A stretch of 34,431 bases of DNA, from positions 1 to 34,431 of IMG/VR virus record IMGVR_UViG_3300042294_001138; one strand, written 5' to 3'. Of this stretch, positions 1-34,431 are shown piece by piece. The position numbers were made by a program, and so were the translations under genes. The notes beneath the pieces are model-generated. The model was not told the origin of the DNA. It saw only the letters and a list, made by a program, of their open reading frames with translations, and did no database searches. The stretch comes from a virus. The first letter of the stretch is position 1. Each line of letters opens with the position of its first letter.

Positions 1-216
1 TGTACGATATCGCTTTACAAGCTGGCCCTGAGTTTTTGCGTGAGAAGTTGGCTGACTTTGACCGTCAGTTGCTAAGTGCTATTACTGATTATGCGGCTAG
101 CCCAGAGTTTTCTAAGAACGCTTTGGATGGTTTGAACCGTATTAACCGTAATGACTTTGGCAAGATGTCTGAGTTAATGAAACGCGTTAATAAAGACAAG
201 TTGATTAAAAATTACT
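1..216. repeat. Terminal overlap, left copy (pairs with 34216-34431)
   Basis: Bases 1-216 match 34216-34431 in register (offset 34215). The seven differences are all within the first 89 bases, at 11, 20, 62, 72, 77, 80 and 89; all seven are synonymous in the virion-protein frame. Bases 90-216 are identical over exactly 127 nt. This implies a circular or permuted genome of about 34.2 kb, with bases 1-89 perhaps from a co-occurring variant. It is not a conventional direct terminal repeat, whose two copies would be identical. Confidence 0.93.
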
Positions 217-938
217 CTGAGCGTATGGGCGAAACCGCTACCGCTTGGAAACGTGCCAATGAGTTAGAGAACTCTACTAAGATTGACCAAGTTAATTTAA
301 TTAAAGATCAGATGTATTCTGGTCAGATTAGTGGCACGGTTGCTTTAAACCGCATCAAAGCTCTTGGCGTTAATTTGCCAGACTCAGAGCGTAAGGCAAT
401 GCTTGATGGCGATAACGCTGGTGCTAACGCAATGATGTATGGCCAGTTTGAGTCTTTGGCTGACCGTCAGCTGGTTGGCGAGAACTACTTTGATGATTTA
501 GCTAATGCAAAAGTAATTAGCTGGAAACAGGCTAACACGCTTAAAAAGGTAGTTCGTAACGATAATCCTGAGATGAGCCGCGCTAGACAGTTTATCCAGA
601 ATAGCCTTGGCGTACCAGATATGATGGCTCCTGGCTTTGGTAATGAGAAAGCCACAGTAGCTAGCCTTAATAAGCAACTAACAGAGGCGCAACAAAAAGC
701 CAGGATTGCTGGCGAGGCATTTAACCCAATGGCATTTGCTGATGAGCTGGTTAAGTCTAAAGAGGCTCAGAACGTTATTGTTAAGCAAAAGAATAAATCT
801 GAAAGAATAGCAAAAAGGTTTGAGGCTAAAAAGGTTACGTATGACCCAACTCGCACATATACTGCTGATGATTTAGACCGTCTTAAGTTTAATAAGTCTG
901 AGGCAGAGGCAATTCTTAGAATCCAAAAAGAGCAATGA
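1..938 (+). CDS. Internal virion/core protein, C-terminal part (5' end lies at 33540-34431)
   Basis: The frame is open from the first full codon at base 3, and the 311 residues here continue the protein starting at 33540. Joined through the terminal overlap they give one protein of about 537 aa. The sequence is helix-rich, charged and alanine/asparagine-rich, with no signal peptide and no motif I recognise. Its place after tail tubular and gp14-like genes and before two very large proteins is where podoviruses encode internal core/ejection proteins, so that role is inferred from position. The methionine at base 36 is internal and should not be taken as the start. The gene ends with TGA at 936-938, just before the next start at 940. 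Confidence 0.8.
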   Translation, partial: YDIALQAGPEFLREKLADFDRQLLSAITDYAASPEFSKNALDGLNRINRNDFGKMSELMKRVNKDKLIKNYSERMGETATAWKRANELENSTKIDQVNLIKDQMYSGQISGTVALNRIKALGVNLPDSERKAMLDGDNAGANAMMYGQFESLADRQLVGENYFDDLANAKVISWKQANTLKKVVRNDNPEMSRARQFIQNSLGVPDMMAPGFGNEKATVASLNKQLTEAQQKARIAGEAFNPMAFADELVKSKEAQNVIVKQKNKSERIAKRFEAKKVTYDPTRTYTADDLDRLKFNKSEAEAILRIQKEQ

Positions 939-939
939 T

Positions 940-3189
940 ATGATCGATCAAAGATTTATGAACCAGTTGGCTGACGATATGCGTGAGCCAGAAGAGCCAG
1001 TTCAAGAAGTAATGCTAGCATCTGGCCCAGTAACGTCTGATATGCCGCAAACTGGAGTTAGGGTTGGCAGAGCTGGAATAACACCAGCACAATCAGCAAA
1101 AGCTGGTGGTTTAGATCGCCCATTGGTTGCCCTATTAGATACGCTTGCTGGTGCGTTACAGGGCGCTACAGCGCAAACTCTTGGCTTGCCTGGAGACATA
1201 CGATCTATTATTGACATGATTGCTCAAGAGGGTGCAACCAAGTATTTAGGCGAAAGAACAATGCCTACTACTACAGAAATGCAACAAAAGTTACCAGCAG
1301 TTATTCCACAGGGCGTAGCCAATCAGGCTGAACGTGAATACACAGCTAAAGTTGCAAGCGATATAGGAACGTTTCTACCAGCGCCAGGATTATTAGACGC
1401 TCCAAAAGTAATCAAGGGAGCTGTACAAGCTACCAAGAATATGCCAGTTGGCATGAGTACACAGATGGTTGGCGAAGGCGTTAGCGATCTTGGATTCTAC
1501 TCGGCCGCCAAACAGGCTGTAGATTCTATCCAGCAACCAAAGGGAACTGGCGAGCAATTCCTAAAGCAGATTGAAAAGACTCCTGGAGTTAAGCCAGAAG
1601 AGATTAAGTGGACTGGCTTAGATGACTTCTTAAAGTCTAAGAAAACAGTTACCAAGGCCGAGGTTCAAGAGTACCTAGATAAGAATCGGGTTGAAGTTAA
1701 AGAGGTTCAGTTGGGCGGTGGTTATGCAACTATTGAAAAAGAGCTAAACAAACAAGGCTACGAACTTAATGTAGATATGGATGGTGATTGGAGCATATTT
1801 AAAAATAATGAATATGTTGAGCTTGATGAATTGCCAGCAGATTTGCAAAAGTTTGTAATGGAAAACAGTCCAGGAAAAACTGAAACTAAATTTTCTAAAT
1901 ACACCCTACCAGGCGGCGAGAACTACAGAGAGATATTGCTGACTTTGCCAGCTAAACCAGATGTTGTTCGGCAGATGGCTGATGGGTCTTGGATTGTTCA
2001 AGGAACAGAAGGCTCGGAAGGTTTTTATGGAAAAACAAAAGAAGAGGCTATCGAAAGATTTAGGAGTGGAAGAGCAAGCAGTAAAGAGTTCAGCTCTCAA
2101 CATTTTGACCAAAAGAATATATTGGCTCACATGAGGGTTAACGACCGTGTAGATGCTGACGGCAAGAAAGTGTTATTTGTTGAAGAGGTGCAATCTGACT
2201 GGCATCAGGCTGGGCGCAAGAAAGGTTATAACACTCCAGAGCAACGCGCAAAAGATCAACAAAGATTAGATGCTCTTGATGCTGAGCGCAAGACGCTAGA
2301 GGCTGAAAAAGCTAGATTAGAAACTTTGGCAGAACCATTTACCAACCAAGGTAAAGATGCGCCAGCAGACATATTAGATCAATGGAATATGACGGCTAAT
2401 CGCCTAAATAATCTCCAGCGTGAATATGCACCAATAGCAAACCAATTAGCTACTGGTGGCTCAACCGTACCAGACGCCCCATTTAAAACCACATGGCATG
2501 AGCTAGCTCTCAAGCGCGCTATCCAAGTGGCCGCTGAGGGTGGCTATGACCGCATAGCGTTTACGACTGGCAAGACTCAGGCAGAGCGTTATGACTTGAG
2601 CAAGCAGATTGGCCAGATTAATGCTCGACCAACTCCAGATGGAAAAATAAGTTTAGAGGCTTTAACTCCAGATATGGGCGAACAAGTAATTCAAAGGGTT
2701 GTAATGGCTGATGAATTGGATGACATTGTTGGCAAGGAAATTGCGGATAAGATTAGGACTCAGATTGAATACCCCAAAAATTTTGATGACCGCGGCAAAT
2801 CTGTAGAGCTTTCTGGTCTCGACCTTAAAGTTGGCGGCGAAGGAATGAAAGGCTTTTACGACCAAATCCTACCTAAGTTTTTAGACAAATACGCTAAGAA
2901 GTGGGATGCTAAAGTTGGCATGACTGACATACAGGCTGGCACTACTGCTAATAAATCTTTTACAGAAGCTCTTAATAAATCAGAGTTTGCTAATGAATAT
3001 AAAACTGCGTCAGACAAGAGAAAGTCTGAGATTGTTGACATTATTACAGAACGCATGAAAAAAGAAAATGTTGCAGTCCAATATATTGACATTACCCCTA
3101 AAATGAAAGAATCTGTTTTAACTAAAGGACAACCGTTATTTGCTATTGGCGCTGGCGGTGCGGCGGTGCAACAAGAGGAGAATGAGTAA
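940..3189 (+). CDS. Large polyvalent-type virion protein (749 aa)
   Basis: This long protein has a low-complexity N-terminus (about residues 1-60) and a glycine/alanine-rich stretch that could contact membrane (about 60-150). A conserved-looking block at about 385-430 contains HFDQKNILAHMRVND and VEEVQSDWHQAGRKKGY. A charged coiled coil lies near 445-500, followed by a block with TWHELALKRAI and YDRIAFTTG at about 514-550. I recognise the VEEVQSDWHQ/ELALKRAI module from very large phage polyvalent proteins but do not know its activity. It probably sits in the virion and is ejected with DNA (inference from position). Its stop overlaps the next start (TAATG at 3187-3191), which indicates translational coupling. 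Confidence 0.75.
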   Translation: MIDQRFMNQLADDMREPEEPVQEVMLASGPVTSDMPQTGVRVGRAGITPAQSAKAGGLDRPLVALLDTLAGALQGATAQTLGLPGDIRSIIDMIAQEGATKYLGERTMPTTTEMQQKLPAVIPQGVANQAEREYTAKVASDIGTFLPAPGLLDAPKVIKGAVQATKNMPVGMSTQMVGEGVSDLGFYSAAKQAVDSIQQPKGTGEQFLKQIEKTPGVKPEEIKWTGLDDFLKSKKTVTKAEVQEYLDKNRVEVKEVQLGGGYATIEKELNKQGYELNVDMDGDWSIFKNNEYVELDELPADLQKFVMENSPGKTETKFSKYTLPGGENYREILLTLPAKPDVVRQMADGSWIVQGTEGSEGFYGKTKEEAIERFRSGRASSKEFSSQHFDQKNILAHMRVNDRVDADGKKVLFVEEVQSDWHQAGRKKGYNTPEQRAKDQQRLDALDAERKTLEAEKARLETLAEPFTNQGKDAPADILDQWNMTANRLNNLQREYAPIANQLATGGSTVPDAPFKTTWHELALKRAIQVAAEGGYDRIAFTTGKTQAERYDLSKQIGQINARPTPDGKISLEALTPDMGEQVIQRVVMADELDDIVGKEIADKIRTQIEYPKNFDDRGKSVELSGLDLKVGGEGMKGFYDQILPKFLDKYAKKWDAKVGMTDIQAGTTANKSFTEALNKSEFANEYKTASDKRKSEIVDIITERMKKENVAVQYIDITPKMKESVLTKGQPLFAIGAGGAAVQQEENE

Positions 3190-6044
3190 TGGCATTTAAA
3201 CCATTAACCGAAAGATTGGATGAGTTATCCTCTGCTGAGCAAGAGGTAGAGCAAGTTGCGCCACCAGAGGTACAGCTAGACCAGCTTATACCGCTAGAGA
3301 ATAATGGCCAAGAGTTTGAGCCAACTTTAGTAGCTGGCCCTCTTAAATTTGTAGAGGCAATTAAGAAAGCGCCTAAGCGTACCGAGAAACCCATGATCTC
3401 GCCAAAGGCAGACATGGAAAAAGTAGGGCCATATCAGGTTATCCGTGAGGATGCTGGTAAAGCTCAGCAAGTATTAGAGACTGCGCCTACCGCACCCGTA
3501 GCTGGCAAGCCACCAGAGACCACATTTAACCTAGATATGATTACTGGGGATGATGGCTTTAAACAGTATATAGACGCTACAGCACGAGTTTACGGTGCAG
3601 ATAAGATAGAGCGTGTCAGCTATAAAGAAATCGCCGCTAAGGCCGCAGAAGAGGGCTACGATGAGGCTTTCTTAAATACCATCCTAGACCCATCCAGAGT
3701 AACTGAGGCCAATGCGGCTAATGCCTATAAGATGATGCTTGCTTTAGTTGATGCTAATAAACGGGCATTTGATTTGGGTGAGCAAGTTAAGGCCGCTCAA
3801 GCTAGCGGCACTTTAACCGATGAACTCGGTAGCGAATTTAGACAGGCCATTAGCCTGGCTGGTAACTTATCCCTAGCCATCAAAGGCCGTCAGGTTGATA
3901 TTGCTAGAACCCTTGGTATTTTCTCTCAGGCTCGCTCTTCAACCATAGAGCGTGGCGCTCAGTTGCAAGCCATTATGAATGAGGCTGGCGGGATTACATC
4001 TGTGTTTGATCTGGCCAATAAGTACACAGCTCTTGGCAATCCTAGCGCACGTGCAAGGCTAGCCGAGAAGGCTATTGGTAGCTCAGTTACCGATATGTGG
4101 ATGTCAACCTGGATTAACGGTTTGCTATCTAGCCCAGTAACCCACGCCAAGAATATTGCTGGCAATATGTTCTTTGGTGGGCTACAGATTCCAGAGCGGA
4201 TGCTTGCGTCTGCGATTGGTAAGGGTCGCAACTTCATGTTTAAAGGTGGAGAGCAAGCCATTTCTGGGGATGAGCTGTATGCTCAGGCTATGGGATTCCT
4301 ACAAGGCATCCGCGAGGGTGGAGAGATTGCTGGTACTGCGTTTATTAAGAATCAACCTACAGACCCATTCCAAAAGATCGAGGCAACCAGAGCTGGCCGT
4401 GGCGAGTTCGATGTTGACTTTGGTGATAGCGATGCTGGCAAAGCCATGTCTAATGCTCTGCGTTACTGGGGTTCGTTTGTAACGATTCCTGGCCGCGCCC
4501 TAATGGCTGAGGATGAGTTCTTTAAGGCTGTTGGCTACCGCATGGAATTAAACGCTCTAGCTACCCGCGAAGGTAGCAAGATGTATAAGAGCATGATTGA
4601 CTCTGGCATTGATGCTGATAGTGCGGCGCAACAATCCTCTGATTTGGTGGCTAGTTTGCTAGCTAATCCAACTCCAGATATTGAAGAGGCGGCTAAGAGT
4701 GCGGCTAGAGTAGTTACGTTTACTAAGGAATTAGAGCCAGCTTTACAGGGAATCCAGAGAGCCGCTCAGAATCCTTTGATTAAGATGTTTGTGCCATTCG
4801 TCAGGACTCCAACCAACATTACCCTAGAGGCGATGGCTCGGACTCCAGGCTTAAACTTTGCTAGCCCACGGTTCTGGGGAGACTTTAATGCTGGCGGAAT
4901 TAAGCGCGATCAGGCTTTAGCCCGTGTTACTTTGGGTAGCGCTTTGATCTACTCAGTATCAGCTGGCGTATTTGAAGGTCGAGTAACTGGCTATGGCCCA
5001 ATGCGGATGGAAGACAAGAAAGCCCTAGAGGGTACAGGCTGGCAACCATTCTCTTTCGTCTTTGATGCTAAAGATGTTGACCCAGATTTGTTAGCTCGCT
5101 TTGAACAGCTGACTACGGTTAGCCGTGGCCCAGATAAGATTTACGTATCCTATGCTGGCCTAGAGCCAATCGGTACTTTGCTCGGTATTGGCGCAACCTC
5201 TGGCGAATACGCCCAGATGACCCCAGGCGGTGAGGATTTGGATAAGATGATGATGGGCGGCTCGCTTGGTGTGTACCAATATCTTGGCGATACCCCTATG
5301 CTGTCTGGCTTTAGCGACATTATGAAGGTCTTTACCTCTGGCGCTAAGGATGCGCCTACCATGTTCTATGACCTGATTAGCAAGGTTTCTCGCCAGATGT
5401 CTGAGGTGTTTATTGGCGGCTCGCCATTGGGCGCGCACAGCTCTTTGGTTGCTACGGTTGAGCGGATTGTCGATCCAAGTAGATCAAACGTAATGCCGTC
5501 TGAGGCTACCTTTAAGGCTGGCACCCTAGAGCCAGCGGTTCGTGGGTTCTATGAGGCTGTCAACTATTACAAGTCTCGTAACCCATTGACCTCAGATAGC
5601 CTACCCCGCTCACTAGACCCAATTACGGGCGAGGTTGAGACGGTCGGCAAGGGCAAGCTGTATGAGGCCTTTAGCCCATTTAAGGTATCAGATGGTAAAT
5701 ACAATCAGGCTAAGGCTGTATTAGTAGCTTATGGCGTACCGATGTATATTCCACCTAAGAGCTTTGACGGTATCCAGTTGTCAGCCCAGCAATACAACCG
5801 CTGGATTGAACTGGCCACCAAGGATGGGGTATTGGCTGAAAGGATCGCCCAGTTGGGTGAATCTCCAGCTTTACAGAGTTTAGCTGGCAACGACTTAGGT
5901 AAGGCTCAAGCCATTATCAGTAAAGAGATATCGGACTCATACTCCAATGCTAAGCAGATGCTCATTGCAGAAGACCCAGATTTATTCGATATGGTCAAAG
6001 AGGCTGACGAATATAAACGGGATTATGGTAAGTACAAACGCTAG
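3189..6044 (+). CDS. Large polyvalent/internal virion protein, LPD38-like (951 aa)
   Basis: A central region at about residues 300-330 (TWINGLLSSPVTHAKNIAGN) and a later PFVRTPTNITLEAM segment near 535 resemble the LPD38-type domain of phage polyvalent proteins. There, hydrophobic helices with a conserved S/GP-TH-N motif recur. Glycine-rich hydrophobic patches around 325-345 and 570-590 may insert in membrane. The N-terminal 110 residues are proline/glutamate-rich and probably disordered. Sitting directly before the tail fibre and coupled to the preceding large protein, it fits the role of the largest ejection protein (T7 gp16 position), though I see no lytic transglycosylase motif. The family assignment is from memory of motifs. 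Confidence 0.7.
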   Translation: MAFKPLTERLDELSSAEQEVEQVAPPEVQLDQLIPLENNGQEFEPTLVAGPLKFVEAIKKAPKRTEKPMISPKADMEKVGPYQVIREDAGKAQQVLETAPTAPVAGKPPETTFNLDMITGDDGFKQYIDATARVYGADKIERVSYKEIAAKAAEEGYDEAFLNTILDPSRVTEANAANAYKMMLALVDANKRAFDLGEQVKAAQASGTLTDELGSEFRQAISLAGNLSLAIKGRQVDIARTLGIFSQARSSTIERGAQLQAIMNEAGGITSVFDLANKYTALGNPSARARLAEKAIGSSVTDMWMSTWINGLLSSPVTHAKNIAGNMFFGGLQIPERMLASAIGKGRNFMFKGGEQAISGDELYAQAMGFLQGIREGGEIAGTAFIKNQPTDPFQKIEATRAGRGEFDVDFGDSDAGKAMSNALRYWGSFVTIPGRALMAEDEFFKAVGYRMELNALATREGSKMYKSMIDSGIDADSAAQQSSDLVASLLANPTPDIEEAAKSAARVVTFTKELEPALQGIQRAAQNPLIKMFVPFVRTPTNITLEAMARTPGLNFASPRFWGDFNAGGIKRDQALARVTLGSALIYSVSAGVFEGRVTGYGPMRMEDKKALEGTGWQPFSFVFDAKDVDPDLLARFEQLTTVSRGPDKIYVSYAGLEPIGTLLGIGATSGEYAQMTPGGEDLDKMMMGGSLGVYQYLGDTPMLSGFSDIMKVFTSGAKDAPTMFYDLISKVSRQMSEVFIGGSPLGAHSSLVATVERIVDPSRSNVMPSEATFKAGTLEPAVRGFYEAVNYYKSRNPLTSDSLPRSLDPITGEVETVGKGKLYEAFSPFKVSDGKYNQAKAVLVAYGVPMYIPPKSFDGIQLSAQQYNRWIELATKDGVLAERIAQLGESPALQSLAGNDLGKAQAIISKEISDSYSNAKQMLIAEDPDLFDMVKEADEYKRDYGKYKR

Positions 6045-6091
6045 ATTTTTTATGGTAAATCAATTAGATTTGGGAAGAACAAGGAACTAAT

Positions 6092-8851
6092 ATGGCCGAT
6101 TACGCAATATCCAACGTACCCCGTAGAGTGGTTTATGCCAATACTGGCGTAGGCCCTTATGCCTTTACGTTTGAAGTCTTAGTAGCTACCGATATCGCTG
6201 TATATCGTGGTAGCACTTTGCTAACTCTAACCACAGATTATACGGTTTCAATTAATACGAATGGTACTGGATCAGTTACCCTGGTAACAGCTGGTACTGG
6301 CAACATTACGATTGTGGGTGCTAGAGCAATTCAACGCACTAGCGACTATACGACAGGCGGGGATTTGTTCGCAAGCACCCTCAATACTGACCTAGATAGC
6401 CAGACGATCTACGCTCAGCAAGTTGCTGAGACCGCAGAGCGCGCATTGAAAGCGCCAGTCGTTGATCCGACCGATATCAACATGACCTTGCCAGCCAAAG
6501 CAACTCGCGCTGGTACGGTATTGGCTTTTGATTCCCCATCTGGTAATCCCGTTGCTGGCCCATCGATTGCATCTGTTGGTACCGTTTTGGGGAATATTGC
6601 GAATATTAATACGGTAGCCACCAATATTGCTAGCGTTAATACTGTAGCTACAAATATTACTAACGTTAATACAGTTGCTGGAATTAGCGGTAATGTAACC
6701 ACGGTTGCTGGAATCAGCGCAAACGTAACGAGCGTAGCTGGTAACGCAACCAATATCAATACGGTAGCTGGCTCGATTGCTAACGTTAATACGACTGCAA
6801 CCAATATCGCTAGCGTTAATACTGTAGCTGGTGAATTAGGTGCTGGCCAAGACGTAACCGTAGTAGCCGCTGATTTAACTGGTGATGATGATATCGGTAC
6901 TGTGGCTGGATCGATTGCTGATATTAATATTCTTGCTCCTATTGCCGCAGATATCTCTACGGTGGCTGGGATTGACTCAGATGTTACTGCGGTAGCCGCA
7001 GATGCTACTGATATTGGTACGGTTGCTAGCAACATTACAAACGTCAATACAGTTGCTGGAATTGATACCGAAATAACTACGGTAGCTGGCATAGATACTG
7101 AGGTAACTACTGTAGCTGGCATAGATACCGAGGTAACTACGGTTTCTGGCATAGCGGCTAACGTAACGACTGTGGCTGGCATTAGTTCAAACGTTACTAC
7201 TGTGGCTGGTATCAGTTCTGATGTAACAACTGTAGCTACAAATGTTGCTGATATTACCAATTACTCTGACACCTACCTTGGTGCTAAGACAACTGATCCA
7301 ACTGTTAGAAATGACAGCTCTGCTCTCCAAGCTGGTGATTTGTACTTTAATACTGCTGATGATGTAATGAAGGTATATAGCGGTAGCGCATGGCAAGCCG
7401 CTTATGTTTCTTTGTCTGGTGCGCTGATTGCTGTTAATAATCTTTCTGACTTAACTAACACATCTGCGGCTAGACAGAATCTTGATTTAGAAATTGGCGT
7501 AGATGTACAGGCTTACGATGCTCAATTAACCGATGTTGCTGGGTTATCACCATCTGACAATAATTTTATTGTTGGAAACGGAACTAATTTTGTTACCGAA
7601 TCTGGCTCAACGGCTCGTTCTAGTTTAGGATTGGGTACGATTGCTACGCAAGATTCAAACAATGTTACGATTACTGGTGGTTCTGTATCTGGAATCACAG
7701 ACTTGGCTGTAGCCGATGGTGGTACTGGAGCGTCTGATGCCTCTGGAGCCAGAACTAATTTGGGTCTTGCTATTGGCACAAACGTACAAGCCTACTCAGC
7801 GGAGCTACAAGGTGCTACTCAAGGTGGTATTTATGGCATGAAGAACCGCATCATCAATGGTGCGATGGTGATTGACCAGCGTAATGCTGGTGCGGCAGTG
7901 ACTGCTTCAGGTGCGTTTCCTGTTGATAGGTTTTTTGTTCAAAATTCAACAGACGGTGCTTTTTCAGCACAGCAAGATTCTTCTACTCCAGTTGGCTTTG
8001 TTAATTCATTAAAATTTACAACAACAACAGCAGATGGTTCACTGGCGGCAACTCAATTTAGTCGTGCTGTGCAAAGAATTGAAGGCTTTAATTGTGCAGA
8101 CTTAAATTGGGGAACTGCTAACGCAAAAACTGTTACTTTGTCTTTTTGGGTTCGTTCTTCATTAACTGGCACTTTTGGCGGTGCTTTATCAAACTCAGCA
8201 TTTAATCGTTCTTACCCATTTACCTACACAATTTCAGTCGCTGACACATGGGAACAAAAATCAGTAACAATTGCTGGTGATACAACAGGAACTTGGCTTA
8301 CCACAACTGGAATTGGGATTGAAGTAAATTTTGGTCTTGGTGTTGGAACTACTTATAGCGGAACTGCTGGAGCATGGGCTGGTGCTGGGTATCTTTCAGC
8401 TACAGGCGCAACATCCGTAGTCGGCACAAACGGAGCAACTTTCTACATCACAGGAGTTCAGCTAGAGGTAGGCTCTACAGCTACTAGCTTTGATTACAGA
8501 CCTTATGGAACTGAATTAGCTTTGTGTCAGAGGTATTATTACAAAATTGCAGAGGGTGGTTCTGCTTATACTCAATTTGGTGCTGGTCGAGCATTTAGTG
8601 GAACAGAAGGTAATGGAATAGTCCCATTCCCTGTGCCAATGCGTTCTGCTCCAACCTTTGCTTATTTAGGTGCGGTAGGTGATTATGACTTTAGCCCAAC
8701 TGCAATTACTGGTGGTGCTGTGCCAGCATCTAATACGCACATGACTGTTGGTATGACTTTTTCATCTATTACTAGCGGTTCAATGTTTTGGTTAGGTGCT
8801 AATGCTGGAGCAAGTGGCCCTGCTGGATTTACTTTTAGTGCGGAGTTATAA
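6092..8851 (+). CDS. Tail fibre protein, T7 gp17-like N-terminus
   Basis: Residues 1-150 match the T7-type tail-fibre attachment domain (start MADYAISNVPRRVVY, then YAFTFEVL, then an ALKAPVVDP linker). Residues about 167-390 are a run of decapeptide repeats, listed separately. Residues 395-580 hold SGALIAVNNLSDL and two further ARxNLxL-type repeats typical of fibre shafts. From about residue 585 (MKNRIINGAMVIDQRNAG) a C-terminal beta-rich receptor-binding domain follows, including a FYITGVQLEVGS-type segment common in phage fibre tips. The start is supported by AAGGA upstream of ATG at 6092. The tip-coding DNA is visibly more AT-rich and less repetitive than the shaft, suggesting modular exchange. 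Confidence 0.93.
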   Translation: MADYAISNVPRRVVYANTGVGPYAFTFEVLVATDIAVYRGSTLLTLTTDYTVSINTNGTGSVTLVTAGTGNITIVGARAIQRTSDYTTGGDLFASTLNTDLDSQTIYAQQVAETAERALKAPVVDPTDINMTLPAKATRAGTVLAFDSPSGNPVAGPSIASVGTVLGNIANINTVATNIASVNTVATNITNVNTVAGISGNVTTVAGISANVTSVAGNATNINTVAGSIANVNTTATNIASVNTVAGELGAGQDVTVVAADLTGDDDIGTVAGSIADINILAPIAADISTVAGIDSDVTAVAADATDIGTVASNITNVNTVAGIDTEITTVAGIDTEVTTVAGIDTEVTTVSGIAANVTTVAGISSNVTTVAGISSDVTTVATNVADITNYSDTYLGAKTTDPTVRNDSSALQAGDLYFNTADDVMKVYSGSAWQAAYVSLSGALIAVNNLSDLTNTSAARQNLDLEIGVDVQAYDAQLTDVAGLSPSDNNFIVGNGTNFVTESGSTARSSLGLGTIATQDSNNVTITGGSVSGITDLAVADGGTGASDASGARTNLGLAIGTNVQAYSAELQGATQGGIYGMKNRIINGAMVIDQRNAGAAVTASGAFPVDRFFVQNSTDGAFSAQQDSSTPVGFVNSLKFTTTTADGSLAATQFSRAVQRIEGFNCADLNWGTANAKTVTLSFWVRSSLTGTFGGALSNSAFNRSYPFTYTISVADTWEQKSVTIAGDTTGTWLTTTGIGIEVNFGLGVGTTYSGTAGAWAGAGYLSATGATSVVGTNGATFYITGVQLEVGSTATSFDYRPYGTELALCQRYYYKIAEGGSAYTQFGAGRAFSGTEGNGIVPFPVPMRSAPTFAYLGAVGDYDFSPTAITGGAVPASNTHMTVGMTFSSITSGSMFWLGANAGASGPAGFTFSAEL
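6590..7259 (+). repeat. Decapeptide (30-bp) repeat array in the tail-fibre shaft
   Basis: About 22 consecutive ten-residue units of the form (N/T)TVAG-I-x-x-(N/D/E)-(V/I) are encoded here, for example NTVATNIASV, TTVAGISANV and TTVAGIDTEV. Adjacent 30-bp units around 7060-7150 are almost identical in DNA. This is a protein-coding repeat, likely a trimeric beta-structured shaft, and is prone to length change by slippage. Confidence 0.9.
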
Positions 8852-9058
8852 ATGTATAAAGTATCTATTGATTCTCGAAATAATACAGTCAATGGTATTT
8901 CTAGGCTTGATGACAACGCTTGGATTCCACTTGACCCAGCAAACACCGACTATCAAACCTTTAAAAAAGAAGTATTAGCTGGTGCAGAACTGCAAGATGC
9001 CGATGGGAATGTGATGACACAAGAACAGGCAGACGATTTTATTAAGGAGCTTCCATAA
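8852..9058 (+). CDS. Small protein downstream of tail fibre (68 aa)
   Basis: The start ATG directly follows the fibre stop, and the stop overlaps the next ATG (TAATG). Residues 1-30 (MYKVSIDSRNN, then ISRLDDNAWIPLDP) look beta-stranded. The C-terminal half (YQTFKKEV, ADGNVMTQEQADDFIKEL) resembles the short acidic helical tails of proteins often encoded just after phage fibre genes, some of which help fibre assembly. No catalytic motif is visible. A fibre-assembly or accessory role is inferred only from position. Confidence 0.7.
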   Translation: MYKVSIDSRNNTVNGISRLDDNAWIPLDPANTDYQTFKKEVLAGAELQDADGNVMTQEQADDFIKELP

Positions 9059-9204
9059 TGTTTATCATTGATTGGGTCATGGATAAATTTGGCTTTGTGC
9101 AAAAAGCTAGCATTGAGTTTCCGATTGCTAAGCCAGTAGCCAAGAAACCAGTTAAGAAAACTGTACGTAAAAACGTACGTAAAACTGTACAAAAGAAAGG
9201 ATAG
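9058..9204 (+). CDS. Small basic-tailed protein (48 aa)
   Basis: An ATG at 9058 overlaps the preceding stop and the frame runs to TAG at 9202-9204. The product begins MFIIDWVMDKFGFVQKAS and ends in a lysine/arginine/valine-rich tail (about residues 24-48) with an internal short repeat of the KxVRK type. Perfect stop-start coupling and no gap to either neighbour support translation. The basic tail suggests nucleic-acid or phospholipid binding. The function is unknown to me. Confidence 0.6.
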   Translation: MFIIDWVMDKFGFVQKASIEFPIAKPVAKKPVKKTVRKNVRKTVQKKG

Positions 9205-9208
9205 GGTC

Positions 9209-9394
9209 GTGGCACAGCTTAGCGAAAAAGAGATCGAAGAGATTGTCGAAAAGGTTACTGAACGGGTAATCGAGAAGGTCTATACCAATGTCGGCAAGTC
9301 TGTAGTGCAAAAGATATTCTGGATTGTGGGTATCGCGGCTATCTCTTTGGTAACTTTCTTTGCTGGGCTTGGCCACATTAAGATCGGATCGTAA
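9209..9394 (+). CDS. Small membrane protein with amphipathic N-terminus, possible holin-associated (61 aa)
   Basis: A GTG start at 9209 follows an AGGATAGGG-rich stretch. Residues 1-35 form a charged heptad-like helix (EKEIEEIVEKVTERVIEKV). Residues about 36-55 are one transmembrane segment (IFWIVGIAAISLVTFFAGLG). The architecture resembles XhlA-type membrane proteins that act with holins. The stop overlaps the next ATG (TAATG), and the holin and endolysin follow two genes later. A lysis-accessory role is inferred. The topology is clear but the family is not proven. Confidence 0.7.
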   Translation: MAQLSEKEIEEIVEKVTERVIEKVYTNVGKSVVQKIFWIVGIAAISLVTFFAGLGHIKIGS

Positions 9395-9585
9395 TGAAAA
9401 TATTTATAGCCGTTTTATTCTTTTGCCAGAATGGTGATTGCGCTTTCTGGAAGGGAACCGATGTGCATTATTCTTTAGAGAGCTGTGCTAAGGCTTTAGA
9501 GATTGTTACAGAGGCGGCTAAAGGTATGCCAGTTGCGGTCGGCACTTGCTTGCCAGTAACCTTAGATCAAAGAGTTAAGGGATAG
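9394..9585 (+). CDS. Small cysteine-containing protein of the lysis region (63 aa)
   Basis: The N-terminus MKIFIAVLFFC is short and hydrophobic, like an export signal or membrane anchor. Four cysteines (11, 16, 32, 51) could form two disulphides if the protein is exported. The sequence FWKGTDVHYSLESCAKALEI resembles small phage proteins I have seen near lysis genes but cannot name. The gene lies between a one-TM protein and the holin with almost no spacing. A spanin-like role is possible but there is no lipobox and no paired partner. Confidence 0.6.
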   Translation: MKIFIAVLFFCQNGDCAFWKGTDVHYSLESCAKALEIVTEAAKGMPVAVGTCLPVTLDQRVKG

Positions 9586-9586
9586 T

Positions 9587-9985
9587 ATGTTTCCATTAGC
9601 CGCTTTATTCGAGATCGGTAATAAGTTAATTGACAAACTTATTCCAGACCCAGAGGCTAAAGCCAAAGCTCAGCAAGAGCTAATTAAGCTACAGCAAGAG
9701 GGTCGGTTAGCTGAACTCAATGCCGATAACATTGAGGCCCAGGAGCTGACCAAGCGGCAACAGGCCGATATGGCTAGCGACTCCTGGCTATCTAAAAATA
9801 TACGGCCAATGACTTTAATCGCTATTCTCGGCGGTTACTTTATCTTTGCTAGTCTCTCGGCTGGCGGGGTTGAAATCAAAGAGGCTTATGTTAAATTACT
9901 GGGTGAGTGGGGTATGCTTATCATGTCATTTTACTTTGGTGGGCGTACACTAGAGAAAATTATTGACATGAAAAACAAGAGATGA
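9587..9985 (+). CDS. Holin, 3-TM family (GTA holin-like)
   Basis: This 132-aa protein has an N-terminal amphipathic segment (LAALFEIGNKLIDKLIPDPEAK), a glutamine/glutamate-rich helix to about residue 60, then SWLSKNIRPMTL and two hydrophobic segments (about 80-95 and 108-120). The pattern, especially IPDPEAKAKAQ and the WLxxxxRPM motif, matches the Holin_3TMs family first described in gene-transfer agents. Holins pierce the inner membrane and release or activate the endolysin. The endolysin start overlaps this stop by four bases (ATGA at 9982), a tight lysis cassette. Confidence 0.9.
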   Translation: MFPLAALFEIGNKLIDKLIPDPEAKAKAQQELIKLQQEGRLAELNADNIEAQELTKRQQADMASDSWLSKNIRPMTLIAILGGYFIFASLSAGGVEIKEAYVKLLGEWGMLIMSFYFGGRTLEKIIDMKNKR

Positions 9986-10587
9986 TTACCTCAGAATTAC
10001 TAGCCCAGATGGGTATCAATCCATCTTGGTTAGCGCCGTTACATGAAACGTTTGAGCGGTACGCAATCAACAATCCCAACAGGGTTGCTGGCTTTCTTGG
10101 CCAGACCGCGCATGAATCAGCAAACTACAAAACACTTCAAGAGAATCTAAACTACTCGGCCAATGGTTTGATAACCGTATGGCCAGTACGCTTTCCCAAC
10201 TTTGAGACCGCTGAGGAGTATGCCCGTCAGCCTGAGCGCATAGCTAACAAGGCCTATGCAAACCGTATGGGTAACGGCGATGAGGATTCTGGAGACGGCT
10301 GGCGGTACCGTGGGCGCGGCATTATCCAGATCACAGGGCGCGAGAACTATGAAAAGCTATCGGATTCGATTGGTCAAAATTTTTTAGGAGAGCCCGACCT
10401 TTTACTTGAGCCACGCTGGGCGGCCATGTCGGCTGGGTGGTTCTGGGATACGCGTAGGCTCAATGCCCTATGCGATAAGAAAGACTGGTTAAATCTGACG
10501 CAGAGAATTAATGGCGGTCTGCATGGTATCAATGACAGAACCGCCAAGATTAAAAAAGCCCTAGCTCTCCTGGGCGATACCGTCTAA
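9982..10587 (+). CDS. Endolysin, GH19 chitinase-like lysozyme
   Basis: The 201-aa protein carries the GH19 catalytic signature: GQTAHESANYKTLQEN, with the likely acid Glu45 in AHES, and YRGRGIIQITGRENY at about residues 109-123. This family cleaves the N-acetylmuramic acid/N-acetylglucosamine backbone of peptidoglycan. No signal peptide is present, consistent with release through the adjacent holin. The last 27 bases overlap the 3' end of the opposing ERF gene. Confidence 0.95.
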   Translation: MITSELLAQMGINPSWLAPLHETFERYAINNPNRVAGFLGQTAHESANYKTLQENLNYSANGLITVWPVRFPNFETAEEYARQPERIANKAYANRMGNGDEDSGDGWRYRGRGIIQITGRENYEKLSDSIGQNFLGEPDLLLEPRWAAMSAGWFWDTRRLNALCDKKDWLNLTQRINGGLHGINDRTAKIKKALALLGDTV

Positions 10588-11328
10588 TACCTTTTTCCGA
10601 TTCTGCTTTGCGCTGGTCATAATAACCATTTGCATAGGGTTAAGCATCTCAATCGTGGTCTTATTGAGCGAGTTAAACTCCAACAATTTCTTTTGTTTAT
10701 CAGCCAGAGCTAACTTAGAGTTGGCTACCTTGTCAGCGACCGTGTTGTATTGAGTAATAAACTCCTCAATGTTTTTACATTCGATGGCATCTTTCCCTGG
10801 AATCTGGAGCCTAACTGAGCCTGGGGTCGGAAGTGTTGTTTTTTTACCACTATCAGGGATGTCCTCTTTAATCGTCTCCAGATCAACTTTCTGGGTAGGC
10901 ATAGCCGTAGGTACTGGCGGTACCTTTGGAATCGAATCTAGCGGGTTTCTGACAGTCCTAGAGGCCGCATTGCCATCGTCATCCTCTGGAGCTATCCCAC
11001 AGGCCGCCATGAGGCTATAGCGGCGAGCATAGGTCAGAGCCGAGCCGTACCCTTGCGGGTCTTGCTTGCTGGCTGGCACGTGCAAAATGCCACAGGATAG
11101 GGTCTCGCCCGTCTCATGTATCAACATTGTTTCTACATTGACCCCATCGCTAGACTCATGGCACTTCTGTACCAGAGCGATACCGTTATTGTTGAGCGCA
11201 TCGATCACAGCCTCTACGCACGCTGATAGATCAGCATAGCGGCTACGAAAATGCGGGTTAGTGGATGTCTTTAGTGCTGGCCCGAACTCACGCTGGGCTT
11301 TGACTAATGCAGTTGAGATAGCTTTCAT
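10561..11328 (-). CDS. erf: ERF-family single-strand annealing protein
   Basis: The N-terminal 130 residues contain the ERF core: HFRSRYADLSACVEAV, NNNGIALVQKC, then DPQGYGSALTYARRYSLMAACG. ERF proteins anneal complementary single strands in phage recombination and replication and can help circularise genomes. The C-terminal half (about 140-255) is proline/lysine-rich then helical, as is common for variable ERF tails. It is the last gene of the leftward operon, coupled by ATGA overlap to the 74-aa protein upstream and near its exonuclease partner. It converges on the endolysin. Confidence 0.93.
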   Translation of the reverse strand: MKAISTALVKAQREFGPALKTSTNPHFRSRYADLSACVEAVIDALNNNGIALVQKCHESSDGVNVETMLIHETGETLSCGILHVPASKQDPQGYGSALTYARRYSLMAACGIAPEDDDGNAASRTVRNPLDSIPKVPPVPTAMPTQKVDLETIKEDIPDSGKKTTLPTPGSVRLQIPGKDAIECKNIEEFITQYNTVADKVANSKLALADKQKKLLEFNSLNKTTIEMLNPMQMVIMTSAKQNRKKVLDGIAQES

Positions 11329-11549
11329 TTTTTACCCCCAATTATTGAAATAATTTTCCAAAGTATTTCGTTTTCTCTTCTGCAAGCATTTTTTTCATTT
11401 ACAACTTCTTCAAAATTGTCATCGCTTTGGGCCATTTCATCTTTGTAATAGTCCAAATCCCATTCAAGAGATTTAATTTTTTTGTTGGCCTCAAGAATAT
11501 TGTTTAAATATTCCTTACAGTCTGGGCATTTTGTTGGCTTTGCTTTCAT
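11325..11549 (-). CDS. Small coiled-coil protein with CxxC (74 aa)
   Basis: Residues 1-15 include a CPDC pair, and residues 18-60 form a charged, heptad-like helix with another cysteine (NACRRENEILW). Four-base ATGA overlaps join it to both the exonuclease gene upstream and the ERF gene downstream. That places it inside the recombination module, where it may be an accessory or adaptor. The protein is unrecognised, and its DNA is more AT-rich than its neighbours. Confidence 0.75.
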   Translation of the reverse strand: MKAKPTKCPDCKEYLNNILEANKKIKSLEWDLDYYKDEMAQSDDNFEEVVNEKNACRRENEILWKIISIIGGKK

Positions 11550-12502
11550 CTTAATTCCTTAATCGTTAGGGTTGATTGCCGAATCGTATAAGCCTCTTTG
11601 GCTGGCACGATCTTGGCTGGTTGAGCTTTGTAGCTACGCTCTGGCCACGATATCTGGTAGTTACCAGCAATCGCGTACACATGGCTACGCATAAGGCTCA
11701 TTATTTCAGTCTGAATCTTTTGGTTTTCCTCTTCAAGTTTTGAAATTTTTTGCTTGTTTTCTATTAACAATTTTGTTAACTCCGAACCATAATCATCCAG
11801 CTTTACTGGCTCATCGATTGAGCCATGTGGGTACGTTTTAGTCGCGTCTTTTGTAGAAATTGGTTCATAAAAGTCGCAAACCCCAGTATTTTTGTACCGA
11901 TCTAGCTTATCTTGAAACTCTTTACTGACTCTTTCGATCAGCTCTAGCGTCTCTTGATGCGGCGCAAATAGGAATATCCGTAGCTCGGTGCCGCGGTAAA
12001 GCGTGCAGAGCGCGCCCCATTTGGCTTTGAATATGCTCATCTGCGCCTGGAGCTGGATGGGGCCACGATACAGCGGCGGCATATCCTCTGGCTCCATGCT
12101 GGTTAGCTTAGCCTCTAGGATGCCCGTGCCTTCCAGTACTATGCTCTTCTGGCCGACCACATAAATCCCCTTCTCTAGGTCAGTTGTAATCTCTTGCATT
12201 ACACCAGTTGCGGTGCCATCCAACGAGCATGAGAGCGGCCATTTGTCGTGAAAATAGGGCTTGTCATGCTCAATGTCTAGCTGTACGCATCCTAGACGGT
12301 TAGCGGATTCCATGAGGATTGTTGGCTCTAGTTTGTTACCCCAGTCCATAGACTCGTTACTGATATCCTCTGGCGCTTTGCCATTGATGGCATCGATAGA
12401 GGCCTGTAGCTCATCGTTTGGACTGCGGTACTTGCTCATCCCACAAACCGCTGGTAAGCGGCTTGCAGAGAGCATATCGTTTGGCGTTACCTTGCCGACC
12501 AT
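11546..12502 (-). CDS. YqaJ-like viral recombinase (lambda-type exonuclease)
   Basis: The 318-aa protein shows the YqaJ order: ASRLPAVCGMSKYRSP near the N-terminus, DWGNKLEPTI (about residues 52-61), a PLSCSLDGT motif with a metal-binding Asp, then an ILEAKLT motif (Glu and Lys) and PIQLQAQM. These are the DGT...ExK residues of the PD-(D/E)xK nuclease fold. The family resects double-stranded ends to give 3' single strands for the annealing protein, and the ERF partner is two genes downstream. A coiled coil near 245-270 precedes the C-terminus. Confidence 0.92.
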   Translation of the reverse strand: MVGKVTPNDMLSASRLPAVCGMSKYRSPNDELQASIDAINGKAPEDISNESMDWGNKLEPTILMESANRLGCVQLDIEHDKPYFHDKWPLSCSLDGTATGVMQEITTDLEKGIYVVGQKSIVLEGTGILEAKLTSMEPEDMPPLYRGPIQLQAQMSIFKAKWGALCTLYRGTELRIFLFAPHQETLELIERVSKEFQDKLDRYKNTGVCDFYEPISTKDATKTYPHGSIDEPVKLDDYGSELTKLLIENKQKISKLEEENQKIQTEIMSLMRSHVYAIAGNYQISWPERSYKAQPAKIVPAKEAYTIRQSTLTIKELR

Positions 12503-12673
12503 TTAAATCTCCAGTTCTGTTTTAGTTTCAAATAAGGCTGAGAGGCTAATCGCGTAGCGAGCCACCTCGGCCGCATAGTCGCTGGCTACTTGATAGTTGC
12601 CAGATTGAGCGGCCTTGTGGGTCTCTTGCATGAGGCGATTAATCCTAAGTAGATACTCGGAATAATCGATCAT
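12503..12673 (-). CDS. Small helical protein (56 aa)
   Basis: I chose the internal ATG at 12673 (MIDYSEYLL), which gives a four-base overlap with the HTH gene stop; the longer reading from 12727 would run deep into that gene. The product is predicted to be two helices (YLLRINRLMQETHKAAQ; YQVASDYAAEVARYAISLSALF). It has no cysteine and no known motif. It sits between the HTH protein and the exonuclease in a tightly coupled operon. The function is unknown. Confidence 0.65.
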   Translation of the reverse strand: MIDYSEYLLRINRLMQETHKAAQSGNYQVASDYAAEVARYAISLSALFETKTELEI

Positions 12674-12912
12674 TTGCGGCCTCGCTTTGCGGCGCGTGGC
12701 GTGCTGACCAGCCAATACCGTTTCCATTTGCGACGGCTCATCGGATCAACCTCGTACACATCGTGAATCAGCCAGCCGTTACTACGCAATTCGTGGATGT
12801 ACTTGGCTAGCCTGGTGATGCCATATTTAGCGATGGCATCCCAGCTTGTAATCCCTTTGCGTTTCTTTTCCAGATGCTCAATGATTTGATCGCGTTGAGT
12901 GCTGTAGCTCAT
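12670..12912 (-). CDS. Helix-turn-helix DNA-binding protein (80 aa)
   Basis: The segment ITSWDAIAKYGITRLAKYIHELRSNGW (about residues 20-46, read in parts) matches the winged HTH common in small phage proteins. There, a helix reads S/PxEAxxxYGxxRLAxxIxxLR, followed by a beta wing (HDVYEVDPMSRRKWKRYWL). A basic tail (AKRGRK) ends it. It likely binds DNA as a regulator or replication accessory. It overlaps both neighbours by four bases (ATGA), so it is co-translated with the recombination genes. Confidence 0.85.
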   Translation of the reverse strand: MSYSTQRDQIIEHLEKKRKGITSWDAIAKYGITRLAKYIHELRSNGWLIHDVYEVDPMSRRKWKRYWLVSTPRAAKRGRK

Positions 12913-13076
12913 TTTGCGTTCTCCTCATTGATGGCTTGTAGGTTGCGATAGGTTGACCACTTCTCTTGAATCATTAGATTCTCTGATGGTGGGATCCAGC
13001 CAGTCTTTCTAAACGTACTCATTACGTCTGTTTTCTCAGAACGTATATACGGGTGGTATATATCTTTGGTAATCAT
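12909..13076 (-). CDS. Small hypothetical protein (55 aa)
   Basis: An ATG at 13076 opens a frame whose TGA overlaps the HTH start (ATGA at 12909-12912). The product begins MITKDIYHPYIRSEKTDVM and contains TFRKTGWIPPSE, which is common in short phage proteins. It is polar, with no cysteine and no membrane segment. Operon coupling is the main evidence that it is real. The function is unknown. Confidence 0.6.
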   Translation of the reverse strand: MITKDIYHPYIRSEKTDVMSTFRKTGWIPPSENLMIQEKWSTYRNLQAINEENAK

Positions 13077-13078
13077 AA

Positions 13079-13222
13079 TTAGCACCCCAAAGGTTTAAAT
13101 GGGCCTTGCGTACCTACATCCCAACAGCACATACCGCCGCGGCCGTCTGGCTGGCATTTGACCTGAGCTGATACTGATCCGATAAAACCGATGGTTAAAA
13201 CTGCGATGATGATTGCTTTCAT
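13079..13222 (-). CDS. Small secreted cysteine-rich protein (47 aa)
   Basis: A good ribosome site (TAAAGGAG) lies before the ATG at 13222. Residues 1-19 form a textbook signal peptide (MKAIIIAVLTIGFIGSVSA) with AxA-type cleavage before Gln20. The mature part is only 28 residues with four cysteines (23, 32, 33, 47) and glycine/proline turns, so it is probably a disulphide-stabilised periplasmic miniprotein. An envelope role such as superinfection exclusion is speculation. No family is recognised. Confidence 0.7.
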   Translation of the reverse strand: MKAIIIAVLTIGFIGSVSAQVKCQPDGRGGMCCWDVGTQGPFKPLGC

Positions 13223-13232
13223 ATTGGCTCCT

Positions 13233-13361
13233 TTAAGCAAATAGCACGATTAAGATAAAAGCGATCATAGCTACCGTGCCAATAACTTTGTCGCTGGTTG
13301 AGTCTTCTTGCGTGTACAGATTCTTACTGCTGGTGTATTTAAATCGGTCAAAGAATTTCAT
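13233..13361 (-). CDS. Small single-TM protein (42 aa)
   Basis: The ATG at 13361 overlaps the stop of the upstream gene (ATGA). Residues 1-25 are polar and basic (MKFFDRFKYTSSKNLYT), and residues 27-42 are one hydrophobic segment (VIGTVAMIAFILIVLFA) running to the C-terminus. It resembles a C-tail-anchored peptide facing the cytoplasm. It belongs to a cluster of three tiny membrane or secreted genes. The function is unknown. Confidence 0.6.
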   Translation of the reverse strand: MKFFDRFKYTSSKNLYTQEDSTSDKVIGTVAMIAFILIVLFA

Positions 13362-13549
13362 TTTTGGTTTCTCCTTTTGATGCTGTTAACAAATCGTTCG
13401 GCCATGCGCTCGCGGCGCTTGCGTTGCCAGCGGATATAAAACTGACTGTTACTGATTTGCATCCAGGCTATGAATCCAAATAAGCCTAAGATGACTAACG
13501 TACCTACAGAAAAAACCACGATGATTACTGCATTGATAAGGTCTGGCAT
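13358..13549 (-). CDS. Small single-TM protein with basic tail (63 aa)
   Basis: I chose the ATG at 13549 (MPDLINAVIIV), which has GAGGAG upstream; a longer frame exists inside the recombinase gene. Residues 5-30 are a long hydrophobic segment (VIIVVFSVGTLVILGLFGFIAW). The rest is strongly basic (RWQRKRRERMAERF), so by the positive-inside rule the tail is cytoplasmic. It overlaps the recombinase end by 25 bases and the next small TM gene by four. The function is unknown. Confidence 0.65.
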   Translation of the reverse strand: MPDLINAVIIVVFSVGTLVILGLFGFIAWMQISNSQFYIRWQRKRRERMAERFVNSIKRRNQK

Positions 13550-14190
13550 TTCATTCTCCTCATAAGTTTGCCCACCTGGGCTGGATGCCAATGGTCGTAG
13601 CCGTTGGCGGTCTTAACACCGCGAACCTCAAGCTCACGGGCTATCTCACGCAAGTTGGTGCCAACACGCGCTACGATATCGTTTACAACTGGTGTTACCT
13701 TCTGGGTAAATTGGTTACCTTTTGCAACCAAGGCCTCTGCGCCACGCTTAGAGCCGAGTAAAGGGTTAGGGCTACCGAGTTTTACGCCACGCTCTTTGGC
13801 GGCCTGTAAAGCGGCTTTGGTGCGCTCTGAAATCTTACGGGCTTCCCATTCAGCAAACACAGCGGCCATCTGTAGGAATGTGCGGTCAGCCTCTGGCATA
13901 TCTGCGGCTACGAACTGCACGCCAGACTCTAAAAGGCCAGAGATAAAGTGAACGTTACGAGCAAGACGGTCTAGCTTTGCAATAACCAATGTGGCTTTCT
14001 TAGCCTTGGCTAGTGCTAGAGCTTGCGCGAGCTGTGGGCGGTCAGACTTGCGGCCTGACTCAACCTCTGTGAACTCTGCGATCAGCTCTTTACCAGCTGT
14101 AAAGTTCTGTACCGCAGAACGTTGGGCCTCAAGGCCAAGGCCTGACTGGCCTTGACGTTGAGTGGATACGCGATAGTAGGCTACGTACAT
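13525..14190 (-). CDS. Small serine recombinase (resolvase/invertase type)
   Basis: The 221-aa protein has the catalytic Ser9 in AYYRVSTQRQG, the conserved arginines in AKLDRLARN (about 72-79), and the E-helix motif FAEWEARKISERTKAAL (about 111-127). A C-terminal DNA-binding part contains LREIARELEVRGVKT and HPAQVGKLMRR. It lacks the long C-terminal domains of large serine integrases. Such enzymes cut and rejoin DNA at short dyad sites for inversion, resolution or integration. Its target is not visible: I found no pair of inverted crossover sites. It lies early in the leftward operon. Confidence 0.93.
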   Translation of the reverse strand: MYVAYYRVSTQRQGQSGLGLEAQRSAVQNFTAGKELIAEFTEVESGRKSDRPQLAQALALAKAKKATLVIAKLDRLARNVHFISGLLESGVQFVAADMPEADRTFLQMAAVFAEWEARKISERTKAALQAAKERGVKLGSPNPLLGSKRGAEALVAKGNQFTQKVTPVVNDIVARVGTNLREIARELEVRGVKTANGYDHWHPAQVGKLMRRMKCQTLSMQ

Positions 14191-14192
14191 GA

Positions 14193-14414
14193 TTAAAACT
14201 TGCTACGTGTTGGGTTTGTATTCCAGATGGCGCGCTCTGCGGCTTTCCAGCTGGTGTTGCCTACCTCTACACGCTTGCCAGTTCTTGAATGAAGGTGCAT
14301 CTCTTCTACACCATCATTAAATGTAACCAATGTGGCTACGTGGCCCGTATCCATTCTTAAATATTCTTCTTTGAACTCTGGGCTTACTACTGTTTCAATG
14401 CTTAGAACTTTCAT
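14193..14414 (-). CDS. First gene of the leftward operon, hypothetical (73 aa)
   Basis: I chose the ATG at 14414 (MKVLSIETVV) because CAGGAG precedes it at good spacing; the longer reading would run through the promoter region. The product looks beta-rich (HVATLVTFNDGVEEMHLHS) and ends with a basic helix (SWKAAERAIWNTNPTRSKF). It is the promoter-proximal gene, two bases before the recombinase start, so it is probably expressed earliest and most strongly in this operon. No family is recognised. Confidence 0.7.
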   Translation of the reverse strand: MKVLSIETVVSPEFKEEYLRMDTGHVATLVTFNDGVEEMHLHSRTGKRVEVGNTSWKAAERAIWNTNPTRSKF

Positions 14415-14439
14415 ATTAACTCCTGTTTCTCGGTGGTTA

Positions 14440-14453
14440 AAGCGATATCGCTT
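14440..14453. promoter_or_regulatory. 14-bp perfect palindrome AAGCGATATCGCTT
   Basis: The palindrome lies just downstream of the predicted leftward -10 box, within the leader of the first leftward gene. A related half-site, AGCGATATCT (14559-14568), sits immediately downstream of the rightward -10. The symmetric placement at both predicted transcription starts suggests a second operator class or an initiation-region signal. This is inference from the sequence only. Confidence 0.5.
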
Positions 14454-14460
14454 AGGTATG

Positions 14461-14488
14461 ACTTTATCACAGTCAATACCCATGTCAA
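14461..14488 (-). promoter_or_regulatory. Predicted sigma70-like leftward promoter
   Basis: On the minus strand, a consensus TTGACA (14483-14488) is followed after 16 bases by TAAAGT (14461-14466), about 47 bases before the first leftward ATG. Operator copy 1 directly abuts the -35 box on its upstream side. The -35 is perfect and the -10 is weak (4 of 6). Confidence 0.55.
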
Positions 14489-14489
14489 G

Positions 14490-14503
14490 CACAATATGTT
14501 GTG
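14490..14503. promoter_or_regulatory. Operator copy 1, CACAATATGTTGTG dyad
   Basis: The site has five-base inverted arms CACAA/TTGTG around TATG. It shares 14 identical bases, CAATATGTTGTGTT (14492-14505), with copy 2 and is 43 bp (about four helical turns) from it. It lies next to the -35 of the leftward promoter. It is a likely target of the ribbon-helix-helix protein encoded from 14584. Confidence 0.65.
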
Positions 14504-14527
14504 TTTTTATAGGTGTTTACCCTAATA

Positions 14528-14558
14528 TTGACCCCAATATGTTGTGTTGCTGTATGAT
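14528..14558 (+). promoter_or_regulatory. Predicted sigma70-like rightward early promoter
   Basis: TTGACC (14528-14533) and TATGAT (14553-14558) are separated by a slightly long 19-base spacer, 25 bases before the regulator ATG. Operator copy 2 lies in the spacer, so a bound repressor would block RNA polymerase. No phage-type single-subunit RNA polymerase promoter was recognised. Confidence 0.55.
14533..14546. promoter_or_regulatory. Operator copy 2, CCCAATATGTTGTG
   Basis: This is a direct copy of operator 1 with one changed base in the left arm (CCCAA in place of CACAA), located between the -35 and -10 of the rightward promoter. The identical core CAATATGTTGTGTT spans 14535-14548. The slightly imperfect arm could give a weaker site and ordered repression. 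Confidence 0.65.
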
Positions 14559-14583
14559 AGCGATATCTAAAGGAGAACAAAAG

Positions 14584-14757
14584 ATGTCAGAACTAAAACC
14601 ATTCTTGGTACGCTTGCGGCCACACGTCAAAACCCTTTTAGAACAAGCCTCGCAAGCTCAAAAAAAGTCCATTGCGGCCATCATTAATGACGAACTAGAG
14701 GAGTCTTTATCAAGCCATGCTGACCTGGATGCCAGACTGAGCAAGCTCATAGGATGA
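14584..14757 (+). CDS. Ribbon-helix-helix (Arc-type) transcription regulator
   Basis: The 57-aa protein reads MSELKPFLVRLRPHVKTLLE, then AQKKSIAAIINDELEESL. This is a short beta strand (KPFLVRL), a helix, a turn and a second helix with the S-xAAIIND pattern of Arc/MetJ-type ribbon-helix-helix dimers. The ATG at 14584 has AAAGGAG upstream. It is the first gene of the rightward operon and follows two dyad operators that overlap both divergent promoters. Autorepression and control of the leftward operon are therefore the simplest reading. Its stop overlaps the RusA start by four bases. Confidence 0.85.
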   Translation: MSELKPFLVRLRPHVKTLLEQASQAQKKSIAAIINDELEESLSSHADLDARLSKLIG

Positions 14758-15107
14758 TCCAGTTCGTGCTACCTTGGCCGCCATCGGTCAATACGTATTA
14801 CAGACGCGGCGCTCATGCGACCTATATGAGCAAGGCTGGGCGCAAGTTCAAGACCGATGTGGCCGATATTGTTTCTCAAAGTAAACAAAGTAAGGTGGGC
14901 GCGGCCAGAATACGAATCAATATGGTTGTCTGGCCAAGAGATCGGCGCAAGTTCGACCTGGATAACCGTATTAAAAGCGTACTCGATAGCTTACAGGATG
15001 CTGGGGTATTTGATGACGATGAGCAGATCGATGAGATCAATGTCGCAAGAGGCAATAAGATCGTCTCTGGCGGCTGTGTACACGTGTTAATTGAGGAGAT
15101 TGTATGA
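14754..15107 (+). CDS. rusA: RusA-like Holliday junction resolvase
   Basis: The 117-aa protein starts with the RusA hallmark LPWPPSVNTYYRR and carries RKFDLDNRIKSVLDSL (Asp68, Asp70, Lys74) and FDDDEQIDEI (acidic cluster about 87-94), the metal-binding residues of the family. RusA dimers cut Holliday junctions and are frequent in phage replication operons, where they resolve replication or packaging intermediates. It is coupled to the regulator upstream and the small protein downstream by ATGA overlaps. Confidence 0.95.
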   Translation: MIQFVLPWPPSVNTYYRRGAHATYMSKAGRKFKTDVADIVSQSKQSKVGAARIRINMVVWPRDRRKFDLDNRIKSVLDSLQDAGVFDDDEQIDEINVARGNKIVSGGCVHVLIEEIV

Positions 15108-15262
15108 AAGTATTTGTAGTGGTTGAGATTGATGATAAATACCGCACGATTAATCGCGGGATTTACAACTCGAAAGAGCGTGCTGAGCAAGCCATTGCGG
15201 CCTTGCAAGCTAATACCAAGAACGGTTATTACTACATTGAAGAGGATGAAGTTCAAGCATGA
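15104..15262 (+). CDS. Small hypothetical protein (52 aa)
   Basis: The ATG at 15104 overlaps the resolvase stop and the TGA overlaps the next ATG (15259). The product begins MKVFVVVEIDDKYRTI and contains a helix (KERAEQAIAALQA) and an acidic end (YYYIEEDEVQA), a small beta-alpha-beta pattern common in phage early genes. Double ATGA coupling is strong evidence of expression. The function is unknown. Confidence 0.7.
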   Translation: MKVFVVVEIDDKYRTINRGIYNSKERAEQAIAALQANTKNGYYYIEEDEVQA

Positions 15263-15453
15263 GCCATGAGAACGACCTTTACACAAAGGCTGTAAAGGCT
15301 GATTCATCGATTACTGGCAAACGGTTCTGTACGAACTGTCAGATGGGTAAAGATTATCGGAATGGAGCATGGCTAATCAGCGCAAACAAAAGACAGAGGC
15401 GGTGGATGTGCAAGGAGTGTTACGAGAGAAAACAGCAACGGGAGAGCAAGTAA
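15259..15453 (+). CDS. Small zinc-ribbon protein (64 aa)
   Basis: Two CxxC pairs, FCTNCQ (about residues 24-27) and MCKECY (about 50-53), form a four-cysteine zinc ribbon. The ends are basic (KRQRRW, KQQRESK), so nucleic-acid binding is plausible. It is coupled to the preceding gene by ATGA and overlaps the following frame by 85 bases. I have no specific family name. Confidence 0.75.
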   Translation: MSHENDLYTKAVKADSSITGKRFCTNCQMGKDYRNGAWLISANKRQRRWMCKECYERKQQRESK

Positions 15454-15719
15454 TCCATGTATTACGACCCTCATGTTTCGCTTGCGGTAAGGTTCACGGA
15501 CACGCCAGGCTGGTTCGTTTGCCGAATGGCCGAACGGTCGGAAACTACTCGGATGAATATCGCGTGTACTGCGAGGCCAAATGGGTGTTTAGAAAGTACC
15601 GATCCAAGCGTACCCGACAGCTGTACCTACAAGAAGTGGCAAAGATGCGTGGCCAAGCTGGCTATGACAAGCTCTACAACGCCATGTTAGACGTGTGGAA
15701 ACTGGAGAAACAAAAGTGA
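15369..15719 (+). CDS. Cysteine/histidine-containing basic protein (up to 116 aa)
   Basis: The core from about residue 33 has CFACGKVHGHARLVRL, then YCEAKWVFRKYRSKR and helical KLYNAMLDVWKLEK. Cys/His spacing (CxxC...H...C) suggests one bound zinc. The start is uncertain: the ATG at 15369 forces an 85-base overlap with the upstream zinc-ribbon gene, and a GTG at 15417 is an alternative. The first 30 residues may therefore not be translated. The stop overlaps the next gene (GTGA). The function is unknown. Confidence 0.65.
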   Translation: MANQRKQKTEAVDVQGVLREKTATGEQVIHVLRPSCFACGKVHGHARLVRLPNGRTVGNYSDEYRVYCEAKWVFRKYRSKRTRQLYLQEVAKMRGQAGYDKLYNAMLDVWKLEKQK

Positions 15720-15904
15720 TTTGTGCAAGTACAGAATGTGATAGCGGTGATATTAAAGTGATTGATTCTAGGCCACATGAAAGCAAGAACTGGGTCAGGA
15801 GACGCAGAAAATGTATGGTCTGCGGCATGAGGTGGAATACCATTGAATTGGGGGAATTTGAGCTGGATGACAACTGGACTGATGGGAATGGAATCGAAGA
15901 TTAA
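15716..15904 (+). CDS. Stand-alone NrdR-type zinc ribbon protein (62 aa)
   Basis: A GTG at 15716 has GGAG eight bases upstream and overlaps the previous stop. Residues 1-45 follow the NrdR zinc-ribbon pattern closely: a first cysteine pair (C3, C8), DIKVIDSRP, VRRRRKCMVCGMRW and TIEL. NrdR is the bacterial repressor of ribonucleotide reductase genes; its ATP-cone domain, which would follow, is absent here. The remaining tail is acidic (about 46-62). It could bind NrdR boxes, interfere with host NrdR, or be a repurposed DNA-binding ribbon. The resemblance is clear, the role is inference. Confidence 0.8.
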   Translation: MICASTECDSGDIKVIDSRPHESKNWVRRRRKCMVCGMRWNTIELGEFELDDNWTDGNGIED

Positions 15905-16646
15905 GTATTGCATTTCGTCAAGCTATGGCAATGACAGTATTGCTTTGATCCAGCTTGCTTACGAGCTAAAGCTAGAGGATGTAACTGTGGCCTACTGTGA
16001 TACTGGTTGGGCATCAAGCGAATGGCCAGCTCGCGTAGCAATGGCTGAGGAATGGGTTAAATCACTTGGATTTAATACCCACAGGATTGTCCCAAATGTA
16101 CAGTTTGAGGAGCTGATGAAGTTTAAAAAGGGATTCCCAAATCAGCGCTATCAATGGTGTAGTGCAATGCTAAAGATTATTCCATTTCTTAACTGGCTTG
16201 ATGATGTAGATCAAGATTTAAAGACAACTGTAATGCTTGGCGTTAGACGTGCTGAGAGCCAGGAGCGCAAGAACACGCCAAATCGCATTGAAAAGAGCGA
16301 GAGACATGGCGGCCGAGATGTATGGTTTCCGTTGGCTAGCTTTACTGATGAGCAACGCAATGAGCTGTTAGGCCGAGCTGGCTTTGATGTGTTGCCGCAT
16401 CGATCAATGGAGTGTGCGCCATGTATCAATGCAAACCGTACTGATTTAAGATTATTGAAAGAGGTAGATATCGCTAAGGTTGAGGCCCTTGAAAGTGCTG
16501 TTGGCAAGACTATGTTTAGGCCAAAGCGACACGCTGGCGCAATGGGAATCAGGCAAGTCATTCAATGGGCTAATGCTGAAAGAGGTCAATACGATGCAAG
16601 GCAAAGTAGTTTATTTAACTGTGATTCTGGGATGTGTGGATCGTGA
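15888..16646 (+). CDS. PAPS-reductase-like PP-loop protein (252 aa)
   Basis: I chose the ATG at 15888 (MESKIKYCISSSYGNDSIAL); an in-frame ATG at 15882 is equally possible. SSSYGNDS is a variant of the SxGxDS PP-loop that binds ATP-type nucleotides in the PAPS reductase/adenine alpha hydrolase superfamily. VTVAYCDTGW and MLGVRRAESQ are also typical. CAPCINAN (about residue 182) and the end CDSGMCG add cysteine pairs that could bind metal or an iron-sulphur cluster. Such proteins are frequent in phage early regions, with unproven roles in sulphur transfer or nucleic-acid modification. No partner modification gene is obvious. Confidence 0.85.
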   Translation: MESKIKYCISSSYGNDSIALIQLAYELKLEDVTVAYCDTGWASSEWPARVAMAEEWVKSLGFNTHRIVPNVQFEELMKFKKGFPNQRYQWCSAMLKIIPFLNWLDDVDQDLKTTVMLGVRRAESQERKNTPNRIEKSERHGGRDVWFPLASFTDEQRNELLGRAGFDVLPHRSMECAPCINANRTDLRLLKEVDIAKVEALESAVGKTMFRPKRHAGAMGIRQVIQWANAERGQYDARQSSLFNCDSGMCGS

Positions 16647-16867
16647 TAGTTTACAAACCGAATAGTTTTGGATTAGACTGTGGGCGCGGAGCCATAACCC
16701 AGCTCTCTGGAATGGAGCATCACCAGACCAGGATAAACGCTACTGAATCAGAGGGGATGACCAGCGAACAGCTCGGAACCAGCACTCTGAGGGCAATCAG
16801 TCCTAAGAAGAGCGATAAACGATGGATGCTCTCTTTAAAAGAGATATCTCGCTATATAAGCGGGTGA
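16643..16867 (+). CDS. Possible small protein (74 aa)
   Basis: A GTG at 16643 overlaps the preceding stop (GTGA) and the frame runs to TGA at 16865-16867. The product starts VIVYKPNSFGLDCGRG and ends KRWMLSLKEISRYISG. The ribosome site is weak and the composition is not distinctive. The frame fills the gap before the replication gene with the right strand and coupling, which is the main support. No family is recognised. Confidence 0.45.
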   Translation: MIVYKPNSFGLDCGRGAITQLSGMEHHQTRINATESEGMTSEQLGTSTLRAISPKKSDKRWMLSLKEISRYISG

Positions 16868-16877
16868 GGTTCTATTC

Positions 16878-17597
16878 ATGGAATTTATCATCCCTAAAAA
16901 ACCTAAAGTTAAGTTAAAGCCAAAGCCACCAGACCGAAGGCAAATAGCGGTGGTGCCATTACGAGCGATTATGGATAAGAGCCTGAGCCTGGGGGCGCTG
17001 AGAGTTCTGTGTATGGTTTGTGCCTATGCGAATCGAAGTGGCATCACATGGGTTGGGCAACAGAGACTGGCGCAAGACCTGAGTGTTAGTAGAAAGACGA
17101 TTACTAGCCAGATGACGCAACTCAGGACTAAGGGATACATTGACAGGCTACGCAAGGGCGCCAAAGAGAGCCACACATCCACCATGAGAATTGTTTATGA
17201 CAAAGATATCGCGTTGGAAGATGTGCTGGCGATGACGAGCGAAGATGACCGCAGTCCTAGGATGATTTTAGAAGAGGAGAGAAAGATGACCGAGAAAGCC
17301 ACTAAATCAACGCGTAAGCCACGAACGAAGGCAAGGGAATACCTAGATAGCCAAGAGGCAAATGAAAGCAATAGTAGAGCTGTATCAGCTTATAACAGCA
17401 AGTTTGAGAGTGTGTTGGTCTTATATAGGAAAATATATAAAGAAGAAAAGGTAATGAATGAGTTGGATATGAAGGCTATCGAGTTGGCAGAATCGATAGG
17501 TTTATCCAATCAGGAGTTCGCAACTGGCCTGGAGCTGTGGTTGAACGCCAGACCTGAGCGGCCAGACTCCATCATTGACTACGCAAGAGGGTTGTAA
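16878..17597 (+). CDS. Replication initiation-like protein with winged HTH (239 aa)
   Basis: After a lysine/proline-rich N-terminus (IPKKPKVKLKPKPP), residues about 30-100 form a winged helix: LGALRVLCMVCAYANRSG, WVGQQRLAQDLSVSRKTI, QMTQLRTKGYIDRL. This is the layout of phage replisome-organiser proteins (lambda O-like) that bind the origin and recruit helicase. A basic, disordered linker (about 130-165) and a helical C-terminal part (about 175-239) follow. The latter is a plausible contact for host helicase loader. The origin may be inside the gene or in the G/C-rich stretch just after it. Confidence 0.8.
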   Translation: MEFIIPKKPKVKLKPKPPDRRQIAVVPLRAIMDKSLSLGALRVLCMVCAYANRSGITWVGQQRLAQDLSVSRKTITSQMTQLRTKGYIDRLRKGAKESHTSTMRIVYDKDIALEDVLAMTSEDDRSPRMILEEERKMTEKATKSTRKPRTKAREYLDSQEANESNSRAVSAYNSKFESVLVLYRKIYKEEKVMNELDMKAIELAESIGLSNQEFATGLELWLNARPERPDSIIDYARGL

Positions 17598-17781
17598 CGG
17601 TATCAAACGGTGGTATGGAATAGGGCAAGTCGAGGGTGTGGTGCCAAAGCAGAAAGCACAATGCCCTCGGAGTTGGCTGGGATGGGTGGGAAAATGAGGC
17701 GGCATACCTTCCCCCCCACCCTTGCCACATGGGGCGGGGTGTATCACACAATTTTTCGCTGGTTTTTTAAAAGGAGCAAGC
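17598..17781 (+). other. Non-coding G/C-tract region with hairpin, possible origin or regulatory leader
   Basis: The 184-base gap holds an inverted repeat CGAGGG (17631-17636)/CCCTCG (17664-17669) with an inner GTGC/GCAC stem. It also holds a run of three GGG tracts (GGGATGGGTGGG, about 17679-17690), a seven-C tract (about 17711-17717) and GGGGCGGGG shortly after, then T-rich DNA and AAAGGAG before the next gene. Such strand-asymmetric tracts are unlike the rest of the window. Origin, G-quadruplex or terminator roles are all possible. Confidence 0.4.
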
Positions 17782-17952
17782 ATGGAAGAGCAAGAGAAGT
17801 TAAAACGAGAGTTGCATAGCTGTAGCCTGAGTCTCTTGAGACAAGGGTTTTCCCTACACTCGATTATTCACGCAATGATCGTAGAATCAGAACGGTTGTC
17901 GGATTCCGCTAACGTGGTTGACGCAATCGAAGACAGTAAATTTAAACCTTGA
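17782..17952 (+). CDS. Small helical protein (56 aa)
   Basis: The ATG at 17782 has a strong AAAGGAG site. The product is helical (MEEQEKLKRELHSCSLSLLRQG, then HSIIHAMIVESERL) with an acidic end. It is the first gene after the G/C-rich gap and so may begin a new transcript or follow regulated read-through. No motif is recognised. Confidence 0.65.
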   Translation: MEEQEKLKRELHSCSLSLLRQGFSLHSIIHAMIVESERLSDSANVVDAIEDSKFKP

Positions 17953-17965
17953 AGGATAGATAAAA

Positions 17966-18214
17966 ATGAAATATGAAATGAAAGAAGGCAGTTTTAGCTT
18001 ATTTGTAAATGATAAAAAGCGTGATGAGAAAGATGCAGATTGGTCTGGCACCATCAAGCTAGCCGATGGGGTGGAGTATTGGTTTAATGGCTATGCCAAA
18101 GTAACCAAGACTGGCCGTAACTACATCTCTGGCAAGATCGGCAAACCAAAGCAACAGGGTTTTACGCCACGGGGTAACGATGAAATGCCTCGCGATGGGG
18201 ATGTACCCTTCTGA
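17966..18214 (+). CDS. Small OB-fold/SSB-like protein with acidic C-terminal tip (82 aa)
   Basis: The body is beta-rich: GSFSLFVNDKKRDEKDADWSG, IKLADGVEYWFNGYAKV, YISGKIGK. This is a pattern seen in small phage and plasmid proteins of OB-like type. The last residues, PRDGDVPF, mimic the acidic tip of bacterial SSB (consensus DDDIPF), which recruits replication and repair proteins. Placed between the replication initiator and terminase small subunit, it likely coats single strands or diverts host SSB partners. The tip is seen directly, the fold is inferred. Confidence 0.7.
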   Translation: MKYEMKEGSFSLFVNDKKRDEKDADWSGTIKLADGVEYWFNGYAKVTKTGRNYISGKIGKPKQQGFTPRGNDEMPRDGDVPF

Positions 18215-18636
18215 TGCCTAAAGTCAAAGCACAGATATCGAGCCAGATTCCATCCCTACAGAACTGGGGTGGGATTCGCTCGATCCAGAAGAGGTTAGAG
18301 CGTAGTGCGACTATTGCAGAGAACCGTGAGGCGGTAGCCTACAGTCTGCTTTGCATGGCCAATACTAAGATTACTGACATTATGGAGTGGGATGAGGATG
18401 GCAAGATTCAAGTAAAAGCCAGTAAAGACATTCCAGAACACGCCCTACAAGCCATCAAGAGTATTAAAGTTAATAAGGATGGTAATTTAGAGTTAGAGCT
18501 GTACGATAAGGTTGGCGTATTGAGATTACTGGCTAAGGCTAGTGGACTTTTAGATAACCCAGAGGATTCTGATAAACCGTCTGTGATTGGAATCAACATT
18601 AAGGCCCCAGACGTAACCGATGTGGAGATACCATGA
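18214..18636 (+). CDS. terS: Terminase small subunit
   Basis: The 140-aa protein has a basic N-terminus, a helical region (LERSATIAENREAVAYSLLCMA), then KITDIMEWDEDGKIQVKASKDIP and KVNKDGNLELELYDKVGVLRLLAKASGLL. The last two blocks are the usual C-terminal signature of Terminase_2-type small subunits. It recognises phage DNA for packaging by the large subunit. The two subunits are unusually far apart here: terL begins at 21278, with six small rightward genes and a leftward pair between. Start and stop are coupled to both neighbours. Confidence 0.82.
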   Translation: MPKVKAQISSQIPSLQNWGGIRSIQKRLERSATIAENREAVAYSLLCMANTKITDIMEWDEDGKIQVKASKDIPEHALQAIKSIKVNKDGNLELELYDKVGVLRLLAKASGLLDNPEDSDKPSVIGINIKAPDVTDVEIP

Positions 18637-18830
18637 TTGAGCTATTAGTTGCATATCTGCTATACGAGGGTGGCGCTGGAGCGGAGTGGTGGCTACTGTT
18701 TGCCGTTTTGTTTGCTTTTAAAGTAAATCATATTTATAAAAATATGAAACGAGAGCAAGAAGAACAGTTGCTCATTAAAAAGATTATTAATGCCGAAGTT
18801 GTCAGCAAAGATATCTCTTCAAATCATTAA
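18633..18830 (+). CDS. Small membrane protein (65 aa)
   Basis: It is coupled to terS by ATGA overlap. Residues 2-32 contain hydrophobic segments (LLVAYLLYEGGAGAEWWLLFAVLFAF), probably a hairpin or one TM. A charged coil follows (NMKREQEEQLLIKKIINAE). Its 3' end overlaps the next membrane-protein frame by 41 bases. The function is unknown. Confidence 0.6.
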   Translation: MIELLVAYLLYEGGAGAEWWLLFAVLFAFKVNHIYKNMKREQEEQLLIKKIINAEVVSKDISSNH

Positions 18831-19029
18831 GTGGGCTGGTACCGCTCTTTGCCTGGTCGGCATAGCGCTGACCAGTTTTAATATTTATCCGCTCAATATC
18901 TTTCTATCTTTGGTTGGCTCTGGTCTTTGGACTGTGGCCGCAATACAACAGAAAGACGCGCCATTATTTTTGGTTGAGCTAGTAGCTGTGGTACTGTACT
19001 GCATGGGGGTAATGGCATGGATGGGATGA
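18790..19029 (+). CDS. Small multi-spanning membrane protein (79 aa)
   Basis: Three hydrophobic segments are visible: IIKWAGTALCLVGIALTSF (about 12-30), NIFLSLVGSGLWTVAAI (about 35-52) and LFLVELVAVVLYCMGVMAW (about 59-78). A short basic N-terminus precedes the first. The KW...TSFNIYPLNI...GSGLW...K pattern is shared by small phage membrane proteins I have seen annotated only as hypothetical. The stop overlaps the next ATG. It may act at the host membrane early in infection, but there is no direct evidence. Confidence 0.7.
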   Translation: MPKLSAKISLQIIKWAGTALCLVGIALTSFNIYPLNIFLSLVGSGLWTVAAIQQKDAPLFLVELVAVVLYCMGVMAWMG

Positions 19030-19208
19030 CACCAGTAGTAATTGTGGATTGTGGGGCTAGCTACCGCGATACTTGCGAGAAGTGCGGCAAGCCGCTAGAG
19101 ATTGACCAGGTTCATCAATGCTTTAATTACCTCGATGCTGTAAATGAATTTGAAGCCAGGTATAACGCTAGTAAAGGCCGCTCTGGAGTAGTCTGGGCTG
19201 GAGATTAG
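19026..19208 (+). CDS. Small CxxC-containing protein (60 aa)
   Basis: I chose the ATG at 19026 (MTPVVIVDCG) because it gives the ATGA overlap seen throughout this operon; an ATG at 19017 is also in frame. CEKCGKPL gives one CxxC pair, and additional cysteine/histidine (DCG, VHQCF) could complete a zinc site. The C-terminal part is helical, then glycine-rich. It is the last gene before an AT-rich non-coding stretch. Confidence 0.6.
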   Translation: MTPVVIVDCGASYRDTCEKCGKPLEIDQVHQCFNYLDAVNEFEARYNASKGRSGVVWAGD

Positions 19209-19221
19209 TTTTATTTTTATA

Positions 19222-19298
19222 TAACTTTTAAGTTGTAATAATGGATATTAAAGTAACTTTTAAGTAGCATTAACCCACTTAAAGTAACATTTATGAGC
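19222..19298. repeat. AT-rich direct and inverted repeats, possible operator/promoter
   Basis: TAACTTTTAAGT occurs at 19222-19233 and 19254-19265, 32 bp (about three turns) apart. An inverted, slightly shortened version begins at about 19278 (ACTTAAAGTAAC). The repeats lie in the 115-base gap upstream of the leader ORF and secreted-protein gene. A regulator-binding cluster or promoter is plausible; no clear -35/-10 pair was identified. Confidence 0.4.
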
Positions 19299-19323
19299 CA
19301 TTAAGTTCTAACGTGAGGAACAA

Positions 19324-19398
19324 ATGATAATTAAATCTGAGTTTTGGCATATCTTACAAAAGCACATTGCCCTTAGAAAGGGTAAAAATGTGCAATAA
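19324..19398 (+). CDS. Possible leader peptide (24 aa)
   Basis: The ATG at 19324 is preceded by GAGGA at ideal spacing, one of the better ribosome sites in the window. The frame encodes MIIKSEFWHILQKHIALRKG plus four residues and ends at 19398, overlapping the ATG of the secreted repeat protein (19388) by 11 bases. A short ORF with a strong site that ends just inside the next gene is typical of translational coupling or attenuation. It could be simple chance. Confidence 0.4.
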   Translation: MIIKSEFWHILQKHIALRKGKNVQ

Positions 19399-19687
19399 AT
19401 CCTACATTTTTTTATTCTTGCTAGGGTTTCATGTAACGGCTAGCGCCCAAACAAATATCTACAAGGGCGCGCTGAATCTACCAGCTGGCTACTCTGTACA
19501 GATCGGCAATACGGTTCTCTACTCGGATGCTTTAAATCTCCCTTTGGCCTACGAGCAGAAAATCGGCAGTACGTCTATTTACTCTGACGCTCTAAATCTA
19601 CCGTTAGGAGCTAAGGTACAGGCGGGGCCTGAGCCGTATTTGCCGCCCACTAAAACCAATTTCTATACGATCTATGACGAACGATGA
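19388..19687 (+). CDS. Secreted protein of three 20-residue repeats (99 aa)
   Basis: The ATG at 19388 has AAAGGG upstream; earlier in-frame starts are weak. Residues 1-20 are a signal peptide (KSYIFLFLLGFHVTASA) with predicted cleavage before Gln21. Residues about 24-80 are three near-identical 20-residue units, each with Y-(S/K)-(D/G)-ALNLP followed by a variable half and (Q/K)-(I/A)-G, aligned at residues 24, 44 and 64. A proline-rich, tyrosine-containing tail ends the protein. The beta-repeat form suggests binding to an envelope component. I recognise no family. Placement among early genes hints at an envelope-directed function in infected cells. Confidence 0.75.
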   Translation: MCNKSYIFLFLLGFHVTASAQTNIYKGALNLPAGYSVQIGNTVLYSDALNLPLAYEQKIGSTSIYSDALNLPLGAKVQAGPEPYLPPTKTNFYTIYDER

Positions 19688-19691
19688 ATGT

Positions 19692-19754
19692 ATGGTTTTT
19701 GCGTTAGTCGTAGTAACGCTTTGGACTTTAGCTCTCTGGCTATTGATAGATTAA
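19692..19754 (+). CDS. Possible 20-residue membrane peptide
   Basis: ATG to TAA encodes MVFALVVVTLWTLALWLLID, essentially one transmembrane segment, starting five bases after the secreted-protein stop. No clear ribosome site was found and two other short frames start nearby. It is listed because a purely hydrophobic peptide is unusual at random, but it could be chance. Confidence 0.25.
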   Translation: MVFALVVVTLWTLALWLLID

Positions 19755-19775
19755 GTCTTATATAAGATATAAGAG

Positions 19776-19840
19776 TGTGGGCTGTTTAGGGAAAGAAGCC
19801 AGCAAAACCTAAACCTGGCACGTGAAACCAGTTGCCCACA
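19776..19840. ncRNA. Predicted three-way-junction RNA structure
   Basis: Three nested/adjacent perfect stems fill the 65 bases. P1 is TGTGGGC (19776-19782) with GCCCACA (19834-19840). P2 is GTTTAGG (19784-19790) with CCTAAAC (19808-19814). P3 is CTGG (19815-19818) with CCAG (19828-19831). P2 and P3 abut with no linker; one base separates P1-P2 and two separate P3-P1. The element lies between convergent genes and has no U-run on either strand, so it is not a standard intrinsic terminator. It may be an RNA element, a 3'-end protector or a recombination site. Confidence 0.5.
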
Positions 19841-19846
19841 AATTGA

Positions 19847-20218
19847 TTATAGCTCTAATGGGTCGAACGATCCAAACTCTACAGCGATCATTTTGGCTCT
19901 GGCTCTGAACTTAGCATCGTGCCGCTCCCACCCAGCTTGACCAGTTTTATTAACTGGCTCAGCCCAGCGCGAGCAATGTATCATTTCATGGGCAATCGTG
20001 GCCACGCAAGTTAGATAGTGCGACAAACGCTTTCTTGAGATGGTAATTACGTGCGGAATCTCAGCGGCCTCATCATAGAGGTACGTACCCAATGCGTCAT
20101 TATCGTTATTTACGATAAAGCGGCACAGCTCCACGGGCGGCATATTCCATTTATTGAATGGGTGCAACTTGCAAAGCGTGATGTATGTATCCTCTAGGAA
20201 TGTAGCGTTTAATTTCAT
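19847..20218 (-). CDS. SprT-like zinc metallopeptidase (123 aa)
   Basis: The zincin motif HEMIH is at residues 77-81 (TIAHEMIHCSRW), and a later WERHDAKFRARA segment (His100) offers the third zinc ligand. The length and the C-terminal HDAKF region match SprT-like proteases, relatives of which degrade DNA-bound proteins. In phages the substrate is unknown; clearance of protein from DNA during replication is a reasonable hypothesis. It is coupled to the phosphoesterase upstream by ATGA, forming a two-gene leftward unit. Confidence 0.88.
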   Translation of the reverse strand: MKLNATFLEDTYITLCKLHPFNKWNMPPVELCRFIVNNDNDALGTYLYDEAAEIPHVITISRKRLSHYLTCVATIAHEMIHCSRWAEPVNKTGQAGWERHDAKFRARAKMIAVEFGSFDPLEL

Positions 20219-21198
20219 ACCCGATTAATACAACCTCTAAATTCAACCTCACCGTCTCCGCATACTTGTACCAACTCTGGCATCAGTAAACGACCCTCTT
20301 CAAAGGATAACAGAGCAAATCCAGAACGCCAGTTGCGGGGGTGGTCTTCCATGTACGCAAACTGAGTAGCGAGCGGATCAGCTAGGGTGCCAGTCTGTAC
20401 CCCATAACGCGTGCCGTTCATATCTGACCAAGGCTGTACGGCTAATACGTGGGTGTGGCCTGTAATCATATTGACCCCAGATTGGAGCGTGTTATTGTGG
20501 CCAGCAGTCCAACCACCCTTCCAGCGGTGCTTAATGCAAGTATCCTCATTAACCCAGTAGGAGTAACATGGTTTCCACATGGGGAAGTGGTCTTTTAGGC
20601 TAGTGCCTGGCAATCCTTCTAGGGCTGGAGCGTTATTAACGATGTACCCTTCCATCCGACTGTCATGGTTTCCCAGAGTCCAGATGAGTTCAGCGCCCTT
20701 AGCAACCTTTTCAATCTCGCCCATGAAATACTGGCAAGCCTCTAGTTCTTGCTTGACCGTAGGCAGTACGCTCCAATCCAGACGAGGGAACCTTGATACG
20801 CTAGCCCCATCGAACATATCGCCATTAGCCACAATAACCTGGGGTTTAAACTCTTTAATAAAAAACAACAAGGCTTTAAAAGCAGTTGTAAAGTTGTCTG
20901 GCCAGAAGTGGGCATCTGAGAATACGATTATTTTGCCCTTCTCCATCTCTCGGCCGCGTCTAACATGGCCATCGGTTTGATCTATTTTGGTTAATCTTTC
21001 TTTTTTGGGTCTTTCTTTTTTTGCATCTCGTTGAGAGTTGAATGTTTCTAGCTTGATTCCGTGCCTTGTTTCTATTGCGAGTCTGCGATTCATAACCGAT
21101 CTTGGACTCATTTTGTTGGCAATACCCATTAATTTGGGAGAGCCGTGTTTACTCCATTCCGCTATAAACTGCTCATCTGTAAGATAGTAGCCAGCCAT
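20215..21198 (-). CDS. Calcineurin-like metallophosphoesterase (327 aa)
   Basis: All core motifs are present: SDAHF (Asp95, His97), NGDMFDG (Asp127), GNHDSR (Asn177-His178) and GHTH (247-250). Residues 1-85 form a basic extra domain containing a short helix-turn-helix-like part (DEQFIAEWSKHGSPKLMGIA, then SPRSVMNRRLAIE). It could tether the enzyme to DNA. Family members are phosphodiesterases or phosphatases acting on nucleic acid or nucleotides. Together with SprT it suggests a DNA-processing pair. Confidence 0.9.
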   Translation of the reverse strand: MAGYYLTDEQFIAEWSKHGSPKLMGIANKMSPRSVMNRRLAIETRHGIKLETFNSQRDAKKERPKKERLTKIDQTDGHVRRGREMEKGKIIVFSDAHFWPDNFTTAFKALLFFIKEFKPQVIVANGDMFDGASVSRFPRLDWSVLPTVKQELEACQYFMGEIEKVAKGAELIWTLGNHDSRMEGYIVNNAPALEGLPGTSLKDHFPMWKPCYSYWVNEDTCIKHRWKGGWTAGHNNTLQSGVNMITGHTHVLAVQPWSDMNGTRYGVQTGTLADPLATQFAYMEDHPRNWRSGFALLSFEEGRLLMPELVQVCGDGEVEFRGCINRV

Positions 21199-21277
21199 AA
21201 AATACCTTTATGTTATAAAAAAGGGTATATCATTATTATTGTGCCGATATTACAATAACTTAGGAAAAAAGCAAGCC
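21199..21277. promoter_or_regulatory. Divergent intergenic region before terL
   Basis: The 79-base AT-rich gap separates the leftward phosphoesterase gene from the rightward terL. It must contain the start signals for both. AAAGG precedes the leftward ATG and TAGGAAAAAAG precedes terL. TATAAC on the minus strand is a possible -10, but no convincing -35 accompanies it. No hairpin terminator is seen. Confidence 0.35.
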
Positions 21278-22837
21278 ATGGCAAGAACTAAGGAAACGTC
21301 AGCGAAAGAATTGCCCAAATCTGGGCTAAACCTTGATTTCTCTAAATCCCCAGAGGTTTATCGGTTTCTACAGTCTAACGCATTTGTGCGTGGAATGATG
21401 GGGCCAGTAGGCTCTGGTAAGTCGTATGCGTGTGCGGCCGAGATATTTATTCGTGCCATTCAGCAAAAGCCTAGCCCTATCGATGGTATCCGATACACCC
21501 GTTTTGTCATTGTACGTAACTCTTATCCAGAACTCAAAACCACTACGATTAAGACCTGGCAAGACCTTTTCCCAGAGAATACCTTTGGGCCAATGCTTTA
21601 TACCCCACCCATTACCCACCATATCAGGCTACCCGCTAGAGAGGGCGCGGCTGGAATTGACTGCGAGGTGATATTCCTAGCGCTTGACCAGCCGAAAGAC
21701 GTGCGAAAGCTATTATCCCTAGAGTTAACTGGGGCGTGGGTCAATGAGGCGCGAGAGTTGCCAAAGGCTGTGATTGATGGCTTGACTCACCGAGTTGGGC
21801 GATATCCCACTAAACGCGATGGCGGCGCAACCTGGCACGGTATCTGGATGGATACGAACCCCATGGATGACGATCATTGGTGGTATCGCATGGCCGAGAA
21901 AGAAAAGATGACTGGGCCATACGCTTGGAAGTTTTTTAAGCAACCTGGCGGGGTCATTGAGGTTAGCCACGATATGTTGCCAGAGAACCCAGAGGCTAAT
22001 GATTGCATATTTTCAGCTGGCAAATGGTGGCAGTTAAACGATAAGGCTGAAAACGTAGCCAATTTACCGCCTGGCTACTATCAGCAAATGCTCTTAGGTA
22101 AAAACCTAGACTGGATTCGCTGTTATGCCGAAGGCAAGTACACCTATGTACAAGAAGGCAAGTCAGTCTGGCCTGAGTACAACGATAACATTATGGCGGT
22201 TGACCTAGAGGTTGACCAATCTGTGCCAATCCAAGTAGGCCTAGACTTTGGTTTAACCCCAGCGGCCGTGATTGGCCAGCGTTTGCCTAGTGGTACATGG
22301 CAGATATTGGATGAAATCGTAACTTTTGATATGGGGCTTGAGCGCTTTGGCCACCAGCTGTTAGCTGACCTCAACGCTAAATATCCTGGGATGCAAATCT
22401 TGGTCTGGGGCGATCCAGCTGGTATGGCTAGAGATGCGATTTATGAGGTAACTGCTTTTGATTTCTTGAAAACGCTAGGCTTGAAAGCTCAGCCAGCGCC
22501 ATCGAATGACTTTAAAGTTCGCCGTGAGGCGGGTGCCGCGCCCATGCAACGTCTTATTAACGGTAAGCCAGGCCTATTGGTTGACACGAAATGCAAGTTA
22601 TTGCGCAAGTCTTTGGCTGGTGGCTACCACTTCAAGCGGGTATCGGTCGGCTCTGGCCAAGAAAGATTCCGCGATGCACCAAATAAAAACGAACATTCCC
22701 ACGTAGGCGATGCTTTTGGCTACTTACTGCTTGGCGGTGGCGAGCATAAGCGTTTGACGCGCCCAGGACAGCCAGCTGGTAAGACATTTGTAGCCCAGAC
22801 CGTAGCCAATAGCGAGTTTGATATCTTTGCCAGATGA
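21278..22837 (+). CDS. terL: Terminase large subunit
   Basis: I chose the ATG at 21278 (MARTKETSAKELP), giving 519 aa; upstream codons are non-ATG and unsupported. Walker A is GPVGSGKS (42-49), and the Walker B/catalytic Glu region is ELTGAWVNEARELP (Glu157). The RNase H-like nuclease has VGLDFGLTPAAVIG (Asp323), ILVWGDPAG (Asp379) and HVGDAFGYLLLGG near the C-terminus. It is the ATP-driven packaging motor and headful or site-specific nuclease at the portal. It leads the late virion operon and is coupled to the next gene by ATGA. Confidence 0.97.
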   Translation: MARTKETSAKELPKSGLNLDFSKSPEVYRFLQSNAFVRGMMGPVGSGKSYACAAEIFIRAIQQKPSPIDGIRYTRFVIVRNSYPELKTTTIKTWQDLFPENTFGPMLYTPPITHHIRLPAREGAAGIDCEVIFLALDQPKDVRKLLSLELTGAWVNEARELPKAVIDGLTHRVGRYPTKRDGGATWHGIWMDTNPMDDDHWWYRMAEKEKMTGPYAWKFFKQPGGVIEVSHDMLPENPEANDCIFSAGKWWQLNDKAENVANLPPGYYQQMLLGKNLDWIRCYAEGKYTYVQEGKSVWPEYNDNIMAVDLEVDQSVPIQVGLDFGLTPAAVIGQRLPSGTWQILDEIVTFDMGLERFGHQLLADLNAKYPGMQILVWGDPAGMARDAIYEVTAFDFLKTLGLKAQPAPSNDFKVRREAGAAPMQRLINGKPGLLVDTKCKLLRKSLAGGYHFKRVSVGSGQERFRDAPNKNEHSHVGDAFGYLLLGGGEHKRLTRPGQPAGKTFVAQTVANSEFDIFAR

Positions 22838-23328
22838 GATACGAAATACCTTTAGCCGCTCTTAATGATGAGATGCACAGGCGCAAAGGGCTTTATTACT
22901 TACCATTTGTACCTGACCACTTTGATTTTCTTGACGTAGATCAACCAGAGATAACCGTATTGGCGAAGGGAGACCAGATCAAATACATGATTGCTAGCCA
23001 GGCCTCAATGGGAACTGCGGTTACTGCGTTTATCTACAACAGGCCTGTAGCAGTATTTGGTGTAGTACATATTTGGAAGGGTGTTGGCGAGATGTGGAGC
23101 CTCTTTGATAATGCCGCACGAAACTACCCGCCTACTATGCTTAGAGGTGGCAGAGTATTTACCGATATCGCTATGAGATATCTCCACTTGCATCGATTAC
23201 AAATTACTGTTAGAACTGATGACAAAAGAGCCTTGCGATACGCAAGGGCGATTGGGTTTGAGACAGAATCAATTATGAGAATGTTTGGCCCTGACAAGGT
23301 TGATTATCTACTTATGACGAGGTTTTGA
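22834..23328 (+). CDS. GNAT-like protein, T7 gp13-position (164 aa)
   Basis: The fold pattern is that of a minimal acetyltransferase: a beta strand AVTAFIYNRPVAVFGVVHIW, a helix with GGRVFTDIAMRYL, then LQITVRTDDKRALRYARAIGFETE, where the A-L-R-Y-A-R-x-x-GF motif is typical of GNAT C-termini. The canonical acetyl-CoA loop (Q/RxxGxG/A) is not obvious, so activity is uncertain. T7-like phages have a comparable protein near internal virion genes. It is tightly coupled to terL. Confidence 0.7.
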   Translation: MRYEIPLAALNDEMHRRKGLYYLPFVPDHFDFLDVDQPEITVLAKGDQIKYMIASQASMGTAVTAFIYNRPVAVFGVVHIWKGVGEMWSLFDNAARNYPPTMLRGGRVFTDIAMRYLHLHRLQITVRTDDKRALRYARAIGFETESIMRMFGPDKVDYLLMTRF

Positions 23329-23329
23329 T

Positions 23330-23578
23330 ATGGGTGGTATGTTTGGTGGTGGTGGTGGCCCTGATACAAGCGGTCAGATTCGCGCTCAGCAAGAAGAGAA
23401 CGCACGTTTAAAACAGCAAGCAGAGGATGAGCGTAGAGACTTAGCCGAACAGCAAGCCGCTCGTACGTCAGCTCGCCGCAGAGGCGGTTCAAGAATGTTG
23501 TTATCGGATACTCGATTGGTGCCAGAACAGGGCATCGTTGAGCAAACTTTAGGCTCTAACAAGATGGGGGGTGTGTAA
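23330..23578 (+). CDS. Small Gly-rich/coiled-coil protein, paralogue 1 (82 aa)
   Basis: An N-terminal MGGMFGGGGG leads into a charged coiled coil (QQEENARLKQQAEDERRDLAEQQAA), then an arginine cluster (SARRRGGSR) and MLLSDTRLVPEQGIVEQTLG. It shares the frame MGG-F-GGGG ... RRxGR-LLSD-RL ... TLG with the gene immediately downstream, indicating tandem duplication. The ATG at 23330 has GAGG upstream. The function is unknown; it lies in a virion operon and may be a minor structural protein. Confidence 0.75.
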   Translation: MGGMFGGGGGPDTSGQIRAQQEENARLKQQAEDERRDLAEQQAARTSARRRGGSRMLLSDTRLVPEQGIVEQTLGSNKMGGV

Positions 23579-23805
23579 TGGGTGGCGCATTTAGAGGGGG
23601 CGGTGGAGCTGTTCAAGCAGTCAAAGCAGTAGAAGAAGCAAAACCAGCACCAGCACCAGGAGTTGAAAAGCCAACTCAAGCTCAAGAGCAAGAGGGCGCA
23701 CGTATGCGTGGCGCTCGCCGCCGTGGCCGTCAACTGTTATCGGATGCTCGCCTCATGGGTGAGATGGGTGCAGAAACTTTGGGCGGGGGATCGAATCTTG
23801 GATAA
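23578..23805 (+). CDS. Small Gly-rich protein, paralogue 2 (75 aa)
   Basis: The start overlaps the previous stop (TAATG). It begins MGGAFRGGGGAV, has an alanine/proline linker (EEAKPAPAPGVEKPTQAQ), an arginine cluster (RMRGARRRGRQ) and then LLSDARLMGEMGAETLGGG. Termini match paralogue 1 but the middle differs: a proline linker replaces the coiled coil. This suggests two proteins with the same end-binding elements separated by different spacers. Confidence 0.75.
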   Translation: MGGAFRGGGGAVQAVKAVEEAKPAPAPGVEKPTQAQEQEGARMRGARRRGRQLLSDARLMGEMGAETLGGGSNLG

Positions 23806-23806
23806 G

Positions 23807-23947
23807 ATGCAGAAAAAAGTACAAAAGGTAATGCGCGAGTACAAAGCTGGCAAATTACATTCTGGCAAAGGCGGCCCCGTAGTTAAATCTCAAAAGCAAG
23901 CCGTTGCGATTGCAATGAGCGAGGCTGGAATGGCTAAGAAAAAATGA
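23807..23947 (+). CDS. DUF6496-like small basic protein (46 aa)
   Basis: I chose the ATG at 23807; the upstream open frame overlaps the previous gene in full and looks non-coding. MQKKVQKVMREYKAGKLHSG, then KSQKQAVAIAMSEAGMAKKK matches the KV-x-KVMxEFKxGKLxSG...xxQAIAIALSEA pattern of DUF6496, which is frequent in phages. The function is unknown, and the high positive charge suggests binding to nucleic acid or capsid interior. It is coupled by ATGA to the next gene. Confidence 0.78.
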   Translation: MQKKVQKVMREYKAGKLHSGKGGPVVKSQKQAVAIAMSEAGMAKKK

Positions 23948-24096
23948 AAGAAGTCTGGGAAAAAGATCGACCAAAAGATTTAGGCAAGCCAAAGAAACTA
24001 ACGCCAATGCAAAAGGCCGCGGCCAAAGCAATGGCTAAGAAAGCTGGCAGACCATATCCGAACATGGTTGACAACATGAGAGCGGCTCAAAAATGA
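23944..24096 (+). CDS. Small basic protein (50 aa)
   Basis: The ATG at 23944 overlaps the previous stop, and the TGA overlaps the next ATG at 24093. The product has a proline/lysine-rich first half (DRPKDLGKPKKLTPMQKAAAKAM) and PYPNMVDNMRAAQK at the end. Alanine/lysine helices of this sort are common in small virion or DNA-condensing proteins. No family is known to me. Perfect coupling supports expression. Confidence 0.65.
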   Translation: MKEVWEKDRPKDLGKPKKLTPMQKAAAKAMAKKAGRPYPNMVDNMRAAQK

Positions 24097-24266
24097 AAAT
24101 TGAAGTTTATCTAAACGGCGATGAGGATAAAGAGGATATGCCTAAAAAGCCATCCGCTTTCCACAAAAAAGTAGCTAAGATGCTGGCCAAACAAAAAGGC
24201 CGCTCAAAGCCAAATGAAAAAGATTTAGAAAAGGCTATGGAACTTGACGAGGAAGATGATAGCTAA
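24093..24266 (+). CDS. Small charged protein (57 aa)
   Basis: The start and stop are coupled to both neighbours (ATGA and TAATG). The product alternates acidic ends (NGDEDKEDMP; ELDEEDDS) with a basic helical centre (FHKKVAKMLAKQKGRSK). Together with the two preceding genes it makes a run of three tiny, highly charged proteins between terL and the first large virion gene. The function is unknown. Confidence 0.65.
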   Translation: MKIEVYLNGDEDKEDMPKKPSAFHKKVAKMLAKQKGRSKPNEKDLEKAMELDEEDDS

Positions 24267-24850
24267 TGGCCATCCTTGTTGAGCGTGAATCGCTTACTAC
24301 TAAATCCCGCCATGTTTCTCCAAGCTATGTAGATAAAGATAACAATCAATATCTAACTAGCTCAGATAGACCATTCCCAATTATTGATGTAAACCATCTG
24401 CGTTTGCATGAGGGGCGCGCATATTATGTATATAAGATGAATCCCAATTCCGATAAATTGGGAACTTCATCAAGCATTGATATTGCGATTGCTTGGCCAT
24501 CTGGGGTAACCCCTCATGCGGTTATGACTTATCAATGTGGTGGCGAGGCTGAGTTTTATATGTATGAGTCTCCTACAACCAGCGGCGGTACAGCCATGAC
24601 TATTCATAGGCGTAACCGAAATTTAGTAACGTCAAGCTCTGGCGCGGCAGTATTAGCACCAACAGTAACAGCATTAGGTACAGAGATTTATGCTGAGTTT
24701 ATTTCTAGCGGTGCTGGTGGTACTGGAGCTGGCGGTGGAGACTTTACATACGAATATGTCTTTAAACCGCTCACAACATATCTGTTTCGTTTGACTAACG
24801 TAAATGGTCAAGCGCAAATGGCTGAAATTAGAGTTGAGTGGTACGAATGA
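24266..24850 (+). CDS. Beta-rich structural protein (194 aa)
   Basis: The sequence is almost all short strands (MAILVERESLTTKSRHV; EGRAYYVYKMN; SSIDIAIAWPS; YTFKxLTTYLFRLTNVN-type end) with a glycine-rich loop (SGAGGTGAGGGDFTYEYVF). No signal peptide or catalytic residues are seen. The jelly-roll-like pattern and its position between packaging and portal genes suggest a head decoration or minor tail protein. The family is familiar as hypothetical phage virion protein but unnamed. Confidence 0.7.
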   Translation: MAILVERESLTTKSRHVSPSYVDKDNNQYLTSSDRPFPIIDVNHLRLHEGRAYYVYKMNPNSDKLGTSSSIDIAIAWPSGVTPHAVMTYQCGGEAEFYMYESPTTSGGTAMTIHRRNRNLVTSSSGAAVLAPTVTALGTEIYAEFISSGAGGTGAGGGDFTYEYVFKPLTTYLFRLTNVNGQAQMAEIRVEWYE

Positions 24851-25116
24851 AAAAAGAACACAAGAACCCTAAAGGCGGCTTGACCGAAGCTGGCCGTAAA
24901 TATTTTAAGCGGACAGAGGGAGCCAACCTAAAAGCGCCAGTTAAATCTGGCACTAACCCTAGACGCGTTTCATTTGCCGCTCGATTTGGTGGTATGGCTG
25001 GGCCGTTAGTAGATGAGAAGGGCAGACCAACTCGTTTGAAGTTGGCGCTCAAAGCGTGGGGATTTGGTAGTAAAGAAGCGGCTCGCAACTTTGCAAATAG
25101 ACATAAGAAAGACTGA
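24847..25116 (+). CDS. DUF6321-like small protein (89 aa)
   Basis: I chose the ATG at 24847 (ATGA overlap). KNPKGGLTEAGRKYFKR, a middle with SGTNPRRVSFAARFGGM, and DEKGRPTRLKLALKAWGF follow the DUF6321 layout: KNPKGGL-x-AGR start, R-x-SF-x-x-RF centre, PTRLALSA-x-AWG end. The family occurs in phages beside packaging and portal genes; its activity is unknown. It is strongly basic, so binding to DNA in the head or to the portal is possible. Confidence 0.8.
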   Translation: MKKEHKNPKGGLTEAGRKYFKRTEGANLKAPVKSGTNPRRVSFAARFGGMAGPLVDEKGRPTRLKLALKAWGFGSKEAARNFANRHKKD

Positions 25117-25117
25117 T

Positions 25118-26686
25118 ATGGCTGAAATGATGCGTTTGAAACCAGAAGAGATTTTAAAGCGCCACGATATAGCGTTGCGTAAGAAAGAAGACTTTAGAGA
25201 CCTATACGATGAGGTCTATGAGTTTGCTTTGCCACAACGTAACCTCTATGACGGTTATTATGATGGCAAGGTTGGCGGCGCTAAGAAGATGAACCGCGTA
25301 TTTGATGCTACTGCTATCAACTCTACACAGCGCTTTGCCAACCGATTACAGTCTGGCATTTTCCCGCCACAGCGTAAGTGGTGCCGCCTAGAGGCTGGCC
25401 CTGATATTCCAGATGACCGTAAGGCTGAGGCTAATGCGGCATTGGATATCTACACCGAGAAAATGTTTGCAACGCTCAAGCAATCTAACTTTGATATTGC
25501 GATTGGTGAGTTCTTGCTTGATCTATCTGTTGGCACGGCCGTTATGATGGTTCAGCCTGGTGATGACATTTCGCCAATCAATTACATCCCAGTACCGCAG
25601 TTCTTAGTTGCATTTGAAGAGGGCGCGAATGGTCAGGTAGATAACGTTTATCGCCGTATGCGTATTAAGGGTGAGGCCATTATCCAGCAATGGAAAGATG
25701 CCAATATTCCAAGCGATCTACAAACTAAGATTGATAACAAGCCTACTGAGGACTTTGAGCTAATCGAGGCTACTGTATTCGATCCTAAGCGTGGCGATTA
25801 TTGCTACCACGTTATTGCTAAAGATACTAAGCAAGAGATTGTTTATCGCAGACTAAAAAATAGTCCGTGGGTAGTTAGCCGTTACATGAAGGTTGCTGGC
25901 GAGATTTATGGCCGTGGCCCATTGATTACAGCTCTCCCAGACATTAAGACATTAAACAAGGTAAAAGAGCTGGTTCTTAAAAATGCTAGCTTGGCTATCT
26001 CTGGTGTATATACAGCGGCAGATGATGGAGTGTTAAACCCAGCTACTGTCAAAATTATCCCTGGCGCGATCATACCAGTAGCGCGCAATGGTGGCCCACA
26101 AGGCGAGTCTTTAAAACCTTTACCTCGCGCTGGGGATTTCAACGTATCGCAAATTATCATTAATGATCTAGTACAGAACATTAAGCGTATTTTGCTAGAC
26201 GAATCGTTGCCACCCGATAATATGTCGGCTCGTTCTGCAACTGAGGTTGTAGAGCGCATGAAGGAGTTAAGCCAGAATCTAGGCTCAGCATTTGGCCGAT
26301 TGATTAATGAGACGATGATTCCAATCGTTAGCAAGACTTTGCAAGTAATGGATGAGCGTGGATTGATTGACTTGCCATTACGGGTCAACGGCCTTGAGGT
26401 TAAGGTATCTCCAGTATCGCCATTGGCTATGGCTCAGAATATGGATGAAGTAACCAATACCATGCAGTTTGTACAGCTCGCTAGCCAAATGGGGCCAGAG
26501 GGTCAAGCAACGCCTAAGTATGGTGATATTGTTGACTACATTGGTGATAAACTCGGTGTACCATCGCGTTTACGTGTATCTCCAGAGGAACGTGCATTTA
26601 ATTTACAACAAGCCGCACAGCAAGCTCAGCAAGTAGCTCAGGAGAATCCTGAGATGGCTGTTGAGGCTGTAAAACAACTTACATGA
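25118..26686 (+). CDS. Portal (head-tail connector) protein
   Basis: I chose the ATG at 25118 (MAEMMRLKPEEILKRHD), 522 aa. The region FRDLYDEVYEFALPQRN, then VFDATAINSTQRFANRLQSG and FPPQRKWCRLE is the characteristic N-terminus of T7 gp8-type connectors. Residues 250-330 contain YYxxxLKNSPWVVSRYMKVAGEIYGRGP-type sequence and the glutamine-rich tail QAAQQAQQVAQENPE. Twelve copies form the vertex channel through which terminase packages DNA and to which tail tubular proteins attach. The stop overlaps the next start. Confidence 0.95.
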   Translation: MAEMMRLKPEEILKRHDIALRKKEDFRDLYDEVYEFALPQRNLYDGYYDGKVGGAKKMNRVFDATAINSTQRFANRLQSGIFPPQRKWCRLEAGPDIPDDRKAEANAALDIYTEKMFATLKQSNFDIAIGEFLLDLSVGTAVMMVQPGDDISPINYIPVPQFLVAFEEGANGQVDNVYRRMRIKGEAIIQQWKDANIPSDLQTKIDNKPTEDFELIEATVFDPKRGDYCYHVIAKDTKQEIVYRRLKNSPWVVSRYMKVAGEIYGRGPLITALPDIKTLNKVKELVLKNASLAISGVYTAADDGVLNPATVKIIPGAIIPVARNGGPQGESLKPLPRAGDFNVSQIIINDLVQNIKRILLDESLPPDNMSARSATEVVERMKELSQNLGSAFGRLINETMIPIVSKTLQVMDERGLIDLPLRVNGLEVKVSPVSPLAMAQNMDEVTNTMQFVQLASQMGPEGQATPKYGDIVDYIGDKLGVPSRLRVSPEERAFNLQQAAQQAQQVAQENPEMAVEAVKQLT

Positions 26687-26970
26687 AAAAGAAACTAGAT
26701 CAAGCAATAACAGACGGTTGGGAAGGTTTACAAGAGATATCGCTAGACATTAGGGAATCTCAACAAGCAGTAGAGGATTTGAACAAGCTATGCCTCAGAG
26801 TTTTGGGAACTGAGGATGGCGAAAAGCTCATGGGATGGCTACGCGCATCCGTACTAGAGCAACCAGTAGCCGTGCCTGGTAGCGACTCTAGCTTTGCTTA
26901 CTACCGTGAAGGTCAGAACAGCATTGTTAGAGACCTTGAAGCACGGATAACCAAAGCAAGGAACCTTTAA
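26683..26970 (+). CDS. Bbp19-like phage protein (95 aa)
   Basis: Helical segments are followed by LRVLGTEDGEKLMGWLRASVLEQP and SFAYYREGQNSIVRDLEARI. This resembles the Bbp19 domain (FxxVFxTxxGxxVLxxLxxxF...xxxxYxxGRxxVVxxL) found between portal and scaffold genes of BPP-1-like phages. The role is not established. It is coupled to the portal by a four-base overlap, and the spacing to the scaffold is two bases. Confidence 0.72.
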   Translation: MKKKLDQAITDGWEGLQEISLDIRESQQAVEDLNKLCLRVLGTEDGEKLMGWLRASVLEQPVAVPGSDSSFAYYREGQNSIVRDLEARITKARNL

Positions 26971-26972
26971 AA

Positions 26973-27758
26973 ATGGAAACCACAGCAGTCCAACCCACCG
27001 AGGCGCAAGCCGATAGTGGCCTATTGGATTCAGCGACAGTTGATGATAATAGTGCCGAAACACAAGCAAACCCAGAGGCTACCGCAATTAGCCATTTGGA
27101 ACCCAAAGAGGATGATGAACCCCTAGAAAGACCAGATTGGTGGCCTGAGAACTTTTGGAAAAAAGATGACTCAGCCCCAGACCTAGAGGGCATAGCTAAA
27201 TCTTGGATGGATTTGCGTAAGCAGATTAGCCAAGGCAAGCATAAAGCCCCAGCAGACGGTAAATACGATCTGTCAGCATTTGGTGATATCCCAGACACAG
27301 ACCCAGTTAAAAGCCATGTGCTGACCTGGGCTAAAGAATATGGGGTATCTCAGGCCGCTCTTGATACTCTTGTTGGCGAAGTAGTCAAAATGGGTGTTGG
27401 GGAAATACAACAGACTCAAGTTAGCCTAGCTCAAGAAAAGGCCGCATTAGGCCCCAATGCCGAAGTAATTATTAAAGGCATGACCGATTGGGCGCGAGGC
27501 TTGGTTAACAAGGGAGTATGGGGCAAAGATGACTTTGAAGAGTTTAAGTACATGGGCGGTACCGCCAAAGGCTTAAAGGCTCTGATGAAGTTACGTGAGT
27601 CCTATGAGGGTTCGCGGATTCCTACCCAGTCTATGCCAGTAGAAGGCCAGCCGTCTAAAGAAGAGCTGTATCAGATGGTTGCCGATCCTAAGTACAAGTC
27701 TGACCCAGCTTATCGCCAGAAAGTAGAGCGGATGTTTAACGCTACATTTGGCCAATAG
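26973..27758 (+). CDS. Capsid scaffold/assembly protein (261 aa)
   Basis: The N-terminal 50 residues are acidic, Thr/Ala/Glu-rich and probably disordered. Next comes ERPDWWPENFWKKDD, the start motif of T7 gp9-like scaffolds of this phage type, followed by LEGIAKSWMDLRKQISQGK and ALDTLVGEVVKMGVGEI helices. The C-terminus (QMVADPKYKSDPAYRQKVERMF) is helical and basic, as expected for capsid binding. It directs assembly of the major capsid protein encoded next. A strong terminator follows. Confidence 0.9.
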   Translation: METTAVQPTEAQADSGLLDSATVDDNSAETQANPEATAISHLEPKEDDEPLERPDWWPENFWKKDDSAPDLEGIAKSWMDLRKQISQGKHKAPADGKYDLSAFGDIPDTDPVKSHVLTWAKEYGVSQAALDTLVGEVVKMGVGEIQQTQVSLAQEKAALGPNAEVIIKGMTDWARGLVNKGVWGKDDFEEFKYMGGTAKGLKALMKLRESYEGSRIPTQSMPVEGQPSKEELYQMVADPKYKSDPAYRQKVERMFNATFGQ

Positions 27759-27780
27759 ATTTATCCTCAAGGGAGTTTTT

Positions 27781-27806
27781 GACCCGCCTAGTGCGGGTCT
27801 TTTTTT
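27781..27806 (+). terminator. Rho-independent terminator after the scaffold gene
   Basis: A perfect seven-base stem GACCCGC/GCGGGTC with loop CTAGT is followed by seven T. It sits between scaffold and major capsid genes, where it would reset transcription and let the capsid gene be driven separately. Confidence 0.92.
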
Positions 27807-27909
27807 AACTAGATTTAGTTGGTCAATAAAAATATTTGACTAGATGTTGTTTTTTTTCCACAGTTCTGTTAGAAATCGGATAAGGCATACCATTTAATTG
27901 GCCCTTAAT

Positions 27910-27968
27910 TCAGATAAATCTGACGATTGGCTAGCGTAACTAGCAAGCAGACGGCCCTGATTGTCAGG
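27910..27968 (+). promoter_or_regulatory. Structured leader before the major capsid gene (three short inverted repeats)
   Basis: Three successive perfect inverted repeats occur: TCAGAT-AA-ATCTGA (27910-27923), GCTAG-CGTAA-CTAGC (27930-27944) and CCTGA-TTG-TCAGG (27956-27968). They lie between the terminator and the capsid start. The 211 bases from terminator to start codon are long for this compact genome. A stabilising or translation-modulating leader for a highly made protein is inferred. A TTGACT at about 27836-27841 might be a -35, but the -10 is unclear. Confidence 0.5.
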
Positions 27969-28017
27969 CTAACCGAAGCAAAAAACCTTATTTTTTACCT
28001 TTTTATAGGAGTCTCAC

Positions 28018-28857
28018 ATGAGCGTATCTTTATCTAACGCCTTTGTAACTCTATTCGATGCTGAGGTAAAACAGGCCTACCAGGGCAAGGCAATGCTGGT
28101 TGGTGCTGTACGTCAGCGTAGAGGAGTCGAAGGTTCTACTGTTAAATTCCCCAAGGTTGGCAAGGGCGTAGCAACTGCTCGCATTAGCCAGGCCGATGTA
28201 ACCCCATTGAACGTTGCGTTTTCTAACGTTACTTGCACTTTGTCTGACTGGAACGCCGCTGAGTACAGCGACATTTTCAGCCAAGCTAAAGTTAACTTTG
28301 ACGAGCGTCAAGAGCTTGTTCAAGTTTTAGGTAACGCTATTGGCCGCCGTCAAGACCAGTTGATTCTTGATGCTTTAACCGCATCTAGCACCAGCTTAAC
28401 CGTATCTAACGATATCGGTGGTACCGATACAAACATGAACGTAGCTAAACTACGTGAAGCCAAGAAGTTGCTTGATAAGAATAACGTACCCCCAGAGGGC
28501 CGTCATATTATCATCCACGCAAACGGATTGGCCGCTTTGTTGGCTGAAACCTCTGTAACCAGCTCTGACTTCAATACTGTCAAGGCTTTGGTTTCTGGCG
28601 AAATCAATACGTTCTTAGGCTTTACTTTCCACGTTCTCGGTGATCGTTCTGAAGGTGGCTTAGTTTTAGCTACCAATGATCGTTCTTGCTTTGCTTTCCA
28701 CAAAGACGCGATTGGTTATGCTGAGGGCATCGCTCCTCGTACCGAAATCAACTACATCCCAGAAAAGACATCGTTCTTAGTGAACTCTGTATTTTCTGCT
28801 GGTGCAGTTGCCATCGATGACGAGGGTATTGTTAAGATCACCGCTCGCGAAGCGTAA
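28018..28857 (+). CDS. Major capsid protein
   Basis: The 279-aa protein begins MSVSLSNAFVTLFDAEVKQAYQG and continues with VGAVRQRRGVEGSTVKFPKVG, FDERQELVQVLGNAIGRRQDQLILDAL and KLREAKKLLDKNNVPPEGRH. This is the sequence plan of BPP-1/T7-like HK97-fold capsid proteins (E-loop, spine helix, P-domain). AGGAG precedes the ATG. It is the most abundant virion component and forms hexamers and pentamers around the scaffold. The structured leader and preceding terminator suggest separate strong expression. Confidence 0.95.
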   Translation: MSVSLSNAFVTLFDAEVKQAYQGKAMLVGAVRQRRGVEGSTVKFPKVGKGVATARISQADVTPLNVAFSNVTCTLSDWNAAEYSDIFSQAKVNFDERQELVQVLGNAIGRRQDQLILDALTASSTSLTVSNDIGGTDTNMNVAKLREAKKLLDKNNVPPEGRHIIIHANGLAALLAETSVTSSDFNTVKALVSGEINTFLGFTFHVLGDRSEGGLVLATNDRSCFAFHKDAIGYAEGIAPRTEINYIPEKTSFLVNSVFSAGAVAIDDEGIVKITAREA

Positions 28858-28870
28858 TTAGGAGATAAAC

Positions 28871-29152
28871 ATGGCATATAGCGCATCTGGATTAAATTTA
28901 GCCGCTGGCTCAAAAGCTGGTAACGCTCCTCAATTTTGGACTTACAAGACTGCTGACCTTATTACCGCAGTTGATGGCTCTGGTTATTTCAACAGCGCCG
29001 CATCGGTATTGAAAGTTGGCGATCTAATGTATGTTCATGCAAATTCCGCTGGTACTACACCTACCTACGGTTTTGTGATCGTTACTGGTAATACTGGTAG
29101 TGTTGTTGATGTAACCAACGCTACTGCTCTTGGCACCATCGATAGCGACTAA
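28871..29152 (+). CDS. Small capsid-adjacent protein, decoration-like (93 aa)
   Basis: MAYSASGLNLAAGSKAGNAPQFW, then TADLITAVDGSGYF and ASVLKVGDLMYVHA resembles the beta-strand protein regularly encoded just after major capsid genes of this phage group, which I know only as a likely decoration or virion-stability protein. AGGAGA precedes the ATG. It has no signal peptide. The role is inferred from the position and strand pattern. Confidence 0.78.
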   Translation: MAYSASGLNLAAGSKAGNAPQFWTYKTADLITAVDGSGYFNSAASVLKVGDLMYVHANSAGTTPTYGFVIVTGNTGSVVDVTNATALGTIDSD

Positions 29153-29158
29153 TAATTA

Positions 29159-29168
29159 GGGTTAACCC
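29159..29168. promoter_or_regulatory. GGGTTAACCC palindrome before the glycan-type genes
   Basis: The 10-bp perfect palindrome extends imperfectly to TTAGGGTTAACCCCTAG and occupies nearly the whole 22-base gap before the ATG at 29175. A hairpin here would cover the region where a ribosome site should lie; no good Shine-Dalgarno sequence is visible otherwise. Confidence 0.4.
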
Positions 29169-29174
29169 CTAGTT

Positions 29175-29780
29175 ATGGCCGAAATTTATGGCACCAAGCA
29201 CAAGGGTCGCGCCATCATTTGTGGTGCGGCTCCTTGTGTTTTTAAAGATGTAGAGATAGCACGGGCCTTATGGCCCGATGCTGTTTTGTTGGGAGTGAAT
29301 AACGCTGGAGCGATGTTTCCAGAGATTGAGCATATTTGGACTCAACATGGAGATCACGCCCAGATGTTTAAGGAACAAGCGGGTCGTAAGATTTACGTAC
29401 ACGCTAGACCTAGAAAGTTTAGTAATGGCGGCGGTATATGGCTGTTGCCAGTACCAGCTGAGAAGTGGAAGTTTGTGGATTACAAGTGGCCTAGCTTAAC
29501 CTGGGTTGCTGGTTCAAGCGGCGTGGCTGGAGCCTTATGGGCCAAGCACGGCATGGGCTTTGATGAGGTAATAATGGCTGGAGTGCCATTGGAAGTAAGT
29601 AGTTTGGTTTACTCGGATAAATATCCAAGCATACCAACTAAAGATGGCGGTAAGTTTGCTGAATGGAATCAAATAGAACATTGGGCTGAAATACTCAGAG
29701 ACCATAAAGCAAAAGGATTGACAGAGGGCATTTACTCTGTAAGCGGTGAAACAAATAAGATATTAGGGATGCCATGTTAA
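29175..29780 (+). CDS. Glycan-type/Rossmann-like protein of unknown activity (201 aa)
   Basis: GRAIICGAAPCVFKDVEIA, VLLGVNNAGAMFPEIEHIW and HARPRKFSNGGGIWLLPVP suggest a nucleotide-sugar- or pterin-binding Rossmann-like domain, similar to the DUF115/MAF-flagellin glycosyltransferase-like type where a GxGPS...GVN pattern is seen. GSSGVAGALWAKHGMGFDEVIMAGVPL continues it. It overlaps the start of the DxD glycosyltransferase gene by seven bases, so the two are co-expressed. The pair lies between capsid and tail genes. A glycan-modification role is inferred, and the activity is not determined. Confidence 0.6.
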   Translation: MAEIYGTKHKGRAIICGAAPCVFKDVEIARALWPDAVLLGVNNAGAMFPEIEHIWTQHGDHAQMFKEQAGRKIYVHARPRKFSNGGGIWLLPVPAEKWKFVDYKWPSLTWVAGSSGVAGALWAKHGMGFDEVIMAGVPLEVSSLVYSDKYPSIPTKDGGKFAEWNQIEHWAEILRDHKAKGLTEGIYSVSGETNKILGMPC

Positions 29781-30436
29781 ACGTGGTATGTGTATTGAAG
29801 GCTGGTCGGTTTGAGCAAGCAATATACAAAGATGGATATACGCCAGACGATGTGTTGCGGCTACGCAACATGGTGGCAGATAACCTGACAATTCCCCATC
29901 GTTTTATTTGTTTTTCTGATGTTGATGTACCTTGCGAGCGTATTCCTTTAAAGAATAACTGGCCAGGCTGGTGGTCAAAGGTTGAAATATTTTCTGAGGT
30001 CTTTGACGATACGGTTATATACATTGACTTGGATACTGTGATTGCTGGCGATATTTCGCATTTTGCGGACTATAACCATCGGTTCACAATGCTTAGGGAT
30101 TTTGGTAGTTGGAATGTGCCAAATAGCGGTTTGATGGCGTGGAAGGGAGACTATTCATTCTTATATAAGACCTTTACCGAAGGGGTCGATAAGTATATGA
30201 TTGAATACAACAAAGCGCCCAGATTAGGAGACCAGTCTTTTATATCTGAGCGTCAAAAGCCGTATGATTTTTGGCAAGAGGTTTTTCCAGATCAAGTGTT
30301 TTCGTATAAGAAACACATTATGGGAAAGCCAAAGCCAGCAGATGTAAGAGTGGTATGTTTTCATGGCGAGCCAAAGGGTTCTGGCTCTGGTGGTTGGGTA
30401 AAAGAGATATGGAGTAAAGCAAATGGCCGCGGGTGA
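29774..30436 (+). CDS. Glycosyltransferase-like protein with DxD motif (220 aa)
   Basis: MLNVVCVLKAGRFEQAIY opens a GT-A-like fold. DDTVIYIDLDTVIAGD has the metal/nucleotide-sugar-binding DLD (residues 85-87), NVPNSGLMAWKGD is the usual acceptor-side loop, and VVCFHGEPKG gives the late His/Gly motif of GT8-like enzymes. Predicted to transfer a sugar from a nucleotide donor. The target could be the phage capsid/tail or a host surface glycan. The gene overlaps the tail tubular gene by 14 bases, showing stable integration in the virion operon. Confidence 0.85.
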   Translation: MLNVVCVLKAGRFEQAIYKDGYTPDDVLRLRNMVADNLTIPHRFICFSDVDVPCERIPLKNNWPGWWSKVEIFSEVFDDTVIYIDLDTVIAGDISHFADYNHRFTMLRDFGSWNVPNSGLMAWKGDYSFLYKTFTEGVDKYMIEYNKAPRLGDQSFISERQKPYDFWQEVFPDQVFSYKKHIMGKPKPADVRVVCFHGEPKGSGSGGWVKEIWSKANGRG

Positions 30437-31037
30437 TACATCGCTAACAATCTGTTCTGATGCCTTATTAATGCTGGGTGCTAAGCCCATTTCATCATTT
30501 AACGAGGGTACAGACGAGGCCTCAGTTGCCAACCGTTTATATTCTGATATTCGAGACCAATCCTTAGCAATGTACCCTTGGTCTTTTAGTTTTAAGAAAA
30601 CCTCAATAGCGCGTTTAATTACAACGCCTACTAACGAATACCGTTATGAATACCAGTTGCCTGGAGATCGTTTAGCCGCTCCACGCAACGTTTACGACAG
30701 CAATGCGACTGGCATCCCGCCACGCAAAGAGTATCGGATTATGGGTAACAAACTATTAACCGATTACGAGCAAGTTTATATTGACTATCAATACGCCGTG
30801 CCTGAGTACGATATGCCACAGTATTTTGTGCAACTGCTCAAATATATGCTTGCATGGCATTTGGCTTTACCAATTACTGACCAGACTGAGAAAGCTCAAT
30901 ACTGGCAATCTGTAGCTACAGGCTCACCAGCTGAGAATGGCCGCGGTGGCTATATGCGCGTTGCTATGAATATTGATGGAGCTGGTCAACCAACAAACGC
31001 AATCAATGACTTCTCTCTAATCGCTGTGAGGAATTAA
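30423..31037 (+). CDS. Tail tubular protein A (T7 gp11-like)
   Basis: The 204-aa protein has the standard start SLTICSDALLMLGAKPISSFNEGTDEA, SVANRLYSDIRDQSLAMYPWSF and YRYEYQLPGDRLAAPRN. These proteins form the adaptor ring between portal and tail nozzle. The gene overlaps the upstream glycosyltransferase, and its stop (TAATG) overlaps tail tubular protein B, as in other T7-like phages. Confidence 0.94.
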   Translation: MAAGDTSLTICSDALLMLGAKPISSFNEGTDEASVANRLYSDIRDQSLAMYPWSFSFKKTSIARLITTPTNEYRYEYQLPGDRLAAPRNVYDSNATGIPPRKEYRIMGNKLLTDYEQVYIDYQYAVPEYDMPQYFVQLLKYMLAWHLALPITDQTEKAQYWQSVATGSPAENGRGGYMRVAMNIDGAGQPTNAINDFSLIAVRN

Positions 31038-33034
31038 TGGCTCGCTTTGTAAGCATACAGACTAACTTCTCTACTGGCGAGTTAGACCCGTTGCTTAGGG
31101 CGCGGGTTGATTTAACTGCTTACCAGAACGCATTAGAAAAAGCGACTAATGTAGTATGCCAGCCTCAAGGCGGTATTCGCCGCAGACCTGGTACGCGCTA
31201 CATTACATCATTACCTAATACAAGTACACAATCAGCGGCTAATGGCGTGCGCTTAGTAGAGTTTGAATTTAGTACATCTGATAGCTATATGCTTTGCTTT
31301 ACGCATAATCGTATGTACGTATTTAAAAACAAAGCGTTGATTACAGCGATTAACGCTGGTGCTAATGATTATCTTGATACATCTGGCGTTGGCTTAACTG
31401 GCGCTCGATTAGCTAATATTGTATGGACTCAATCGGCTGATACGCTGATTGTTGTTCATCCTGATATTGCCCCAATTAAAATTGTGAGAGGTGCTAACGA
31501 TGCTTCCTGGACTGCTTCTGCTATTACTTTTGACTCCATTCCTAAGTACGCTTTTACTGTTTCAGTTACCAACCCGTCAGGCACGTTAACTCCATCTGCT
31601 GTATCTGGCAAGGTAACTTTAACTGCATCTGCTAGCGTGTTTACTGCGGCTAGCGTTGGCCAGTATGTTAATGCCAGTCCACAGGGCAGAGCTAAGATTG
31701 TTAAGTACACATCTGGTACATCGGTTGATGCAATTACTGAGTTTCCATTTTTTAATACATCGGCTATTGCTAATGGCTCATGGGATTATGAAAGTGGCTA
31801 CGAAGACGTTTGGTCAAGCGGAAAAGGCTGGCCACGCTCTGTAACTTTCCATGAAGGCCGCCTATATTTTGGTGGCTCTAAGTCGCGCCCATCTACTATT
31901 TGGGGTAGCAAGGTTGGATTGTTTTTTGACTTTGAGGCTACCGAGGGATTGGATGACGATGCGGTTGAGGCAACATTAGACACCAACACATTTAACGCGA
32001 TTGTAGATATTATTTCTGGCCGCGACCTACAAGTGTTTACAACTGGCGGTGAGTTTTATGTGCCGCAAAATGGATTAGACCCAATTACGCCAACTAACTT
32101 CTTTGTTAAGACGGCTAGTCGTAATGGCACAAAACAAGGCATCCGCGTACAACAGCTCGAATCAGGAACGCTCTTTATTCAGCGTCAGGGTAAGAGCCTT
32201 AACGAGTTTGCCTACACAGATACTCAGGCTACCTATGTAACGCAAAAGATATCGTTGCTAGCTGGGCATCTATTAAAGACACCAACACGTTTAGCGTTGC
32301 GTAGATCGGTTGCTACAGATGAGAATGATCTGCTACTAATTACTAATGCGGATGACGGCACAATGGCCGTATTCTCATTATTGCGCGCCCAAAACGTAAT
32401 TGCTCCATCTGAGTTTATTACTGTGGATGGTAGCTTTATAGATGTTGGAGTTGATATTTCTACAATCTATACCGTAGCTAAACGCAATGTTAATGGTACA
32501 GACCAGTATTACGTTGAGGTATTTGAGGATGGTTTATTAACTGACTCGGCTAAGACTGGTACTGGTGTGGTTACAACAGTTAGCATGAGCCATCTTGCAA
32601 CTGAAACTGTCAATATTATTTTAGATGGTTCTGTACAAGCTAACCAAGCTGTACCAGCTGGCGGCACCGTAACACTATCGAGAGCCTCAGTATCCTCTTA
32701 TGAGTTAGGGCTACCGATTAGTGTTGAGGCTCGTACCATGCCAGTTGATTTAAAGCTACAAACTGGTACGCGTATTGGATTTAAGAAACGGATTGTTGAA
32801 GTTAATGCTCTTGTATATGAAACACAGCACATGAAAATTAATGGCATCCTAATTCCATTTAGAGCTTTTGGCGATATTTTGGATGAGGCTGTGGATGAGT
32901 ACACAGGAACTAAAACTTTGCATGGAATTTTAGGCTATTCGCAAGAAGGCAAAATTACGATTAGCCAGGACATACCGCAGAAAATGACTCTGCTTGGTAT
33001 GGAGTACAAAGTAGCAACACACCAGGGAACCTAA
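31037..33034 (+). CDS. Tail tubular protein B/nozzle (T7 gp12-like)
   Basis: ARFVSIQTNFSTGELDPLLRARVDL, then KATNVVCQPQGGIRRRPGTRYI is the signature of T7 gp12-type nozzle proteins. It is 665 aa and beta-rich (propeller-like) throughout, with GRLYFGGSKSRPSTIWGSKVG and FIQRQGKSLNEFAYT as further family markers. It forms the tail tip through which DNA leaves and to which fibres attach. The spacing of one base to the next gene suggests strict co-expression. Confidence 0.94.
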   Translation: MARFVSIQTNFSTGELDPLLRARVDLTAYQNALEKATNVVCQPQGGIRRRPGTRYITSLPNTSTQSAANGVRLVEFEFSTSDSYMLCFTHNRMYVFKNKALITAINAGANDYLDTSGVGLTGARLANIVWTQSADTLIVVHPDIAPIKIVRGANDASWTASAITFDSIPKYAFTVSVTNPSGTLTPSAVSGKVTLTASASVFTAASVGQYVNASPQGRAKIVKYTSGTSVDAITEFPFFNTSAIANGSWDYESGYEDVWSSGKGWPRSVTFHEGRLYFGGSKSRPSTIWGSKVGLFFDFEATEGLDDDAVEATLDTNTFNAIVDIISGRDLQVFTTGGEFYVPQNGLDPITPTNFFVKTASRNGTKQGIRVQQLESGTLFIQRQGKSLNEFAYTDTQATYVTQKISLLAGHLLKTPTRLALRRSVATDENDLLLITNADDGTMAVFSLLRAQNVIAPSEFITVDGSFIDVGVDISTIYTVAKRNVNGTDQYYVEVFEDGLLTDSAKTGTGVVTTVSMSHLATETVNIILDGSVQANQAVPAGGTVTLSRASVSSYELGLPISVEARTMPVDLKLQTGTRIGFKKRIVEVNALVYETQHMKINGILIPFRAFGDILDEAVDEYTGTKTLHGILGYSQEGKITISQDIPQKMTLLGMEYKVATHQGT

Positions 33035-33035
33035 T

Positions 33036-33530
33036 ATGTTACCAGTCGCTATAGCAATGACCGTTCTATCAGCCTACGGGTCGATTAAAGAAGGCCAAGA
33101 TAAGAAAAAGTATTACGACCAAGTTGCTCAACAATCTCGCGTAGAGGGTGAGCGCAAGGCCATTCAATACGAGTTTCAAGCTAACCAAATATTGCAACGC
33201 ACTAACGCGGCTAATGCGGCTGTAATTGCTAGGGGCTTTGCTGGTGGCACGCAAGGATTTGAGGGTTCTGCGGCATTGATCCAATCCATTAATAATACTC
33301 GTGGCGGTAAAGAGTTTACGTTTGCCCTTGGTAATGCTGACGGAACTAGACGCGCTAGTTTAATCCAAGCAAGCCTATACGAGCAAGCTGGTGCAACTGC
33401 TGAGCGTACTGGTTACTTTAATGCGGCTGGTAAGTTAGGTATGGCCGCCCTTACTTATGGCTCGCTTGGCGGCGCTCCAAGCACGCCAGCACCAGTAACA
33501 GATTACAGTACAGCCTGGTCTCCAACTTAA
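33036..33530 (+). CDS. Internal virion protein, gp14-like (164 aa)
   Basis: A short hydrophobic N-terminus (MLPVAIAMTVLSAYGSIKEG) is followed by a helix-rich, alanine/glutamine-rich part (VAQQSRVEGERKAIQYEFQANQIL) with an RGFAGGTQGFEGSAALI loop and an LIQASLYEQAGATAERTG helix. The size, order and the GFAGG segment match gp14-type proteins that form the outermost part of the ejectosome in the outer membrane. The gene after it (33540) is the next ejection candidate. Confidence 0.78.
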   Translation: MLPVAIAMTVLSAYGSIKEGQDKKKYYDQVAQQSRVEGERKAIQYEFQANQILQRTNAANAAVIARGFAGGTQGFEGSAALIQSINNTRGGKEFTFALGNADGTRRASLIQASLYEQAGATAERTGYFNAAGKLGMAALTYGSLGGAPSTPAPVTDYSTAWSPT

Positions 33531-33539
33531 AGGTTAAAT

Positions 33540-34431
33540 ATGGCTACATTACCTCTATATCAACCTACAGGATATTTACCAGCCGATACGCCTCGGTTGG
33601 ATTATGCCAACCTTAAAGAGCAAGCAAACCAACTTAATACGATTACTTCTGCTTTAGATCGCGTATCTAACTTTGCATTTAAGAAAGCGGCTGAACAAGC
33701 AGAACGCGAGGGATTGCAGTACGGCGCTGAAAACCAGCCAAGCCTAGAGCAAGTAATGGCCGCTATGCAACGCGGCGAATCTCCTCAAGAGTTATTTGCT
33801 AAGCCTGGCACCGTATTTGGTGATGCCGCCCGTAAAGTACAAGCTGGTCAGTTGCGTAACGAGTTAGAGGTTTTAGGTCGTAAGAAATTTGCTGAGTTAA
33901 GTGCGGCTGTAGATAACACTAACTTTAATTTAAAAGATGTACAGCAAGAGATTACATCGATTACTAATGGCTATGCCAAGGCTATCTCTAGCGTATCCCC
34001 AGAAGAGGGATTAAAGTTTAGAGCCTCAATGGCCACGGCTGGTAACTCAGTCTATGTAAAAGCTACAGAGCGTGCGGCTAAGATTTATAACGAAGGCGTT
34101 AAGTCTAATGCGGATGACCTAATATCGCAAAGTCCAGTTATATTGGCTGATACATTTAGGTCTGAATCTGATCCAGTTATGCTTGCTCAACGCATAGCTG
34201 TAGAAAAGCAACGTGTGTACGATATAGCTTTACAGGCTGGCCCTGAGTTTTTGCGTGAGAAGTTGGCTGACTTTGATCGTCAGTTGTTAAGCGCCATTAC
34301 TGACTATGCGGCTAGCCCAGAGTTTTCTAAGAACGCTTTGGATGGTTTGAACCGTATTAACCGTAATGACTTTGGCAAGATGTCTGAGTTAATGAAACGC
34401 GTTAATAAAGACAAGTTGATTAAAAATTACT
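33540..34431 (+). CDS. Internal virion/core protein, N-terminal part (continues at window start)
   Basis: The ATG at 33540 (MATLPLYQPTGYLPAD) opens a frame that runs off the window end and continues in frame into 1-938, giving about 537 aa. The N-terminus is proline-rich, then helical (EQANQLNTITSALDRVSNFAFKKAAEQ). There is no recognised catalytic motif. It is likely an ejected core protein (inference). It is not truncated biologically, because the break is only the linear representation of a circular sequence. Confidence 0.88.
   Translation, partial: MATLPLYQPTGYLPADTPRLDYANLKEQANQLNTITSALDRVSNFAFKKAAEQAEREGLQYGAENQPSLEQVMAAMQRGESPQELFAKPGTVFGDAARKVQAGQLRNELEVLGRKKFAELSAAVDNTNFNLKDVQQEITSITNGYAKAISSVSPEEGLKFRASMATAGNSVYVKATERAAKIYNEGVKSNADDLISQSPVILADTFRSESDPVMLAQRIAVEKQRVYDIALQAGPEFLREKLADFDRQLLSAITDYAASPEFSKNALDGLNRINRNDFGKMSELMKRVNKDKLIKNY
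34216..34431. repeat. Terminal overlap, right copy (pairs with 1-216)
   Basis: This copy carries the alternative bases at the seven differing positions (for example A at 34226 in place of C at 11). From 34305 on it is identical to 90-216. It belongs to the coding sequence of the 33540 gene and should be merged with the left end when the genome is circularised. Confidence 0.93.

Follow-up and report, generated by a model that had tools for sequence, protein, structure and literature searches.

A phage gene between TerS and TerL encodes a predicted secreted protein of three 20-residue hairpin repeats, a probable mobile-element cargo

Organisation of the locus

The window analysed here is the whole 34,431-nucleotide stretch of the IMG/VR virus record IMGVR_UViG_3300042294_001138. 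Its TerL shares 77% identity with the TerL of the OM43 phage MEP301 (Methylophilales phage; PMC8024684), and we infer a betaproteobacterial host. The TerL of this phage was not found in 151 Polynucleobacter genomes, a search that is uninformative about the host because it was run without a positive control. For a MEP301-like phage, the presence of a serine resolvase gene (Table 1) might indicate that it can exist in a temperate or plasmid-like form.

The gene under study, P0001, is part of a variable accessory block found between TerS and TerL, and lies outside the virion-gene block. An earlier note on this DNA, made from the letters alone, had correctly placed it outside the virion genes, but its assignment to an "early/mid operon" was too loose for a gene situated between TerS and TerL. 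The 99-residue translation consists of the five parts listed in Table 1, in that order. The frame is also open upstream of its ATG, back to a TTG at 19367; however, the ATG at 19388 is the likelier start, because AAAGGG lies just 5' of it and it overlaps the stop of a 24-codon frame. The opposite strand contains stops throughout.

The signal peptide, the three units of strict 20-residue period and the proline-bearing tail that the note had described are all borne out: a hydrophobic N-terminus ends in ASA followed by Q, exactly three units of 20 residues follow, and the C-terminus PEPYLPPTKTNFYTIYDER contains proline. Cleavage is predicted after residue 20, at a point that is kept in the homologues as A/Q or A/E. 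There is no lipobox cysteine, and the mature protein has no cysteine, no second hydrophobic segment and no tryptophan. On these sequence features, signal peptide without lipobox, P0001 looks exported.

Table 1. Features of the P0001 locus and of other parts of the window
Feature	Position	Strand	Sequence	Basis or remark
GTA_holin_3TM and GH19 endolysin	9587-10587			Pfam
Serine resolvase	13525-14190	-		Pfam
TerS	18214-18636			Pfam
DUF6552 protein	18790-19029			Pfam
Direct repeats, AT-rich non-coding	19213-19311		core AAAGTAACWTTTAAGT	kept in relatives
24-aa ORF	19324-19398	+	MIIKSEFWHILQKHIALRKGKNVQ	stop overlaps P0001 start (ATGTGCAATAA)
P0001, secreted (predicted) three-unit repeat protein	19388-19687	+	the five parts below	translation, homologues, purifying selection
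P0001 signal peptide, predicted type I	19388-19447	+	MCNKSYIFLFLLGFHVTASA	hydrophobic core then A-S-A
P0001 repeat unit 1, predicted hairpin 1	19448-19507	+	QTNIYKGALNLPAGYSVQIG	period 20; AlphaFold2 strands 2-6, 12-19
P0001 repeat unit 2, predicted hairpin 2	19508-19567	+	NTVLYSDALNLPLAYEQKIG	period 20; AlphaFold2 strands 22-27, 32-39
P0001 repeat unit 3, predicted hairpin 3	19568-19627	+	STSIYSDALNLPLGAKVQAG	period 20; AlphaFold2 strands 42-47, 52-57
P0001 C-terminal tail, Pro-containing, predicted disordered	19628-19684	+	PEPYLPPTKTNFYTIYDER	pLDDT <50, mature residues 64-79
26-aa hydrophobic ORF	19674-19754	+	MTNDECMVFALVVVTLWTLALWLLID	start inside last P0001 codons
63-nt element	19777-19839	+	GTGGGC...GCCCAC	three-way-junction fold
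SprT-like	19847-20218	-		Pfam, just under cut-off
Calcineurin-like phosphoesterase (MPE)	20215-21198	-		Pfam

Repeat periodicity and selection

The period-20 self-score of mature P0001 is 81, far beyond the maximum of 29 obtained in 20,000 shuffles when the highest value over all periods from 8 to 35 was taken. The units have 10-12 of 20 residues in common, and their DNA is identical at only 32-34 of 60 positions; the repeat is therefore an old one at the protein level rather than a recent duplication of the DNA.

The four closest IMG/VR relatives (L001-L004) are 85-95% identical to P0001, and the disrupted frame that the note had named as a reason for doubt is seen in none of them, since all four keep the frame and the three units. 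P0001 is under strong purifying selection in its relatives, with mostly silent substitutions: pN/pS is 0.04-0.19 among P0001 and these four near relatives (five sequences) and 0.05-0.31 within a second phage clade.

Homologues in phages and bacterial islands

A profile built from five close copies and run against 80 TerL-bearing contigs matched L027-L032, L036 and L040 with E values of 1e-10 to 1e-21, and a degenerate DNA pattern for the repeat unit added L092, L096, L097 and L098. The homologues in these dozen related viral contigs are about 35-47% identical to P0001 and hold the same position, between TerS and the SprT/MPE/TerL block (L098 ends before TerL). Several sister contigs with the same flanks have no such gene (for example L015-L017, L020, L024, L033-L035 and L037), which marks the P0001 gene as optional cargo. 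In a second scan by pattern, the layout of signal peptide, three units and Pro/Gln tail came up in L137, L139 and L141, in L138 and in L140. These represent three other phage gene contexts, and the stretches read in L137-L141 contained no detected homologue of the 20 window proteins tested. The relatives in other phages are likewise found in accessory regions, and the unit number is three in every phage copy seen. The note knew of no phage family with this design; that the design stands alone is not supported, as the layout recurs in the three further phage groups and in genomic islands of Polynucleobacter. Sporadic presence might point to a gene of host origin that is decaying and has no function, but this is scarcely credible in view of the intact frame, the pN/pS values of 0.04-0.31 and the exact conservation of three units; the selection test refutes this explanation unless the alignments are wrong.

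In bacteria, the unit DNA pattern matched 11 contigs among 84,980 species genomes, mostly from Polynucleobacter or other freshwater Burkholderiaceae/betaproteobacteria, with two from Lentisphaerae; unlike this degenerate pattern, an alignment-based scan of the species-genome contigs for P0001 gave no match. The bacterial protein in L107 is 44% identical to P0001 over 72 aa, and a profile comparison with a bacterial homologue reached a probability of 99.3% (E 6e-21). Searched with the phage profile, 14 of 151 Polynucleobacter genomes contain a member of the family; the only match of this profile in an order-level pool of 399 genomes was G003, the centre genome itself, joined by two near-threshold matches in a phylum-level pool of 398. 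Most Polynucleobacter copies have three units and two members have four. Repeat proteins of these islands with the unit GNTTYYSDANGMPxGTAQ (L099, L104, L105, L107 and others), which are unnamed, resemble P0001 in having a signal peptide, three units of 20 and a low-complexity Pro-containing tail. They differ in the tip, mostly ANGMP where P0001 has ALNLP, and in being chromosomal and near tyrosine recombinases.

Such a recombinase lies less than 6 kb from the gene in eight of the ten Polynucleobacter genomes inspected and within about 11 kb in one more. Each of these genomes has only 3-10 tyrosine recombinase matches in about 2 Mb, and the sequence within 6 kb of one would, by a rough expectation, make up about 4% of the genome; the ten loci are not all independent, as island genes are common to several of them. 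Several of the islands contain type I restriction-modification genes. A plasmid search for P0001 relatives returned nothing. In a tree, phage and bacterial copies fall on opposite sides of one branch (support 90/88), so that a single transfer, in either direction, suffices. The bacterial copies may serve the island or the host in another way.

These distributions bear on two further explanations. The distance of less than 2 kb to TerL, and the frequency of short beta repeats in virion proteins, might suggest a virion or tail-associated protein such as a decoration protein or a receptor-binding helper. We consider this very improbable, since P0001 carries a Sec-type signal peptide and the assembly of phage virions is cytoplasmic. 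In addition, its gene is not part of the structural block, sister contigs that have the same packaging genes lack it, and homologues are present in bacterial islands of genomes without a detected TerL of this phage. An envelope factor of the lysis stage, spanin-like or involved in lysis timing, would fit the signal peptide, the adjoining 26-aa hydrophobic frame and a phage in which a holin and an endolysin (Table 1) but no spanin were recognised. Spanins, however, need a lipobox and/or a transmembrane segment as well as a coiled coil, and P0001 has none of the three; it is also 9 kb from the lysis genes, optional in sister phages and present in bacterial islands, and we regard a role in lysis as improbable.

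Predicted fold

The AlphaFold2 model of P0001, based on 27 aligned homologues, folds mature residues 2-57 into six strands forming three hairpins, with pLDDT mostly 83-90. Each unit is predicted to comprise a strand, a turn at D/G-A-L-N-L-P, a second strand and a turn at G-N/S. The structure prediction that the note had recommended, in search of a beta-solenoid or a beta-hairpin stack, thus yields three consecutive beta-hairpins.

A six-unit homologue from Lentisphaerae is modelled with 12 strands in the register of P0001 (pLDDT 94.9). In the PDB this model is matched best by 1ZXU (Z 10.8, rmsd 2.6 over 106 residues; next Z 8.9), a Tubby-like structure that has been compared with beta-flowers (PMC10584680), which points to the beta-flower clan. 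Against PF21786 (6-fold beta flower) the same homologue reaches 25.9 bits, under the cut-off of 34. The three-unit model of P0001 itself gives weak PDB matches, the best being OspA sheets at Z 5.5, with 1ZXU at Z 4.4. Foldseek returned no PDB match under E 0.001 for this model and one viral match, an uncharacterised 91-aa phage protein (TM 0.67). Matches of P0001 in a PDB profile search (designed propellers and similar) were judged to be chance.

Because the six-unit homologue has a 12-stranded predicted fold that matches 1ZXU and has a score, under the cut-off, against PF21786, the model of P0001 looks like half a beta-flower. The constant presence of three units suggests, in a step that we infer, that the protein works with this number, perhaps by contributing one half of a six-petal barrel formed by a dimer. 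Across the phage units, Leu occupies position 9 in 49 of 51 and position 11 in 45 of 51, and the bacterial units mostly have Asn and Met at these two positions. The leucines of the phage copies therefore mark the ALNLP core as a hydrophobic hairpin tip.

Comparison with known families

P0001 has no match in PHROGs, Pfam or NCBIfam, and hence no strong match to a virion or enzyme family in these libraries; such a match would, according to the note, have spoken against its reading. "Unknown family" is accurate to this extent, but P0001 is not an orphan, having homologues in phages and bacteria. Among annotated phages, the match H1 was antisense to a hypothetical gene and the matches H17 and H18 had E values of 7; all were dismissed as chance. 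The family of predicted secreted three-hairpin proteins is conserved and real and is named by no curated library searched; its unit belongs with the hairpin repeats that build beta-flower and Tubby-like folds, of which P0001 represents a three-unit variant.

Beta-flowers (Pfam PF21784-PF21786, clan CL0395) were described from models by Durairaj et al. in 2023; they have 4-6 hairpins with [DNEQ]XXG at the tips, a hydrophobic channel and hydrophobic residues at the petal tips, and half-flower hits were noted for the fold (PMC10584680). We found no experimentally assigned function of beta-flower proteins in the literature. P0001 resembles them in its predicted short hairpin petals with hydrophobic tips. 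It differs in having three units in the monomer instead of 4-6, a plain signal peptide, a predicted disordered tail and the tips GALN, DALN and DALN in place of [DNEQ]XXG, and it has no match to the models PF21784-PF21786. The [DNEQ]XXG motif is found at the tip in several phage relatives (DALG) and in most bacterial ones (DANG, NANG).

Choline-binding repeats (PF01473, PF19127) are likewise hairpin repeats of about 20 residues, and some bacterial members of the family score weakly to moderately against them (best Choline_bind_1, E 2e-7). Together with the link of beta-flower and Tubby-like barrels to lipids (PMC10584680), this speaks for a protein of benefit to the host or active in adhesion, which would bind carbohydrate or lipid in a choline-binding-like or Tubby-like manner and would be carried by mobile elements for reasons other than phage competition. 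P0001, in contrast, lacks the tryptophan of the choline-binding cage and any match to the choline-binding models, and the gene is sporadic in bacteria (14 of 151) and selected in phages; a host-benefit role is conceivable rather than likely.

Proposed role of P0001

The predicted export, the non-virion position, the optional presence, the recurrence in unrelated phages and the proximity to recombinases argue for a mobile-element cargo acting in the envelope, and it is highly likely that P0001 is a secreted three-hairpin cargo protein of this kind. Small exported phage proteins are known to bring about superinfection or surface exclusion; an example is T4 Spackle, which is made early, resides in the periplasm and inhibits the lysozyme domain of the tail protein gp5 (PMC7677548). 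As a small phage-encoded periplasmic protein, Spackle offers a model by analogy for a possible role of P0001, and no sequence relation between the two was found. Spackle is helical, and its absence from the structure matches listed for P0001 excludes nothing. Exclusion of other phages or masking of a receptor, as the note had suggested, is compatible with our results. Exclusion is the leading proposal on the grounds of location, predicted export and mobile-element association; as the actual function of P0001, superinfection exclusion is conceivable rather than likely.

We propose the following hypothetical scenario in which (i) the P0001 gene would be cargo of the "moron" type in a MEP301-related aquatic phage; (ii) the protein would be exported via the Sec pathway and lose its signal peptide; (iii) the mature protein would form three consecutive beta-hairpins, arranged as a single sheet of six strands with an ALNLP motif near each hairpin tip, and would end in a flexible tail; (iv) the three units would represent half of the six-petalled beta-flower predicted for six-unit homologues, and the likely working form would therefore be a homodimer with six petals or a half-barrel on a hydrophobic partner; (v) a membrane or a ligand would be contacted by the leucines that are conserved close to the tips; and (vi) acting in the periplasm or at the inner face of the outer membrane, P0001 would most probably alter the entry of other phages or mobile elements through superinfection or surface exclusion. 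This complete explanation, combining moron-type cargo, half-flower and exclusion at the envelope, is the best we can offer and is put forward tentatively. More speculative, and in our estimation unlikely, is the generalisation that a hitherto unrecognised class of exclusion factors is common to the phages and the integrative islands of freshwater betaproteobacteria, namely secreted half-beta-flowers of exactly three hairpins that close into a six-petalled envelope barrel and block the entry of competing phages or mobile elements.

In the context of beta-flowers, P0001 is a compact three-unit version, apparently secreted and kept under selection by mobile elements, and offers a small testable system for what these folds do and whether half-flowers pair. 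If exclusion holds true, it would add a periplasmic exclusion factor to phages of abundant aquatic bacteria.

Small frames and non-coding elements near P0001

Upstream of P0001, the AT-rich non-coding stretch holds three direct repeats of about 26 nt at a spacing of 31-32 bp, which look like iterons or operator sites and possibly mark a replication origin. The 24-aa frame that follows is probably translationally coupled to P0001. Whether or not the repeat gene is present, this frame is 72-100% conserved in many sister phages, and it represents an unannotated microprotein; it occurs in L001, L002 and loci without P0001 (for example L015-L017, L020, L034 and L035) and is missing from L003 and L004, where P0001 takes over its ribosome-binding site. 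The 26-aa hydrophobic frame is 96-100% conserved in L001-L004, and none was seen in more distant relatives. Both frames are thus inconstant partners of P0001.

The 63-nt element just 3' of the P0001 gene is identical in the window, L002, L003 and L004, whereas L001 has a single extra base at the edge of the element; it is thus near-constant although the coding parts differ by about 10%. The 96 nt around it have a folding z of -3.3, and the element has no Rfam match. It is possibly a new structured RNA or a processing site, with a possible pseudoknot (GCCAG/CUGGC).

In L028, L031, L032, L036 and L040, a 58-residue frame (MNKLLRVWLCQCACLYAVT...VKRVSATS) with a signal-peptide-like start lies about 940 bases upstream of TerL. 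As this frame overlaps the phosphoesterase region of the opposite strand, it is perhaps no gene at all. Upstream of TerL in the sister phages L068, L069, L072, L074 and L076, a small Cys-rich, repeat-like protein with a signal-peptide-like start is encoded (for example MKYLIALWLAATATMSYAACTYNTYCSGGQCVYCTTCCYGGNCNTTCN), which from its sequence may be exported cargo of another kind, again close to the packaging genes.
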